Shown here: one piece after another, positions 1-64,000 of the stretch | How positions within the stretch are numbered: position 1 is the stretch's first letter | How the letters are laid out: every line of letters begins with the position of its first letter | Source of the DNA: Bifidobacterium ruminantium DSM 6489 | Lineage (GTDB): Bacteria; Actinomycetota; Actinomycetes; Actinomycetales; Bifidobacteriaceae | Length of the DNA stretch: 64,000 bases | Assembly (NCBI RefSeq): GCF_000770925.1 | Contig: NZ_JDTK01000001.1 | Location: 124,001 to 188,000, forward strand | Reading direction: 5' to 3' | The notes under the pieces: generated by a model | The model's database searches: none | The model's input: the letters and a program-made list of their open reading frames with translations, nothing else | What the model was told of the DNA's origin: nothing | Translations under genes and position numbers: made by a program

Positions 1-775
1 AGCGGAGAATGTGTCACTGTACGAAATCGGACACGTCTACCTGTGGGATCCGAACGCTCCGGCGATTCCGGCATTGCCGGGTGCCGTCAAGCCGACCGAC
101 GAGCAGTTGGCCGCGCTTGACGCAGGTCTGCCGGACCAGCCGATGCACGTCGCCGGCATTCTGACCGGCAACGCCGTCGACTCCGGATGGTTGGGCGAAC
201 GTCGTGCCGTGGACTGGTCTGATGCAGTTGAAGCCGTGCAGCGTATTTCCGACCGCATTGGCGCAAAGCTCACGTTGGACCAGCCGAAGGCTGAGGACGT
301 ACCCGCGCAGTGGCATCCGGGCCGTGCGGCACGTGTGATGGCAGGTGACACGTTCGTCGGCATGGTCGGCGAGCTTCACCCGCATGTCAACGAAGCGTTG
401 GGCTTCCCGGCCCATTCCGCCGCGTTCGAACTGAACCTGACCGCGCTGTTCGCCACGTTGAGCGGCAAGCCGGTGCAGGCCAAGCCGATTTCCACCTTCC
501 CGCCGGTCAAGCAGGATCTGGCCTTCACCGTGTCTACGGACGTCACCGCCGCCGAACTCGAGAAAACCATCGTCGAAGCCGCCGGCAACAGCCTGGAAAG
601 CATCGACCTGTTCGACGTGTACACCGGTGATCAGCTGGGTGAGGGATTGAATTCCCTCGCATACGCCGTCACGTTCCGCGCTGAGGACAAGACGCTGACC
701 TCCGAGGACAGCGAAGCCATTCGCAAGCGCATCGTGGATGCGGCCGCGAAGCTGGGCGCGCAACTGCGTGCCTGA
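1..775 (+). CDS. pheT: Phenylalanyl-tRNA synthetase beta subunit, C-terminal part (5' end outside window)
   Basis: This is the C-terminal third of the large beta chain of the cytoplasmic (PheRS)2 enzyme that charges tRNA-Phe. The frame is open from base 2, so the start lies before the window. The last ~95 residues have the ferredoxin-fold anticodon-binding domain seen at the end of PheT: a 'FPPVKQDLAF' strand, then 'IDLFDVYTGDQLGEGLNSLA' and a 'TLTSEDSEAIRKRIV' helix. The part before it resembles the catalytic-like core ('YEIGHVYLW', 'GELHP'). pheS is expected just upstream. The gene ends 45 bases before a small membrane protein gene on the same strand. No frameshift is visible in the part present. 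Confidence 0.95.
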   Translation, partial: AENVSLYEIGHVYLWDPNAPAIPALPGAVKPTDEQLAALDAGLPDQPMHVAGILTGNAVDSGWLGERRAVDWSDAVEAVQRISDRIGAKLTLDQPKAEDVPAQWHPGRAARVMAGDTFVGMVGELHPHVNEALGFPAHSAAFELNLTALFATLSGKPVQAKPISTFPPVKQDLAFTVSTDVTAAELEKTIVEAAGNSLESIDLFDVYTGDQLGEGLNSLAYAVTFRAEDKTLTSEDSEAIRKRIVDAAAKLGAQLRA

Positions 776-819
776 CACGTCAAGTCCATCGAAGTAACCA
801 AAAAGATAAAGAGGACGAC

Positions 820-1545
820 ATGAACGAACCGGAGCAGAACCAGCCGATCAACCCCGACGAAGGGCAGGAGGCAGCCGGGGCTGCTCCGGTTTCGTCGTCT
901 TCGTCGTCGGACCAGTCGGCACAGCCGGAATTCGGACAGTACAACCAGCCTGAATATGGCGCGATGTCCAACCAGTATCCGGCGAACTACAATCCATACA
1001 TGTATGGGGCTCCCGAACAGCCCAAGCCGGAGGACGATGCACAACAAACGGAGCAGCGGCCGCAGACGAATCCGTATATGCAGAACGGGTATCCGGCGAA
1101 TCCATATGATGCATCGGGACGGCAGCAATCAGGCCAGCCCAATGGCTATCAGTATGGACCAAATCAATACGGGCCAAGCCAGTATGGGCCGAATCCATAC
1201 CAACAGCCCGGCATATATCCCATCAACCCGAATGATCCCAGCCAGAACCCCCTGTACGGCCATTGGGATAGCTATGCGATCATCTCGTTCGTGTTCGCAC
1301 TATTCCTGCCGGTACCGGTCATCCCTGCGGTGATGGGCGCCATCGCCATGTGGCGTACCAAAAAACTGCATATGAAAGGCTACGCGCTTGGCGTGGCAGC
1401 GCTGATTATCAACGTGCTGTACACCATTGCGGTGATTTGGATGACGGTTCACGGCATTTCCACAGCCGATTTGTATAACCAGATGATGCAGTACATGTTC
1501 GGTGGCAGTGGCCAAAGTGGTGATTCCAGCTCGATTTCCGCCTGA
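820..1545 (+). CDS. DUF4190-type membrane protein with a Tyr/Gln/Pro-rich N-terminus
   Basis: A 241-residue protein starting at ATG 820 behind an AAAGAGGA ribosome binding site. Residues 1–145 are low complexity, rich in Gln, Pro, Asn, Gly and Tyr, with short 'QYGPN' style repeats that suggest a disordered cytoplasmic tail. Residues ~150–230 hold two hydrophobic segments around a short basic turn ('MWRTKKLHMKGYALG'), the layout of the DUF4190 domain found in many actinobacterial proteins. The function of the family is unknown. It follows pheT by 45 bases and may share its transcript. An A/T-rich run (1553–1559) and then the argC control region follow it. No catalytic motif is seen. Confidence 0.8.
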   Translation: MNEPEQNQPINPDEGQEAAGAAPVSSSSSSDQSAQPEFGQYNQPEYGAMSNQYPANYNPYMYGAPEQPKPEDDAQQTEQRPQTNPYMQNGYPANPYDASGRQQSGQPNGYQYGPNQYGPSQYGPNPYQQPGIYPINPNDPSQNPLYGHWDSYAIISFVFALFLPVPVIPAVMGAIAMWRTKKLHMKGYALGVAALIINVLYTIAVIWMTVHGISTADLYNQMMQYMFGGSGQSGDSSSISA

Positions 1546-1608
1546 AACCAATCTTTTTATGTTCGTCTGAACGGTCCCGTTATGGGCGGTGGCCACTATC
1601 CGACACGA

Positions 1609-1650
1609 TTGAACTGCATAATTATGCAATGTAGTGCATAAAGTGTATGC
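1609..1650 (+). promoter_or_regulatory. argC promoter with ArgR operator (ARG box)
   Basis: A perfect 14-base palindrome TGCATAATTATGCA lies at 1615–1628, directly after a -35-like TTGAAC (1609–1614). A second, weaker copy (TGCATA at 1635–1640, then TGTATGC) follows. This matches the AT-rich paired ARG-box layout bound by ArgR hexamers. The first box lies where the spacer of the promoter would be, so repressor binding should block RNA polymerase. ArgR itself is encoded at 7209. The site speaks for an argC start downstream at 1689 rather than at an in-frame ATG at 1647 that lies inside the second box. Confidence 0.75.
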
Positions 1651-1688
1651 TGAATGTGTTTCAACGAGTCAAGGAAAAGAGACGTGAC

Positions 1689-2783
1689 ATGGCCAAATAC
1701 ACGGTAGCCGTGGCCGGCGCGACTGGATACGCGGGTGGTGAGGCGTTGCGCATACTCGCGGCACACCCGAATTTCGAAGTGACCTGCGTCGCCGGACATT
1801 CTTCGGTGGGAGACAAGCTTGGCAAGCATATGCCGCACATTCCGCAGTTGGCGGACCTCGTGGTCGAGGACACCACGCCGGAAGTGCTCAACGGCCATGA
1901 CGTGATCATCTTGGCATTGCCTCATGGCGCTTCCGGAGCATTGGCCTCCCAGCTTGACCCGAATGCCGTGGTGGTGGATCTGGGTGCCGATCACCGCCTT
2001 GAGGAGAAGAGCGCGTGGGACGCGTTCTACGGCGGTGACTTCTACCAGCATTGGACCTACGGCATGCCGGAACTCATCACCGGCGTCGCGGCTGACGGCT
2101 CCTACAGCCGTCAGCGTGAAGCGCTTCCCGGCACCAAGCGCATTGCGGGACCGGGCTGCAACGTCACTGCGACCACGCTGGCTTTGCAACCGGGCATTGC
2201 GCAGGGTCTTGTCGAATCGAAAGACATCGTGGCTGATTTGGTGGTCGGTTATTCCGGCGCCGGCAAGAACCTCAAGCGCACCAATCTGCTTGCGGCTGAG
2301 GCGTTCGGCTCCGCACTGCCGTATTCGGTAGGCGGTACGCACCGCCACATTCCGGAGATCCTGCAGAACTTCGCGCACGCGGCCGGCAAGAGTGCTGCGG
2401 AGGCAGACGATTACACCCTCGCCTTCACGCCGATTCTCGCGCCGATGGCGCGCGGCATTCTCGCCACCGTTTCCGCCAAACTCACCGACAAAGCGCTTGG
2501 CATGACGGATGCCGAGATCCGCCAGGTCTGGCTGGACGCATACGAAGGCCAGGATTTCATGGTGGTGCTGCCTGAAGGCGTGATGCCGGCCACCGCCAAC
2601 ATCATCGGTTCTAACGCGGCCCACATTCAAGTGGTCGTCGACCATCATGCCGGCCGCCTGCTGGCATTCGCGGCCATCGACAACCTCAACCGAGGCACCG
2701 CCGGGCAGGCCGTGCAATCGTTGAATGTGGCATTGGGACTTCCTGAGGATGCAGGATTGACGAAGATTGGAGTAGCACCGTGA
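1689..2783 (+). CDS. argC: N-acetyl-gamma-glutamyl-phosphate reductase
   Basis: The enzyme reduces N-acetylglutamyl phosphate to the semialdehyde with NADPH, step 3 of arginine synthesis. The 364-residue protein opens with a Rossmann 'VAGATGYAGGE' dinucleotide motif. It has the conserved active-site stretch 'GPGCNVTA' (Cys nucleophile) near residue 157 and 'GGTHRHIPE' further on. The start is set at ATG 1689 with AAGGAAAAGAG upstream. An earlier ATG at 1647 would add 14 residues but sits inside an ArgR box. Its stop overlaps the GTG start of argJ by 4 bases, which indicates translational coupling. It is the first gene of the arg cluster and should be repressed by ArgR. Confidence 0.97.
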   Translation: MAKYTVAVAGATGYAGGEALRILAAHPNFEVTCVAGHSSVGDKLGKHMPHIPQLADLVVEDTTPEVLNGHDVIILALPHGASGALASQLDPNAVVVDLGADHRLEEKSAWDAFYGGDFYQHWTYGMPELITGVAADGSYSRQREALPGTKRIAGPGCNVTATTLALQPGIAQGLVESKDIVADLVVGYSGAGKNLKRTNLLAAEAFGSALPYSVGGTHRHIPEILQNFAHAAGKSAAEADDYTLAFTPILAPMARGILATVSAKLTDKALGMTDAEIRQVWLDAYEGQDFMVVLPEGVMPATANIIGSNAAHIQVVVDHHAGRLLAFAAIDNLNRGTAGQAVQSLNVALGLPEDAGLTKIGVAP

Positions 2784-3952
2784 GCGTAACGTTCGCACAA
2801 GGTTTTTCCGCGGCTGGAGTTTCGGCCGGTATTTCCGCGGTCGCAGGCAAGAAGGATCTGGCTCTCGTGGTCAACAATGGACCGCTTGACGCCGCCGCAG
2901 GCGTGTTCACTTCGAACCGCTTCTGCGCGGCTCCGGTGCAGTGGTCGCGTTCAGTCGTGGCCGACGGCCATGTGAAGGCCGTGATTCTGAACTCCGGCGG
3001 CGCCAACGCATGCACCGGCAAGCCAGGATACGAGCAGTCCAAGGCCACCGCTGAAAAGGTCGCCGGCCTCATCGGCGCCAAAGCCGAAGACGTGGCCGTA
3101 TGTTCCACTGGTCTCATCGGCGAATTGCTGCCGCTCGACAACGTGCTGTCCGGCGCGGACAAGGCATTTGAAACCCTTGCCGATACCGCCGAAGCCGGAG
3201 CCGATGCGTCGCACGCCATCATGACCACCGACACCAAGCCGAAAACCGTCGAGCTGGAAGGTTCCAACGGCTTCCGTATCGGTGGCATGGTCAAGGGTTC
3301 CGGCATGATCGCCCCGCAGCTGGCCACCATGCTGTGCGTCATCACCACCGATGCCGTCGTGACCGCCGGACAGCTTCAAGCCGCCTTGAACGCCGGAGTC
3401 GAAATGTCGTTCAACCGCATCGACGTGGACGGCTGCATGTCCACCAACGACACCGTGCTGCTGCTGGCTTCCGGCGCGTCCGGCATCGAACCGGAACCGG
3501 ACGAGTTCAACGAGCTCGTGGCCAAGGCCACCGCCTCGCTCGCTCGCCAGATCATCGGCGACGGCGAAGGCGCAAGCCATGGCATCCGTGTCAAAGTTAC
3601 CGGCGCGACCACCGAAGAAGCCGCTCTGGCATGCGGCCGCGCGGTCGCAGCGTCCAATCTGCTCAAATGCGCCATCTCCGGCAACGATCCGAACTGGGGC
3701 CGCATCGTCAGCTCCCTCGGCACCGTGCCGCCCGACGTCGCACCATACGATTCCGAAAAGGTCACGGTGGACGTTAACGGCGTACGCATCTGCGAAAACG
3801 GCGGAGCCGGACGCGACCGCTCCGAAGTGGACATGACCCCACGCGAGGTGCACATCGACATCGACCTGAACGCCGGAGACGCCGAAGCGACTGTCTGGAC
3901 TGACGATCTGACCCACGAATACGTACACATCAACGCTGACTACGAAAGCTGA
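2780..3952 (+). CDS. argJ: Bifunctional glutamate N-acetyltransferase / amino-acid acetyltransferase
   Basis: ArgJ moves the acetyl group from N-acetylornithine to glutamate, closing the cyclic arginine pathway; some members also use acetyl-CoA. The 390-residue precursor has the self-cleavage motif 'ATMLC' with Thr183 as the expected new N-terminal nucleophile of the beta chain. 'GGANACTG' and the late '[10 protein letters not shown]' also fit the family. The start is GTG at 2780 and overlaps the argC stop (GTGA). No separate argA or argE lies in the window, which agrees with a recycling pathway run by ArgJ. Ten bases separate it from argB. Confidence 0.97.
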
Positions 3953-3962
3953 TCGAATAGGA

Positions 3963-4919
3963 ATGGCCAAAGAACTCAAAGGACCCGGATTCCATTTCGA
4001 CGTGCACACCGACCTGCGCGCCGACCAGAAAGCGGAAGTGCTTATCGAAGCGCTGCCGTGGCTGGAGGAATTCGCCGGACAGCGCATCGTCATCAAATAT
4101 GGCGGCAACGCGATGATCGACGATCATCTGAAAGCCTGCTTCGCCGAAGACATGGTGTTCCTGCGCCAGGTGGGACTGCACCCGGTCGTGGTGCACGGTG
4201 GCGGTCCGCAGATATCCCAAATGCTTAAGGCCCTGGGTATCAAGTCCGAATTCAAGGGCGGCCTGCGTGTCACCACTCCGGAAGCCATGGATGTGGTCCG
4301 CATGGTGCTGACCGGCAAGGTGTCCCGTGAACTCGTTGGCCTGATCAACGCGCACGGTCCATTCGCGGTCGGCCTGTCCGGCGAGGACGGCGCCCTGTTC
4401 TCGGCCATGCAGCGCAAACCGGTCATTGACGGCAAGCCCACCGATATCGGCTTGGTCGGCGACGTGGTGAGCGTCGACGCGTCCGCCGTGGAGGATCTAA
4501 TCAACGCCGGACGTATTCCGGTGGTTTCCTCCGTGGCTCCGAATGAAGACGATGCCACTGAAGTGCTCAACGTGAACGCCGACTCCGCCGCGGCCGCCCT
4601 TGCCGCGGCCCTTGGAGCCAGCAAGCTGGTCGTGTTGACCGACGTCGACGGTCTGTATGCCGATTGGCCGGACCGTGACTCCCTGATTGGCCGCATCGGC
4701 GTGGAGAATCTGCGCGATATGCTCCCCGACCTAGAAAGCGGCATGCGGCCGAAGATGGAAGCCTGCGTGCGCGCCATCGACGGCGGCGTGCCACGTGCCC
4801 ACATCATCGACGGGCGCAAGCCGCATTCCATCCTGAACGAGATTTTCACCACCGACGGCATCGGCACCATGGTCGTGCCCGAGGACGGTATCGAAATGAG
4901 GAGTTCCTATGGCAACTGA
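3963..4919 (+). CDS. argB: Acetylglutamate kinase
   Basis: The enzyme phosphorylates N-acetylglutamate with ATP, the second and usually arginine-controlled step of the pathway. The protein has 318 residues, at the longer end for the amino-acid kinase family. It shows the 'IKYGGNAM' phosphate-binding lysine segment, the 'VVHGGGPQI' glycine loop and the later '[17 protein letters not shown]' nucleotide-site region. The N-terminal helix before the core ('[18 protein letters not shown]') is of the kind found in arginine-sensitive, hexameric kinases. That suggests feedback inhibition, though this is inference. Its 3' end overlaps argD by 11 bases. Confidence 0.97.
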
Positions 4920-6204
4920 ACAATTGGAAACGCTTGGTTCCGAAGATTCCAAGTGGTTGGGGGAGTACTCCCAGGTGCATATGAACGTGTTCGGCACGCC
5001 CCTGCGTGTGATGGATCACGGCAAGGGTGCCCACATCTGGGACGTCGACGGCAATGAATACCTCGACTTCCTTGCCGGTATCGCAGTCAACGCGCTCGGC
5101 TACGCCCACCCGAAGTGGGTGAAGGCCGTCAGTGAGCAGGCCGCCAAAGCGGCCCATGTAAGCAATTACTTCGCTACCGAGCCGCAGATCAAGCTTGCCG
5201 CCAAACTCGTCAAATTGGCCGGGGCTCCGGAAGGATCCCGCGTCTACTTCGGCAATTCCGGAGCGGAAGGCAACGAAGCAGCGCTGAAACTTGCCAAACT
5301 CTACGGGCGCACCCTTCCGGGCGCGTCACCCGAGATCGGCGGCAAACCGGCACGTATCATCTCCATGACCCACGGATTCCACGGACGTACCATGGGAGCG
5401 TTGTCCGCTACCTGGAAACCCGCCATCCGCGAGCGGTTCGAGCCGCTGGTGCCGAATTTCGAATTCGTCGAGGCCGGGGACATTCAGGCTCTACACGATG
5501 CTTTCGCCGAAACCGGCCAAGGCAAGTATGGCAAGGGTCCGGTCGCCGCCGTCATCATGGAGCTCATCCAAGGCGAGGCCGGTGTGATGCCGCTCGGCGC
5601 GGACTATGTGAAAGCGGCCCGCAAACTGTGCGATGAGAACAAGGCGCTGCTCATCATCGACGAGGTCCAGACCGGCATCGGTCGCACCGGTTCATGGTTC
5701 GCGTTCCAGCGTGAGGATCTTTCCGGCGGCGTAACGCCGGACATCATCACCTTCGCCAAGGGCGTCGGTGGTGGTTTCCCGATGGGTGGCATGATCTCCT
5801 TCGGCGCCGAACTGTCCGCGCTGTTCACCCCGGGTTCCCACGGCTCCACTTTCGCAGGCAATCCGCTGGGCGCCTCCGCCGCGTTGGCCACATTGGACGT
5901 CATCGAGGAGGAAGGCCTTGTGGCCAACGCCGAGGCGCGTGGCGAACAACTGCGCGACGGCATCGCCTCCTGTGGCAATCCGCTGTTCGCCTCCGTCCGT
6001 GGTCGCGGACTGCTCGACGCCGTGGAGCTTGCGCACCCGTGTTCACACGCGGCCATGAACTGGGCTTTGGAGCATGGTCTCATCGTCAACGCCGTCGCGC
6101 CGAACGCATTGCGTCTCGCAGCACCGCTGATCGTCACTGAGCAGGACGTTGACCAGGCGGTGTCCATCCTTGCCAGTATTCCGGCCGACCTGCCCAACGA
6201 CTGA
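4909..6204 (+). CDS. argD: Acetylornithine aminotransferase
   Basis: A class III PLP aminotransferase that forms N-acetylornithine from the semialdehyde and glutamate. The protein has 431 residues. The PLP lysine is Lys284 in '[13 protein letters not shown]', preceded by the conserved '[15 protein letters not shown]' Asp/Gln segment. '[17 protein letters not shown]' binds the cofactor phosphate and '[11 protein letters not shown]' stacks on the ring. The start ATG lies inside the end of argB behind GAGGAG. In many bacteria ArgD also serves lysine synthesis (DapC), and that double role is possible here. The gene is followed after 36 bases by argF. Confidence 0.97.
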
Positions 6205-6240
6205 CATCGGCCACAACCATTTATCGAAAGGAGCCTTTCC

Positions 6241-7209
6241 ATGGCAACACCCGAACTGCGCCACATGCTGCGCGACGATGATCTGAACCATGAGGAGCAG
6301 AAGCAGGTACTTGAACTCGCCATCAAGTTCCATAAGGATCGCTTCTACCATCAGCCGTTCGCCGGACCACAGGGCATCGCGGTGATTTTCGACAAGCCGA
6401 GCACCCGCACCCGCTCCAGCTTCTCCATCGGCGTGGCCGAACTCGGCGGCTATCCGCTGGTGATCGACAAGTCCGGATCCCAGCTGGGCCGCGGCGAGCC
6501 AGTCGCCGACACCGCCCGCGTGCTCGACCGTATGTCGTACGGCGTGGTGTGGCGCACCTTCGGCCAGGACCGTGTGGAGGAGATGGCTAAGTACAGCACT
6601 CATCCCGTGGTCAACGCGCTGACCGACGAGTTCCATCCCTGCCAGATCCTCGCCGACTTCCAGACCATCGCCGAACATCGCGGCGGTGTAGACAACCTGA
6701 AGAACCAGACCATAGCCTATCTAGGTGATGCCGCCAACAACATGGCGAACTCGTACCTTCTGGGAGGCGCCGTCGCTGGTATGAACGTGCGCGTGGCCGG
6801 TCCATACGGCTACCTGCCCGATCCGCAGATCGTGGCTGATGCTGAGGCCATCGCCGCCGAGAACGGTGGATCCATCCTGGTCACCACCGATCCGAAGGAG
6901 GCTGTTGCCGACGCCGACTGTGTGTTCACCGACACGTGGGTCTCCATGGGTGAGGAAGCGGAATACGCCATCCGTTCGAAGCCGTTCTGGGATTACCAGG
7001 TGAACGCCGATCTTATGGCTCAGGCCAAGGATGACGCCATCTTCCAGCATTGCCTGCCGGCGTACCGCGGCAAGGAAGTCACCGCCGAGGTCATCGATGG
7101 ACCGCAGTCCGTGGTCTGGGACGAGGCCGGCAACCGTCTACACGCGCAGAAGGCATTGCTCACTTGGCTTGCCGGCAAGGCTCGTGGCGACGAAAGCCTC
7201 CTGGTCTGA
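6241..7209 (+). CDS. argF: Ornithine carbamoyltransferase
   Basis: It joins ornithine and carbamoyl phosphate to give citrulline. The 322-residue protein has the carbamoyl-phosphate loop STRTR at residues 54–58, the 'HPCQILADF' motif and the ornithine-site 'HCLPAYRG' beginning at His270, all in the expected order for an anabolic OTCase. A clear AAAGGAG ribosome binding site lies at 6227–6233. The stop codon shares one base with the argR start, so enzyme and regulator are coupled. No arginine deiminase genes lie nearby, so a catabolic role is unlikely. Confidence 0.97.
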
Positions 7210-7727
7210 TGAATGATCGTACCCCCGCACTGCAGCGTCCTGCTTCACGGACCGCTCGGCTGAGTGCCATTGAGCAGGCGCTGCTGACGCGTATTGTCAC
7301 CTCCCAATCGCAGTTGTCGCAGATTCTCGCCGACCAGGGCATCGAGGTGACGCAGGCCACGCTGAGCCGTGACCTCGATGAGATCCACGCCACGAAAACC
7401 CGTCTTGCCGACGGAACTGTGGCCTACGCCGTTGGCAAGACGGGAGTCGAGGATCACCCAGCGGCCAATCCTGACGGCAAGGCGGAGCAGCAGATCGGTC
7501 GCGTACTGTCCGGATTGGTCACTTCGGTGGCTGCCGCACGCAATCTGGTGGTGGTGCACACGCCATCGGGCGCCGCGCAATACGTGGCGAGCGTCATAGA
7601 CAAGCAGCCCGTTGAGGGAGTGCTCGGCACCATAGCCGGCGACGACACCGTCATGGTGATTTGCGCCGATGACGATACCGCGGGGCGCCGCGCGCAATGG
7701 CTGCTCGATGTGGCTTCCAAATCGTAG
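7209..7727 (+). CDS. argR: Arginine repressor ArgR
   Basis: A 172-residue ArgR/AhrC family protein that binds ARG boxes when arginine is present. The N-terminal winged helix-turn-helix covers roughly residues 18–80 ('[20 protein letters not shown]', '[12 protein letters not shown]'). The C-terminal hexamerisation and arginine-binding half carries '[13 protein letters not shown]' and '[15 protein letters not shown]'. The start is ATG 7209, sharing a base with the argF stop; an open frame reaches back to 7050 inside argF but has no support. Targets are likely the palindromes at 1615 and 7760, so regulator and pathway are controlled together. A ~95-base gap separates it from argG. Confidence 0.95.
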
Positions 7728-7759
7728 ATAACCATATACTGGACACGACGCACCAAAGA

Positions 7760-7789
7760 TGCATAAATATACAGTGTTATGCATATACT
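7760..7789 (+). promoter_or_regulatory. argG promoter with ArgR operators
   Basis: TGCATAAATATACA (7760–7773) differs at two bases from the perfect argC palindrome. A second half-site pair, TTATGCATA, lies at 7778–7786. A good -10 box TATACT sits at 7784–7789, overlapping the second site, so bound ArgR would block transcription of argG. The site explains why argG has its own promoter although it follows argR closely. Confidence 0.7.
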
Positions 7790-7822
7790 GATGAATAACA
7801 TTGGATGTTAGAAAGGGAAACC

Positions 7823-9061
7823 ATGAGCGATCAGAATCGTCTCGTCCTGGCGTACTCCGGTGGTCTTGACACCTCCGTCGCCATTTCATATCTGAAGGAA
7901 CGCACCGGCAAGGATGTCGTGGCGGTGTCCCTCGATGTCGGCCAGGGTGGCGAAAGCCTTGAAACCATCAAGCAGCGCGCTCTGGATTGCGGCGCCGTCG
8001 AGGCGTATGTCGTCGACGCCCGTGATGAGTTCGCCAACGAATACTGCATGAAGGCTCTGAAGGCCAACGCCATGTACGAAGGCGTGTATCCGCTGGTTTC
8101 CGCCATTTCCCGTCCGCTGATTTCCAAGCATCTGGTGCGCGCCGCCCACCAGTTCGGCGCGGACACCATCTCCCACGGCTGCACCGGCAAGGGCAACGAT
8201 CAGGTGCGTTTCGAGGTTTCCATCGCCTCCATCGATCCGACGTTGAAGGCCATCAGCCCGATCCGTGACCTGTCCTTGACCCGTGATGTGGAAATCGCGT
8301 TCGCCAAGGAGCACAAGCTGCCGATCGTGCAGACCGAGAAGAGCCCCTTCTCCATCGACCAGAACGTGTGGGGCCGCGCCATTGAGACCGGCTTCCTTGA
8401 GGATCCGTGGAACGGTCCGACCAAGGATTGCTATTCCTACACCGACGATCCGGCGTTCCCGCCGGTCGAGGATGAGGTCGTCATCGAATTCAAGCAGGGT
8501 GTGCCGGTCAAGATCGACGGTCACGACGTCACCCCATTGCAGGCCATCGAGGAGATGAACCGTCGTGCCGGTGCCCAGGGCATTGGCCGCATCGACCTGA
8601 TCGAAGACCGTCTGGTCGGCATCAAGTCCCGCGAACTGTACGAAGCGCCAGGCGCGGTGGCCCTGATCACGGCCCACCAGGAGCTTGAGAACTGCTGTCT
8701 GGAACGCGAGCAGCACCGCATCAAGCGCGACATCGACAAGCGTTGGGCCGAGCTGGTTTACGACGCGCAGTGGTTCTCTCCGGCCACCCAGTCCCTGAAC
8801 GCCTTCATCGAGGACACCCAGAAGTACGTGTCCGGCGAGATCCGCATGATTCTGCACGGCGGCCGCGCTGTCGTGACCGGACGTCGTTCCGACAGCTCGC
8901 TGTACGATTACAGCCTGGCCACTTATGATTCCGGTGACAGCTTCGACCAGAAGTCCTCCAATGGCTTCATCGACATCTATGGCCTGCCGAGCCGCGTGGC
9001 GGCTGCCCGCGATGTCAAGTTCGGCAACGGCATCGAGGTTCCGGAGAATAGCGTCGAGTGA
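7823..9061 (+). CDS. argG: Argininosuccinate synthase
   Basis: It condenses citrulline and aspartate with ATP. The 412-residue protein begins with the ATP pyrophosphatase P-loop 'AYSGGLDTS' (residues 10–18). Further family motifs are '[15 protein letters not shown]' and '[16 protein letters not shown]'. The start is taken at ATG 7823 with GAAAGGG at 7811–7817; an upstream in-frame ATG at 7805 lacks a binding site. It lies behind its own ArgR-controlled promoter. A strong hairpin separates it from argH. Confidence 0.97.
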
Positions 9062-9100
9062 CGATACGTCGGCGATTATGCCGTGAATCGTCCTGATAAT

Positions 9101-9148
9101 GGGGGAGAGCGTACCGGTGGGACCATCCTGACTGGTATGCTCTCCCTC
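9101..9148 (+). promoter_or_regulatory. Strong hairpin between argG and argH
   Basis: GGGAGAGCGTACCGGT (9103–9118) pairs over 16 bases, counting two G-U pairs, with ACTGGTATGCTCTCCC (9131–9146). The stem can grow to 18 pairs with the flanking bases; the loop is 12 bases. No T-run follows, so it is not a standard intrinsic terminator. It ends 31 bases before the argH start and could stabilise or process the transcript, or partly reduce argH expression. Confidence 0.6.
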
Positions 9149-9179
9149 AGTCATGTCCGCAAGGAGATTTGGAAGAACA

Positions 9180-10667
9180 ATGACCGAGAGCACTACCAAT
9201 GGTGAGCACCTCGCCCTGTGGGGCGGCCGTTTCAAGTCCGGCCCGTCACCGGAGCTTGCCCGCCTGAGCAAATCCACCCAGTTCGATTGGCGTCTCGCCG
9301 ATGACGACATCGCAGGTTCACGCGCCCACGCCCGCGCGCTCGGCCGCGCCGGTCTGCTCACCGCCGATGAACTGCAGCGTATGGAGGATGCCCTTGACGA
9401 GCTGCAGCGCCGTGTTGATTCCGGTGCCTTCACCCCGATCGAGGACGATGAGGACGAGGCTACCGCGCTTGAACGTGGCCTGTTGCAGATTGCGGGAGAC
9501 GAACTCGGAGGCAAGCTGCGCGCAGGCCGTTCCCGCAACGACCAGATTGCCGCGCTTATCCGCATGTGGCTTCGCCGCCATAGCAGAATCATCGCGAAGA
9601 TGCTGCTTGGTCTTGCGTCCACGTTGATTGAGCAGGCCGAAAAGGCCGGACGCACCGTCATGCCGGGTCGCACGCATATGCAGCATGCGCAGCCGGTGCT
9701 GCTCGCCCACCAGCTCATGGCCCATGTTTGGCCGTTGCTGCGCGATGTGGAGCGTCTTTCTGATTGGGACAAGCGCATCGACGCCAGCCCGTATGGTTCC
9801 GGCGCTCTCGCTGGCAACACTCTTGGTCTCGAACCGGTGGCCGTGGCTCGCGAATTGGGCTTCTCCAAGGTGACCGCCAACTCCATCGACGGCACCGCCA
9901 GCCGTGACTTGGTCGCGGAATTCTCGTTCATCGCCGCCATGACCGGCGTGGATCTGAGCCGTTTGTCCGAAGAGATCATCATCTGGAACACGCAGGAATT
10001 TGCCTTCGTGCGTCTCGATGACGCCTATTCCACCGGCTCGTCCATCATGCCGCAGAAGAAGAATCCGGATATCGCCGAGCTTGCGCGAGGCAAGTCAGGT
10101 CGCCTTATCGGCGACCTGACGGGACTGCTTACCACGCTCAAGGGGCTTCCGACCGCGTACGCCCGTGACCTTCAGGAGGACAAGGAGGCGGTCTTCGACC
10201 AAGTGGACACGCTTGAGGTGCTGTTGCCGGCGTTCACTGGAATGGTCGGAACCATGGTCTTCGACAAGGAACGTCTCGAGGCCGAAGCTCCGACCGGCTT
10301 CGCTCTCGCCACCGACATCGCCGAATGGCTTGTCAAGAACGGCGTGCCGTTCCGTCATGCGCATGAGCTTTCCGGCGCGTGCGTGAAAATCGCCGAGGAC
10401 CGTGGTCAGGAGCTATGGGATTTGACGGATGAGAACTTCATCTCCGTATTCAAGGACTTCCTGCCTGCGGAAAAGGCCCCGCAGGTACGCGAGGTGCTGT
10501 CCACCGAAGGATCCGTCTCAGCACGTAATGGCAAGGGCGGCACTTCGCCGCTGCGTGTGCGCGAGCAGATTGCCGCCGCCAAATCCACCATCGAACAGTT
10601 GAGGACCTTCGCCAATTCCATCAGCGACGGCCCGGCATACAAGACGCCGGAATCACTGCTCAAGTAG
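9180..10667 (+). CDS. argH: Argininosuccinate lyase
   Basis: The last arginine enzyme; it splits argininosuccinate into arginine and fumarate. The 495-residue protein belongs to the fumarase/aspartase superfamily and shows its signature [12 protein letters not shown] at residues 286–297. The histidine motif '[10 protein letters not shown]' and '[13 protein letters not shown]' are also present. The start is set at ATG 9180; an in-frame ATG at 9153 would swallow the AAGGAG at 9161–9166. It ends the arginine block, 30 bases before an unrelated HD-domain gene on the same strand. Confidence 0.96.
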
Positions 10668-10697
10668 GAACACACTGACGATCAAGAAGGCAAAGCG

Positions 10698-11210
10698 GTG
10701 CTGCTGACACGCGTGCAGATACGACGACTGGTCCATGTACATGGACGGGAGATCCTGGAACATGAGCATATGCAGATCGAACGGACCTGCTACCAGCATG
10801 GCGTGGTCACCACGTTCGCTCATTCCATCCGCGTGGCATGCCTGGCCGTATGGTTGGCCGACAGATTGCACCTATGGCATCGTGTCGACCTGCATTCGCT
10901 GATTCGCGCCGCTTTGCTCCACGATTACTTCCTGTATGATTGGCACGATTGGGATGAAGGGTCCCATCGACTGCATGGCTTCACCCATGGCAGCACAGCC
11001 ATGCGCAACGCCGTCCACGATTTCAAACTCAATCGAATCGAACGCGACAGCATCATGAACCATATGTTCCCGTTGACGCCGTGCCCACCGAAATACATCG
11101 AGGGATATCTGGTGACCGCCGCGGATAAGATCAGCGCCACCCAAGAAACGCTTTCCTTCGACCGATTCGACAAGACATTGCGCAAACCGGATCATGGAAG
11201 GCGCCGTTGA
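10698..11210 (+). CDS. HD-domain protein, putative metal-dependent phosphohydrolase
   Basis: A 170-residue protein with a GTG start. The HD-superfamily metal ligands can be read as His42 ('FAHSIRV'), the doublet His75-Asp76 ('AALLHDYF') and Asp143 ('VTAADKISA'). There is no nucleotide-cyclase, RelA or signal domain, so it is a minimal HD protein of unknown substrate. The Trp/His-rich segment after the doublet ('YDWHDWDEGSHRLHGFTHG') gives further possible ligands. Its stop overlaps the next start by 4 bases (ATGA). The partner is a PF06541-type membrane protein, and the pair is likely one functional unit. The substrate cannot be predicted. Confidence 0.8.
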   Translation: MLLTRVQIRRLVHVHGREILEHEHMQIERTCYQHGVVTTFAHSIRVACLAVWLADRLHLWHRVDLHSLIRAALLHDYFLYDWHDWDEGSHRLHGFTHGSTAMRNAVHDFKLNRIERDSIMNHMFPLTPCPPKYIEGYLVTAADKISATQETLSFDRFDKTLRKPDHGRRR

Positions 11211-11992
11211 TGACATTCACTCTCGAACGACTTTTTCTATGGTTTCTTCTGTATTCGTTCATCGGCTGGGTATATGAATCGATTCTCGTATCCATTTCAG
11301 AGCGCCAGCCGGTCAACCGCGGTTTCCTTAATGGTCCTATTTGCCCGATCTATGGTTGCGGAGCCGTCCTTGCGATCGTGCTGCTGCACGATTTCACGAA
11401 TCCGATTCTGATTTTTCTGATATCCTCATTCGGCGCAAGCGTCCTTGAATATGTCACCTCTTGGGGAATGGAGAAACTGTTCCACGCGCGATGGTGGGAC
11501 TACAGCCATTTCCGATTCAACATTCAAGGCAGGATCTGCCTGCTCGGCGCCATCGTATTCGGCTTCGGAGGCGTGGCCATCATCGATCTGGTCCAGCCGC
11601 AGGTGGAACGTCTCACCGCCATGATCCCTCCAATCGCCATGCATGTGATGTGTGTGGTCTGCGCCGTGGCCGTCCTCGCCGACACCATCGTCACCGTGCT
11701 TGGCGTCATCGACCTGTCGGACAATCTCGCCAAGTTCAGCGAGACCGTGCAGACCTATGCGGAGAAGGCCGGCGACTCCTGGCAGTGGGGCAGGGAAGCG
11801 TTCCGCGACAAAATGCATGATTTCTCGACGTCATCGCAGGAAATCGCGGCCAATGTGCAAAGGCTTACCTCGTCCGTGCTGAACAGGCAGCAGCGCCGAA
11901 TGATCAACGCCTTCCCCCGTATGCGTTCCACAGAGTCCACCAAGTACAGCAAAATCATCGAGACCGTACGCGAAATGCTGCGCCGCAAGTAA
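11207..11992 (+). CDS. PF06541-type (CmpB-like, 'putative ABC-transporter type IV') membrane protein
   Basis: 261 residues, starting at ATG 11207 within the end of the HD gene. The first ~150 residues hold about five membrane segments with the signatures of this family: 'FIGWVYESI', 'NRGFLNGPICPIYG', 'LEYVTSWGMEKLF', 'WWDYSHFRFNIQGRICL'. The rest is a long hydrophilic tail, probably cytoplasmic and helical. The family has no proven function; the ABC label comes from old annotation, and no ATPase gene is nearby. A second copy of the same domain lies in the convergent gene at 12086. Coupling to the HD gene is the strongest hint to function. Confidence 0.8.
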   Translation: MMTFTLERLFLWFLLYSFIGWVYESILVSISERQPVNRGFLNGPICPIYGCGAVLAIVLLHDFTNPILIFLISSFGASVLEYVTSWGMEKLFHARWWDYSHFRFNIQGRICLLGAIVFGFGGVAIIDLVQPQVERLTAMIPPIAMHVMCVVCAVAVLADTIVTVLGVIDLSDNLAKFSETVQTYAEKAGDSWQWGREAFRDKMHDFSTSSQEIAANVQRLTSSVLNRQQRRMINAFPRMRSTESTKYSKIIETVREMLRRK

Positions 11993-12016
11993 TCGTCCGA
12001 AACGAAACGGGCTCGT

Positions 12017-12060
12017 TAACGCATTCGCCCGCTGAAAACCATCAGCGGGCGAATGCGTTA
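12017..12060. terminator. Bidirectional hairpin between convergent membrane-protein genes
   Basis: AACGCATTCGCCCGCTGA (12018–12035) and its exact reverse complement (12042–12059) form an 18-base perfect stem, 19 with the outer T-A pair, around a 6-base loop. It sits between genes that converge (ends 11992 and 12086). No T-run is present on either side. Confidence 0.75.
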
Positions 12061-12085
12061 TATGCGGCACGTGAACCAGACCCGG

Positions 12086-13891
12086 TCACGATATCTGCGA
12101 GGTGTCCGAACCTTTGTAATCAGTGATGCCGGCGCCGATATTCGGATGCTGTGCGGAATACACCTGATCGGCGCAGTAGAGCACCAGCAGCACTGCAGCT
12201 ACGGCAGCAAGTTTCCTGACATCGAGACGGTTGAGCAGATTGTCCAAAGCCGGCGCCAACAGATAGACGAGCGCCAAGCCTCCGAGACCGAAGGTCAGCA
12301 GACCTTCGGCGCAGATACGTCCGTTGAGATTAAGAAAATAGCCGGTGTAATCCCACCAGCGTTGTCCATTATGGGTCTGTTCCAGATACCAGGACGAGAA
12401 GTACTCCAAGCCCCCGCACAAAACCATGGCGGCAAGGAACTCGAGCGCTGGCTTCTCGCGGAGTTTTTTGAGCAGCACCAGGATGATCACGCCACCAGTA
12501 CCGTAGATCGGCAGCCATGGACCATGCAACGTACCGCGGTTGACGAACATACCTTCGGAGATGAACGCGAGGCTTACCTCCCAAATCCAGCCGACGAAGC
12601 AGAAAATGAAGAACATCATAACCAGATTGACCAGAGAATAGCTTCGACTGGAACGAACGGTCCTGGATTCCCGGAACCGGTATGCCATCGGCGCCGGAGC
12701 GAGCCTACCTGGATAAACATCACCGTTGAGCACGTCCTTGCCGATCTGCAGCTGCAACGAATCCTCTCGATACTCCTCGTACCGGTTCACGGACGTCGCA
12801 TGCAGGATACGGATGCCAAGCCATTCCGACAGGAAACCGGCCAGCCCCTGGGGCTTCGGCGCCGGAGCGAGCCGGCTTTCGAGATCATTGACGGCTTTCG
12901 CCACGTCCGCATAGACGTTGCGGACCGTTTCCGGATCCGCCTTGGCATACAGGCACTCATCGCAAAGCAGATCGGCGCCATCGAGATTGGCCTGTTTCGC
13001 CAAAGCCCGCACATACACGTAGTATTCGGCGAAGAACGCCGCATTGTACCCATTGGAATAGAAGATGCCGCTCAGACCGAGAGTGATCGAATCAAGCAGG
13101 AACCATCCGATGAATGTCAGGTCGGCCACGAAGCATTCCCACTTGTGCCCCTTCATCATGCGCCTCGACAGGTTGATGGCGTCCAATGCGCCGATATTCG
13201 GGTTCTCGGCGACGATGTAGGGAACCATACGATAGGAATAGCTCTTGATGAATCCTCCGATTATGGTGAGCGACCAGAGGAACATGAACGCGGAGGTCAC
13301 GAACATGATCCATGCCATGCGGAACCATTTGCGGGTGTGGATCGGGTACAGGAACCGGCTTGCCGGAAGCTTTCTGTAGGAGCGGCCCTCCAACAGCATT
13401 CGGCACATGACGATTTTGTATGTTTGCCTGATGAACAGCCATACGAATATGTAGACGATCATGGCCAATACGACCGGGACGACCACCGCCGCGCCTCCGT
13501 TGTACACGACGGTATTGACCGCATCGAAGATGGATATGATAACCGATCCGGATGAGAAGGAGTTGATGAGCGTGGCGAGCACGCCCCGCTTGCGTCCGAA
13601 AACGGCGTTGGTGTCGTTTCTGACGATTTGCTCCTCGTTGTGCTTGGCTTGTTTGCGTGCCGTCACCTCATTGCCGACGACAAGCTCGCCCAATATGTCT
13701 GTCAGACCGGAGGACCGTGCCGTTCCCTGCGATGTCTGGACGGTGTCCGTCGGAGCGGCGAGATCCAGCGACCATGTCGATGAGGTGTAGTCCACGCCGA
13801 ACACCGATGCGAACAGGCAAATCACGACGATCATCCAATAATGTTTTTTGAAAGCCGACTTTGCTTTCACTTTCATGGATTTGCGGTCCAT
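12086..13891 (-). CDS. Fusion membrane protein: DUF975-like N-terminus plus C-terminal PF06541 domain
   Basis: 601 residues. The start is set at ATG 13891, preceded on the minus strand by GAGGAGAAGG; an in-frame ATG at 13960 lies upstream of that site. The N-terminal half starts with a Lys-rich stretch and a membrane helix ('KSAFKKHYWMIVVICLF'), then several more helices, in the style of DUF975 integral membrane proteins ('SRRMMKGHKWECFVADLTFIG'). A cytoplasmic linker of about 100 residues follows. The last ~190 residues repeat the PF06541 signatures ('FVGWIWEVS', 'NRGTLHGPWLPIYG', 'LEYFSSWYLEQ', 'RWWDYTGYFLNLNGRICAEG'). It is thus a paralogue, by its C-terminus, of the gene at 11207. Function unknown. 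Confidence 0.8.
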   Translation of the reverse strand: MDRKSMKVKAKSAFKKHYWMIVVICLFASVFGVDYTSSTWSLDLAAPTDTVQTSQGTARSSGLTDILGELVVGNEVTARKQAKHNEEQIVRNDTNAVFGRKRGVLATLINSFSSGSVIISIFDAVNTVVYNGGAAVVVPVVLAMIVYIFVWLFIRQTYKIVMCRMLLEGRSYRKLPASRFLYPIHTRKWFRMAWIMFVTSAFMFLWSLTIIGGFIKSYSYRMVPYIVAENPNIGALDAINLSRRMMKGHKWECFVADLTFIGWFLLDSITLGLSGIFYSNGYNAAFFAEYYVYVRALAKQANLDGADLLCDECLYAKADPETVRNVYADVAKAVNDLESRLAPAPKPQGLAGFLSEWLGIRILHATSVNRYEEYREDSLQLQIGKDVLNGDVYPGRLAPAPMAYRFRESRTVRSSRSYSLVNLVMMFFIFCFVGWIWEVSLAFISEGMFVNRGTLHGPWLPIYGTGGVIILVLLKKLREKPALEFLAAMVLCGGLEYFSSWYLEQTHNGQRWWDYTGYFLNLNGRICAEGLLTFGLGGLALVYLLAPALDNLLNRLDVRKLAAVAAVLLVLYCADQVYSAQHPNIGAGITDYKGSDTSQIS

Positions 13892-14064
13892 ATCCTGTCC
13901 CTTCTCCTCAATAACGAGACATTTGTCTTCAACTTTACCGGCATATGACTCGGCTGACATACCTGCACGGGAATGACTGGACGTTGGCTGTCTGTATCTT
14001 CTGCGAAACTGTAGGATGCGTAAAACGCGGTAATGTCCACAATTCGATAGGGAGAAACACTGTT

Positions 14065-15372
14065 ATGGCTCACGTCATCGATTTCAAGGAGGCCGGATTC
14101 GACTCCGTCCTCGATGAACTGGAATGGCGCGGGTTGATTTCCCAGTCCACCGACAGGGATCGACTCGCCAAAGCGTTGAACGGAGAGCCCATCACTTATT
14201 ATTGCGGTTTCGATCCGACCGCGGCCTCCCTGCATATCGGCAACCTTGTGCAGCTCATTAACATGCGCCATCTGCAGGCGGCCGGACACCATCCGATCGC
14301 GCTGGTCGGTGGAGCCACCGGTCTGATTGGAGACCCCCGCCAGTCAGGCGAGCGCACGCTGAATCCGAAGGACGTTGTGGCCGGTTGGGCCGACCGTCTG
14401 AAAAAGCAGATCGGCGGCATCCTCGAGACCGGGGGCAGCAATCCGGTGCGTTTCGTGTCCAACTACGATTGGACCGCGCAGATGAGCGTCATCGACTTCC
14501 TGCGTGACGTCGGCAAGAACTTCCGCATGGGCACCATGCTGGCCAAGGACACCGTGGCTCGCCGCCTGAAGTCCGAGGAAGGCATCTCCTTCACCGAATT
14601 CAGCTATCAGGTGCTGCAGGGCAATGATTTCCTGCACCTGTTCGATGAATACCATTGCACGCTGGAGATCGGCGGTTCCGACCAGTGGGGCAACCTCACC
14701 TCCGGACTTGACTTGATTCATAAGGTTCGTGGCGTGGACGTGAACGTGTTTACCAGCCCGATTATCACCGATGCCCAAGGCAAGAAGTTCGGTAAATCCG
14801 AAGGCAACGCCGTGTGGTTGGACGGCACCATGTTGAGTCCGTACAAGTTCTACCAGTTCTGGTTCAATCGTCCCGACAGCGAGATGGAGAATCTGCTCAA
14901 GGCGTTCACCTTCCTGCCGAAGGCCGAGATCGAACGTCTTGTCGAGGAGAGTAAGACCAATCCGGGCGCGCGTGAGGCGCAGCGTACCCTCGCATGGGAG
15001 GTCACCAGTTTCGTGCACGGTGAGGAGGCCACCCGCCAGGCGATTGCGGCGGCCGGTGCGTTATTCGGCCGGGGTGGCGACTTGGCCGATATCGACGAGT
15101 CCACGCTCGAGGCGGCCATCGACGGCATGAAGGTCGATGGCGAATTCGCCAGGGTCACCGCCGGCGACCGTGTGGCTGAAGCAGGTATGAAGGCCGGACT
15201 GTTCAAGTCGATCTCCGAAGCCCGCAAGACCATCAAATCCGGTGGCGTGTACCTCAACAATTCGCGTGTCACGGACGAGGAACAGATCTTGCAGGATGGA
15301 GATTTCCTGCATGGTCGTTTCGCGCTCATCCGTCGTGGTAAGAAGGCGCTTGGCGTCGTCGAAAACGCCTGA
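14065..15372 (+). CDS. tyrS: Tyrosyl-tRNA synthetase
   Basis: A class I synthetase that charges tRNA-Tyr. The 435-residue protein has the HIGH-type motif HIGN at residues 57–60, the KMSKS-type motif KFGKS at 241–245, the tyrosine-site '[12 protein letters not shown]' and 'GGSDQWGN', and a C-terminal S4 RNA-binding domain ('[16 protein letters not shown]'). The start ATG 14065 follows GGGAGAAA; the open frame reaches further back but without a binding site. No T-box leader was recognised. It is the first gene of a plus-strand run to tlyA. Confidence 0.97.
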
Positions 15373-15432
15373 GCTGCGCAAAATAATCGTAAGTAATCAA
15401 TCGCAAGTATTTCAATACCAATAAGGAATAGC

Positions 15433-17241
15433 ATGGCAGAAGAACAGCGCGGATCACGCGGCAAGTCCTACGGCAACCATAAGTCCTACGGCTCGGGCAG
15501 GCCGGGCAACCGGGGCGGCAAGGGGTTCAAGCCGCGCGGCAACGGCGGCAAGTCCTACGGACACAAGTCCGGCGGCTTCCACAACGATGACCGTAAGGGC
15601 GGATATCGCAAGGGCAATGGCGGCGGATACCGTCGTGGCGACCGCGATTTCCATCGCGACGGCGAAAGCGAAGGCCAGGAGCGTCGTTTCCACAACGGTC
15701 CGCGCAAGTTCAACCGTGATGGCGAGCGTCGTGACGACCGTCGCGGCGGCTATCGCGGCAATCGCGGCGACAATCCGCGCTACCAGCGTGATGGCGAGCG
15801 TTCCGGCTTCCGTCATAATGACCGTCGTGACGGCGATCGCAGGGATTTCCATCGTGACGACCGCCATGGTGATGGCGAGCGTCGTAATTTCCGTCATGAC
15901 GGTGACCGTCGTGACTTCCGCCGTGACGATGGTGAGCGTCGTGGCGGCCGCAACTTCCACAAGGACGGCGATCGCAGAGACTTCCGCCGCGATGACCGCC
16001 GCGGGGAGCGTCGTGATGGCGAGCGTCGTGATGGTGAGCGTCGTAATTTCCGTCGTGATGATCGTCGTGACGGCGATCGCAGGGATTTCCGTCGTGACGG
16101 CCAGCGTCGCGATTCCCACAAGGACCGCGACCAGCGTACGGAAGGCACGAAGCGTCGCGAATTCACCCGTGAAGAGAAGATGGAGTACCGCGAGGCGAAG
16201 CGTGGCGAGTATCTGTCGAAGCCCCGCCGCAATTCCGACGGCACGATGAGCTTCCCCTCGCAGAACCCGTACACCCATCGTCGTCCGGGCGAGCCGAAGA
16301 TGCCGAAGGGCATCGAATGGAGCATGCTGTCCAGCGATGACCGCGAGCGTCTGCGCGGATTGTCCAAGGAGCACGCGGAGAACATCGGTCTGCATATCCT
16401 CGCTGCCTACACGCTTGAGGAACGTGATCCCGAACTGGCGCTCGAACATGCCAAGTGGGTAGCGCATCAGGCTTCCCGCATCGACTTCGCACGCGAGACC
16501 CTCGCGTTCGTGGCGTACCGCCAAGGCGACTACAAGCTTGCGTTGCGTGAGTTCCGCACCGCGTTCCGTATGAACGGCTTCCCTGATTATCTGCCGTTCA
16601 TCGCCGACTGCGAACGTGGCGTCGGCAATCCGAAGAAGGCCATCGAAGTGGCCATGAGCGACGATGCGAAGTATCTGCGCGGGGAATCCAAGGCTGAGAT
16701 GTTCTTGGTGTACGCGGGCGCGTTGGGCGATCTCGAGATGTGGGACAAGGCCATCGAGATCGTGCACACGCTGGGACGCTCCAAGGGATTGGCCGGAGAG
16801 TACCGCATGCGTGCGGTGCAGGCCGAACAGTATTTCCTCGAGCAGGCTGGCCGTTCCGATGAGGCCGTCGCGCTCGACCAGCTGCTCGACAAGCTCGAAC
16901 TGCAGTATGCCGATGCCGATGAGGACGAGACCTCCGATGATCTGGTCATCGAATACGACATGCAGGAATTGAACGACGAGCTTATGGACAAGCTCGGCAT
17001 CTCCGAGGACGACGCCCAGTACGCGCCGGAAGACGAGGATGAGGATGATTCCGAGGCTGTGGACGAGAACGGCGAGACCGACGACGAGACCCAACTCGAC
17101 GCCAAGGAAGCCAAGGAGGGCGCCGAATCCGACGATGAGCCGGCTGAGGACGCCGATAGGGACGCTGACGACGATTCCGAGGATGCCGTCAAGGACGACG
17201 CTTCGGAAGATGCCGACGATTCCGGTTCCGACAACGAGTGA
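15433..17241 (+). CDS. TPR protein with a long Arg/Gly/Asp-repeat N-terminus and an acidic tail
   Basis: 602 residues in three parts. Residues ~1–240 are low complexity, rich in Arg, Asp, Gly, His and Phe, built from short units such as RDGERR, RRDFRRD and DDRRDGDRRDF, like the RGG/RD tails of RNA-binding proteins. Residues ~290–490 look like tetratricopeptide helical repeats ('ALEHAKWVAHQASRIDFARE', 'GDYKLALREFRTAFRM', 'EMWDKAIEIVHTLG'). The last ~110 residues are strongly acidic (Glu, Asp). It starts at ATG 15433 after AAGGAA, 60 bases after tyrS. RNA binding or condensate formation is inferred from composition only. A long open frame on the minus strand here is a by-product of the repeats. 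Confidence 0.85.
   Translation: MAEEQRGSRGKSYGNHKSYGSGRPGNRGGKGFKPRGNGGKSYGHKSGGFHNDDRKGGYRKGNGGGYRRGDRDFHRDGESEGQERRFHNGPRKFNRDGERRDDRRGGYRGNRGDNPRYQRDGERSGFRHNDRRDGDRRDFHRDDRHGDGERRNFRHDGDRRDFRRDDGERRGGRNFHKDGDRRDFRRDDRRGERRDGERRDGERRNFRRDDRRDGDRRDFRRDGQRRDSHKDRDQRTEGTKRREFTREEKMEYREAKRGEYLSKPRRNSDGTMSFPSQNPYTHRRPGEPKMPKGIEWSMLSSDDRERLRGLSKEHAENIGLHILAAYTLEERDPELALEHAKWVAHQASRIDFARETLAFVAYRQGDYKLALREFRTAFRMNGFPDYLPFIADCERGVGNPKKAIEVAMSDDAKYLRGESKAEMFLVYAGALGDLEMWDKAIEIVHTLGRSKGLAGEYRMRAVQAEQYFLEQAGRSDEAVALDQLLDKLELQYADADEDETSDDLVIEYDMQELNDELMDKLGISEDDAQYAPEDEDEDDSEAVDENGETDDETQLDAKEAKEGAESDDEPAEDADRDADDDSEDAVKDDASEDADDSGSDNE
15720..16140 (+). repeat. In-frame degenerate repeats encoding RDGERR / RRDFRRD units
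   Basis: Short units such as 'gatggcgagcgtcgt' and 'gtgacttccgccgtgac' recur, in imperfect form, many times between about 15720 and 16140. They stay in frame and encode the Arg/Asp-rich tail of the gene at 15433. Such repeats can change copy number by slippage, so length may vary among strains. Confidence 0.75.
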
Positions 17242-17255
17242 GGTGCGCCCACACA

Positions 17256-18281
17256 ATGCTGAAATCCACGAATCGTCCGCTGAGCGAAGCGTATCAGTTG
17301 GCGTTGCTTGACCTTGACGGCGTGGTCTACCGTGGCAAGAATCCGGTGGAACACGCGGCCGAAAGCATTCGCAAGGCCGAAAAACTTGGCATGACGGTGG
17401 AATACACCACCAACAACTCCTCCCGGCTGCAGGCCGTGGTGGCCGACCAGCTCAAAGGCTTCGGCTTGGATGTCGAACCGTGGCAGGTCATCACCTCATC
17501 CGTGGTGGCCGCGCGCATGGTGGCTCGCGAGGTGCCGCAAGGCTCGAAGGTGTTCGTGCTTGGTGCCCGCCATCTGCGTGAGGAAGTGGCCAAGCAAGGG
17601 CTTGAGGTGGTTAATTCTGCCGAGGATAAACCGGTGGCCGCGATTCAGGGTTGGTATCCGGACATGTCGTGGAACGAGATGGCCCAGATTGCCTACGCCG
17701 TCGAACAAGGGGCCACGTATTTCGTGACTAACCGGGATCTGACCATTCCCCGTGAGCTTGGCATCGCTCCGGGATGTGGCTCCATGATCATGGCCGTCAT
17801 CAACGCCACCGGCGTGGAACCTGTTTCATCCGCAGGCAAGCCGGAGTCCGCCATGTATGACGAGGCCCGGCTGCTCGCCGCGCATGATGGTGCCGAACCA
17901 GTGGCCAAGGAGGCATGCCTTGCCATCGGAGACCGGCTCGACACAGACATCGAGGCCGGCAATCGTGGCGGATATGATTCCCTGGCCGTGCTGACCGGTG
18001 TGACTAATGCACGTGAACTGATGTTCGCTCCGGCGCATCTGCGTCCGACCTACATAGCCCGGGATTTGATCGGCCTCAACGAGCCGACGCCTGCGGTCAC
18101 GCATGAAGCGGGCGCCTGGAGCTGCCGTGACGTGCAGGCGCGCGTCGACGGTGACAGGCTGTACGTCACCGACACCACCAGCGTCGACGGATTGCGTGCG
18201 GCGTGCGCCGCCATGTGGGACGTCGCCGATCGTGGCCGTGACGTTTCCGACATGATCGTTCCGGAATTCCGAATCGCCTGA
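17256..18281 (+). CDS. HAD-IIA family hydrolase
   Basis: A 342-residue cytoplasmic phosphatase of the NagD/p-nitrophenyl-phosphatase type. The HAD nucleophile motif is 'LDLDGVVYRG' with Asp19 and Asp21. 'EYTTNNSSR' is motif II with its C2A cap context, and 'CLAIGDRLDTDIEAGNRGG' is motif IV. The start is ATG 17256 behind GAGGTG; a GTG at 17238 overlapping the previous stop is the alternative. Substrate unknown; family members act on sugar or nucleotide monophosphates and glycerol phosphate. The C-terminal ~70 residues after the HAD fold are not recognised. tlyA follows after 15 bases. Confidence 0.88.
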   Translation: MLKSTNRPLSEAYQLALLDLDGVVYRGKNPVEHAAESIRKAEKLGMTVEYTTNNSSRLQAVVADQLKGFGLDVEPWQVITSSVVAARMVAREVPQGSKVFVLGARHLREEVAKQGLEVVNSAEDKPVAAIQGWYPDMSWNEMAQIAYAVEQGATYFVTNRDLTIPRELGIAPGCGSMIMAVINATGVEPVSSAGKPESAMYDEARLLAAHDGAEPVAKEACLAIGDRLDTDIEAGNRGGYDSLAVLTGVTNARELMFAPAHLRPTYIARDLIGLNEPTPAVTHEAGAWSCRDVQARVDGDRLYVTDTTSVDGLRAACAAMWDVADRGRDVSDMIVPEFRIA

Positions 18282-18296
18282 CGGCGGCATATTCGT

Positions 18297-19058
18297 ATGC
18301 GGGACATGCATGAAGATGTCGTTATCAGGCGTCTCGATGTCGCGTTGGTGGAACGTGGCATCGTGGACAGTCGTTCCAAAGCACAACGTTTGATCGGCAA
18401 CGGCAAAGTGAAGGTGAACGGTGCCGTCGCAGTCAAGCCATCGGTCAAGGTCTCGGATGATGACACGATTGACGCCGATCTGGGCGATGACTATGTTTCG
18501 CGCGGCGCGTACAAGCTGGTCGGCGCATTCGAACGATTCGCCTCCGCAGGGCTTGCCTCCGCGCAAGGACTCGACTGTCTTGACATCGGCGCATCCACCG
18601 GCGGTTTCTGCGACGTGCTGCTACGTCGTGGAGCCGCGCATGTGATCGCCTTGGACGTCGGACATGGCCAGCTTGATCCACGCATCGCGCATGATGGCCG
18701 CATCATCGAAATGAGTGGTGTCAATATCCGCGACGTTGAGGCGGGCGACCTGCCGTACCGTCCGTCGATGGTCGTGTCCGATGTGTCGTTCATCTCGTTG
18801 ACGTATGTGATTCCCGTCATCGCACGCATTGCGGCGCCTGGTGCGCAGATCGTGCTACTGGTCAAGCCTCAGTTCGAAGTCGGCAAAGGCAACCTTGGCA
18901 AGAACGGCATCGTGGAAAGCGAAGCGCTGCGCGAACAGGCCCTCAGCACCGTCGTGACCTGCGCGAAAGCCAACGGATTGGATGTACGTGGCACGGCGGT
19001 CTCACCGATAGAAGGCACGCACGGCAACATCGAATACCTGTTGTACGCAGTGGCATAA
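18297..19058 (+). CDS. tlyA: TlyA-type 16S/23S rRNA 2'-O-methyltransferase
   Basis: 253 residues. An N-terminal S4 RNA-binding domain ('RRLDVALVERGIVDSRSKAQRLI', 'VKVNG') is followed by an FtsJ-like methyltransferase fold whose SAM-binding motif is 'CLDIGASTGGFCDVLL' (start near residue 97). 'VVSDVSFISLTY' and 'VKPQFEVGK' carry the expected Asp and Lys. TlyA family enzymes methylate ribose 2'-OH groups in ribosomal RNA; older records call them haemolysins. Coupled order HAD–tlyA–(nadK–recN) is usual in Actinobacteria, but here trkA–trkH lie between tlyA and nadK on the other strand. Confidence 0.92.
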   Translation: MRDMHEDVVIRRLDVALVERGIVDSRSKAQRLIGNGKVKVNGAVAVKPSVKVSDDDTIDADLGDDYVSRGAYKLVGAFERFASAGLASAQGLDCLDIGASTGGFCDVLLRRGAAHVIALDVGHGQLDPRIAHDGRIIEMSGVNIRDVEAGDLPYRPSMVVSDVSFISLTYVIPVIARIAAPGAQIVLLVKPQFEVGKGNLGKNGIVESEALREQALSTVVTCAKANGLDVRGTAVSPIEGTHGNIEYLLYAVA

Positions 19059-19086
19059 GTCGGCTACGACTCTCCAAGACGGATTC

Positions 19087-19147
19087 CATGCGAAAAGAGG
19101 CGGTGTCCATATGCATCCCACATATGGGCACCGCCTCTTTTCGCATG
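19087..19147. terminator. Long bidirectional terminator hairpin
   Basis: Arms at 19087–19113 and 19121–19147 are 27 bases each and pair fully apart from one G-U, around a 7-base loop. The stem contains GAAAAGAGG / CCTCTTTTC, so each strand has a T-rich stretch at its base. It lies between the convergent tlyA and trkA genes and should stop both. Confidence 0.88.
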
Positions 19148-19171
19148 TTCAGCAGCGCTTCGTGAAGCCAA

Positions 19172-19825
19172 TCAACCTCTCAGGAACTTGTCGATCTGAT
19201 TCTGCTTGCCCATGATGATGAGCTCGTCGTTACGATGCATGATCAGCTCTTTCGACCCGTATTCGAACTCCTTGCCCGGAGATTTGATACCGACCACGGT
19301 GATGCCGAACCGTTCATGCACGCGCGCGTCCTCTATGGTGTAGCCGACGACATGCGGGGGAGTGTGGATCTTCACAACGTTGTACGCGCCCTCAAGCTCG
19401 ATGTAGTCGAGATAGTTGCCGGACACCAGATGCCCCACGCGTTTGCCGGCGTCGGTCTCGGCGTTGATGATGTGCCGCGCGCCGATGCGCTGTAGAATAC
19501 GCGCATGCTCCTTGGACACCGACTTGGCCCAAATGTCGGAGATGCCCGCGTCAAGCAGATTGCCGGCGGTGATGACGGACGCCTCGACGCTGTCGCCGAT
19601 GGCGACGACGGCAGTGTCGAAATCGGATGCGTTGATCTGCTCCAGCGACATCACGTCGGTCATGTCGGCCTGCACGGTGGGAATCTGCGAGGACCAACGA
19701 TTCACCAGCTCACCGTCCTTGTCGACGGCAAGCACATCCTGGCCCATCGCATCCAATGTGGTGGCCACGGAGCTGCCGAAACGGCCAAGTCCGACCACAA
19801 GAACGCTTCTGGTGTTGTTCGCCAT
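19172..19825 (-). CDS. trkA: TrkA-type potassium channel/transport regulatory subunit
   Basis: A 217-residue cytoplasmic RCK protein that gates the TrkH channel. The N-terminal NAD(H)-binding Rossmann fold has 'VVGLGRFGSSVA' and 'VLAVDKDGELV'; the C-terminal half is a TrkA-C domain ('GITVVGIKSPGKEFEYG', 'NDELIIMG'). The single-RCK length fits KtrA/TrkA proteins of Gram-positives. The start is ATG 19825 (MANNTRS) with GAAAGGT upstream; an open frame to 19867 lacks support. It lies 70 bases downstream of trkH, on the same strand and in the same likely operon. Confidence 0.93.
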   Translation of the reverse strand: MANNTRSVLVVGLGRFGSSVATTLDAMGQDVLAVDKDGELVNRWSSQIPTVQADMTDVMSLEQINASDFDTAVVAIGDSVEASVITAGNLLDAGISDIWAKSVSKEHARILQRIGARHIINAETDAGKRVGHLVSGNYLDYIELEGAYNVVKIHTPPHVVGYTIEDARVHERFGITVVGIKSPGKEFEYGSKELIMHRNDELIIMGKQNQIDKFLRG

Positions 19826-19895
19826 GATTGTTCGTGTACCTTTCGAAGTTCTTTTTTCGAATATCAAGTATAGGAAACCGGATTATCTGGTCGAT

Positions 19896-21359
19896 TCAGC
19901 CGACCACGATCTGCTCGGTGGGGTAGCGCACCGTCTCAACGCTGCGCGGCCTGGAGATGGCGTATGCGATGGTGAGCGGCCCAAGCCTGCCGATGAACAT
20001 GGTGGCAGCGAGGATGTACAACACCACCGGATTGGATTCGCTGGCCACGCCGACCGAATAGCCGCCCAATCCGAATGCCGAGCAGGTGTCGAACAGCGCG
20101 TTGCACAACGAGCAGCCTGTGATGGCCATTAATGCCATGGACACCACGGTGACGAGCATCAGGCAGGCGGCGCTCACGGCCACGGCGGTCATGATGGCCT
20201 GCGAGTGGATGCGGCGGTGGAATGCGTTGACATCCCTGCGTCCAGTGAATGCCGCGCGGCAGGTCAGCAGGATCACGGCGAACGTGGTGACACGGATGCC
20301 GCCGGCCGTCGAGGTGCTGCCGCCGCCAATGAACATGACAATGGACAGGAATACTTTTGTCGCGTCGCTCACGCCCGGCATCCACGACAGGTCGAAACCT
20401 GAGCTGCGGGGCATGACGGCCGCCACCAGCGCGTGCCACAGACGCGGCTCCACTCCCTCTGTGGCGAACAGCAGCTTGTTGTTCCACTCCATGACGAGGA
20501 ACCAAGTGAACGAGGCGAGCACGATGCAGAACGTCGTGGTCAGCGTGAGCTTGGTATGCAGGCTCCAGCGCTTCGGCGGACGGTGCATGCGCCATGATCG
20601 CATGAGGTTCAGCAGTACGGGGAAACCAAGCGTGCCGCAGAACGCGCTGATGAGGATAGGCAGGCCGACCGCCCAGTTGTTGACGTGCAGCCCAGCGCCG
20701 TCGGGGGTGAATCCGGCGTTGTTGTACGCCATGACGGCGAAGAAAAGCGATTCCCACAGTGTGTGGCGGACATTGCCGTGGTTGACCTTGTACAGGCCGG
20801 GGAACAACGCCACGAACGTGATGCCTTCGATGGTGAACGCGGTGGCGATGACCACGGTGAGCACGCCTTTGATCTCGCCGAGTTTCGTGGTGCCCAATTC
20901 ATTGGCGGTGAGCAGTTTCTGCGTGGCCTTCAGATGATGGTTCACAGCCAAGGCGATGAGCGAAGCGAAGGTCATGACGCCCAGACCGCCCATCTGCACG
21001 GAGAAGATGAGCACGGCCTGGCCAAATGCGGACCAATGCGTCGTCGAATTGACGATCGAGATGCCGCACGTCGAGATCGCGGAGATCGCGGTGAAGAACG
21101 CGGTGGTGAACGTCGTCTTTTCGCCCCTTGGCGTGGCGACCGGCGCGAGCAGCAGCGCGGTGGACAGCGCACCCAAGACAAGGAAGTACAGGATGGTCAG
21201 TCGTCCGGGATGCGTGGTGAGCCTGTGCATCAGGCTGCGTTTGCGCGGCTTGCGATCCTCCGCCATGGCCTTCTCGAAGGTGTCTCCGGAGAACCACCAG
21301 GCGTAGCCATGCGAGGCCTCGCGATTGGAGGAGGACTCGTCAAAGACGAGGTTGGACAT
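19896..21359 (-). CDS. trkH: TrkH-type potassium uptake protein
   Basis: A 487-residue integral membrane protein with about ten membrane segments in the fourfold M1–P–M2 arrangement of the SKT superfamily. Filter-like glycines can be read in 'ISAISTCGISIVNS', 'YNNAGFTPDGAG', 'MPRSSGFDL' and 'CSAFGLGGYSVG'. It forms the ion path for K+ (or Na+/K+) entry and is expected to need the TrkA protein encoded next door. The N-terminal ~45 residues are cytoplasmic and basic. A -10-like TACAAT on the minus strand (21409–21414) lies 50 bases before the start. Confidence 0.93.
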   Translation of the reverse strand: MSNLVFDESSSNREASHGYAWWFSGDTFEKAMAEDRKPRKRSLMHRLTTHPGRLTILYFLVLGALSTALLLAPVATPRGEKTTFTTAFFTAISAISTCGISIVNSTTHWSAFGQAVLIFSVQMGGLGVMTFASLIALAVNHHLKATQKLLTANELGTTKLGEIKGVLTVVIATAFTIEGITFVALFPGLYKVNHGNVRHTLWESLFFAVMAYNNAGFTPDGAGLHVNNWAVGLPILISAFCGTLGFPVLLNLMRSWRMHRPPKRWSLHTKLTLTTTFCIVLASFTWFLVMEWNNKLLFATEGVEPRLWHALVAAVMPRSSGFDLSWMPGVSDATKVFLSIVMFIGGGSTSTAGGIRVTTFAVILLTCRAAFTGRRDVNAFHRRIHSQAIMTAVAVSAACLMLVTVVSMALMAITGCSLCNALFDTCSAFGLGGYSVGVASESNPVVLYILAATMFIGRLGPLTIAYAISRPRSVETVRYPTEQIVVG

Positions 21360-21634
21360 GCTGTTCCTCGCTCCCTATCTTTATGGATGGTCTTCGTTTC
21401 CTTGAGCTATTGTAGACGGTAGTGTGACGAACGGGGCGTCGGAGAGCTTGCTCGGCCTGTCCGATGGGTTCGCCGGAATCGGCGGATGGGGCCGTGACGA
21501 TCGCGGATGCTGGTTATACATGGCGGGTTCTGGACACTCGCCGCCGTCATTCGTTCATTTGTTCGATTACAATGGTAGGCGTTGGCGCCCGTCAAGGGCG
21601 CGTTGTGTACAGGAGTTCTTGGAAAGGGCTTGCG

Positions 21635-22579
21635 ATGCTCGGTACCCGGCATGCGGTGGTGGTGACGCACACGCGTCTGCGCGAAAGCGGCACGGTGGTC
21701 GAGGAGGCCGTCGAACAGTTGAGACGTGCCGATTTCGAAGTGACGATCATCGATAACATCGAGGCGCCCGACTTCGGCAGCAGACCCCCCGTTGTGCCGC
21801 CCAGCACGGAGATTGTGGTTGTGCTCGGCGGGGACGGCACCATCCTGCGCGCGGCCGAGCTGGTGCACTGCACCGAAGTCCCTATCCTCGGCGTGAACCT
21901 GGGACATGTGGGTTTCCTGGCGGAATTCGAAAGCTTCCAGATGAGCGAAGCCATCCGCAGAATCGCGGAGCATGACTATTCCATTGACGAGCGCATGATC
22001 GCCCACGTCGATGTGTGGCTTCCCGGTGAATCGGAGCCCATCGAGGATTGGGCGCTGAACGACATCACATTGGAGCGGGCGGATCGTGGCAAGATGGTAG
22101 AGCTGTCCATCCGCGTCGATGACGTGGAGATGAGCTCCTTCGGCTGCGACGGCGTGATTGTGTCCACACCGACCGGATCGACTGCCTATGCGTTCTCCGC
22201 GGGAGGTCCGATCATGTGGCCGAACGTGAAGGCTCTGCAATTGGTGCCGTTGGCCGCTCACGCGTTGTTCGCAAGACCGTTGATCATCGGTTCCGGGTCG
22301 ACGTTCGCCATCGATATTCTTGAGGATTCCACGTCCAAGGGCTGGATTTGCTGCGATGGACGTCGTCAGCGAGCCCTGCCGAAGGGTACGCGTATCGAGG
22401 TGCGGGAATCGAAAAGTACCTTACGCTTGGCACGTCTGTCCGGAGTGCCGTTCACGAATCGTCTCGTCACCAAATTCGATCTGCCCGTCGTCGGTTGGCG
22501 TGAGCAGGCGCGCAAGACGGATGGCGCGCATCACGGGCATGCATTCCCTGAAAAGGGCGATTGCGAAAGCGGAAAGTGA
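21635..22579 (+). CDS. nadK: NAD kinase
   Basis: It phosphorylates NAD to NADP with ATP or polyphosphate. The protein has 314 residues with the family motif GGDGT at residues 65–69, followed by the NE/D-type 'NLGHVGFLAEFE' and 'VSTPTGSTAYAFSAGGP'. The start ATG 21635 has GGAAAGG upstream; the frame is open 171 bases further but without sense. A -10-like TACAAT lies at 21568–21573. recN starts 6 bases after it, the usual actinobacterial order. Confidence 0.95.
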   Translation: MLGTRHAVVVTHTRLRESGTVVEEAVEQLRRADFEVTIIDNIEAPDFGSRPPVVPPSTEIVVVLGGDGTILRAAELVHCTEVPILGVNLGHVGFLAEFESFQMSEAIRRIAEHDYSIDERMIAHVDVWLPGESEPIEDWALNDITLERADRGKMVELSIRVDDVEMSSFGCDGVIVSTPTGSTAYAFSAGGPIMWPNVKALQLVPLAAHALFARPLIIGSGSTFAIDILEDSTSKGWICCDGRRQRALPKGTRIEVRESKSTLRLARLSGVPFTNRLVTKFDLPVVGWREQARKTDGAHHGHAFPEKGDCESGK

Positions 22580-22585
22580 CCGGAC

Positions 22586-24292
22586 ATGCTTGAGGAACTT
22601 GAGATTCATGACCTTGGTCCGATTCGTTCCGCGTTGATCTCTCCGGCCGGCGGCATGACGGCGATTACCGGCGAGACGGGCGCGGGCAAATCGATGCTGC
22701 TCAGTGCGATTCGGCTGATTTCCGGAGGCCCTTCCGATGGGGGGCGCGTCTCCGTCGGCGCGCAGGAAGCGTGGGCGCAAGGCGTGTTCGAAGTCGCTTC
22801 GTCGCCGGCGGCGGTGGCCGCCGCCCGGGAGGCCGGTTTCGAACCGGAGGACGGCGAACTGTTCCTGTCCCGCAAGGTGCCCGCCTCCGGCAGGTCTCGC
22901 AGCATGCTGTCCGGACGTAGCGTGCCACGCTCGGTGCTTGCCTCCGTCGCCGCGGAATTGGTGACGATCCATGGACAGGCGGATCAACTGCGCATCGCGA
23001 CCGCCGCCCGGCAGCGCGAATTTCTGGATCGTTATGCGGGCGACGAGGTGGCGTTGGCCGCATACGGCAAGGCATGGAACGCGCTGCGCGCGATGGACGA
23101 GAGACTGGAGCGTCTCAGCAACCAGGAATCCTCTATGCGGCAACAGGCGGATTATCTGCGTGAATCAATCGACCGCATCAACCGCGTCGACCCGCAGCCG
23201 GGGGAGATGGACGAATTGCGCGCGCGGCGCGACCGTATCGAGAACGCGGCCGAAATCGCCGAGGGGGTGACCCGCGCATTGGGTGCGTTGGACGCCTCGC
23301 AGGTGGCGGATGATGTCGAATCGTCAAGCGCCGCCGACCTGATCGACCATGCGGCGCAGGCATTGCGCGCCATCCATGTCGGAGGGGTCTTCTCCGAACT
23401 CGCCGACCGATTGGATTCCATCAGCACCGATTTGTCCGATGTGGTGTTCAGCCTGTCCGGCGAAGTGGACAATGAGGCGAGTGTGGAGGATTTGGACGCC
23501 ATCAACGGGCGTATCCACGAGCTGGACGAATTGACCCGCCGGTGGGGGCCGGAATTGTCTGATGTGATCGCATGGAGGGACAAGGCCGTATTTGATTTGG
23601 AGGATCTGGACGCCTCGCCAGAAAAGGTCGAACAGCTTGAGGCGGAACGCGCGGGTCTACTCGACGCCGCGAAAAATGCCGCGCTGGCGGTCGGCAAAAG
23701 ACGTAGGGCCGCGGCCAAGGAGTTGGCTTCCAAAGTGACGGCGGAACTTGGTTCGCTGGCCATGGGAGGGGCAAAACTGGAGATTCGCGTGACCGAACGT
23801 GCCAAATTGGATGCCACAGGCGCGGACGATATCGAATTCCTCTTCACGCCGTTCCCGGGTTCGCCCCAGCTGCCGATGGGCAAAAGCGCATCCGGCGGCG
23901 AGCTGAGCCGTCTGATGCTCGCGCTCGAACTGGTGGCCGCCGAAAAGCATGTGGTGGCCGGCGGCACCGTGCCGCCGATGACATTCATCTTCGATGAGGT
24001 CGATTCGGGTGTGGGCGGCAAGGCCGCTGTGGAGCTGGGCGCTCGTTTGGCAAAACTCGCCCAGTCCGCACAGGTGCTGGTCGTCACGCATTTGCCGCAG
24101 GTCGCATCTTGGGCGGATGAACAGTATGTGGTCGCCAAAAGCATGGCTGATGACGGCTCCGTCGAAACCACAATCAACCAGGTGCGCGGAGAGGCCCGCG
24201 TTCATGAGATCGCGCGCATGCTTTCCGGAAGCGAAAGCGAGGCCTCATTGGAACATGCCGAGGAGCTGCTCAGATCGTCGGTGCTTGACTGA
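22586..24292 (+). CDS. recN: DNA repair protein RecN
   Basis: An SMC-like ATPase for double-strand break repair. The 568-residue protein has the Walker A loop GETGAGKS at residues 29–36. A central coiled-coil region ('NALRAMDERLERLSNQESSMRQQ', then 'EKVEQLEAERAGLLD') follows, with the ABC signature 'SASGGELSRLMLALEL' and Walker B 'FIFDEVDSGVGG' near the C-terminus. Length and order match RecN. It follows nadK by 6 bases, so the two are probably co-transcribed. No LexA box was recognised in front of nadK or recN, though this was only a visual check. Confidence 0.95.
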   Translation: MLEELEIHDLGPIRSALISPAGGMTAITGETGAGKSMLLSAIRLISGGPSDGGRVSVGAQEAWAQGVFEVASSPAAVAAAREAGFEPEDGELFLSRKVPASGRSRSMLSGRSVPRSVLASVAAELVTIHGQADQLRIATAARQREFLDRYAGDEVALAAYGKAWNALRAMDERLERLSNQESSMRQQADYLRESIDRINRVDPQPGEMDELRARRDRIENAAEIAEGVTRALGALDASQVADDVESSSAADLIDHAAQALRAIHVGGVFSELADRLDSISTDLSDVVFSLSGEVDNEASVEDLDAINGRIHELDELTRRWGPELSDVIAWRDKAVFDLEDLDASPEKVEQLEAERAGLLDAAKNAALAVGKRRRAAAKELASKVTAELGSLAMGGAKLEIRVTERAKLDATGADDIEFLFTPFPGSPQLPMGKSASGGELSRLMLALELVAAEKHVVAGGTVPPMTFIFDEVDSGVGGKAAVELGARLAKLAQSAQVLVVTHLPQVASWADEQYVVAKSMADDGSVETTINQVRGEARVHEIARMLSGSESEASLEHAEELLRSSVLD

Positions 24293-24368
24293 CCGTCACG
24301 CGCACGATCGCAAACCAGTTGAGAAAATATCAAATATCAGGAATACTGCAACCAGTAAAGGAGCCGAC

Positions 24369-25040
24369 ATGGCACAGGAAACCGCGGAGAACCAAGGCAA
24401 GGGGGCCATTTTCGACCTTGACGGCACATTGCTTGACTCCATGGGCGTATGGGATCAGGTGGATATCGATTTCCTTGCCAAACGTGGCATCGAAGTGCCT
24501 GAGGACTACATGCGGAAAGTGGCCGCCATGCAGTTCCGGCAAATCGCCGAGTATACGATCGCACGGTTCTCGCTGCCGGATACCCCCGAGGAGCTGATGG
24601 AGGAATGGGATCGTATGGCGCGCGTCATGTACGCAACGGCAGTCGAGGCCAAACCGCATGCGCGGGAATATCTGGCGGCGCTGAAGACGGGCGGCGCGAG
24701 GCTCGCGGTGGCCACGTCGTTACCGCCGCAGTTGCGTGAACCAGCCATGAGACATGTGGGTATCCTCGACTTCTTCGATGAGGTGGTCAGCGTCGATGAC
24801 GCTGGAGACGTCGGCAAGGATCGACCGGATGTGTATCTTCTGGCTGCATCGCGTCTTGGCGTCGAGCCGGTTGACTGCACCGTGTTCGAGGATCTGCTGA
24901 CCGGCATGCGGTCGGCGAAATCCGTCGGCATGCACGTGTGGGCCATGCACGACGATTCGTCCGACGCCGACTGGCCGGAGATCTGCGAACTGGCGGACGG
25001 CGTCATGTTCGACTTCCGCGACGCGCCGGCTCGCTTGTAG
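24369..25040 (+). CDS. HAD superfamily hydrolase (beta-phosphoglucomutase-like phosphatase)
   Basis: 223 residues. The HAD nucleophile motif is 'FDLDGTLLDS' with Asp16 and Asp18, followed by a helical cap, motif II 'VATSLPPQL' and the late 'VFEDLLTGMRSAKSVG' that supplies the metal-binding acid. This is the architecture of subfamily IA phosphatases such as sugar-phosphate phosphatases and beta-phosphoglucomutase. The start ATG follows AAAGGAG (24357–24363). Substrate not predictable; no sugar gene is adjacent. It ends ~75 bases before the convergent GntR gene. Confidence 0.88.
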   Translation: MAQETAENQGKGAIFDLDGTLLDSMGVWDQVDIDFLAKRGIEVPEDYMRKVAAMQFRQIAEYTIARFSLPDTPEELMEEWDRMARVMYATAVEAKPHAREYLAALKTGGARLAVATSLPPQLREPAMRHVGILDFFDEVVSVDDAGDVGKDRPDVYLLAASRLGVEPVDCTVFEDLLTGMRSAKSVGMHVWAMHDDSSDADWPEICELADGVMFDFRDAPARL

Positions 25041-25115
25041 AGTCGGGGCTTTCCGCCCGTCCTGGCATTAGGCTCGGGCAACGCGTTTCACTGACTGGCC
25101 GTCTGACGCATGGGA

Positions 25116-25493
25116 TCATGATTGCTCCCTGTACGCTTTCTCGAACATGCCAAGCAGATCTAGCAGGCTGATGCCGGAGGCTTTGGCCTCGATGGACGCT
25201 TCGCGGAACTTGTCCATGATGCGTTCGCTCGCGCGTTCCCTTATGAGCTCGTTGCCGTGCTCCATAACGAATGCGCCTTTGCCTTGTATGTTCTTCACAA
25301 GGCCTTCGTCCGCTAAATCGTTGTACGCCCTAGTTACGGTAAGCACACTGATGTGCAGTTCCCCGGCGAGCTTGCGGAGCGAGGGGAGCGCATCGCCCAC
25401 CTGCAGCTCTCCTGAAACGATCGCGGATCTGATTTGGTTCTTGATCTGCTCGTAGATCGGCTCTTCGGACGCGGACGAGATGTTCAGCTTCAA
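25116..25493 (-). CDS. GntR-family (YtrA-type) transcriptional regulator
   Basis: 125 residues: an N-terminal GntR winged helix ('PIYEQIKNQIRSAIVSGEL', 'LPSLRKLAGELHISVLTVTRAYNDL', 'GKGAFV') and a short helical tail of about 45 residues, the layout of the small YtrA subgroup that lacks a large effector domain. The start is TTG at 25493, because a textbook AAAAGGAGG lies six bases before it; longer readings to 25544 would cover this site. YtrA regulators usually control nearby transporters, here perhaps the MFS gene at 25777 or itself. Two operator-like inverted repeats lie upstream. Confidence 0.88.
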   Translation of the reverse strand: MKLNISSASEEPIYEQIKNQIRSAIVSGELQVGDALPSLRKLAGELHISVLTVTRAYNDLADEGLVKNIQGKGAFVMEHGNELIRERASERIMDKFREASIEAKASGISLLDLLGMFEKAYREQS

Positions 25494-25546
25494 GCTGTGC
25501 CTCCTTTTGCCGGTGATATGTTCTTCTGATGCACAGTCGCACACTA

Positions 25547-25618
25547 ACTGTTAAGTAGTTATATATAACAGTAATACAGATATGTGAAATGCTGTTATAG
25601 TGTTTTGCATAACAGCAT
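25547..25618 (-). promoter_or_regulatory. Tandem inverted repeats upstream of the GntR gene (likely operator)
   Basis: ATGCTGTTAT (25589–25598) and ATAACAGCAT (25609–25618) are exact inverted copies 10 bases apart. ACTGTTA (25547–25553) and TAACAGT (25566–25572) form a second pair with the same CTGTTA core. The region is AT-rich and promoter-like. Sites of this form upstream of a YtrA-type gene suggest autorepression. Confidence 0.65.
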
Positions 25619-25689
25619 AAATCTTTCACGTCAGAAGCACATGCGGTGCCAGAAACCTGGTTTTTTACCGGCGTTGGAAAAACCGTCGT

Positions 25690-25713
25690 GATCCGTCAAA
25701 GGAATGACGGATC
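25690..25713 (-). terminator. Hairpin downstream of the MFS gene
   Basis: GATCCGTCA and TGACGGATC form a 9-base perfect stem with a 6-base loop, 64 bases past the MFS stop. On the minus strand the sequence runs on to GGTTTTTCC about ten bases later. This is a plausible but not ideal terminator that separates the MFS gene from the GntR gene. Confidence 0.55.
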
Positions 25714-25776
25714 GTTCCATTCGATGCGCGTCCGCCGATGAGACGGGTTAGTCGGGAGATGAACGGCTCGTCCGTG

Positions 25777-27093
25777 TCACGCGTTCTTCGAATGGATGAC
25801 ACGACGGAAGGACAGATAGATCAGCCATGCCATCGGCATCGACAGCATGAACATTGGATAGAACCATGCGATAGGCAGATGACCGTAGAAGACGCCAGCC
25901 AGCACGGGACCCAACGTCATACCCAAGTCGATGCCCATATAGTAGGTGCTGTTGGCCAAGCCGCTACGAGCGCACCCCGCGATCACAACAGCTTGTGCCT
26001 GCGTCACGGAACTCATCAGACCGTAGCTGGCGGCCATCGTGACGCCCGCCACGAGCAGATACCAGCTGTTCGTCATGAACGTGAGGGAAGACAGCATCGC
26101 CAGCATGGACAATGAGCAGACGGTAAGCCAGAACCGGAAGCCCTTCGAGTCGAACAGGTTGCGAAGCGTGAGACGCAACAGCAGCAATGCGACGGCGTAG
26201 AAGACGAAGAACAGGTCGGATGAGACATGCAGATGCCGGGCGAAAATGTAGTCGACCAGGAACGATTGGTTCGCGAAATAGGGAATCGCGAACATCATGA
26301 ACACCGCAGCCAAGGGAATCACCTTCGGTTCGACCAGATTGCGCAGTCGGAGACGGTGACGCAGCATATGCGATGCGGATCGATCGGATTGCGATTCGCG
26401 GGATGAATCCGATGCGGGTGAACCGCCCGCCGTTTGCATGGTGACGGTCTTGCGTGCCGGCTTGCCGCCGTTCCTCACCAGCAGCACGGTCACGAACGCG
26501 CATGCATTGAGTGTCAGCGACGCGACGAACGTCCATCGATAGCCAACTGCCGTCTGCAGACGGATGCCAAGCGCCGGACCGACCGCGATCGCCAGCGCGT
26601 TGACGATGCCATACAATCCCATGCCGGCACCCATATGCCTGATCGGCAGCAGCAGCGACACCCAAGTGGCAAGACAGACGGTGCCGCAAGCGAAGCCGAG
26701 TCCGTTGACCATGCGGGCCGCGATCAGCATACCTGTCGATTGCGCGGCGCAGTACATGACGCCCGCCACGATGTATAGCGCTGTGCCGACGGCCACCAGC
26801 AGACGCTTGCTGACCAGATCTGACAGATTGCCGGCTATCGGACGGCAAAACAGGGAGACGAAGCTCATCGCTCCCGCGATCACACCCATCAGCGAGCCGG
26901 TTGCTCCCATCGACTCCCCATAGCCGGCGATGATGGGGTTGACCACCATGTTGCTGGTCATGAAGAAGAACGTCGCCAGCATGACCAGCGCCACATCACG
27001 GGTGATCAGCCGATCCCTGTTCCGCGTGGGCGGATTCTCCGGTTCTGCATCAAGTTCTGTCGTTGCGCTTACGCCGCCCGTATGATCAACCAT
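25777..27093 (-). CDS. MFS transporter, drug-efflux type
   Basis: 438 residues with about 12 membrane helices and a charged central loop (~residues 205–240, 'GGKPARKTVTMQ'). The first half shows the loop 2–3 motif region 'GRP/D'-like 'CRPIAGNLSDLVSKRLLVAVG' and the motif C-like 'GIVNALAIAVGPALGIRL', both typical of drug:H+ antiporters. The start ATG is preceded by GGAAAGGATGGG. Substrate not predictable. It shares the minus strand with the GntR gene and with a broken EamA transporter just upstream, so this is a small exporter locus. Confidence 0.85.
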   Translation of the reverse strand: MVDHTGGVSATTELDAEPENPPTRNRDRLITRDVALVMLATFFFMTSNMVVNPIIAGYGESMGATGSLMGVIAGAMSFVSLFCRPIAGNLSDLVSKRLLVAVGTALYIVAGVMYCAAQSTGMLIAARMVNGLGFACGTVCLATWVSLLLPIRHMGAGMGLYGIVNALAIAVGPALGIRLQTAVGYRWTFVASLTLNACAFVTVLLVRNGGKPARKTVTMQTAGGSPASDSSRESQSDRSASHMLRHRLRLRNLVEPKVIPLAAVFMMFAIPYFANQSFLVDYIFARHLHVSSDLFFVFYAVALLLLRLTLRNLFDSKGFRFWLTVCSLSMLAMLSSLTFMTNSWYLLVAGVTMAASYGLMSSVTQAQAVVIAGCARSGLANSTYYMGIDLGMTLGPVLAGVFYGHLPIAWFYPMFMLSMPMAWLIYLSFRRVIHSKNA

Positions 27094-27174
27094 GATGTCC
27101 CATCCTTTCCGAAGCCTTATGGTAGCAATCCCGAATCCACTAGCGTGATCGTCTTTCGGGAAGCGAATCCCATG

Positions 27175-28081
27175 TCATTCTTCCGAGCACTTGGCCGACA
27201 TCACCATGGCGGTGAAGATCAGCGCGAATCCGATTACTGTGTTCATGGTGAACCGTTCTCCGGCGAAAATCGCCGAAAAGACGGCGGCGAACAGGCATTC
27301 TGTGTACATGATGATCGAAGTCTGTGAGCCGGGCAGATGCGGCAGGCTCATATTCTCCATGATCTGCGCGCCCATGGAGGCACAGACTATCAGAAACAGC
27401 ACCGACGATACGACTTCCGGCCGCAGTCATGCCACGCTCGGCCCGGAGAAGGAGAGGCATGACATGACGAGATACAGAATTCCGGCCACTAGGAATTCCA
27501 TGAAGGTCATGGCTATCGGATGGAATCGTTTCGTGAATACGCCAAGCAGCACGATGTTGATGGCGCACAGCAATGCACACAGCAGCGTAAGCCAATCGCC
27601 CCGTCCCAGTGCGAAAGCGGAACCCGATGCTGCCCCACCGGTTTTTAAGGAGACGAATCCGACACCGGCGAGGCACACGATGGCGGCCGCGACCTGCATC
27701 AACGCCGGTCTTCTCGCACAGACGATCCAGGTCACGAAGGGAACCGCCACGCAATACGAAGCCGTCAGGAACGCGCTGCGTCCGGCATCGATGGTGGCCA
27801 GTCCGACGGTCTGTGCCGTCATCTCACCCCCAATAGGTGAGTCCCACCAGCATTCCCGGAACGATGATTCGCCTGTTCAGATTCGGAAGTATCCGCCTAT
27901 GGAACACGGCCAGCATGCACAGGCATGCCCCGAGCATACGCACGCACATCAGCCAGTGCATGGGCATGGCCTCCAGGGCGGTTTTGGTGAACAGGTAGCT
28001 GCCTCCCCACAATGCCGCGCTGCCAAGCAGTGTCATCTGATAGAACAGGGAACTTTTATGCGGTCCTTCTGAGTTTCCCAT
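27175..28081 (-). pseudogene. EamA/DMT-family transporter, broken by one frameshift and one stop codon
   Basis: Three pieces on the minus strand make one EamA (drug/metabolite) transporter of about 300 residues. Piece 1 starts at ATG 28081 (GAAAGGAATCCCC before it) and runs to '…GLTYWG'. There a run of five C on the plus strand (27827–27831), one more than needed, shifts the frame; with four C the reading continues '…TYWGEMTAQTVGLATIDAG…'. Piece 2 ends at an in-frame TGA (27427–27429) after 'SFSGPSVA'. Piece 3 continues in the same frame ('…VSSVLFLIVCASMGAQ…GERFTMNTVIGFALIF') to the stop at 27175. Two independent lesions argue for a real pseudogene rather than a single read error. Confidence 0.8.
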
Positions 28082-28116
28082 GGGGATTCCTTTCGACTTG
28101 TCGTTGGAAAAAGAAA

Positions 28117-28181
28117 AAGGCATCCAAACCAATCCTTGAACGGCTTGGGCCGCATACCTACGTGATTGGTTTGGATGCCTT
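28117..28181 (-). terminator. thrC: thrC terminator
   Basis: Arms 28117–28134 (AAGGCATCCAAACCAATC) and 28164–28181 are exact complements of 18 bases. The loop of 29 bases carries a small inner stem (CGGC/GCCG). On the minus strand the stem is followed by TTTTTCTTTTT, so it stops transcripts coming from thrC. A second hairpin, TCCCCC (28185–28190) with GGGGGA (28201–28206), lies just before it. Confidence 0.85.
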
Positions 28182-28254
28182 GATTCCCCCATCCGGTGAA
28201 GGGGGAGACATGATATTCAGTTATACGATTCGATTATCGGCAGGAGTCCGCAAT

Positions 28255-29742
28255 CTACAGCGCCTTCGCGGCCTGTTCGACGAAATCCTCCATGCCATTG
28301 ATCTCGACGACGTTATCAAAACGCACGTCGGATGTTTCGAGACCGCGCAGCGCCGCAGGCGCGGTGGTGCCGGTGGCCTCGGAGAGCACGTCCATGCATT
28401 CGAAGTCGGTGCCGGTGGCGTCGAGCCCCAGGGACTCGTTCACCACGCGCGGGAACTTGTACGGGCTCGCGGTGGCAAGCAGCACACGCGGGGTCAGCGG
28501 ATCGCGTGGCATCTGCTGCATGACGTAGTAGCCGCACGCGGTGTGCGGGTCGATCACGTAATGGTTCTTGTTCCAGCAGTCGGCGATCATGTCGCGCACC
28601 TGGTTCTCGTCGGCCCAGCCGGTGCCGAAGATCGAACGAATCTTCTTCATCATCGGTTCGGGAACCTCGTAGGCGCCCCACTGGTTCAAATCGTTCATCA
28701 GCATGGAGATCAGACGGGTGTCCTTATCGGACATGTAATACAGCATGCGTTCCAGATTCGAGGAGATGAGGATGTCCATCGACGGGCTGATGGTCTGGAA
28801 GAATGGACGCTGACGGTTGTACGTGCCGGACGTCAGGAAGTCGAACAGCACGTTGTTCTTGTCGGAGGCGACGATCAGATGCTTGACGGGCAGGCCGAGC
28901 AGTTTGGCGTAGTAGCCGGCGAGAATGTCGCCGAAGTTGCCGGTCGGCACCACGAACTCGACCTCGTCGCCGACGTTGATGACCTGCTGTTCGAGCAGCT
29001 GCGCGTAGGCGGAGAAGTAGTACACGACCTGCGGCACCAGACGACCCACGTTGATGGAATTCGCGGACGACAGCACCACATGGGAGTCCTTTGCCAGACG
29101 ATCCGCGAGATCCTTATCGCCGAAGATGCGCTTGACGGCGGACTGGGCGTCGTCAAAATTGCCCTTGACCGCGCACACGTTCACGTTGGAACCGGTCTGC
29201 GTGGTCATCTGCAGTTCCTGCACCTGGCTCACCTTGCCTTCCGGATAGAAGACGGTGATGCCGGTACCGGCCGCGTCCGCAAAGCCGGCGAGGGCAGCCT
29301 TGCCCGTGTCGCCTGAAGTGGCGGTGACGATCATGATCTTCTCATCCTTGTCACCATCGGCCGGAGTGGTACGCGCCATGAAGCGGGGAAGGATCTGTAG
29401 CGCGACATCCTTGAAGGCGGAGGTCGGGCCGTTGAACAGTTCCATCACATAATCGTCGCCAAGCGGCTTGACCGGAGTGATCCTCTCGTCGGACCACTGG
29501 TCGCCGTACGCTTCGGCGATGCAGGCCTTGAGCTCCTCCTCGGAGTAGTCCGGCAGCAGTACGGACAACACGTCGTATGCGATCCGCTGATAGGATTTGC
29601 CGGCCAGACCCGCGATGTCCACGTGGTTTTCGCCTAGGGAATCGGTCACGAACAGGCCGCCATCGTCGGCGATGCCCTTGCGTATAGCCTGCTTGGAGGT
29701 AAGCGAATCGGTGGTACTGCGTGTGCTGTGGAACGTGGTCAC
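28255..29742 (-). CDS. thrC: Threonine synthase
   Basis: A PLP enzyme that turns O-phosphohomoserine into threonine. The 495-residue protein is of the long (fungal/proteobacterial-like) type. The PLP lysine is Lys111 in 'NGPTSAFKDVALQ'; 'VTATSGDTGKAALAGF' is the phosphate/substrate loop and 'VVPTGNFGDILAGYYAK' binds the cofactor phosphate. The start is GTG 29742 with AAGGAAA upstream. It stands alone; thrA and thrB are not in the window. No threonine leader peptide was seen in the 300 bases before it. Confidence 0.95.
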   Translation of the reverse strand: MTTFHSTRSTTDSLTSKQAIRKGIADDGGLFVTDSLGENHVDIAGLAGKSYQRIAYDVLSVLLPDYSEEELKACIAEAYGDQWSDERITPVKPLGDDYVMELFNGPTSAFKDVALQILPRFMARTTPADGDKDEKIMIVTATSGDTGKAALAGFADAAGTGITVFYPEGKVSQVQELQMTTQTGSNVNVCAVKGNFDDAQSAVKRIFGDKDLADRLAKDSHVVLSSANSINVGRLVPQVVYYFSAYAQLLEQQVINVGDEVEFVVPTGNFGDILAGYYAKLLGLPVKHLIVASDKNNVLFDFLTSGTYNRQRPFFQTISPSMDILISSNLERMLYYMSDKDTRLISMLMNDLNQWGAYEVPEPMMKKIRSIFGTGWADENQVRDMIADCWNKNHYVIDPHTACGYYVMQQMPRDPLTPRVLLATASPYKFPRVVNESLGLDATGTDFECMDVLSEATGTTAPAALRGLETSDVRFDNVVEINGMEDFVEQAAKAL

Positions 29743-30046
29743 TTGATTTCCTTAGCAATAGAACGGACAGATTACGTCAAACGTGATTTCCAGTGTACCG
29801 GCACAGGTGGGAAGAAAACGCTCCGCGTCCGTGGAATGGAACGGCGGAATGCCCGCAGTCGCTGCAACGGCGGTTCTCGGATGGCACGGCAGCCAAGGCG
29901 TTCGGTCATTGATAATGTCCTGTACCAGCCTCCGCGCCGTATTTCCCGCATGTTTCGAAACGCGGTTGTTCCATGGCGATTCGCGCACGTACACTGCTTT
30001 ATTAAACCGCGGTACAGCGGATCATTCCGAAGTCAAGGAGGGCTTC
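29743..30046. other. Intergenic region between divergent thrC and glyA
   Basis: About 304 bases with no convincing gene. A weak promoter for glyA can be read: TTGTTC (29966–29971), 18 bases, TACACT (29990–29995). The remaining ~200 bases are GC-rich and contain short complementary segments, but no riboswitch consensus that I recognise (in particular no ZTP or THF motif). Confidence 0.5.
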
Positions 30047-31354
30047 ATGACTGCATCACCTCTTGCGCAGACCCCGAACGACAAGTTCAACGCGCCAATC
30101 GCCGAAGCGGATCCGGAAATCGCTGAAATCCTCGATGCCGAACTGTCCAGGCAGCAGAACGGCCTTGAAATGATTGCCTCCGAAAACTTCGTGCCACGCG
30201 CCGTCCTGCAAGCGCAGGGATCCGTGCTGACCAACAAATACGCCGAAGGCTATCCGGGACGCCGCTACTATGGCGGGTGCGAACAGGTCGACAAACTCGA
30301 AACCATCGCCCGCGAGCGCGCGAAAAGCCTGTTCGGTGCCGAATATGTCAACGTGCAGCCTCATTCCGGCGCGCAGGCCAACGCTGCTGTTTACCAGGCG
30401 CTCGTCAAGCCTGGCGACACGGTTCTCGGACTGGCTCTCGACCATGGCGGCCATCTCACCCATGGCATGAAGATCAACTTTTCGGGACGCTTCTATCATG
30501 CGGAAGCCTATGGAGTTAATCCCGAGACTTTCCGTATCGATCCGGAGATTATCCGCCAGCGGGCGCTTGAAACCCATCCGGCGATGATTATCGGTGGGTG
30601 GAGCGCCTATCCGCGCATTGAGGACTTCAAGGCGATGAAGGAGATTGCAGACGAGGTCGGCGCCAAATTCTGGGTGGACATGGCTCATTTCGCCGGTCTG
30701 GTGGCGGCTGGTCTGCATCCGAGTCCCGTGCCGTATGCCGATGTCGTGTCCTCTACCGCGCACAAAACTCTTGGCGGTCCGCGTTCCGGCTTCATTCTCG
30801 CCAAGCAGGAGTATGCCAAGAAGCTCAATTCTGCCGTGTTCCCTGGCCAGCAGGGTGGTCCGCTCATGCATGTCATCGCCGGCAAGGCCGTCGCCTTCAA
30901 GGTCGCGGCATCTCCGGAGTTCAAGGATCGTATACAGCGCACGCTTGATGGTGCCAAGATCCTCGCCGAACGTCTCATGGCCGACGATGTCAAGAACAAC
31001 GGCATCAGTGTCCTGACCGGCGGCACCGATGTGCATCTGGTCATGGTCGATCTGCGCAACAGCGAGATGGATGGTCAGCAGGGTGAGGATTTGCTTGCGC
31101 AATGCGGCATCACCATCAACCGCAACACCGTCCCGTTCGATCCGCGCCCTGCGTCCGTGGCGTCCGGTTTGCGTATCGGCACCAGTGCGCTCGCCACCCG
31201 CGGTTTCAGTCCGAAGGAATACGAGGAGGTTGCCGACATCATCGGTACCGCGCTCGCTGCGGGCAAGGATGCCGACGTCGAAGCTTTGAAGGCGCGTGTC
31301 ATCAAGCTCACCGAGGACTTCCCGCTGTATCCGAGTCTCGACCAGATCCACTGA
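30047..31354 (+). CDS. glyA: Serine hydroxymethyltransferase
   Basis: It interconverts serine and glycine with transfer of a one-carbon unit to tetrahydrofolate. The 435-residue protein has the PLP lysine Lys240 in '[14 protein letters not shown]', plus '[15 protein letters not shown]' and '[18 protein letters not shown]'. The start is ATG 30047 behind AAGGAGG (30035–30041); the frame is open back to 29783 but without support. It has its own promoter region, is monocistronic, and sits opposite thrC. GlyA can also cleave threonine, giving a metabolic link to its neighbour. Confidence 0.96.
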
Positions 31355-31426
31355 TCGTACTCGTCCTTCCATTCGACGCGTTCGCGCCCCGCAAATACGC
31401 AAGCGGACGGCTCGAAATGGCCGCCA

Positions 31427-31458
31427 TTGCGCAGCGGGGCGCGATCGCGCGCTATTCT
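31427..31458 (+). promoter_or_regulatory. proA: proA promoter, probably leaderless start
   Basis: TATTCT (31453–31458) ends only 8 bases before the proA ATG. A -35-like TTGCGC lies at 31427–31432, with a longish 20-base spacer. If used, transcription would begin at or within a base or two of the start codon. Confidence 0.45.
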
Positions 31459-31466
31459 AGGAAACT

Positions 31467-32780
31467 ATGACGAATCCACAACATCAGACCGATGCCATCA
31501 ACGCCGACGCGTTCGAAGCGGTATGCGTCATGGGTGATGCTGCCCGCAACGCGCAATCGCAGCTCGCGCAAGCTAACACCGAAGCGAAAAACGAACTGCT
31601 CAACGCTATCGCCGACGCGCTTGACAACCACGCCGACGTCATCGCCGGAGCCAATGCGCTCGACATGAGCCAGGCCTTCGACGACGGCATGGACGCAGGG
31701 AAACTCGATAGGCTCAAATTCAATGTGCCCCGGATCGCCGCAGCCGCGCAAGGCGTGCGGCACGTGGCCTCCCTGCCCGACCCGGTAGGCGAGATCGTGC
31801 GCGGATACCACCTTGAAAACGGCTTGAGGCTGCAACAGGTGCGCGTCCCCATCGGCGTGCTCGGCATGATCTACGAGGCTCGCCCCAACGTCACCGTCGA
31901 CGTGGCATCACTGTGCATCAAATCCGGCAATGCGGTCCTCCTCAGGGGCGGTCACGCCGCCGAACGCACCAACGCGGCGACGCTCTCCATCATCGGCGAC
32001 GTGCTCGCCGAACACGGATACGACCAGGCCATGATTGACTCCGTCGACCGATACGGACGTGCCGGCGCCACGGCCATGATGGAGGCGCGCGGACACATCG
32101 ACGTGCTCATCCCACGCGGGGGAGCGGGACTCATCCAAGCCGTCGTGCGCAACTCCAAAGTTCCCGTCATCGAAACGGGAGCCGGTAACGTGCACATCTA
32201 CGTCGACCGGTCCGGAGACCTCGACAAGGCCATCCCCATCCTCATCAACGCCAAAACCCAGCGCGTCGGCGTATGCAACGCCGCCGAGAAACTCCTCGTG
32301 CACCGGGACGTCGCCGAAACCTTCCTGCCGAAGGCCGCCGCGGCGCTGGCCGAAGCCGGCGTCGAAATGCATGCCGACGAACGCGCGTACGGCATCATCG
32401 AACAAGCCAGGGTGAAGGACGCGCATCTCACGCATGCCACCGACGAGGATTGGGACACCGAATATCTGGCGCTTGAGATAGGCATCAAAGTGGTCGATTC
32501 GCTTGACGAGGCCATCGCGCACATCAACCGTCATTCCACAGGACACACCGAATCCATCATCGCCGAGGACTATTCGGCCATCGAGGAATTCACCTCGCGC
32601 ATCGATTCGGCGGTGGTGATGGTCAACGCCTCCACGCGATTCACGGACGGCGGAGTCTTCGGTTTCGGAGCTGAGCTCGGCATCTCCACGCAGAAGATGC
32701 ACGCGCGAGGCCCTATGGGGCTTCGTGAGATGACCACGACCAAATGGATCGGCTATGGAACGGGACAGATGAGAGCATGA
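31467..32780 (+). CDS. proA: Gamma-glutamyl phosphate reductase
   Basis: It reduces gamma-glutamyl phosphate with NADPH in proline synthesis. The 437-residue protein belongs to the aldehyde dehydrogenase superfamily; the catalytic cysteine is Cys270 in '[17 protein letters not shown]'. '[16 protein letters not shown]' and '[14 protein letters not shown]' are typical of ProA. Only a weak AGGA precedes the ATG, and a -10-like TATTCT lies 8 bases before it. proB is not in the window. The stop overlaps the following gene by ATGA, so proA, that gene and nadD are translationally linked. Confidence 0.95.
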
Positions 32781-33361
32781 GCGACGAAACCAAGCAGGAA
32801 ACCGTGCGAAACAACAAGAATCCCTGGAACGCGGATCTGAACGATCCGATGCTCGGACTGCGACTGGCTTCCGAACGATTGAGCATCGTCCGCTACGTGT
32901 TCCTCGTACAGGTCGAGGACGGCATCGCCTCCGCCGACGAACGTGCATCGCTCGAATACGCCGACGCGGTGCTGATCGGTTGGCCCGAAGCCGACGCCGC
33001 GGACGTCGTCACCCCCGATGACGAGCAGCTCGGCATCATCGGCGAGCAGATGCGGGACATGGAACAGTACGTCGCCAAATTCAGCGCGATGGAACGCGAC
33101 CATGATCTCGAAGGCATGACGGACACGCTGATTCGCGTCACCGAACGCGTGGCCAAGATCCGCAGCACATACCAGCCGGACTTTCCGCTGCCGACATTCG
33201 CCGAGATCCGTCGCGTCGTGCAGAACGAGTGGGATGAGGACATGGGCAAGATCGATCCTGACAACGCGTCTCCGACCGCGGACAGCATCGAGCAGGAGAC
33301 CGTGGACGCGGACAAGGAGCAGCAGGCCGAGCGGCAGCACGAAAACGGGGCTTCCGCATGA
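32777..33361 (+). CDS. Conserved protein of unknown function between proA and nadD
   Basis: A 194-residue hydrophilic protein with no membrane segment or signal peptide. It starts at ATG 32777 inside the proA stop and its own stop overlaps nadD (ATGA at 33358). The first ~140 residues look folded and helical ('[22 protein letters not shown]', '[26 protein letters not shown]'); the last ~45 are acidic and Gln-rich. I do not recognise a family or catalytic motif. The strict coupling to nadD suggests a role near NAD or proline metabolism, but this is only context. Confidence 0.8.
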
Positions 33362-34104
33362 CCGGTCCGAAACGTATGCGGCCGGAATCCGCGGAGGCCG
33401 ATCCCGAGCTCGCAGTCAGCTATGTGGTGGAACCGGAACGACGCATGTCGGAGCTGTCCGTGGACCGTCCGCAGTCGGCCGTGACGTCTGGCCGCAGGTC
33501 GGCACGAGGGAACTGGCATAACCGTCTGCGCATCGGCATCATGGGCGGCACGTTCGACCCGATCCACAACGGCCACCTAGTCGCAGCCTCCGAAGTGTCA
33601 TGGGTATACGATCTCGACGAAGTGATTTTCGTGCCGACCGGACGGCCGGTGTTCAAACTGGACAAGAAGGTCACCAATGCGGAGGACCGCTATCTCATGA
33701 CGGTCATCGCCACCGCATCCAATCCGAAATTCACCGTGTCGCGCGTGGACATCGACCGCCCCGGCATCACCTACACCATCGACACGCTGCGCGACATCCG
33801 CGTCCAGTATCCGGACGCCGAACTGTTCTTCATCACCGGAGCCGACGCCGTGGCGGAGATCATGCAGTGGAAGGACGCCGACAAAATGTGGGATCTGGCG
33901 CATTTCGTGGCCGTGACGCGGCCGGGCTACTCCTCACCGGACGGTGTGAGGCTACCCGCAGGCAAGGTGGATACATTGGAGATCCCCGCATTGGCGATTT
34001 CATCGACCGACGTGCGCAGAAGAGCAGAACACGGAGAACCGGTCTGGTACCTCGTGCCCGACGGCGTGGTGCAGTACATCGGCAAGCACGGCCTGTACCG
34101 ATAG
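33358..34104 (+). CDS. nadD: Nicotinate-nucleotide adenylyltransferase
   Basis: It makes deamido-NAD from nicotinate mononucleotide and ATP. The 248-residue protein has the nucleotidyltransferase motif '[16 protein letters not shown]' starting near residue 59, and the C-terminal '[13 protein letters not shown]' equivalent to ISxTxxR. The ~57 residues before the catalytic fold are not part of the usual enzyme and are polar and probably disordered. A shorter start is possible, but the ATGA overlap with the preceding gene supports the long form. The common partner rsfS lies about 9 kb away, behind glmU. Confidence 0.93.
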
Positions 34105-34223
34105 CCATCGTGGGTGGAACGGACGCGATTTCGCGTATACCCTCGAACACACGTGGGCATCGAGGTCTGCGTAGCCGGTTAGTATGGGTCACATCCACTT
34201 CGCTAGAACAGACGTTTGGAGAT

Positions 34224-35246
34224 ATGGTGAGCGCAATCCTTGAAGGAAAGCCGGATAAGAACCTTATCCTTGTCACAGGCAGGGCACACCCGAAGCTGGC
34301 GGCGGAAGTCGCCGAACAGCTCGGCATCGATGTTCTGGAAACCACAGCATACGACTTCGCGAACGGCGAGATGTACGTGCGCTACACCGAATCCGTGCGC
34401 GGTGCGGACGTGTTCGTGCTGCAAAGCCATTCCAACCCGGTCAACCAGGCCATCATGGAGCAGCTCATCATGATCGACGCGCTGAAACGCGCCTCCGCAC
34501 GCTCCATCACCGCGGTCTGTCCGCTGCTGGGCTACTCGCGCCAGGACAAGAAGCATCGCGGACGCGAGCCCATCTCCTGCCGTCTCGTGTTCGACTTGCT
34601 CAAAACCGCAGGCGCCGACCGCATCATGAGCGTCGACCTGCACGCGGCGCAATCCCAAGGCTTCTTCGATGGCCCCGTCGACCATCTCATCGCCATGCCG
34701 GTGCTGGTCGACTACATCCGAGACCGTTTCTCCAACCAGCTTGACAACGTCGCCGTCGTGTCCCCGGACGCCGGCCGTATCCGCGTCGCCGAACAGTGGG
34801 CGCAACGCCTCGGCGGCGGACCGCTCGCCTTCGTGCACAAGACCCGCGACATCACCCGTCCGAACCAGGCGGTCTCCAACCGCGTGGTCGGCGACGTGGC
34901 AGGCAAGGACTGCGTACTCGTCGACGACCTGATCGACACCGCCGGCACCATCGCGGGGGCATGCAATGTGCTCAAGGACGCCGGCGCCAAGTCGGTGACC
35001 GTCGTCGCCACGCATGGCGTGCTGTCCGGCCCGGCCGTGGAACGTCTGAAGAACTGTGGCGCTCGCGAAGTCGTGCTCACCGACACCGTGCCGATTCCGG
35101 AGGAGAAGCGCTGGGACGGCCTTACCGTCCTGTCCATCGCGCCCCTGCTGGCCAGCGCCATCCGCGCTGTGTTCGAGGACGGTTCCGTGGCCGAATTGTT
35201 CGACACATATCCGGAGCATCACGGACAGGGCTTCCTGTTCGCCTGA
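34224..35246 (+). CDS. prs: Ribose-phosphate pyrophosphokinase
   Basis: It makes PRPP from ribose 5-phosphate and ATP for nucleotides, His and Trp. The 340-residue protein shows the class I signatures 'LGYSRQDKKHRGREPIS', 'RIMSVDLHAAQSQGFF' and the PRPP loop 'CVLVDDLIDTAGTIAGA'. The start ATG 34224 follows TTTGGAG. A -10-like TAGTAT lies at 34180–34185. In Actinobacteria prs often follows glmU; here glmU is 6.5 kb further on, separated by accessory genes. A perfect hairpin closes the gene. Confidence 0.95.
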   Translation: MVSAILEGKPDKNLILVTGRAHPKLAAEVAEQLGIDVLETTAYDFANGEMYVRYTESVRGADVFVLQSHSNPVNQAIMEQLIMIDALKRASARSITAVCPLLGYSRQDKKHRGREPISCRLVFDLLKTAGADRIMSVDLHAAQSQGFFDGPVDHLIAMPVLVDYIRDRFSNQLDNVAVVSPDAGRIRVAEQWAQRLGGGPLAFVHKTRDITRPNQAVSNRVVGDVAGKDCVLVDDLIDTAGTIAGACNVLKDAGAKSVTVVATHGVLSGPAVERLKNCGAREVVLTDTVPIPEEKRWDGLTVLSIAPLLASAIRAVFEDGSVAELFDTYPEHHGQGFLFA

Positions 35247-35259
35247 TTCCACTAATTTT

Positions 35260-35303
35260 CGGCAGCGGAACTCCAATGTTTGGCGATTGGAGTTCCGCTG
35301 CCG
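35260..35303 (+). terminator. prs terminator-like hairpin
   Basis: CGGCAGCGGAACTCCAAT (35260–35277) and its exact complement (35286–35303) make an 18-base perfect stem with an 8-base loop, 13 bases after the prs stop. No T-run follows directly; the nearest is about 30 bases further on. Confidence 0.75.
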
Positions 35304-35814
35304 GGATCCGCGGGTTCCGATTCGTTCGGAGCCCGTTTTTCTTTTGCCGAAAGGTTTTGCGCCTGTTCCTGGCCGATGCCAACGACTCCCTTGTCATTGT
35401 CCTTTTCCACATGGAACCGTCCGCATACTGCGCCATCATCTCCATCGGCCTCTTTCCATCGATCTCTTTGGACGCTTGCGGATTGCTGAGCGTTTGTGCG
35501 GATTAATCCGCCGTCAAATCCCATGAATTATCCGAATAAAGAAACACCCAAAAAACGAAAACGTTGAATTTCCAACGTTTCAACGCATATATCGCAGCTG
35601 GCTCATTAGGGGGCGATTGAAAAATCCGCACGCGCATCCGATAATCCACAAACGATTGGAATTATCCGCACGGCAATTGGATGACGCGGTCAGATATGTC
35701 GATCGAAGATGGAGGAGTAGATTGGAGAATATCGTTTTCCGTGTATGAGCGCGTCCTTGCGGCATGGAAGCGCCGCGCGCGAAACAAAGAAGCAAAAGAA
35801 ACGGGAAGAGAACA
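35304..35814. other. Gene-poor, AT-richer stretch before the nuclease gene
   Basis: About 510 bases without a convincing gene; open frames here are short, have no binding site and look random. It becomes AT-rich from ~35500. A small perfect hairpin AAACGTTG (35559–35566) / CAACGTTT (35573–35580) lies in the middle, and TTATCC/ATCCGC words recur around it. It probably holds the promoter of the nuclease gene, although no clear -35/-10 pair stands out. Confidence 0.5.
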
Positions 35815-36756
35815 ATGAGCGGGGAAGATTCCAAAACGGACGATGACGCGAAGCGTGACTATCTGATTCGCACCTTTTCGAGGACGAAGCGCAAGGATTA
35901 CGAAAACTATGTGGTCAATGCGGTGTGGAATAGGCTGGGAATGCGCGACGTGAAACCCGTGACCCAGCAGCCGGTATTATGCCCGGGGAAAGCATACAAG
36001 TTCATCGACCTGTACTTCCCGCAAGTGGGCATCGGCGTCGAATGCGATGAGGCATATCATCAGAATGAGGAACAGCATTCCCGCGACATCCATCGTGAGA
36101 TCACGATCATCGAGGTGCTTCGTCAAATCCATGAGGGAGATTATGAGCTGAAACGCATCGACGCGACGAAGCCTTTTGCCGAATTCGAACAGAGCATAGA
36201 CGACGTGGTCTCCTGCATCGCGGATAAGGTCAACGAGCAGAAAGCCAATGGAACATTCAAGCCTTGGATTCAGGCCGTGGATGATTGGCGACAGTATTAT
36301 GCGGACAAGGACCGCATCTCCGTTTCGGACGACATCGGCTTTCCCCGTATAGTCGACGCCGTGAACACCCTATGCAGCGCCGACTATAAAGGGTGTCAGA
36401 TGGGTTGGTGCGTGCCCAGTGCCCTACGTCCGGTTTACGGAGATGAATACCGGACATGGTTCCCCAAGCTTGCCGTCAACGGGAAGGCCATAGCGAGCGG
36501 CTGGAACAATCGTCTGTCGCCGGATGGCCTGCACATCGAGGAATACAACGAATATAATCCCGATGCCGTGGATCCTGTGACCAGCGGACAGGCCGCCCAC
36601 GACAAGCGAATCACCTTCGCCAAAAGCACCGACCCCATGACCCGCCAATCCTCCTACAGGTTCGTCGGCGTTTTCCAACGTATAACCAACAATGACGAAG
36701 GAACCCGCAAAAGGTATGAACGCATAGCTGACTCATTCCCGATCATCCGTGCCTAG
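35815..36756 (+). CDS. PvuRts1I/AbaSI-like modification-dependent restriction endonuclease (putative)
   Basis: 313 residues, ATG 35815 behind GGGAAGAG. The N-terminal ~120 residues look like the Vsr/PD-(D/E)XK nuclease of PvuRts1I-type enzymes: a 'DYENYVVNAVWNRL' helix, then 'FIDLYFPQVGIGVECDEAYH' with Asp65, Glu76, Asp78/Glu79 and His82 as candidate catalytic residues. The C-terminal half ends in 'SSYRFVGVFQ' (279–288), like the end of the SRA-like reader domain of these enzymes. They cut DNA with 5-hydroxymethyl- or glucosyl-hydroxymethylcytosine, as in T-even type phages. No methyltransferase is adjacent, as expected for a type IV enzyme. The family call is from motif memory; a different PD-(D/E)XK protein cannot be excluded. 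Its stop overlaps the convergent SDR stop. Confidence 0.65.
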   Translation: MSGEDSKTDDDAKRDYLIRTFSRTKRKDYENYVVNAVWNRLGMRDVKPVTQQPVLCPGKAYKFIDLYFPQVGIGVECDEAYHQNEEQHSRDIHREITIIEVLRQIHEGDYELKRIDATKPFAEFEQSIDDVVSCIADKVNEQKANGTFKPWIQAVDDWRQYYADKDRISVSDDIGFPRIVDAVNTLCSADYKGCQMGWCVPSALRPVYGDEYRTWFPKLAVNGKAIASGWNNRLSPDGLHIEEYNEYNPDAVDPVTSGQAAHDKRITFAKSTDPMTRQSSYRFVGVFQRITNNDEGTRKRYERIADSFPIIRA

Positions 36757-37538
36757 TCGAGGCTGGTGCCGCCGTCCACGTCGAGGGTCTCGCCGTCGAT
36801 GTAGCCGGATTCCGGATCAGCGAGGAACACGATGGCGCGGGCGATGTCATACGGCTGGCCACCATGCTTGACGAGCGTGGAATCCTCGATGGCCTTCTGC
36901 TTCCAATCCGGCATCCCCGACGTCATCGGCGTGTAAGTCAGTCCCGGCATGACCGCGTTCACGTTGATGCCGTCCGTCGCATACTCCCTGGCCGCGCCGC
37001 GGGTGAGCGCCGCGACGCCCGCCTTGGTGGCCGCGTAGGCCACACCGCCCAGGTATCCACCGCCGTGCTTCGCGGCGATGGAGGACACGTTGACGATGCG
37101 ACCGTAATGCTGCGTCCTCATGCGCTTGACGGCCTGCTTGATGGTCAGGAAGCCGGCGGTCAGATTGACCGCGAGAATCCGGTTCCAGCGTTCTAGATCC
37201 GTGTTGTCGAGCGTGTCCTTGATGATGATGCCCGCGTCGTTGACGAGGATGTCGATGCCGCCGTAATGTTCGTCAAGCTGCTGGAAGACGCGTTCGACGG
37301 TGCTCGGGTTGGAGATGTCCCCGGGCGCTGCGAAGGCCTCACCGCCCGCCTGGGTGATGAGGCCGACCGTGGCTTCCGCGCGTTCCGGCACGATGTCGTT
37401 GACCGCGACCCTCACGCCTTTGCTTGCGAGCAGTTGGGCGGCGGCCTGGCCGATGCCCTGTCCGGATCCTGTCACCAAGGCACGCTGGCCCTCCCAACGC
37501 TGATCGTGACGCTCCTCATCGAGTCCTGTGATATGCAT
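36753..37538 (-). CDS. Short-chain dehydrogenase/reductase (gluconate 5-dehydrogenase-like)
   Basis: A 261-residue classical SDR. The cofactor loop TGSGQGIG starts at Thr23, 'LVNDAGIII' is the NAG-type motif, and the active site reads 'NVSSIAAKHGGGYLGGVAYAATKAG' with Ser, Tyr and Lys in order. It is closest in style to gluconate/sugar 5-dehydrogenases and 3-oxoacyl reductases, so the substrate is open. The start is ATG 37538 behind GGGAAGGG; an open frame to 37586 has no better site. The stop codon overlaps that of the convergent nuclease gene by 4 bases, so there is no room for a terminator between them. Confidence 0.88.
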   Translation of the reverse strand: MHITGLDEERHDQRWEGQRALVTGSGQGIGQAAAQLLASKGVRVAVNDIVPERAEATVGLITQAGGEAFAAPGDISNPSTVERVFQQLDEHYGGIDILVNDAGIIIKDTLDNTDLERWNRILAVNLTAGFLTIKQAVKRMRTQHYGRIVNVSSIAAKHGGGYLGGVAYAATKAGVAALTRGAAREYATDGINVNAVMPGLTYTPMTSGMPDWKQKAIEDSTLVKHGGQPYDIARAIVFLADPESGYIDGETLDVDGGTSLD

Positions 37539-37873
37539 GGTTTCCCTTCCCCGCGATTCTCCGGCGCCCATCCGCCGGTTCATCATGCAAGTGTAGGTGC
37601 GGACAAGGGGATACGCACGCCATCGGCCTCCTTCTGGAATGCAGGATCGGTTTCAGCAAGCCGGCCATAGGGCTATAGGCTTGGCGGAATGAATGGCTTT
37701 GGATAGGCCGGACATCGACGCAGTATTCGAGTGCACACGGAAACGGATTCGGACGAATCTCGCGACACTTCAACTTAAATCCGCTTCTTCGCTGTGGTGA
37801 TAACATGACGACATTGTTTTCAAGAGAGAAGACGAGGGCGTCAAATTGCACGACGTAGAAAAGAGACAATCCG
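37539..37873. other. Intergenic region between divergent SDR and isochorismatase-like genes
   Basis: 335 bases with no gene that I can support. The part near 37800 is AT-richer ('TGATAACATGACG'), where the promoter of the isochorismatase-like gene may lie. Nothing else was recognised. Confidence 0.5.
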
Positions 37874-38383
37874 ATGAGTGACGCGTTGCTAGTCATCGAC
37901 ATGCAGGAAGCGTACGTAGGGGAGCACCGCTTCCCATACCTCAAATACAGTATGCCCGATCTGCTCACTACGGTAAATGGCGTCATTGACGCTTACGCAG
38001 ACGAGAAGCGGCTGATTGTATACATAAGAAACGTGATGGAACGCAGCCTCCTCAGCCGTCTGTCACCGTTCAAAGTGTATGAGGACACTCTGGAGTCAAA
38101 GCTGGTTGAAGGACTGCACGTGGCATCGAATCACGTGTTCGTGAAACATGCGGGAGACGCGTTCTCCAATCCTCAATTGCATGCTTTCCTGAAGGAAAAC
38201 AACGTGGATTCGGTCAAAATCGTGGGCGTGGATGGAGGCGGCTGCGTGGCATTGACCGCGCTGGGCGCAATAGAACACGGCTACCATGTGGTAGTCGACG
38301 AGCCGGCCATTGGCACGACATTTGAACGCAGCAAAAGGAAGCACTTCAGGAAACTGAAGGAGCTGGGCGCCGAATTCGTCTGA
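37874..38383 (+). CDS. Isochorismatase-family cysteine hydrolase
   Basis: 169 residues, with the catalytic triad of the family readable as Asp9 ('LLVIDMQ'), Lys91 ('VFVKHAGDAF') and Cys124 ('GVDGGGCVALTA'). The family includes nicotinamidases, isochorismatases and amidases. The metal-binding residues of nicotinamidases (DxHxxxH near residue 50) are absent, so nicotinamidase is unlikely. The start ATG 37874 follows AAAGAGA. It stands alone between a SDR and a MATE gene on the other strand, so context gives no substrate. Confidence 0.85.
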   Translation: MSDALLVIDMQEAYVGEHRFPYLKYSMPDLLTTVNGVIDAYADEKRLIVYIRNVMERSLLSRLSPFKVYEDTLESKLVEGLHVASNHVFVKHAGDAFSNPQLHAFLKENNVDSVKIVGVDGGGCVALTALGAIEHGYHVVVDEPAIGTTFERSKRKHFRKLKELGAEFV

Positions 38384-38475
38384 TGGCCAACCCCTGCCTG
38401 CCGCGATTGCCATATCCGTTTGATTTGCACGGAATATGACCACACCATCAGATTTCCATTAAACGGGTCAAGATG

Positions 38476-39840
38476 TCAGACGGTTTTACGTCGCGAACCG
38501 CGCAGCTCCGGAAGCAACACGATGAACAACACGATGGCGAGTATGGCGGTGAGCAGATCCGCCACTGCCTGCGCCGCGATGACGCCATGGTATCCGGCGA
38601 TACGGGATCCCGCATACAGTGTGATGGCAAGCATCACTCCCTGCCGGCTGATGGACAGGGCCAGCGCGCCCCACGCCTTGCCTGCGGATTGGAAAGTGCA
38701 CGTGGTAACGAGGACGATTGCGACGCACACGGTGCTCAGAAGCTGCACACGCAGCATGCCGGTGCCGAGGTCGATGATGCGCTGGTCGTCGCTGAAGAAG
38801 CCCATGAGCTGTCGCGCGGAGGCCACAAGTACCACGGTCATGCCGATGGCGAGCAGGCAGAGGAAACCGTAAGCGAATCTGAGCAGTGCTTTCAGACGTG
38901 GCATGTTGCCAGAACCGTAGTTGTATCCGATAAGAGGCTGACCGCCGAAAGCGAAGGCCACAAGAATCAACACGGCGATCATAACGATTTTCAGACCGAT
39001 GCCCATGGCCGCGACCGCGTCATTGCCGTATGGCAAGAGGAACAGGTTGATCATGACGATGCCAAGGCTCTGCATGAGATTGGTGACGGATGCGGGTATG
39101 CCGATGGCGAAAATGCCCGAGACCTCGTGACGGGTGATGGCGATTCCTCGGTCGCGCAGCATGAGCCGTGGATTGATGGAGAGGTTTTCGCTGCGTGCGA
39201 CGAGGAACCAGATATAGTAGGCATCCGTGCAGATGTTCGCTATGACGGTCGCGCTCGCGGATCCGGCGGCGCCCCATCCGAACACGTGGATGAACAATGG
39301 GTTGAGACAGATGTTGATGAGGGTTCCGGCGACCGAGCCTATGGCTGACGGGGTGGCATGGCCCTCGGCCCGCAACAGATTGGTCGGCGTCATGGACGCG
39401 ATGATGAATGGCGAACCGATGATGATGAGCGTGTAGAACTGTGACGCATACTGCCATGTGTTGCCGTCCGCGCCGAGCATGGAGAGAATCGGGTCTCGGA
39501 ACGCGAGACCGAAGATGATGACGAGTAGACCGGTGAGGACGGCTCCCCAGAAGCAGAATACGCTCAGCCGCTTGCCGTCATCGTAACGTCCCTGTCCGTA
39601 GAGCCGTGAGATCACGGAGCTTCCGCCAAGTCCGAAGATGTCGCCGAGTGCGATCATGACCGTGAATACGGGGGTTGCTATCGCGACGCCCGCCACCATG
39701 TCGGTGTTGCCGGTATGCGCGATGAAATAGGTGTCCACGGTGTTGTAGGCGAGGGTGACCATCATGCTGAGCACGACGGGGATCGCAAGGGTCATGTATG
39801 CGCGCGGTATCGGCGCCTTCTCGAAGAGTTCGTTATCCAT
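38476..39840 (-). CDS. MATE-family multidrug/Na+ antiporter
   Basis: About 454 residues with 12 membrane helices in two similar halves. The N-terminal half has 'PRAYMTLAIPVVLSMMVTLAYNTVDTYFIAHTGN' and 'GDIFGLGGSSVISRLYG', typical of the NorM/DinF-type family; the second half shows 'QPLIGYNYGSG'. The start ATG 39840 lacks a Shine-Dalgarno; a TTG at 39852 is the alternative, and a leaderless message is possible. It is a proton or sodium driven exporter of cationic drugs or metabolites; substrate unknown. Confidence 0.9.
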   Translation of the reverse strand: MDNELFEKAPIPRAYMTLAIPVVLSMMVTLAYNTVDTYFIAHTGNTDMVAGVAIATPVFTVMIALGDIFGLGGSSVISRLYGQGRYDDGKRLSVFCFWGAVLTGLLVIIFGLAFRDPILSMLGADGNTWQYASQFYTLIIIGSPFIIASMTPTNLLRAEGHATPSAIGSVAGTLINICLNPLFIHVFGWGAAGSASATVIANICTDAYYIWFLVARSENLSINPRLMLRDRGIAITRHEVSGIFAIGIPASVTNLMQSLGIVMINLFLLPYGNDAVAAMGIGLKIVMIAVLILVAFAFGGQPLIGYNYGSGNMPRLKALLRFAYGFLCLLAIGMTVVLVASARQLMGFFSDDQRIIDLGTGMLRVQLLSTVCVAIVLVTTCTFQSAGKAWGALALSISRQGVMLAITLYAGSRIAGYHGVIAAQAVADLLTAILAIVLFIVLLPELRGSRRKTV

Positions 39841-39921
39841 AGCAGTCGCCAAGACTACAATGCCGAACCGGACATTTTCGGGAATGTCATGCGGCGCCCT
39901 ATGCCCACGTCTGCGAATGTT

Positions 39922-39969
39922 GCATCCGGTGGCCGATTGCTCGTGATCGCGCTATCGGCCACCGGATGC
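39922..39969 (-). terminator. Hairpin downstream of the aldo/keto reductase gene
   Basis: GCATCCGGTGGCCGAT (39922–39937) and ATCGGCCACCGGATGC (39954–39969) form a perfect 16-base stem with a 16-base loop, 17 bases past the reductase stop on the minus strand. No T-run follows. It separates this gene from the MATE gene. Confidence 0.65.
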
Positions 39970-39985
39970 GCTGCGATGCCGGATT

Positions 39986-40996
39986 CTACCGCAGCGAGAT
40001 ATCGTCGATGCGGCGAAGCTCCTCTTCGCTGAATGTGGTGTTTCGGAGCGCTCCGATATTGTCGAGCAGTTGTTGCGGGCGAGACGCTCCGACCAGCACC
40101 GAAGTGACCATGCCGCCGTGCAGCAGCCAGGCCAACGCCATCTCGGCCAGGGTCTGACCACGTTCCGCCGCCAGATCGTTCAACTCGCGGATCTGCTGCA
40201 GCTTTTCCTCGGTCAACGCGCTTTTCCGCAGGAACCGTCCGTCATGGGCGATTCTGCTGTCTGCGGGAATGCCGTCTAGATACCTGTCGGTCAGCAGTCC
40301 TTGGTCGAGAGGGGAGAAGGTGATCAGTCCCTTGCCGAGACGGTGGGAGGTCTCCTTGAGTCCGTTGCGCTCAACGGTGCGGTCGAAGATGTTGTACCGG
40401 TTCTGATTGATGATGAACGGCACATGCAGCTCGTCGAGAATGGCGGTGGCCTTTTCGAGCGTCGGACCGTCATAATTGGACAGGCCCACGTACAGGGCCT
40501 TGCCACTGCTGACCGCCGTGGCGAGCGCTCCCATGGACTCTTCGAGCGGGGTGGATGGGTCCATGTGATGGTGGTAGAAGATGTCGACGTAGTCGAGTCC
40601 AAGTCGTTCGAGGCTTTGGTCGAGTGAGGCGAGCAGGTATTTGCGGCTGCCGAGATCGCCGTATGGGCCGTTCCACATTTCGTAGCCGGCTTTGGTGCTG
40701 ATGATGAGTTCGTCGCGGTGGTGCTGGAAATATTCGTGCAGCAGCCTTCCGCAGTTCTTTTCGGCGGATCCTGGTTCGGGGCCGTAGTTGTTGGCTAGGT
40801 CGAAGTGGGTGATGCCGTTGTCGAATGCAGTGAACACGATTCGGCGCATGGTGTCGTATGGGGTGATGTCGCCAAAGTTGTGCCAGAATCCGAGGGATAT
40901 GGCGGGGAGCTTGAGGCCGCTTGTTCCCGCATGGTTGTAGGTCATGTCGTCGTATCGGTTTGGCGATGGCGTGTAGATGGTGGTCGGCTCGAGCAT
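39986..40996 (-). CDS. Aldo/keto reductase, YghZ (L-glyceraldehyde 3-phosphate reductase) type
   Basis: A 336-residue (beta/alpha)8 NADPH-dependent reductase. The start region 'PNRYDDMTYNHAGTSGLKLPAISLGFWHNFG' and 'HFDLANNYGPEPGSAE' match the YghZ/GpsA-like AKR14 group; 'FYHHHMDP' carries the conserved His and 'ISTKAGY' the conserved Lys. The C-terminal cofactor site is 'LVGASRPQQLLDNIGAL'. Such enzymes remove L-GAP or methylglyoxal. ATG 40996 has a strong AAGGAGG. The promoter region is shared with a divergent DNA-repair gene. Confidence 0.9.
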   Translation of the reverse strand: MLEPTTIYTPSPNRYDDMTYNHAGTSGLKLPAISLGFWHNFGDITPYDTMRRIVFTAFDNGITHFDLANNYGPEPGSAEKNCGRLLHEYFQHHRDELIISTKAGYEMWNGPYGDLGSRKYLLASLDQSLERLGLDYVDIFYHHHMDPSTPLEESMGALATAVSSGKALYVGLSNYDGPTLEKATAILDELHVPFIINQNRYNIFDRTVERNGLKETSHRLGKGLITFSPLDQGLLTDRYLDGIPADSRIAHDGRFLRKSALTEEKLQQIRELNDLAAERGQTLAEMALAWLLHGGMVTSVLVGASRPQQLLDNIGALRNTTFSEEELRRIDDISLR

Positions 40997-41037
40997 GGTT
41001 CCTCCTTGAACTGCGGCGATTGCGTATTCGCCAAGTC

Positions 41038-41082
41038 AGAATACACATCCGCTTGCCGCGTCGCAACATGCCGCAATACAAT
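41038..41082. promoter_or_regulatory. Overlapping divergent promoters
   Basis: Minus strand: TTGCGA (41061–41066), 17 bases, TATTCT (41038–41043), pointing to the aldo/keto reductase. Plus strand: TTGCCG (41053–41058), 18 bases, TACAAT (41077–41082), pointing to the DNA-deoxyinosine glycosylase gene. The two overlap, so they may compete. Confidence 0.65.
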
Positions 41083-41125
41083 GGTCGCGTCATGGCGCGT
41101 CCATGTAATGACAGGAGGAATGCCG

Positions 41126-41656
41126 ATGCATGTGGAGCATGGGTTCGGTCCGGTTTGGGACGCCGAATCGCGCGTGTTGGTATTGGGTTCCATGCCGAGT
41201 CCGAAATCACGTGAGATGCATTTCTACTATGGGCATCCGCGCAATCGTTTCTGGCCTGTCATGGCGGCCGTGTTCCATGATGACAGCTGCCTGTGCGAAG
41301 GCATGGCTCCCAATTGGACGGTGCGTGCGCGCAGGGATTTCGCGTTGCGTCACCATATGGCGCTGTGGGATGTGATCGCATCCTGCGATATCGAAGGTGC
41401 GAGCGACGCGAGCATTCGCAATGCCGTTCCCAATGATTTTTCCGGTATGCTTCGTCGATCGCGGATTTCCCATATATTCACCACGGGCGCGAAGGCCGCG
41501 CAGCTGTATCGGCGGCTTTGCGTCCCGCTGCTGCGGTCTCATGGATTGGATGACGTGCCGATGACGCGATTGCCGTCCACCAGTCCTGCGAATGCCGGAA
41601 TGAGCCTGCCGCGTCTTATCGAAGCCTACGATTGCGTCGGGCGCGCCGTTTCGTAG
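41126..41656 (+). CDS. DNA-deoxyinosine glycosylase (uracil-DNA glycosylase superfamily)
   Basis: 176 residues. 'VLVLGSMPSPKSREMHFYYGHPRNRFWPV' is the substrate-pocket signature of the hypoxanthine-DNA glycosylase group in the UDG superfamily, and 'LPSTSPANAGMS' is the second, DNA-intercalating motif. It should remove hypoxanthine that arises from deaminated adenine. The start is ATG 41126, six bases after AGGAGGA; an ATG at 41120 directly abuts that site. It is divergent from the aldo/keto reductase and shares the promoter region. Confidence 0.9.
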   Translation: MHVEHGFGPVWDAESRVLVLGSMPSPKSREMHFYYGHPRNRFWPVMAAVFHDDSCLCEGMAPNWTVRARRDFALRHHMALWDVIASCDIEGASDASIRNAVPNDFSGMLRRSRISHIFTTGAKAAQLYRRLCVPLLRSHGLDDVPMTRLPSTSPANAGMSLPRLIEAYDCVGRAVS

Positions 41657-41797
41657 ACGTTGCAAGGTATTCCGACGTCTCCGGTATTGTCCGAGCCCTC
41701 TTTATACAATCTCGGTTGCGTTGAAATCCGAAGCGTCCTCCACGAATCCGTTCGGAATGGACGCTTCCTGCGAAACCAACAAGACGGAAGGCGAAAG

Positions 41798-43180
41798 ATG
41801 GCATTGAGCGCCGCAATCATCCTTGCCGCGGGTGAGGGGACCCGCATGCGTTCCAACAAGCCGAAGGTGTTGCACACCTTGGCGGGCAAGACGTTTCTGA
41901 ATCGAGTGATGGACTCTGTTTCCGCGCTCGATCCGGACACACTTGCCGTCGTGGTGCATTATCAGGCGGAACGCGTTGCCGAAGCGGCACGCTCCTATAA
42001 CGAGCGTGTCACCATCGTCAACCAGGATGACATTCCCGGCACCGGCCGCGCGGTGCAATGCGCGATGGCGCAGCTGACGCAGCAGGGCAATCTGGACGGC
42101 GCCGTGCTGATCGCGGCCTCGGACATGCCGTTGCTTGACACCGACACGCTCGATCAGCTGCTCGCCTTCCATGAGCGTAGCGGCAATGGAGCGACCGTGC
42201 TGACCACCATGCTCGTTGATCCGACCGGATATGGCCGTATCATCCGCGACAGTGACGGCAACGTACTTCGCATCGTGGAACAGAAGGACGCTAACAGCAG
42301 CGAATTGGCCGTGCACGAGGTGAACACCTCCGTGTACGTGTTCGACGCGAAGCTGCTTGCCGAAGCTATCGCCAATCTCAAATCCGACAACGCCCAGGGA
42401 GAGTTCTATCTGACCGACGCGCTCGAGGCGGCCAAGGCCAAGGGCGCGGTCGGTGCGTTCGCCGCGCCGGATCCGTTGAGCGTGGAAGGCGTCAACGATC
42501 GTGTACAACTTGCCAATCTCGCCAAGGGCCACAACAAGCGCGTCTGCGAGCGTTGGATGCGCGAGGGTGTCACCATCCTGGATCCGGACACCACGTGGAT
42601 CGAGGATGATGTCGAGATCGCGCGCGACGCGGTCATTCTGCCGGGCTGCTTCCTGGAAGGTCATACCGTAATCGGCGAGGCGGCGGAAATCGGCCCGTAC
42701 ACCACGCTGATCAGAGCCACCATCGATGCCGAGGCGCATGTGGAACGTTCCCGCGTGCAGGAGACCCATATCGGCCGCGCTGCGAACATCGGTCCGTGGA
42801 CGTATCTGCGTCCCGGCAACGAGCTCGGTGAAGGAACCAAGGCTGGCGCGTTCGTGGAAATGAAGAAGGCGCATATCGGCAACGGCACCAAGGTGCCGCA
42901 TCTGAGCTATGTCGGTGACGCCGACCTAGGCGAGCACACCAACATCGGCGGCGGCACCATCACCGCCAACTATGATGGCGTGCACAAGCACCACACCACC
43001 ATCGGATCGAACGTGCACGTCGGTGCGGGCAACCTGTTCGTCGCCCCCGTCAAGGTCGGTGACGGCGTCACCACCGGAGCCGGCTCCGTGGTTCGCCACG
43101 ACGTTCCGGCCGATTCCATGGTCTATTCCGAAAACACACAACACGTAGTAGAGGGCTGGAAGCCCGAATGGGAGCGCTGA
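41798..43180 (+). CDS. glmU: Bifunctional UDP-N-acetylglucosamine pyrophosphorylase / glucosamine-1-phosphate acetyltransferase
   Basis: It makes UDP-GlcNAc for the cell wall. The 460-residue protein has an N-terminal uridyltransferase half with 'LAAGEGTRMRSNKPKVLH' and a C-terminal left-handed beta-helix of hexapeptide repeats with 'GPWTYLRPGNELGEGTKAGAFVEMKKAHIG' and 'NYDGVHKHHT'. The start is ATG 41798 behind GGAAGG. A hairpin (GAAGCGTCC 41730–41738 with GGACGCTTC 41759–41767) lies in the leader, about 30 bases before the start. rsfS follows after 2 bases. Confidence 0.96.
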   Translation: MALSAAIILAAGEGTRMRSNKPKVLHTLAGKTFLNRVMDSVSALDPDTLAVVVHYQAERVAEAARSYNERVTIVNQDDIPGTGRAVQCAMAQLTQQGNLDGAVLIAASDMPLLDTDTLDQLLAFHERSGNGATVLTTMLVDPTGYGRIIRDSDGNVLRIVEQKDANSSELAVHEVNTSVYVFDAKLLAEAIANLKSDNAQGEFYLTDALEAAKAKGAVGAFAAPDPLSVEGVNDRVQLANLAKGHNKRVCERWMREGVTILDPDTTWIEDDVEIARDAVILPGCFLEGHTVIGEAAEIGPYTTLIRATIDAEAHVERSRVQETHIGRAANIGPWTYLRPGNELGEGTKAGAFVEMKKAHIGNGTKVPHLSYVGDADLGEHTNIGGGTITANYDGVHKHHTTIGSNVHVGAGNLFVAPVKVGDGVTTGAGSVVRHDVPADSMVYSENTQHVVEGWKPEWER

Positions 43181-43182
43181 AC

Positions 43183-43608
43183 ATGCCTGCATTGCAAGAT
43201 TCCATCGACGCCGTACGCATCGCCGCCGCCGCGGCGGATCGTATGAAGGCCACCGACATCGTGGCGTTCGACGTCACCGAACCGTTGGCCATCACCGACG
43301 CGATGCTTATCGCCACCGCCTCGAACGAACGTCAGGTGCTCGCCGTCGCCGAAGAGATCGAAAAGGATCTGTATCTCAAGGCCGGCAAGCGTCAGCCGCG
43401 GTCGCGCGAAGGCCTGACCGAAGGCCAATGGGTGCTGCTTGACTACGGTGACTTCGTCATCCACGTCATGCATCAGGAGTCCCGCGACTACTATCGTCTC
43501 GAACGGCTGTGGAAGGATTGTCCGAGCATCGACCTGCAGCTCGGCCATGCCGAGACGGCCCAGGATCAGGCGGATTCCGAGGATTCTGCGCAGAACGCGG
43601 AAGTCTGA
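43183..43608 (+). CDS. rsfS: Ribosome silencing factor RsfS
   Basis: A 141-residue DUF143/Iojap protein that binds L14 of the large ribosomal subunit and prevents subunit joining during starvation. 'VAFDVTEPLAITDAMLIATASNERQVLAVAEEIE' and 'EGLTEGQWVLLDYGDFVIHVMHQESRDYYRLERLW' cover the whole domain. The start is ATG 43183, 8 bases after GGAG; an ATG at 43168 inside glmU is the alternative. It is usually next to nadD, but here it is behind glmU. Confidence 0.94.
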   Translation: MPALQDSIDAVRIAAAAADRMKATDIVAFDVTEPLAITDAMLIATASNERQVLAVAEEIEKDLYLKAGKRQPRSREGLTEGQWVLLDYGDFVIHVMHQESRDYYRLERLWKDCPSIDLQLGHAETAQDQADSEDSAQNAEV

Positions 43609-43620
43609 CGACATTTTTAT

Positions 43621-43659
43621 ACGGACGTGTCTTCCCATGGACGGGGAGGGCACGTCCGT
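43621..43659 (+). terminator. rsfS terminator
   Basis: ACGGACGTGTCTTCCC (43621–43636) and GGGAGGGCACGTCCGT (43644–43659) pair over 16 bases with G-U pairs in the middle and a 7-base loop. The short T-rich tail TTCGTT follows. Confidence 0.7.
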
Positions 43660-43720
43660 TTCGTTCCGCACGGCAGGGGACGAATGAAGCAACAGTATAG
43701 GGGCTACACAGGGGAGAAGC

Positions 43721-44452
43721 ATGCCTAGAAACGTCGAGCTTGCGCACGACGACGCCATGGCGCCGCACGTGCATTCCATCACATTGGTACGTCACGGGCG
43801 CACTTCATACAACGAGCAGCACCGGCTGCAGGGACAGATCGACATTCCGCTCGACGAAGTGGGCCTGTGGCAGGTGAAGCAGACCGCGGCCGCGCTGCGC
43901 GAACTCTATGTGGAACGTCACCCCGAAGTGCCGCACCAGCTGGTCGTCTGTTCGGACCTCAAGCGCGCGGCCGCCACGGCGCACGCATTCGCCGACCCGC
44001 TCGGCCTTGATATTCATCCGGACATCCGTGTGCGGGAACGCAGCTTCGGCGAATGGGAAGGCATCTCCGTCGAGGAGCTTGCCGGACGTTTCCCGGAGGA
44101 CTATCTGTCATGGGCCCAGTTCCGCGGAGGCGAACTCAAATACGGCGCCGAACCGAAGCAGGAGGTCGGCAGACGTGGCGTCGAAGCACTGAACGATTGG
44201 GCCTCGAAAGCCGGCGAGGACACCGACCTGTACGTGTTCTCTCATGGCGCCTGGATCTCCCAGACGCTGCAGACCTTGTTGGATCTGGATCAGGTGCATG
44301 ATGATTTCGCGGACATCCTTTCGATGCGCAACGCCCATTGGGTGCGACTGGTGCCTCTGGAGCTTCAAGGCACATTGCGCTGGAGACTGGCGGAATACAA
44401 TCATGGTCCGGCGATCGCCTACACCGAACAATGGGAGCATCCGCGTCTGTAG
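43721..44452 (+). CDS. Histidine phosphatase (phosphoglycerate-mutase-like), first copy
   Basis: A 243-residue protein of the histidine phosphatase branch 1. The catalytic RHG is Arg24-His25-Gly26 in 'ITLVRHGRTSYN'; 'VCSDLKRAAATAHAFA' and 'RERSFGEWEG' carry the second Arg and the Glu, and 'YVFSHGAWI' holds the second His. These enzymes dephosphorylate small molecules (3-PGA analogues, sugar phosphates, alpha-ribazole phosphate); the substrate is open. ATG 43721 follows GGGGAGAAG. A close paralogue is encoded at 46385. Confidence 0.88.
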   Translation: MPRNVELAHDDAMAPHVHSITLVRHGRTSYNEQHRLQGQIDIPLDEVGLWQVKQTAAALRELYVERHPEVPHQLVVCSDLKRAAATAHAFADPLGLDIHPDIRVRERSFGEWEGISVEELAGRFPEDYLSWAQFRGGELKYGAEPKQEVGRRGVEALNDWASKAGEDTDLYVFSHGAWISQTLQTLLDLDQVHDDFADILSMRNAHWVRLVPLELQGTLRWRLAEYNHGPAIAYTEQWEHPRL

Positions 44453-44483
44453 CGTCTGATCTGACGGAATCTCGATGCGACCG

Positions 44484-44516
44484 GGGAGGGCGGCGAGCGC
44501 CCTCCCGATTTTTTTT
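44484..44516 (+). terminator. Intrinsic terminator
   Basis: GGGAGGGCG (44484–44492) and CGCCCTCCC (44498–44506), a 5-base loop, then GA and eight T (44509–44516). This is the most classical Rho-independent terminator of the window and closes the first histidine phosphatase gene. Confidence 0.92.
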
Positions 44517-44575
44517 CCAAGCTTTTCACAGAATCGCAGGTTTTCCCCAAGCGCAATCGGCTACCGTCATGGATT

Positions 44576-45676
44576 GTGAGAAATTTTTTCAAGGGAATAT
44601 CATTCTCGTCGATTTTCGCGGGCGCTCTCGCCGCGGTGACGTCGTTCCTGCTTTCCGCGAAAATCGGTATCGCGGGATCGGTGATCGGTGTCGCGGCCGG
44701 CTCCATCGTGTCCGCCGTGGCGACGCAGGTGTATAAGAACGTGCTCAAGGCTTCGGGTGAGAAGCTACAAAGTGCCGTGCCGTTTGTGGGCAACGACAAG
44801 AACGACGCGGAAGACACGAAGGACAAGGATGGAAAGGCGAGCGACGCCACCACGGTGATCGCACCCGTCGCATCCGAAGGCGACAAGACCACCACAATGC
44901 CCGCAGCCGACGCGGATCAGACGCAGGTGCTGTCAGCGGACGACGATGATGCGACCGGGACGATGTCTGCGGCGTCCGGCCGAGTCATCTCCTCCGCGCA
45001 GGCCGATGGACGGGAAACGCACCTGCTTCCAGAGGATTCCGTCGGTGGACGTTCCAATGGACAGATTCAGCATGCCGGTCGCCGAGCAGCGCTCAACGCT
45101 TGGTTGCATGGCAAGTATGCTCCAATCGTCATCGCCATCGTCAGCGCCCTGATCGGCGTGGCCGTGAGCGCGGGACTGATTCTGGCGTTCACCGACGGCC
45201 ATGGAACCGACACCGTGGTTCGTGATGTGGTCAACAACAGCAAGCAGACGCCGTCCTCCGACGATGACGACGACGATTCCACCTACGGCACCGGCGATGG
45301 CACTCAGGATGACACGCAGAATCAGTCCGGCACGACCGACACCGACGAGGACACGTCCAAAACCACCACCAAGAACAGTGGAAAAGACACTGGCAAGAAG
45401 ACGGACTCCTCGACCGGCGGCACCGGCTCATCCACTACCGATTCCGGTTCCTCCACCAAATCCGATACCAACGATTCAAGCAAAACGGACACGTCCACGG
45501 ATTCCAACCAGTCGTCAAGCGGATCGATCCCGTCCACCGATTCCGGACAGAACACCGGCACGTCGAACGGTTCGAACGGTTCGACGGACACGAGCCAGAA
45601 CCAATCGCAGACCGGTACCACCTCCAATGGCACGTCATCCGACACGTCCGGCAGCGGAACCGGCTCCACGAACTAG
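44576..45676 (+). CDS. Membrane protein with a long Ser/Thr/Asp-rich C-terminal tail
   Basis: 366 residues from a GTG at 44576, with no Shine-Dalgarno. An N-terminal hydrophobic, Gly/Ala-rich pair of segments (~10–50, 'SSIFAGALAAVTSFLLSAKIGIAGSVIGVAAGSIVSAV') is followed by a charged linker. A single transmembrane helix follows at ~residues 178–200 ('PIVIAIVSALIGVAVSAGLILAF'). The last ~150 residues are almost only Ser, Thr, Asp, Gly, Asn and Lys and should lie outside the cell as a flexible stalk. There is no LPXTG sorting signal. No family recognised; a cell-surface or envelope role is likely. The Ser/Thr-rich tail could be glycosylated or phosphorylated, but that is inference. Confidence 0.7.
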   Translation: MRNFFKGISFSSIFAGALAAVTSFLLSAKIGIAGSVIGVAAGSIVSAVATQVYKNVLKASGEKLQSAVPFVGNDKNDAEDTKDKDGKASDATTVIAPVASEGDKTTTMPAADADQTQVLSADDDDATGTMSAASGRVISSAQADGRETHLLPEDSVGGRSNGQIQHAGRRAALNAWLHGKYAPIVIAIVSALIGVAVSAGLILAFTDGHGTDTVVRDVVNNSKQTPSSDDDDDDSTYGTGDGTQDDTQNQSGTTDTDEDTSKTTTKNSGKDTGKKTDSSTGGTGSSTTDSGSSTKSDTNDSSKTDTSTDSNQSSSGSIPSTDSGQNTGTSNGSNGSTDTSQNQSQTGTTSNGTSSDTSGSGTGSTN

Positions 45677-45724
45677 CCTCGCATGGCATGTCCAGGCATC
45701 CGCCTCTATGCGACACGCCGAGGA

Positions 45725-45753
45725 TTGCATGATTCTGCTCTGTGTTGTATCTT
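45725..45753 (+). promoter_or_regulatory. tRNA-Ala promoter
   Basis: TTGCAT (45725–45730), 17-base spacer, TATCTT (45748–45753), 24 bases before the tRNA gene. Confidence 0.65.
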
Positions 45754-45777
45754 AAACAAGGTTTGCAGAGCAGACAC

Positions 45778-45850
45778 GGGGCTATGGCGCAGCTGGTAGC
45801 GCATCTCCATGGCATGGAGAGGGTCAGGGGTTCGAATCCCCTTAGCTCCA
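45778..45850 (+). tRNA. tRNA-Ala (anticodon GGC)
   Basis: A complete cloverleaf can be drawn: acceptor GGGGCTA with TAGCTCC, D arm GCGC…GCGC, anticodon stem TCTCC/GGAGA with loop ATGGCAT (anticodon GGC), T arm AGGGG/CCCCT with TTCGAAT, discriminator A. The 3' CCA is not encoded. It decodes GCC/GCU alanine codons. Confidence 0.95.
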
Positions 45851-45856
45851 CAGACA

Positions 45857-45886
45857 AAGGCTTCCGAAGATTCGGAAGCCTTTTTT
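45857..45886 (+). terminator. tRNA-Ala terminator
   Basis: AAGGCTTCCG with CGGAAGCCTT, extended to a near-continuous 26-base palindrome (45857–45882), followed by a run of T to 45886. Confidence 0.9.
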
Positions 45887-45982
45887 CGTATTTCAATCCG
45901 TGGTCGGCGGCTGTCCATCCGCCATTGGCTGAACCGGCTTTGCCGCCATCTCCTGCAAACCGCCATGGCACACTACCCCCAT

Positions 45983-46025
45983 TGTGGATGACTGTGGATA
46001 GGAGCTCCCCATCCACCTATCCACA
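45983..46025. promoter_or_regulatory. Cluster of three DnaA-box-like 9-mers
   Basis: TGTGGATGA (45983–45991), TGTGGATAG (45993–46001) and CTATCCACA (46017–46025) each differ by one or two bases from the DnaA box TTATCCACA or its complement. The last two are part of an 11-base perfect inverted repeat, CTGTGGATAGG / CCTATCCACAG (45992–46002, 46016–46026). It lies about 105 bases before the small membrane protein gene. Confidence 0.5.
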
Positions 46026-46130
46026 GATTCGTCGGCACCGGTGGCGGACGGCGCCGATTCCTGCCATGTTGGTTCCTACGGACGCTCGAAGACGATTGTC
46101 CCGAAGAAAGCGAAGGAAGGAGAACGCAAA

Positions 46131-46328
46131 ATGGCGTCACCATCCCCAATCAGCCGCCAAACGATGCTGCCGGCGGTCCTGTCCACGATACTGGCATGCA
46201 TCCTGGCCGCGGTGTGCGCGATGATCCTGACCGATGGAGAGATGCTGGCCGTGATCGTCGCCACCGCGGGCGCGTTGCTCGCCGGAGGAATCCTGCTGCT
46301 GCGCATGTGCCAGACATCCGATTGCTGA
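46131..46328 (+). CDS. Small membrane protein (65 aa)
   Basis: 65 residues starting at ATG 46131, eight bases after a strong AAGGAAGGAG. After a short polar start ('MASPSPISRQ') come two hydrophobic helices ('MLPAVLSTILACILAAVCAMIL' region and 'MLAVIVATAGALLAGGILLL'), separated by a short acidic turn, and a Cys-containing end. No family recognised. The good binding site and clean hydrophobic pattern support a real gene. The start of the frame could be moved to 46041, but without a binding site. Confidence 0.65.
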   Translation: MASPSPISRQTMLPAVLSTILACILAAVCAMILTDGEMLAVIVATAGALLAGGILLLRMCQTSDC

Positions 46329-46348
46329 CGCATGGCGCAAGGCAAACG

Positions 46349-46378
46349 CTGACAGCCGGCAGAACGTGCGGATACAAT
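46349..46378 (+). promoter_or_regulatory. Promoter of the second histidine phosphatase, leaderless type
   Basis: CTGACA (46349–46354), 18-base spacer, TACAAT (46373–46378). The ATG is only 6 bases past the -10 box, so the transcript should start at or next to the start codon. Confidence 0.65.
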
Positions 46379-46384
46379 GAAGCC

Positions 46385-47221
46385 ATGATCGACGAAGTAC
46401 TATTCCTGCGCCATGGACGCACCTCCTACAATCTCGCCCGACGTCTGCAGGGGCAGATCGACATCCCTCTCGACATCGTCGGCCGATGGCAGGCGGATCA
46501 AAGCGCATACGAACTCGCCAAAACCTATTATTGGGCGAAGGTCGCGCATCTCGCCGAACATAATGAGCAGCTCGCGCAACCCTCCTATGGGGGCGCTCAT
46601 CTCGCCAGTCTTGACGAAATCAACAATGCGCCCGCCGCCCGCCGCCGCATGATCGTCGTCTCCTCGGATCTGTTCCGCGCGAGGCAGACCGCGCACGCCT
46701 TCGCCGATCTCATGGGACTCGACGTGGAATCCGACCCTCGGCTGCGGGAACGCAGCTTCGGCGAATGGGAGGGCATGACCCGCGAGGAGATCTGCGAACG
46801 TTACGCCGACGATTACCGTTCCTGGCGCGCCCACACCGGTGGTGAGACCAAGCATGGCGTGGAAAGCCGCGTCCACACCGGACGCCGCGGCGCCGAAGCT
46901 GTGCGGGACATCGTCGCCGCGCATGATGACGACACGCATCCGACCACGCTGTTGCTCGTCGGCCACGGATCATGGATCGTCGCCACCGTTGCGGTGCTGC
47001 TCGACATGGATCCGGACGACCTCAACAACATCGGCGCCATGCGCAACGCCTTCTGGACGCGCATGACCCCGCACTTCAATCCCGTCGACCCGACGCTCCG
47101 CACTTGGAAACTGGAGGAATTCAACCAAGGTCCGGCCATCGCCGCGACGGCCGACTGGGAGAACGGGCCGGAGTCGTTGCGCGCGCCCGGCATGCAGTCA
47201 TGGAAGCCGATCGTCCAATAG
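46385..47221 (+). CDS. Histidine phosphatase, second copy
   Basis: 278 residues, a paralogue of the gene at 43721: both share 'RHGRTSYN', 'RLQGQIDIPLD', 'RERSFGEWEG' and the long C-terminal end ('WRLAEYNHGPAIA' versus 'WKLEEFNQGPAIA'). The catalytic Arg9-His10-Gly11 is at the very N-terminus and the second His is in 'LLVGHGSWI'. It differs by an insert of about 35 residues (~45–80, 'YYWAKVAHLAEHNEQLAQPS') before the 'SSDLFRARQTAHAFA' helix. There is no Shine-Dalgarno; the promoter suggests a leaderless mRNA. Substrate unknown. Confidence 0.87.
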   Translation: MIDEVLFLRHGRTSYNLARRLQGQIDIPLDIVGRWQADQSAYELAKTYYWAKVAHLAEHNEQLAQPSYGGAHLASLDEINNAPAARRRMIVVSSDLFRARQTAHAFADLMGLDVESDPRLRERSFGEWEGMTREEICERYADDYRSWRAHTGGETKHGVESRVHTGRRGAEAVRDIVAAHDDDTHPTTLLLVGHGSWIVATVAVLLDMDPDDLNNIGAMRNAFWTRMTPHFNPVDPTLRTWKLEEFNQGPAIAATADWENGPESLRAPGMQSWKPIVQ

Positions 47222-47343
47222 ATGGCAGAAAATCAGCCGAACCGGCCCGCAAGGTGAACGCTTGATGAAATCATCGCCATTCGTGCGGCGAATTCTCGCG
47301 GTGGGACTATCCTTGATAAGGTTGTTTGCCCGACCGTGCGGAG

Positions 47344-47374
47344 CGCTGTACGGCATCCGGGCTTCCGTACAGCG
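47344..47374 (+). other. Hairpin upstream of corA
   Basis: CGCTGTACGG (47344–47353) and CCGTACAGCG (47365–47374), a perfect 10-base stem with an 11-base loop. It is either the end of the preceding transcript or a structured corA leader; the corA start is 37 bases further on. I do not recognise an M-box or ykoK consensus. Confidence 0.5.
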
Positions 47375-47411
47375 ATAGAACGTTGGAAAGCGCGAAAGGC
47401 GGGTGAGAGAC

Positions 47412-48362
47412 ATGTTGAGAATGTTCAGAACGATTAACGGCCAGGTGGAGCAGATCCAAAAACCTGAGAACGGCTCCTGGCTGTGCCTTTCGGAACCCAC
47501 CGACGTGGAACTCGCTAACGTGTCCATGGAGGCCGGCGTCGATCTGGCAGACCTGCGTGCCCCGCTGGATGACGAGGAACGCTCACGCGTCGACGTCGAG
47601 GACGATTACACGATGATCATCGTGGACATTCCGACCGTGGAGGAGCGGGGAGGCCGCGACTGGTACGAGACCATCCCGTTGTCGATCATCATCACCCAAT
47701 CGGCCATCATCACCGTCTGCATGCAGGACACTCCCGTGCTGCATCCGTTCATGGAAGGCACCATCCGCGGCTTCAACACATACATGAAGACGCGGTTTAT
47801 CCTGCAGATCCTGTACCGCAACGCCACCATGTATCTGCGCTATCTGCGCATCATCGACCGGGAAAGCGACAAGCTCGAACTCAAGCTGCGTCATTCCATG
47901 CAGAACCGCGAAATCCTCATGCTGCTGGAGCTGAGCAAAACATTGGTCTACTTCACCACGTCACTCAAATCGAACGAGATCGTCATGGAGAAGCTGACCA
48001 CGTTGCCGCGGCTCAAGCAGTATCCAGAGGATGAGGATCTGCTCGACGACGTCATCACGGAAAACAAGCAGGCCATCGAGATGGCCAACATCTACAGCGG
48101 AGTTCTTGCCAACATGACCGACGCGTTCGCGTCGATCGTGTCGAACAATCTGAACAACGTGATGCGCATCTTCACCATCATCTCCATCACATTGTCCATC
48201 CCGACCCTGATCTTCTCTATGTACGGCATGAACTTCCAGCATGGCATGCTTGGCATGCCATTGACGGACAAGCCTTGGGGCTTTGCGGTCGTCATCGGCG
48301 TCTCCGTGGTCATCTCCGCGATCGTCACCTGGTTCCTCACCCGTTCCCGCATGTTCAAGTGA
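47412..48362 (+). CDS. corA: CorA-family divalent-cation (Mg2+/Co2+) transporter
   Basis: 316 residues: a soluble N-terminal alpha/beta domain of ~240 residues, then two transmembrane helices near the C-terminus. The signature GMN is at residues 272–274 ('MYGMNF') between them, and the basic C-terminal end ('TRSRMFK') fits CorA. It forms a pentameric channel for Mg2+ or Co2+. The start is ATG 47412, 8 bases after AAAGGCGGG; a GTG at 47403 is the alternative. The stop overlaps the start of a solute-binding lipoprotein gene by 1 base. Confidence 0.93.
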   Translation: MLRMFRTINGQVEQIQKPENGSWLCLSEPTDVELANVSMEAGVDLADLRAPLDDEERSRVDVEDDYTMIIVDIPTVEERGGRDWYETIPLSIIITQSAIITVCMQDTPVLHPFMEGTIRGFNTYMKTRFILQILYRNATMYLRYLRIIDRESDKLELKLRHSMQNREILMLLELSKTLVYFTTSLKSNEIVMEKLTTLPRLKQYPEDEDLLDDVITENKQAIEMANIYSGVLANMTDAFASIVSNNLNNVMRIFTIISITLSIPTLIFSMYGMNFQHGMLGMPLTDKPWGFAVVIGVSVVISAIVTWFLTRSRMFK

Positions 48363-49246
48363 TGCGTATGGGTGGAAGGATTCGTCGTGTGGCCGCGGCG
48401 GCAGGCGCGGTGTTGATGGCAATCGGCATGGGGGGCTGTGGCACGTCGGTTTCCGTGGTGACCGAAGGCGCGGCGCAGGGGCCGACGATCGCGATCGGCG
48501 TCGCGGCCGACCAGCCGGGGCTTGGTTGGCTGCATGGAGGGGAATATTCCGGTTTCGACATCGACGTCGCCAAATACGTGGCGAAGACCTTGGGATACGC
48601 GGAAAAGCAGATCGTGTTCAGGCAGTTGACGCCGGATGCGAGGATCTCGTCACTCGCCGACGGCACCGTCGACATGATCGTGGATTCCTTCTCCGTCGAC
48701 GGCGCCCACGATGGCGAAGCCGATGTCGCGGGGCCATATCTGACCGTGCATGAAGCTTTGCTGGTGCGCACCGACGATTCGTCCGCGGTCAAAGGAGCTG
48801 ACGACCTGTCCGGCAAAACCGTATGCGCGGTCACCGGCAGCGCGGCCGCGCACGATATCCGCGGCCGTGCCGAGCATGCGGTCGTACGAGAACGCGGCAC
48901 GTATCCGCAGTGCGTGACGGCGCTGATGATCGGCGAAGCCGACGCGATCGCAACGGACGATGCGATCGCGACCGGTCTGGCAGCCAACAATACGGGCGAC
49001 CATATGAAGATCGTCGACGTCCCTGACGTCGAATGGTTCTACGGCATCGCCGTCAAATCGGGGCAAAGCGAACTGGTGGGGCAAATCGACGCCGCGCTGC
49101 GGGCGATGGTGAAGGACGGTTCATGGCAGCGGGCCGCCGATGACATGAACGGAACGATCGGGTACGTTCCCGACGCGAAGACGAATCCTCCTACGGCATC
49201 AGCCCAGGATTCCTCCTCCGATTCCTCCGCGTCGTCGGAAAAATAA
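48362..49246 (+). CDS. Solute-binding lipoprotein, family 3 (polar amino acid type), without adjacent permease
   Basis: 294 residues. A lipoprotein signal peptide ends in a lipobox before Cys26 ('LMAIGMGGC'). The mature part is a type 3 periplasmic binding protein: 'IAIGVAADQPGLGW', 'YSGFDIDVAKYVAKTLG', 'ISSLADGTVDMIVDSFSVD' and 'LSGKTVCAVTGSAAAHDI' follow the order of glutamine/glutamate/arginine binders. The Ser-rich end may be disordered. The start overlaps the corA stop. No permease or ATPase gene is nearby, so it must use a distant transporter or serve as a sensor. Confidence 0.85.
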   Translation: MRMGGRIRRVAAAAGAVLMAIGMGGCGTSVSVVTEGAAQGPTIAIGVAADQPGLGWLHGGEYSGFDIDVAKYVAKTLGYAEKQIVFRQLTPDARISSLADGTVDMIVDSFSVDGAHDGEADVAGPYLTVHEALLVRTDDSSAVKGADDLSGKTVCAVTGSAAAHDIRGRAEHAVVRERGTYPQCVTALMIGEADAIATDDAIATGLAANNTGDHMKIVDVPDVEWFYGIAVKSGQSELVGQIDAALRAMVKDGSWQRAADDMNGTIGYVPDAKTNPPTASAQDSSSDSSASSEK

Positions 49247-49280
49247 CGGGAACGCATGTGCCTGAATAGTGGTTGATTCG

Positions 49281-49310
49281 TTGCGAAGTGTCCAGTTGCG
49301 CGGCTAATTT
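49281..49310 (+). promoter_or_regulatory. leuS: leuS promoter, probably leaderless
   Basis: TTGCGA (49281–49286), 18-base spacer, TAATTT (49305–49310). The ATG of leuS begins 9 bases after the -10 box and has no Shine-Dalgarno. Confidence 0.55.
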
Positions 49311-49318
49311 CATGCATT

Positions 49319-52291
<2,973 letters not shown>

Positions 52292-52339
52292 CGTTCCGCA
52301 CGCCGAGCACCTCTTTAGGAAGACATGAGGCCTTCTGCC

Positions 52340-52368
52340 GTCCGGCGACACGCCGGACATGTGGATAA
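52340..52368 (+). other. Small hairpin and perfect DnaA-box sequence after leuS
   Basis: GTCCGGCG (52340–52347) and CGCCGGAC (52351–52358) form an 8-base stem with a 3-base loop. Directly after it, TGTGGATAA (52360–52368) is the exact complement of the DnaA box TTATCCACA. A single box may be chance. Confidence 0.5.
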
Positions 52369-52406
52369 CCCATGTTCTCCGACCACAGGGGTCGTTCCGG
52401 CTGGAC

Positions 52407-52448
52407 AATGTGCCCATGCATCCTCCAACTTGGATGCATGGGCACATT
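52407..52448 (+). terminator. leuS terminator
   Basis: AATGTGCCCATGCATCC (52407–52423) pairs over 17 bases with GGATGCATGGGCACATT (52432–52448) around an 8-base loop, followed by TGTTTC. It also argues that comEA starts downstream of it. Confidence 0.8.
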
Positions 52449-52500
52449 TGTTTCTCGTTCCAAGCGTTTCATCCAAGCCTCCCGCGTAGCTGGCGGCGAC

Positions 52501-53193
52501 ATGGACGTGCCGCTCGCCACGATACGGTTACGCGGACTCAGCCTGCCTGGAAACGTGCCCCGGCGTGGCGCCCCTGTCGGACCGCGGACGGAGGAACCGG
52601 ACGAACCGTCCTACTTTATGGAACAAGCTGTTTCCAAGCGGACGGCGCATGGAGCGAAGCCGACATTGGCGGAGCTTTCCGGAGTCAGACCGGCAGATGG
52701 CGCGGATGACATGGAACGGCCGAAACGGGACAGGCCACGATTGGCGTTCCGGCCGTTCCACGCGCTTGTCGCCATCCTCGCACTGTCGTGCGCGTTGTGC
52801 GCGAGCCTGACCATGCTGGTGCAGCAGGCCATGCATTACGGCGCGATGCAGCGAAGCCAAACCGCGCAATCGCAGGAGCAATCAAAGCAACAACAATCAC
52901 AGCAGACTGGACAGGAGGCTCCTCAACAGGCTCCGCAGCAAACTCAGACGACACAGGAACCGCAGGAGCAGCCAGCCGAGCCGACACAACCTCAATCGAA
53001 CCAAATCGACATCAACACGGCAGGTCTGGAAGAACTGCAGACGCTCAAAGGCGTCGGACCCGTCACCGCGCAACGTATCCTCGATTATCGGGCGCGAATC
53101 GGCCGATTCGATAGCATCGACCAACTGCTGGAGGTCAAGGGCATCGGCGCGAAGACCTTGGCGAAATTCCGCGAACAGGCGTGCGTGCGATGA
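52501..53193 (+). CDS. comEA: ComEA-like helix-hairpin-helix DNA-binding protein
   Basis: 230 residues in this reading. One transmembrane helix (~residues 85–108, 'ALVAILALSCALCASLTMLVQQ') is followed by a Gln/Pro/Thr-rich linker of ~55 residues and two helix-hairpin-helix motifs at the end ('IDINTAGLEELQTLKGVGPVTAQRILDYR', 'IGRFDSIDQLLEVKGIGAKTLAK'). This is the layout of ComEA, which holds incoming DNA outside the membrane. The start is uncertain: ATG 52501 or ATG 52618 (191 residues). Neither has a strong binding site. The stop overlaps comEC by ATGA. Confidence 0.85.
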   Translation: MDVPLATIRLRGLSLPGNVPRRGAPVGPRTEEPDEPSYFMEQAVSKRTAHGAKPTLAELSGVRPADGADDMERPKRDRPRLAFRPFHALVAILALSCALCASLTMLVQQAMHYGAMQRSQTAQSQEQSKQQQSQQTGQEAPQQAPQQTQTTQEPQEQPAEPTQPQSNQIDINTAGLEELQTLKGVGPVTAQRILDYRARIGRFDSIDQLLEVKGIGAKTLAKFREQACVR

Positions 53194-54899
53194 ACGGCGG
53201 CGATTATCTTGACAGGGAGCGTGGAAGCCGTGATTGGCGGTTGCTTCCGGCTGCGTTGTGCGGTTGGGCGGCAAGCCTTGCAGCCCATGCCGGTTTCGAC
53301 TATTGCATGAACCATGATGGCATATTGGGATTGCTGCCGATTGTCATCATCGGCACGGTGCCGTTCGTCGCCGTCTCGGGACTGGCGTTCCTGCGATTAT
53401 CCGAGCCTCTTCGACATTGGCTGTCCATCTGGCATGCGAGCGTCACAATGTGCGCGGTCGCGGCGGTCGCATGCGCGTCCTGCGCGCTGGTATACGATCT
53501 GCTGCAATGGCGCGATCCCGCCTCCAGAGCAGCGGCTGGAGGGGAAGTCGTCGCCGTCATGGTCATACGCGCCACATCGTCGGCCGTCAGCTCCGACCGA
53601 CGTTCGAACGATTGCCGTCTCGACGCGCGCACCCTGTCTATCACCATTGACGGCATACAGCAGAACAGCTCGGCGCGCATACGCGTGTATGCGGATCAGC
53701 CCGAATGCGGAAAACTCAGACAAGGCGGCACGTATGAGATCTCGGGCACGATTTCCGAGGCGGAATACGGCGCCATGCCATTGTGGCTGACCGACGCCGT
53801 AATGGTCGAACGGGTCAGATCGCCAAGCATGCCGATGCGTGTCATCGATACGATGCAGCAGGCGTTCCTCACGCAGACCGCACAGTTATCCGACCAAGGA
53901 AAGATACTGGTTCCGGGACTGACCTTGGGCATCCTCGGGCAGGATTACGTCCCGGTCGAAGGAGCTGACGCCGGCATCGACTCCACCTACGCAACACAGG
54001 TCGAAGACGCGTTCCGCCGGTCGGGAATCGTGCATCTCATGGCGGTCAGCGGTGGCCATCTGGCCGTGGTCGCCGCATTGGTCCGCGGCGTCTGCTCATT
54101 TTTCCTTGCCCCACGCCGGGTTTCCGCGTTGCTGGTAGCCTCTGCGTACGTCATGTTGTCGGCGTGCGTATTCCCGTCGGATTCGGTGTCCCGTGCGCTG
54201 ATGATGGGCCTGTCCGGCGCGGCATGCCAGTTTCTGGGCAGACGGGGACAAGCGATGGCGTCATTGAGCTGGATCACATTGGCCATGCTGATGGTATGCC
54301 CACAGATGTCGCAAAGCTTCGGATTCGCTTTGTCCTGCGCCGCGGTGCTCGGCATCGTGCTGTTCGCCGGAACGCTTAACGCATGGATGATGCCAGTCAT
54401 GCCACGATTTATCGCCGAAGCCATGTCCATGACCATTTCGGCGCAGGTGTTCACCCTGCCGATCCAAGTGCTCATCGAACCGGAACTGCCGATATTCTCC
54501 GTGCCTGCCAACCTGGTGGTGGCCCCATTCGTGGGATTCTCCACGTTGGCCGGTCTGGCAAGCCTGACGATCTCATGGCTCATTCCCTGGCTGGGACTGC
54601 AATTAGCCCGCGTGGCATCCTGGGGCACTTCGGTCATGGAGCTGACCGCGCTTCATTTGGGATCCGGAGAGCGGGCGACGATTCCTTGGGCCGGAGGAAT
54701 CAAAGGAGCGGTACTCGTCTGCGTCGTGGAAGCCATATGCGTCCTGTCAGCCATCGCCACGCGCCGGATCCTCACCGCAATGATCGTCCAGGAACCCGAC
54801 CTGCCCGGAAAACGACTCATCGTCAATCCCGTGGAACGACTGCGCATGTGGGCCGAACGCACCAGGAAAACATTGCGCGATCTGCAATGGGAACAATAA
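53190..54899 (+). CDS. comEC: ComEC/Rec2-type DNA-uptake channel protein
   Basis: 569 residues with about ten membrane helices. The Competence domain is clear from 'HLMAVSGGHLAVVAALVRG', 'SDSVSRALMMGLSGAACQFLGR' and 'QVFTLPIQVLIEPELPIFSVPANLVVAPFVGF'. The N-terminal part includes the extracellular OB-like DUF4131 region. The C-terminal metallo-beta-lactamase domain present in long ComEC proteins is absent; the protein ends after a basic cytoplasmic tail. ComEC is the membrane channel for single-stranded DNA uptake. It is coupled to comEA; no pilus or ComFA genes are in the window. Confidence 0.88.
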   Translation: MNGGDYLDRERGSRDWRLLPAALCGWAASLAAHAGFDYCMNHDGILGLLPIVIIGTVPFVAVSGLAFLRLSEPLRHWLSIWHASVTMCAVAAVACASCALVYDLLQWRDPASRAAAGGEVVAVMVIRATSSAVSSDRRSNDCRLDARTLSITIDGIQQNSSARIRVYADQPECGKLRQGGTYEISGTISEAEYGAMPLWLTDAVMVERVRSPSMPMRVIDTMQQAFLTQTAQLSDQGKILVPGLTLGILGQDYVPVEGADAGIDSTYATQVEDAFRRSGIVHLMAVSGGHLAVVAALVRGVCSFFLAPRRVSALLVASAYVMLSACVFPSDSVSRALMMGLSGAACQFLGRRGQAMASLSWITLAMLMVCPQMSQSFGFALSCAAVLGIVLFAGTLNAWMMPVMPRFIAEAMSMTISAQVFTLPIQVLIEPELPIFSVPANLVVAPFVGFSTLAGLASLTISWLIPWLGLQLARVASWGTSVMELTALHLGSGERATIPWAGGIKGAVLVCVVEAICVLSAIATRRILTAMIVQEPDLPGKRLIVNPVERLRMWAERTRKTLRDLQWEQ

Positions 54900-54940
54900 G
54901 CCCATCCACTTTGTCCACCGATACGGCGAGATTGAACAGT

Positions 54941-55921
54941 ATGCCAAAACCATCCGCAGCCACCACGCCCTTCCACCTCGTATGCGGAGGCGACTCGTAC
55001 CTGAACGACCAGACGGTGCGCGACCTCAAACACGAGGCGCAACGCCGGTATCCCGACGCGGAAACCATCGAACTCGACGCGGCAAACGCCGACCATTACG
55101 CCTTCGACGAAGCGGTAAGCCCATCATTGCTTGCGGATCGCGCCATCGTCATCGTCACCAACCTGCAGAACGCGGACGAAAAACTGGGCGACGCCATGGT
55201 CTCTTACTGCAGACAGGCGTGCAAGGAGCCGGCGGACGCAAGCATCGTCATCTGCCAGCATGAGGGCGGTGTGAAGGGCAAACGTCTGGTGGAGCAGCTC
55301 ACCAAGGCCGGAGCGTACAAGGACGCTGTCGCCGACCTGAAGAAGCCCGAGGCCAAACTCAACTTCGTCATGCAATGCTTCGAACGGCGCAAACGCCGCG
55401 TCGAGCCGATGGCCGCGCAGCAACTCGTGGCCGTGTTGGGGGATAGGACCGGCGAGCTTGCGGCCATGGTCGGCCAGTTATGCTTCGATTTCGACGACAA
55501 TCCCATGACGCTCGACCGCGTCAACCAATATCTCACCTCCAATCCGCAGGTGGATGGCTTCCGTGTCGCCGACCTCGCGTTGTCGGGACGTACGGCGGAC
55601 GCGATCATCGCCATGCGATCGTCCGTGGAACAGGGCACCGCTCCGATCGCGCTTATCGGCGCGCTGGCCATGAAGCTGCGGACGATGGCGAAGGCGTCGG
55701 CGGTGCGTGCGGGCACCATTTCCACGGCCGAGGCGAAAACGAACCCCTGGGTGTTGAAGAACGCGACCCGGCAACTATCCGGATGGACGTCAAGCGGCAT
55801 GAGCGCATGCATCCAGATGCTCGCATGGGCCGACGAGCAAAGCAAAACCAATGGCTCGGACCCGGTCTATGCTTTGGAACGGTCCATCGAACTGATCAGC
55901 CGCAAAGGACGTGCCGCATGA
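54941..55921 (+). CDS. holA: DNA polymerase III delta subunit
   Basis: A 326-residue clamp-loader subunit that opens the beta clamp. The AAA+-like N-terminal fold begins 'FHLVCGGDSYLNDQTVRDL', which is typical of the HolA start; the C-terminal domain includes 'VDGFRVADLALSGRTADAIIAM' and 'PIALIGALAMKLRTMAKASAVR'. The start ATG 54941 lies 41 bases after comEC and has no clear Shine-Dalgarno. comEA–comEC–holA is a conserved order in Gram-positives. The stop overlaps tsaE by ATGA. Confidence 0.92.
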   Translation: MPKPSAATTPFHLVCGGDSYLNDQTVRDLKHEAQRRYPDAETIELDAANADHYAFDEAVSPSLLADRAIVIVTNLQNADEKLGDAMVSYCRQACKEPADASIVICQHEGGVKGKRLVEQLTKAGAYKDAVADLKKPEAKLNFVMQCFERRKRRVEPMAAQQLVAVLGDRTGELAAMVGQLCFDFDDNPMTLDRVNQYLTSNPQVDGFRVADLALSGRTADAIIAMRSSVEQGTAPIALIGALAMKLRTMAKASAVRAGTISTAEAKTNPWVLKNATRQLSGWTSSGMSACIQMLAWADEQSKTNGSDPVYALERSIELISRKGRAA

Positions 55922-56490
55922 GCAACACCATTACCATCACAGCCGCCACCGGCGAGGACATGCAGGCGTTGGGGGAGCGTTTGGCGAAGCTTGCCCGTGG
56001 AGGCGACGTGCTGTTGCTGTCCGGTCCGCTTGGCGCCGGCAAGACCACGTTCGCGCAAGGGTTCGGCGCGGGACTTGGCATCGGAGAGCCCATCGTCTCG
56101 CCGACCTTCACCATCGCACGCGAGCTTGAGGGACGGTTCGCGGACGGTTCGCCGGCGCATCTGGTGCACGTCGACGCCTACAGGCTCGGCGGCAACGCCT
56201 ACGCGCCCGGACAGGACACGGTCGGACGGCTATTGGACGAATTGGAATCGCTCGGCTTGGACGAGGAATTGGAGGATCCGGGCGAGCATACCGTCATCCT
56301 GATGGAATGGGGCGAGCAGATGGCCGCCGCATTGGCTCCGGAACGGCTTGAAATCCACATCGACCGTCCGCTTGACGCGCCCGCCGTGACCGCGGACGGC
56401 GAGCTGACCAGCGCGGGCGCACGCACGGTGACGTTGGTGCCGGTGGGCGCTGCCTGGGATTCGTTCGATTTCACCGCGGGAAAACGCTGA
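55918..56490 (+). CDS. tsaE: tRNA threonylcarbamoyladenosine biosynthesis ATPase TsaE
   Basis: 190 residues. The Walker A loop is 'SGPLGAGKTTFAQG' near residue 35, followed by 'VSPTFTIARELEG' (switch region) and 'HLVHVDAYRLGG'. TsaE is the ATPase that works with TsaB and TsaD in the N6-threonylcarbamoyladenosine (t6A) modification of tRNA at position 37. An ~25-residue acidic insert ('LDELESLGLDEELEDPGEH') and a short C-terminal extension make it a little longer than most. Its start overlaps holA, and tsaB follows after ~100 bases. Confidence 0.93.
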   Translation: MSNTITITAATGEDMQALGERLAKLARGGDVLLLSGPLGAGKTTFAQGFGAGLGIGEPIVSPTFTIARELEGRFADGSPAHLVHVDAYRLGGNAYAPGQDTVGRLLDELESLGLDEELEDPGEHTVILMEWGEQMAAALAPERLEIHIDRPLDAPAVTADGELTSAGARTVTLVPVGAAWDSFDFTAGKR

Positions 56491-56594
56491 CCCTGTCTAA
56501 GACGCATCCGACGTGGCCGACCGCACCGCATGCCGTGGCTTCCAGCGCCGGTTGTACAGTGGTTGGCAGTTTGGCACAAGGAGTTTTCAAGCAT

Positions 56595-57365
56595 ATGCAG
56601 ACACTGGTGATTGACACCTCATATGGTTCGACCGTAGGCGTGGTCGGACATGAACCCATCGTCGAAACGGATTCGCGCACCCATGTCGAGAAACTGCAGG
56701 TGAACATCGCGCAAGCCGTCGAACAGGCCGGACTGCAGGCGTCGGACATCACCCGCATCGTCGTCGGCGTCGGACCGGCGCCATTCACCGGCCTGCGCGC
56801 CGGCATCGTCGCGGCCAAGGCATTGGCCTTCGCCACAGGCGCGCAACTGGTCGGACAGGACGTGCTCGCGCCGCAATGCCTGGCACATACTCAAGCTACG
56901 GACGATCGCCGCCATCTGACGCTTGCCGTCAACGACGCGCGTCGCCGGCAACTGTATTTCGCGCTGTATGACGGCGGCACCGTTGCGGACGGCGTCGGAC
57001 AATCGCCCATAACGTTGATCGACATGGACATCGACTATCCGGATTCCATCACGATGCGCGTCAATGACGTTCTTACGAAGCTCGCCGACACGGGCAAGTC
57101 GTACGTCGTCGACGTCATCGGCCATGGTGCGGTCAAATACGCGCAGTCGTGGAATGCGATTGCCTCCCTCGGCGAAGTCGACGACCATGCTCTGCTCGAC
57201 GAAGGCGCGGAAGGATTGGCGCGATTCGCGGCCTTCACCACCAGCGAACAGGCGTTGGCAGAACCGACCCCCGTCGAACCGTTATATCTGCGTCGTCCGG
57301 ACGTGTCAGTGCCCAACCCGCTCAAGCATGTGCTCAACCATGCCGGCGCCGAACGAACGGAGTGA
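56595..57365 (+). CDS. tsaB: tRNA threonylcarbamoyladenosine biosynthesis protein TsaB
   Basis: 256 residues of the ASKHA fold: 'LVIDTSYGSTVGVV' at the N-terminus and 'VVGVGPAPFTGLRAGIVAAKALAFATG' are the standard TsaB signatures. It forms the scaffold with TsaD and TsaE. The start ATG 56595 follows AAGGAG (56579–56584) with a 10-base gap. The next gene, rimI, starts 10 bases after its stop. Confidence 0.93.
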   Translation: MQTLVIDTSYGSTVGVVGHEPIVETDSRTHVEKLQVNIAQAVEQAGLQASDITRIVVGVGPAPFTGLRAGIVAAKALAFATGAQLVGQDVLAPQCLAHTQATDDRRHLTLAVNDARRRQLYFALYDGGTVADGVGQSPITLIDMDIDYPDSITMRVNDVLTKLADTGKSYVVDVIGHGAVKYAQSWNAIASLGEVDDHALLDEGAEGLARFAAFTTSEQALAEPTPVEPLYLRRPDVSVPNPLKHVLNHAGAERTE

Positions 57366-57375
57366 CGGCACGCCC

Positions 57376-57918
57376 ATGATTGTCGACCATTCCCAGATTC
57401 CGGAAGACACCGCCGTCGGACAGATCGCCGCATTGGAAAAGGACCTGTTCGGCCGCGGCGCGTGGAGCGAACAGTCCGTACGGCAGGAATTCCACGCTCC
57501 GGCACGCACGTATCTGCTCGACATTGAAGGCGATGCCGTACAGACGGCGGATCCCGTCGTCCGAGGCTACGCAGGCTACTGGTACGACGGCGACGACGCG
57601 GAGATCATGACGATCGGCGTCGGCAGACCATACCAACGGCAGGGGATAGCGGCGGCGCTTCTCGAAACACTGATCGTCTCGGCGCGTCGGCAGGGCGCCA
57701 AACGTATGCTTCTGGAAGTCCGCGTCGACAACGTGCCGGCATTGGCGTTGTACGAAAGGTTCGGCTTCACGCGGATGGGATTGCGCAAACGCTACTACCA
57801 GCCAGAAGGCATCGACGCGTACACCATGAGCCTCGACTTGGAGCCGCGCGTCGTCGGCTTCAGCGCAACAGCGGATACAGAGCACACTTCAGCAACACAC
57901 ACAACGGAGCAGCAATGA
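57376..57918 (+). CDS. rimI: Ribosomal-protein-alanine N-acetyltransferase (GNAT family)
   Basis: A 180-residue GNAT protein with the acetyl-CoA loop 'IGVGRPYQRQGIAAALLETLI' and 'VDNVPALALYERFGFTRMGLRKRYY', the usual RimI end. It acetylates the N-terminal alanine of ribosomal protein S18 in other bacteria. The N-terminal part ('ALEKDLFGRGAWSEQSVRQE') is also standard. It lies between tsaB and tsaD, the widespread order, and overlaps tsaD by ATGA. The last ~25 residues beyond the fold are Ser/Thr-rich. Confidence 0.9.
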   Translation: MIVDHSQIPEDTAVGQIAALEKDLFGRGAWSEQSVRQEFHAPARTYLLDIEGDAVQTADPVVRGYAGYWYDGDDAEIMTIGVGRPYQRQGIAAALLETLIVSARRQGAKRMLLEVRVDNVPALALYERFGFTRMGLRKRYYQPEGIDAYTMSLDLEPRVVGFSATADTEHTSATHTTEQQ

Positions 57919-58958
57919 GCGAACCAATCGTACTCGGCATCGAATCGACCTGTGACGAAACGGCGGCGGCCGTGGTGCAGGGACGCACCCTCATTTCCAA
58001 CGTGGTCGCGTCCTCCATGGACGAGCACGCCCGCTACGGCGGCGTGATTCCCGAAATCGCCTCTCGCGCGCACGCCGAAGCGTTCGTGCCATGCGTCTCC
58101 AAAGCTCTGGCCGACGCGAACATGACGCTGTCCGACGTCGACGCGATCGCCGTATCCGCGGGACCCGGCCTCGCCGGCTGTCTCGCGGTCGGCGTGTCCG
58201 GCGCGAAATCGTTGGCATGGGCCGCGAACAAGCCGATCTACGGCATCAACCACGTTATCGGACATATCGCGGTGACGCAGCTGCAGTTCGGACCGTTCCC
58301 CAAGGACACGCTTGCGTTGATTGTGTCGGGCGGGCACACTTCGCTGCTGCATGTCGAAGACGTGGCGCGGCATATCGACGTGGTCGGCACCACGCTCGAC
58401 GACGCTGCCGGCGAATGCTTCGACAAGGTGGCGCGTCTGCTTGGTTTCCCGTATCCCGGCGGCCCGCACATCGACCGTCACGCGCAGCTGGGCAACCCAC
58501 ATGCCATCAAAGTGCCTCAGGGCCTTACACAAGGCAAGGCGGGGCAGCAGCATCCGTACGATTTCAGTTTCTCCGGCGTGAAGACGGCCGTGGCGCGTTG
58601 GATCGAACAGCAGCAGGCGGAAGGCAATGAGATTCCCATCGACGACGTGTGCGCGTCGCTGGCCGATTCCGTCGCGACGGTGCTCGCCAAGAAGGCGATG
58701 CGCGGTTGCGAGCAGTATGGTTCGAAGACCCTGATCGTTGGCGGCGGCTTCTCCGCGAACTCCCAACTGCGCGCCAAACTGTTGGAGGTCGGAGCCAAGC
58801 ATGGCGTCGAAGTGCGTATCCCGCAAATCAAACTGTGCACCGATAATGGCGCTATGGTGGCCATGCTGGGAGTGAACCTGGTGGAGAGCGGCGTGAAACC
58901 GTCCGAACCGGATTTCGCAATCGATTCCGCCATGCCGTTGACGAAGATCAGCATGTGA
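57915..58958 (+). CDS. tsaD: tRNA N6-adenosine threonylcarbamoyltransferase TsaD
   Basis: 347 residues. It transfers the threonylcarbamoyl group to A37 of ANN-decoding tRNAs. The metal-binding HxxxH is in 'YGINHVIGHIAV'; 'LGIESTCDETAAAVV' and 'LIVSGGHTSLLHV' form the ASKHA nucleotide site; 'FSFSGVKTAVARW' and 'VGGGFSANSQLR' complete the fold. The start ATG overlaps the rimI stop. The gene ends the t6A cluster, ~100 bases before a tRNA gene. Confidence 0.95.
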   Translation: MSEPIVLGIESTCDETAAAVVQGRTLISNVVASSMDEHARYGGVIPEIASRAHAEAFVPCVSKALADANMTLSDVDAIAVSAGPGLAGCLAVGVSGAKSLAWAANKPIYGINHVIGHIAVTQLQFGPFPKDTLALIVSGGHTSLLHVEDVARHIDVVGTTLDDAAGECFDKVARLLGFPYPGGPHIDRHAQLGNPHAIKVPQGLTQGKAGQQHPYDFSFSGVKTAVARWIEQQQAEGNEIPIDDVCASLADSVATVLAKKAMRGCEQYGSKTLIVGGGFSANSQLRAKLLEVGAKHGVEVRIPQIKLCTDNGAMVAMLGVNLVESGVKPSEPDFAIDSAMPLTKISM

Positions 58959-58996
58959 CGGTAGTCCCGCCGCAGCAGGGGAGACACGCGCGGGAT

Positions 58997-59024
58997 TTGC
59001 ATTTTGCGTTTTACCGCGTATGAT
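58997..59024 (+). promoter_or_regulatory. tRNA-Asn promoter
   Basis: TTGCAT (58997–59002), 16-base spacer, TATGAT (59019–59024), 31 bases before the tRNA. Confidence 0.6.
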
Positions 59025-59055
59025 TCATGTTTTGTGCACGGCGTGCATGGAGTAT

Positions 59056-59131
<76 letters not shown>

Positions 59132-59135
59132 TTCG

Positions 59136-59163
59136 AAAATCCACTTGGAAACAAGGGGATTTT
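59136..59163 (+). terminator. tRNA-Asn terminator
   Basis: AAAATCCACTTG (59136–59147) pairs with CAAGGGGATTTT (59152–59163), one A/G mismatch, 4-base loop; more T follow. Confidence 0.75.
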
Positions 59164-59295
59164 TTCATTTTTAACGACTCTTGGCATTTTTGGCCACCCT
59201 TCATGTTTATCCGTCGGCGGAAGCCGTGGTTCGTCCAGCCGTCCATGCGTATGATGAACGCACCGGGTCAATCAAACAAAGGAAGGAAGTCCATA

Positions 59296-60246
59296 ATGTG
59301 CACTGGCGTTCGTTTCTCCGACGAAGAGGGAAACATGTATTTCGGCCGCAACCTCGACTGGAGTTTCTCATACGGCGAAAGCATCCTGGCCACTCCACGC
59401 GGCTACCACTACGACAACGTGTTCGGCGCGAGCGGCAAAGCCAAGCCGAACGCGGTGATCGGCGTGGGCGTGGTCATGGCCGACCGTCCGATGTATTTCG
59501 ACTGCGCCAACGAGCATGGTCTGGCCATCGCGGGATTGAATTTCCCCGGCTACGCGGAGTTCGTGCATGAGCCGGTCGGAGGCACCGACAACGTCGCGAC
59601 CTTCGAATTCCCTCTGTGGGTGGCACGCAATTTCGATTCCGTCGACGAAGTCGAGGAGGCGTTGAAGAACGTGACCCTCGTCTCCCAGATCGTGCCCGGC
59701 CAGCAGGAGTCGCTGCTGCATTGGATCATCGGCGACAGCGAGCGCAGCATCGTCGTCGAACAGATGGCGGACGGCATGCATGTGCACCATGACGACGTAG
59801 ACGTGCTGACCAACCAGCCGACGTTTGGCTTCCATATGGAGAATCTGCGCAACTACATGTGCGTCGGCAACGAGATGGCCGAGCCGGCCACGTGGGGCAA
59901 GGCGTCCCTGTCCGCTTGGGGCGCGGGTGTGAGCATGCATGGCATTCCGGGCGATGTGAGCTCCCCGTCGCGTTTCGTGCGTGTGGCTTATGCCAACACG
60001 CATTATCCGCAGCAGGAAGGCGAGGCGGCCAACGTGTCTCGCCTGTTCCACACCCTTGGTTCCGTGCAGATGGTTGACGGCATGGCGAAGATGGGCAACG
60101 GCCAGTTCGAACGCACGCTGTTCACCAGCGGATATTCGTCCAAGACCAACACGTACTACATGAACACGTATGATGATCCCGCCATCCGCTCCTACGCGAT
60201 GGCCGATTTCGACATGGATTCCTCGGAGCTGATCACCGCCGCCTGA
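59296..60246 (+). CDS. bsh: Bile salt hydrolase (conjugated bile acid hydrolase)
   Basis: 316 residues of the Ntn-hydrolase (choloylglycine hydrolase) family; it splits glycine or taurine from conjugated bile acids and acts in the cytoplasm. After removal of Met1, Cys2 becomes the nucleophile ('MCTGVRFSD'). The other active-site residues are all visible: Arg18 and Asp21 ('FGRNLDW'), Asn82 ('AGLNFPGY'), Asn173 ('TNQP') and Arg226 ('SPSRFVR'). The sequence is very like known bifidobacterial enzymes. The start is ATG 59296 behind GGAAGGAAG; upstream in-frame codons run through the tRNA. It is monocistronic, between tRNA-Asn and a strong hairpin. Confidence 0.97.
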   Translation: MCTGVRFSDEEGNMYFGRNLDWSFSYGESILATPRGYHYDNVFGASGKAKPNAVIGVGVVMADRPMYFDCANEHGLAIAGLNFPGYAEFVHEPVGGTDNVATFEFPLWVARNFDSVDEVEEALKNVTLVSQIVPGQQESLLHWIIGDSERSIVVEQMADGMHVHHDDVDVLTNQPTFGFHMENLRNYMCVGNEMAEPATWGKASLSAWGAGVSMHGIPGDVSSPSRFVRVAYANTHYPQQEGEAANVSRLFHTLGSVQMVDGMAKMGNGQFERTLFTSGYSSKTNTYYMNTYDDPAIRSYAMADFDMDSSELITAA

Positions 60247-60255
60247 GCATGCGTG

Positions 60256-60309
60256 GGCTTTTTCGTCCGTCGGTTCCCATACAGACGGACGAAAAAGCCG
60301 CACGATTGC
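60256..60309 (+). terminator. bsh terminator
   Basis: GGCTTTTTCGTCCGTC (60256–60271) and GACGGACGAAAAAGCC (60294–60309) form a perfect 16-base stem with a 22-base loop just past the bsh stop. The stem includes a T-run on each strand. Confidence 0.8.
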
Positions 60310-60430
60310 CGAAAAGGACATGAAAATGGAGTCGTGCGACAGATCCACTTTTCGGATACCGGCTCTTCCATTGCCCGCTCAATGCCGTTTGACGTCGGAC
60401 CAATACGACACGCCGGAATATGGACTTCGA

Positions 60431-60452
60431 GCACTTTAAGTTTTTAGAGTGC
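60431..60452 (+). promoter_or_regulatory. MerR-type operator in front of the regulator gene
   Basis: GCACTTTAAG (60431–60440) and TTTAGAGTGC (60443–60452) form a 22-base inverted repeat, 8 of 10 positions matching. It lies right before the regulator start at 60458. MerR proteins bind such dyads within their own promoter and activate by untwisting it. Confidence 0.65.
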
Positions 60453-60457
60453 GGGAT

Positions 60458-60919
60458 ATGAGCAATACGACGACCACCTGGCATTCGATCCGTGAGGCGT
60501 CCATGATTTCCGGACTGCCCGAATCGACGTTGCGTTATTACGAGCAGATCGGCATCATCGATCCGATCGCCCGCGATCCGAGTTCAGGCCACCGAGTCTA
60601 TTCGGACAAGGACATCGAATCGCTGACCACCATCGCATGCCTGGCGGCGACGGGCATGCCGCTTGAATCGATGCGCGAATACCTGAAGAACCGTTTCGAC
60701 GGTCCGGAAGGCGCCCGACGGCAGATCGAACTGCTCGACGCGCAATCGCTGCGTCTGGCCGCGAAAGCCGAGGCCCTGCGCATCCAGCAGGCGTACGTGT
60801 CGCTCAAATCGCTGTACTGGCGAGCCATTGCCGACGGTCATGAGGATGAGGCCAACCGCATCCTGGAGGAAAACAAGGACGTCATCGACAACGTCAAGAA
60901 ACAGCAATCCCACAAATAA
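60458..60919 (+). CDS. MerR-family transcriptional regulator
   Basis: 153 residues. The N-terminal winged helix ('SIREASMISGLPESTLRYYEQIGIIDPIARD', 'GHRVYSDKDIESL') is typical MerR. A coiled helix follows ('RRQIELLDAQSLRLAAKAEALRIQQ'), then a C-terminal part without metal-binding cysteines, so the signal is probably organic or redox. It is similar in make-up to AdhR/NmlR regulators that control aldehyde detoxification. The start is ATG 60458 because GTG 60449 lies inside the operator. An alcohol dehydrogenase gene follows after 13 bases. Confidence 0.88.
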   Translation: MSNTTTTWHSIREASMISGLPESTLRYYEQIGIIDPIARDPSSGHRVYSDKDIESLTTIACLAATGMPLESMREYLKNRFDGPEGARRQIELLDAQSLRLAAKAEALRIQQAYVSLKSLYWRAIADGHEDEANRILEENKDVIDNVKKQQSHK

Positions 60920-60932
60920 GAGGAGGAAATCC

Positions 60933-61982
60933 ATGAAAGCGGCGATTTATAAGGGCATCAAGCAGATGGCCTGCGAGGAGCGTCCGAAGCCGGGCATCGT
61001 TGACGGCGGCGATGCGATTATCCGCGTGGTGCGCGCCTGCGTGTGCGGCTCCGATCTGTGGTTCTACCGCGATGGTGGCAAACCCGTCGACAGCCAGGCT
61101 GGCCATGAGGCCATCGGCGTCGTCGAAGCGGTCGGGGAGGATGTCACCATCGTCAAGCCGGGCGATTTTGTGATCGTTCCGTTCCCATACAGCTGCGGCA
61201 AATGCCCGGTGTGCAAGGCCGGTTTCGAATCCAGCTGCCCGCATGGCGGCTATTTCGGCGATGAGGACGGTATGGGATGTCAGGCCGAATACTTGCGTGT
61301 TCCGGAAGCCGAAGGCACTCTGGTCGTAGTTCCCGGCGATGCCAAGACCTTCTCCGATGAGATGCTCGCCTCGCTGCTGACGCTGTCCGATGTGATGGCG
61401 ACCGGCTATCATGCCGCGGCCAGCGCCGAGGTGAAGCCGGGGGATACGGCCGTCGTGTTCGGCGATGGCGCGGTCGGCTTGTGCGCCGTGCTTTCCGCCA
61501 AGCTTATGGGTGCCACGCGCATCATCTCCATGAGCCGTCATACCGACCGTCAGGAGATCGCGAAGAAATTCGGTGCCACCGATTTCGTCGAGGAACGTGG
61601 CGACGAGGCTGTGGCCAAGGTGCTGGAGATGACCGATGGATACGGCGCGGACGCGGTGCTCGAATGCGTCGGATCGGCCTTGTCGAACGACACGGCCATG
61701 AAGGTGGCCCGTGCCGGGGCCATCGTGGGTCGGGTGGGCCTGCCCCACGACGTCGAAGCCGATATTCCCGGCCTCTTCTTCCGCAATGTCGGTCTACGCG
61801 GTGGCCCGGCCGCGGTGCGTACTTATGACATGCGGCGCCTGCTCAAGGAGGTGCTGGACGGCAACATCAATCCCGGTATCGTATACACTGGCGAGTACAC
61901 ACTGGATGATATCCAGGAAGCGTATGCCGCCATGGACGAACGCAGTACCGTCAAGTCGCTGCTGCGGGTCAGCGAAGTCTGA
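60933..61982 (+). CDS. Zinc-dependent alcohol dehydrogenase (medium chain)
   Basis: 349 residues. Catalytic zinc ligands: Cys38 ('CVCGSD') and His58-Glu59 ('AGHEAIG'). Structural zinc ligands: Cys88, Cys91, Cys94, Cys102 ('CGKCPVCKAGFESSC'). The cofactor loop is 'VFGDGAVGLCAVLSAK' and the end is 'EVLDGNINPGIVYT'. The fold is that of threonine dehydrogenase/IMP dehydrogenase-type MDRs; the substrate may be an aldehyde or alcohol. A strong AGGAGG precedes ATG 60933. Regulation by the MerR protein just upstream is likely. Confidence 0.9.
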   Translation: MKAAIYKGIKQMACEERPKPGIVDGGDAIIRVVRACVCGSDLWFYRDGGKPVDSQAGHEAIGVVEAVGEDVTIVKPGDFVIVPFPYSCGKCPVCKAGFESSCPHGGYFGDEDGMGCQAEYLRVPEAEGTLVVVPGDAKTFSDEMLASLLTLSDVMATGYHAAASAEVKPGDTAVVFGDGAVGLCAVLSAKLMGATRIISMSRHTDRQEIAKKFGATDFVEERGDEAVAKVLEMTDGYGADAVLECVGSALSNDTAMKVARAGAIVGRVGLPHDVEADIPGLFFRNVGLRGGPAAVRTYDMRRLLKEVLDGNINPGIVYTGEYTLDDIQEAYAAMDERSTVKSLLRVSEV

Positions 61983-62056
61983 TTTCGTGGTGCCCAACGA
62001 TATTTGAAACGATGGCATTGGGCTCGAATTGAGCCGCGTGAGGGAAGGATATCGAC

Positions 62057-62815
62057 ATGTTCGAGGAACTGCATAGGAAGATGAACGCGTTCTGGAACAA
62101 CGACAGGACGCTGTCGCAGACCGATCCGGAATATGTCAAGCTGTTTTCCGACTTCGCTTACGGGGAAGTGGTGAACGAGCCGGGCGCGAACCATCCCGAT
62201 CTGGACGACAAGACCCGCTCCCTGGCGATCCTCGCGGCTCTGGTCGGCTGCCAGGGTCTCGACGCGTTCGAAATGATGCTGCCGGTCGCCTACGAGACAG
62301 GACTGACGTCCGTGGCCATCAAGGAGATGATCTACCAAGCCACCGCATACTGCGGATTCGGGAGAACCCTGCCGTTCCTGAAGAAGCTCAACGTTTTCCT
62401 TGGAGCCGCGAACGTGCATCTGCCGCTGGAGCCGCAGGGCACGACCACGTCGGAGACCCGCGCGCAGGCCGGAGAGGACAAGCAGGTCGAGATCTTCGGC
62501 GAGAACATGCGCGGATTCGCGCAATCCGGACCGGAGGAGACCCGGCACATCAACAAGTGGCTGGCCGACAACTGCTTCGGCGACTACTACACTCGCGGCG
62601 GACTCGACACCCGCGAGCGCGAAATGGTCACGTTGTGTTTCCTGGCCGCGCAGGGTGGTTGCGAACCGCAGCTTACGGCGCATGCCAAGGCGAATATGGT
62701 CGTCGGCAATGAGAAGGCGTTTCTAATCGCGGTGGTCTCGCAGTGCATGCCGTATATCGGCTATCCGCGTACGTTGAACGCGATTCGTTGCATCGATGAG
62801 GCTGTGAAGGGCTGA
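62057..62815 (+). CDS. Carboxymuconolactone decarboxylase-family protein (two tandem CMD domains)
   Basis: 252 residues with two helical CMD/AhpD-like repeats (~30–120 and ~165–250). The second has 'GCEPQLTAHAKANM' (Cys-x5-His) and the first 'VGCQGLDAFEMML'. Neither has the full CxxC of AhpD peroxidases, so peroxidase activity is doubtful. Start ATG 62057 has GAGGGAAGGA upstream. Third gene of the MerR–dehydrogenase group; such proteins often accompany aldo/keto or MDR enzymes, with unknown function. A terminator follows. Confidence 0.85.
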   Translation: MFEELHRKMNAFWNNDRTLSQTDPEYVKLFSDFAYGEVVNEPGANHPDLDDKTRSLAILAALVGCQGLDAFEMMLPVAYETGLTSVAIKEMIYQATAYCGFGRTLPFLKKLNVFLGAANVHLPLEPQGTTTSETRAQAGEDKQVEIFGENMRGFAQSGPEETRHINKWLADNCFGDYYTRGGLDTREREMVTLCFLAAQGGCEPQLTAHAKANMVVGNEKAFLIAVVSQCMPYIGYPRTLNAIRCIDEAVKG

Positions 62816-62846
62816 CCTGCCCGTTAAAAACGCCGGCAAACAAACA

Positions 62847-62880
62847 AAGGGCTATCCGCCGAACAAGACGGATAGCCCTT
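62847..62880. terminator. Bidirectional terminator
   Basis: AAGGGCTATCCG (62847–62858) and CGGATAGCCCTT (62869–62880), a perfect 12-base stem with a 10-base loop, followed by TTCCTT on the plus strand. It lies between the convergent CMD and MetE-like genes. Confidence 0.85.
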
Positions 62881-62912
62881 CCTTATAGCTGATTGTGGAT
62901 GGCGTGCTGTGT

Positions 62913-64000
62913 TTACTCGCCCCACACGTCCTTGGCGATGGATTGGACGAGTGCGATCTTGGCCCACTGCTGGTCTTCGGTGAGCTTGTTGCCTTCCTGG
63001 GTGGAGGCGAAGCCGCACTGGGTGGACAGGCACAGGCGGTCGAGCGGAATGTACTGGGCGGCTTCCTGGATGCGGGCCTTGATGGTGTCCGGATCCTCAA
63101 GGTCGGGCTTCTTGGAGGTGATCAGGCCGAGCACGACCTTCTTGTCGCCGGAGACTTCGGCGAGCGGCGCGAAATCGCCGGAACGGTCGTCGTCGAACTC
63201 GAGGTAGTAGGCGTCCACGTTCTCCTCGCCGAACAGTTTGGCCGCGACCGGCGCGTAGCCTCCGGAGGAAAGCCAGGTGGAGTGGAAGTTGCCGCGGCAC
63301 ACGTGGGTGTTGATGACCAGGTCGTCCGGCTGGTCGGCGATCACGGCGTTGATGACGTCGAGGTTCTCCTGCTGCAGGCGTAGCGCGTCCTCGTCGCTCC
63401 AGCCGAGACGTTCGCGTACGCTCGCATCGCACAGGCGGGTCCAGGTGCAGTCGTCGAACTGCACGTTGCGGCAGCCGGCGGCATACAGGTCGGCGATGAC
63501 CTGGCGGTAGGCGGCGACGATGTCGGCGGTCAGCTCGTCGTCGTTCTTGTAGAACTCGTCATACGGGTAGGCGGCCGCGTTGCCGGTGAGCACGAATCGG
63601 GTCTGCGCGGGGGAGGGCATGGTCTGGCGGGCCACGGTGTTCTCGTCCTCGAACTGCTTGACGAACTTGAAATGTTCGACGAACGGATGGTTCTCGCCGG
63701 AGATCCTTCCGGTCACGGTGGCGGTGTCGGCCGGGGTCACCTCGTCGTGGAAGGCGACGCGGTGGGCTGCGGCGGCATGGTCCACGCCGTTGAAGCCCCA
63801 CATGAAGTCGAAATGCCACCAGCCGCGGCGGAATTCGCCGTCGGTGATCACATGCAGGCCGGCGGCCTTCTGCTTGGCGACGAGTTCGGTGATGGCCTTG
63901 TCCTCGACCGCCTTGAGCGCTGCGGCATCGATTTTGCCGGCGGCGAAATCCTCACGCGCGGCCTTGAGCTCGGCCGGGCGGAGATAGGAGCCGACCACGT
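62913..64000 (-). CDS. MetE-like (cobalamin-independent methionine synthase family) methyltransferase, 5' end outside window
   Basis: At least 362 residues; the reading frame is still open at the right edge, where 'VVGSYLRPAELKAARED' indicates that only a few residues are missing. It is the short form that contains only the catalytic C-terminal barrel of MetE. Zinc ligands can be read as His/Cys in 'NTHVCRGNFHSTW', Glu in 'AYYLEFDDDRSGDF' and Cys in 'LSTQCGFAS'. Short MetE-like enzymes use methyl donors other than the polyglutamate folate or act as vitamin B12-independent methionine synthases with a partner. The role is therefore likely methionine synthesis, but not certain. Confidence 0.85.
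   Translation of the reverse strand, partial: VVGSYLRPAELKAAREDFAAGKIDAAALKAVEDKAITELVAKQKAAGLHVITDGEFRRGWWHFDFMWGFNGVDHAAAAHRVAFHDEVTPADTATVTGRISGENHPFVEHFKFVKQFEDENTVARQTMPSPAQTRFVLTGNAAAYPYDEFYKNDDELTADIVAAYRQVIADLYAAGCRNVQFDDCTWTRLCDASVRERLGWSDEDALRLQQENLDVINAVIADQPDDLVINTHVCRGNFHSTWLSSGGYAPVAAKLFGEENVDAYYLEFDDDRSGDFAPLAEVSGDKKVVLGLITSKKPDLEDPDTIKARIQEAAQYIPLDRLCLSTQCGFASTQEGNKLTEDQQWAKIALVQSIAKDVWGE

Follow-up and report, generated by a model that had tools for sequence, protein, structure and literature searches.

The window, a stretch of 64,000 nucleotides from the genome of Bifidobacterium ruminantium DSM 6489 (contig NZ_JDTK01000001.1, positions 124,001 to 188,000), carries an intact nuclease gene downstream of a conserved gene that we take to be prs, and this nuclease gene is followed by genes for an SDR dehydrogenase, an isochorismatase-like hydrolase and a MatE transporter (Table 1). 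The sequence GGGAAGAG lies directly 5' of the ATG, and an alternative longer in-frame start is found at 35764. G+C content is 54.2% in the gene compared with 60.3% in the window, and of the 942-base windows sampled, about 4% have a G+C content this low or lower; the intergenic stretch on the prs side is likewise poor in G+C, in line with the AT-richer flank described in an earlier sequence-only reading of this DNA. A perfect 18-base inverted repeat (35260–35277/35286–35303) is located just 3' of prs. RNA element searches of 34000–38500 gave nothing at gathering score, and promoter- and terminator-like sites in 35200–37900 were no more frequent than expected by chance. The earlier reading had placed the nuclease between house-keeping genes, which is correct for prs on the upstream side but not for the downstream SDR dehydrogenase gene, which was matched in only 1 of the 112 genus genomes at E ≤ 1e-60 and is accessory.

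Table 1. Coordinates of the nuclease gene, its domains and its surroundings in the window.
Feature	Position	Strand	Remarks
prs (presumed), conserved left flank	34224..35246	+	matched in 112/112 genus genomes
prs–nuclease intergenic stretch	35247..35814	.	50.4% G+C
Accessory block: nuclease, SDR dehydrogenase, isochorismatase-like hydrolase, MatE transporter	35249..39992	.	absent here from G001 and G006
PvuRts1I/AbaSI-family modification-dependent endonuclease gene	35815..36756	+	313 aa, intact frame, ATG 35815
N-terminal atypical PD-(D/E)XK (Vsr-like) nuclease domain	35857..36219	+	residues 15–135; PF21598
C-terminal SRA-like modified-base reader (predicted)	36295..36744	+	residues 161–310; PF18491
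Pocket-rim segment	36472..36504	+	residues 220–230; Ala at the Tyr210 position, 5 residues longer than in PvuRts1I/AbaSI

Alignment of the window to two other genomes of the genus, G001 and G006, ends at 35248 and resumes at 39992/39996, with one 79-base match to G001 inside the block (37760–37838). G001 is the nearest relative as judged by prs (99%) and glmU (95%) identity, and G006 is more distant. Because similarity to both is missing across this interval, the block is accessory at the prs site, and the fact that the nearest relative lacks it at this site agrees with the acquired character that had been proposed from the sequence. The prs–SDR junction, singled out in that reading for a survey, proved variable in the genus: similarity stops at 35244–35249, the end of prs, in comparison with ten relatives, nine whose junction is opened or rearranged and G030, whose junction is compact. 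The distance from prs to glmU is 212–599 bases in 83 of the 110 genomes that yielded both genes (on different contigs in 3 of the 110), and the interval measures 0.9–35 kb in 14 other genomes, including that of the window with 6,554 bases. The interval (35249–41656 in the window, and its counterparts in G001, G006, G028 and G052) is likely a hotspot for accessory genes. A comparison of 35201–35300 with 39901–40050 revealed no shared 7–12-base word as direct repeat at the block ends. We infer that the block was gained here rather than lost in the relatives.

Judged by sequence, the similarity of the gene product to the PvuRts1I/AbaSI family is far above chance, and we are practically certain that it belongs to this family, as the sequence-only reading had recognized; Pfam, PADLOC, phmmer and structure comparison all agree. 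The profile search suggested there returned both the nuclease domain (PvuRts1I-like_N, 8.4e-34, 117 bits with a cut-off of 27) and the SRA domain (1.8e-36, 125.7 bits with a cut-off of 30.2), the remaining three Pfam matches being below their own cut-offs, and an NCBIfam search gave no match at E ≤ 10. Two mREase_II models of PADLOC matched the nuclease (best 3.8e-74, residues 13–311). In a phmmer search of the PDB, AbaSI was found with 8.6e-28 over residues 13–296 and PvuRts1I with 5e-22 and 6.2e-22, and every match beyond these had E > 0.1. An AlphaFold2 model from an input of 34 sequences reached a mean pLDDT of 83.8 and a pTM of 0.64, with residues 1–30, including K27 and E30, predicted poorly. 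With this model, Foldseek gave E ≤ 0.001 for five chains only, all of them AbaSI or PvuRts1I, and VIA structure alignment placed AbaSI (Z 18.5) and PvuRts1I (Z 17.6 and 16.8) nearest by a wide margin, the next match (Z 9.9) being 3hrl, a putative endonuclease-like protein that covered the nuclease domain only; Vsr (1cw0) aligned with Z 8.6 over 99 residues. The structure comparison proposed earlier thus came out with a predicted SRA-like C-terminal domain, the model aligning with AbaSI and PvuRts1I up to residue 312–313. The large rmsd to these structures (4.8–5.8 Å) is taken to reflect a different placement of the two domains relative to each other in the model. A different PD-(D/E)XK family as best match was ruled out by Pfam, phmmer, Foldseek and VIA. 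The design of the enzyme is ordinary, and the family itself is well known.

The nuclease signature 'FIDLYFPQVGIGVECDEAYH' that had been noticed in the N-terminal part occupies residues 63–82, inside the PF21598 match. The motif 'SSYRFVGVFQ', which had been taken for the C-terminus, was located at residues 279–288, and the protein continues for another 25 residues beyond it. Alignment to PvuRts1I showed that the residues assigned to the active site in PMC4157451 and PMC4027163 (K17, E20, D57, E68, D70, E71 and H74), several of which were essential in mutants and of which D70A retained some activity, are all kept in the nuclease as K27, E30, D65, E76, D78, E79 and H82 (7/7), a complete catalytic set. 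The pocket for the flipped base is similarly conserved: W205, P207, W215, N217 and E228 of PvuRts1I are kept (5/5), and with R244 included the equivalents W215, P217, W230, N232, E243 and R265 are all unchanged. Substitution of W215 or E228 abolished the activity of PvuRts1I (PMC4157451, PMC4027163). Given an open frame and the retention of all tested active-site and main pocket residues, it is very improbable that the gene is a family remnant that is inactive or has no part in defence, although loss does happen in the family, as the decayed relatives in G070 (several active-site residues missing), in B. minimum and on an Acinetobacter plasmid (both copies broken) indicate.

Four sequences other than the window gene may be described here. 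The divergent homologue in G070 (L074:7996–8970) is changed at the equivalents of K17, E20, D70, E71 and H74, with D57, E68 and most pocket residues remaining; from this pattern, it is perhaps a reader without nuclease activity. The B. minimum homologue (L024:7950–8884) runs in two frames, split near the join of the nuclease and SRA parts, and represents either a broken gene or an assembly error. The Acinetobacter plasmid copy (L090) is AbaSI-like, contains one in-frame stop and is unannotated in its record. Inside a 662-residue frame of another genus genome (L049; G069:C22:296607–297080), an SRA-like match to query residues 164–312 (E 2.4e-7) was found, whereas the nuclease part is unmatched there; this frame may be a further SRA fusion within the genus.

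The position of PvuRts1I Tyr210, which Shao et al. described as conserved among PvuRts1I homologues and proposed to be tied to selectivity, is occupied by Ala220 in the nuclease; we did not count Tyr210 as family-defining because the Pfam and PADLOC family models match without it. The position of Ala212 is Asn222, likewise Asn in AbaSI, and the A212N mutation of PvuRts1I lowered the preference for 5hmC (PMC4157451). Kazrani et al. named Arg208 and Tyr237 as further candidate contacts in PvuRts1I; these correspond to Lys218 and Gly258 (with an uncertain alignment at 237), and to Arg and Trp in AbaSI. The pocket rim, counted between the 210 position and the second tryptophan of the pocket, is also extended. 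Rim length and the missing Tyr210 are, on the alignments, the main new detail relative to AbaSI and PvuRts1I, and because of them the specificity of AbaSI should not be assumed for the nuclease without reservation.

When 38 relatives were aligned with the query, AbaSI and PvuRts1I, all seven active-site residues were kept in 37 of them (the exception being L047), and none of the 38 had Tyr at the 210 position. The alignment and tree were enlarged to 44 rows by adding plasmid and phage members; most rows had been gathered with the window nuclease's own peptides, which biases the set towards its branch, and the branch leading to one Limosilactobacillus row (L089) is very long. The rim is 4 residues long in five rows, namely AbaSI, PvuRts1I, a Priestia plasmid homologue, a Streptococcus phage homologue and an Acinetobacter plasmid homologue; it is 6 in the Thioclava row and 7–19 in the remaining 38 of the 44 rows, including the window nuclease with 9. 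Tyr or Phe occupies the 210 position in all five rim-4 rows and in none of the others. The small AbaSI/PvuRts1I branch received 100/100 support in two trees, and the window nuclease forms one clade with the homologues of G011 and B. bombi, also at 100/100 in the 44-row tree. These observations raise a reading that we regard as rather unlikely, namely that the window gene is part of a large branch, here mostly from Bacillota and Actinomycetota, whose remodelled rim (no Tyr210, 3–15 extra residues) would have shifted the pocket within the same mechanism towards another bulky C5 modification of cytosine, other than T4-type hydroxymethylcytosine and made by undiscovered phages of Gram-positive gut bacteria, leaving 5hmC as a weak substrate. 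The lost tyrosine, the long rims and the separate AbaSI/PvuRts1I branch speak for it, as does the report that changes of Tyr210, Ala212 or Asn217 altered the selectivity of PvuRts1I (PMC4157451). However, the stacking and hydrogen-bonding residues equivalent to W205, W215, N217 and E228 are unchanged, and Y210F raised rather than abolished the 5hmC selectivity of PvuRts1I (PMC4157451), suggesting that the 210 position tunes more than it decides. Tests of long-rim members were not found in the literature covered, and an earlier test may exist, even of an enzyme from Bifidobacterium.

C5-cytosine methylases were surveyed with PF00145, which gave no match in the window genome and a match in 10 of 14 control genomes, so the genome's own data are compatible with cutting of 5mC. 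It is nevertheless improbable that the enzyme also cuts 5-methylcytosine DNA, acting on methylated plasmids and phages and tolerated in a cell without a C5-methylase of its own, even though the matching PADLOC models are named 'methyl-directed'. G011, which carries a homologue 57% identical to the nuclease, has a C5-methylase gene, and such methylases occur in 3 of 6 genus carriers compared with 53 of 106 non-carriers (56/112 overall) and in 19 of 41 carrier genomes across the family, close to the genus background. No association of the family with 5mC methylases that would hint at the substrate was seen in these sets. The coexistence of carriers with C5-methylases argues against indiscriminate 5mC cutting; carriers do not avoid these enzymes, which agrees with published reports that the family discriminates against 5mC.

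We further looked for a source of hydroxymethylcytosine in the 112 genus genomes and found none, the tests being weak and lytic phages lying outside their coverage. TET/JBP searches gave no match in these genomes, nor in the control genomes. A ThyA-type match (PF00303, a profile that may miss gp42-like proteins) was present in 112/112; only G016 has a second full-length copy, G041 has a fragment, and the second match in G012, G085 and G101 is a piece adjoining the first. T4 gp42 has relatives in 945 phage records, including 191 from Microbacterium phages, and no Bifidobacterium phage was among the matches listed. Golden gp47 (L121:2977–3783), a Microbacterium phage protein annotated as thymidylate synthase, has Asp as in gp42 at a position where two bifidobacterial ThyA rows have Asn; this position presumably distinguishes dCMP from dUMP enzymes. 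One Microbacterium genome carries a homologue of the nuclease, L043, outside the AbaSI/PvuRts1I branch. Together with the gp42-like proteins of Microbacterium phages it offers a lead only, and no literature on Microbacterium phages and hydroxymethyl bases was found.

The family is patchily distributed in the genus. PF21598 passed its cut-off in 6 of the 112 genomes and matched at E ≤ 0.001 in 14, eight of these below the cut-off; a search with the window protein itself gave matches at E ≤ 0.001 in 9 of the 112, three of them weak and partial. In the five other genus carriers the homologue is not beside prs. PADLOC, applied to nine proteins (four neighbours of relatives, three homologues and two other window ORFs), matched only the three homologues. 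Such a distribution would be expected if a solitary gene had been gained horizontally on several occasions, the alternative being loss in relatives. The enzyme had been called noteworthy in Bifidobacterium; this stands only in a mild form, as six genomes pass the cut-off and plasmid records already label such proteins 'AbaSI family restriction endonuclease'. Family relatives were found in 10 of 50,697 phage records, comprising six Streptococcus suis phage records with equal score and four partial Acinetobacter matches, and a scan of viral contigs that used just two peptide patterns matched one contig; as far as these show, the family is rarely phage-carried. In the Streptococcus suis phage YS225, the PvuRts1I-type nuclease gene (L056:3974–4813) lies near an annotated methyltransferase gene.

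A literature search on Bifidobacterium and PvuRts1I found nothing, and the matches listed for Bifidobacterium and AbaSI look like an author surname. Wang reportedly described further PvuRts1I-family members in 2011. BbiDI is presumably the name of a family member, and a search on this name gave nothing relevant among the matches listed. For type IV restriction in Bifidobacterium, a term search of PMC4618763 gave nothing on the PvuRts1I/AbaSI family.

Taken together, we favour, with a probability of roughly 0.7 for the whole mechanism including its 5hmC/5ghmC substrate, the reading that the gene encodes a solitary, probably horizontally acquired type IV enzyme of the PvuRts1I/AbaSI family, whose role is most likely anti-phage. 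By analogy with its characterized relatives, the enzyme would act as a homodimer, and each C-terminal SRA-like domain would flip a C5-modified cytosine, with 5-hydroxymethylcytosine or its glucosylated form as the probable target, into its pocket. The paired N-terminal nuclease domains would then cut about midway between two modified cytosines located ~20–22 bp apart on opposite strands. Plain cytosine, and probably also 5mC, would be spared, making a partner methylase unnecessary for the cell, and incoming DNA of phages with such modified bases would be destroyed. This main reading, if true, predicts C5-modified cytosine, now or in the past, in some Bifidobacterium phages, of which no report was found among the literature matches listed. 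The nuclease may also make the strain harder to transform with modified DNA. The set of enzymes found here, whose pocket rims vary, would be useful for understanding how SRA domains distinguish cytosine modifications, and possibly as mapping reagents.

Among known systems, the MspJI family likewise combines an SRA-like reader with a PD-(D/E)XK nuclease, but its SRA part is N-terminal, and its resemblance to the model is weak (Foldseek E 7.2e-3) and confined to the SRA part (AspBHI Z 6.9, LpnPI 6.8, MspJI 6.1). BmeDI from Bacillus megaterium DSM 319 has a Gram-positive host as does the window nuclease; it is a family member that cuts 5hmC DNA 11–12 nt from 5hmC, and PMC4259335, which reports 5hmC cleavage by both YkrI and BmeDI, also gives spacing and cutting distance. 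The Priestia plasmid homologue (L053), which may be a different protein from BmeDI, has a short rim with Phe and groups with AbaSI and PvuRts1I. Within the genus, the homologues of G011 and B. bombi (L002) are 57–60% identical to the window nuclease and share its rim of 9, and that of B. minimum, which is outside the tree, is 57% and 47% identical in its two pieces; all three occupy chromosomal places other than prs (B. bombi and B. minimum being taken as G013 and G049 because ORF length and score agree). PvuRts1I of plasmid Rts1 from Proteus vulgaris (PDB 4oq2 and 4oky; Z 17.6 over 249 residues) has the active-site and main pocket residues in common with the window nuclease, which differs in having Ala, Asn and Lys in place of Tyr210, Ala212 and Arg208 and five more rim residues. 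AbaSI (PDB 4par) has the same two domains in the same order, with 29% identity over 258 aligned residues (Z 18.5), and agrees with the window nuclease in the active-site set, in the W/P/W/N/E/R pocket and in Asn at the 212 position, whereas at the 210 position it has Tyr with a rim of 4 and the window nuclease has Ala with a rim of 9.
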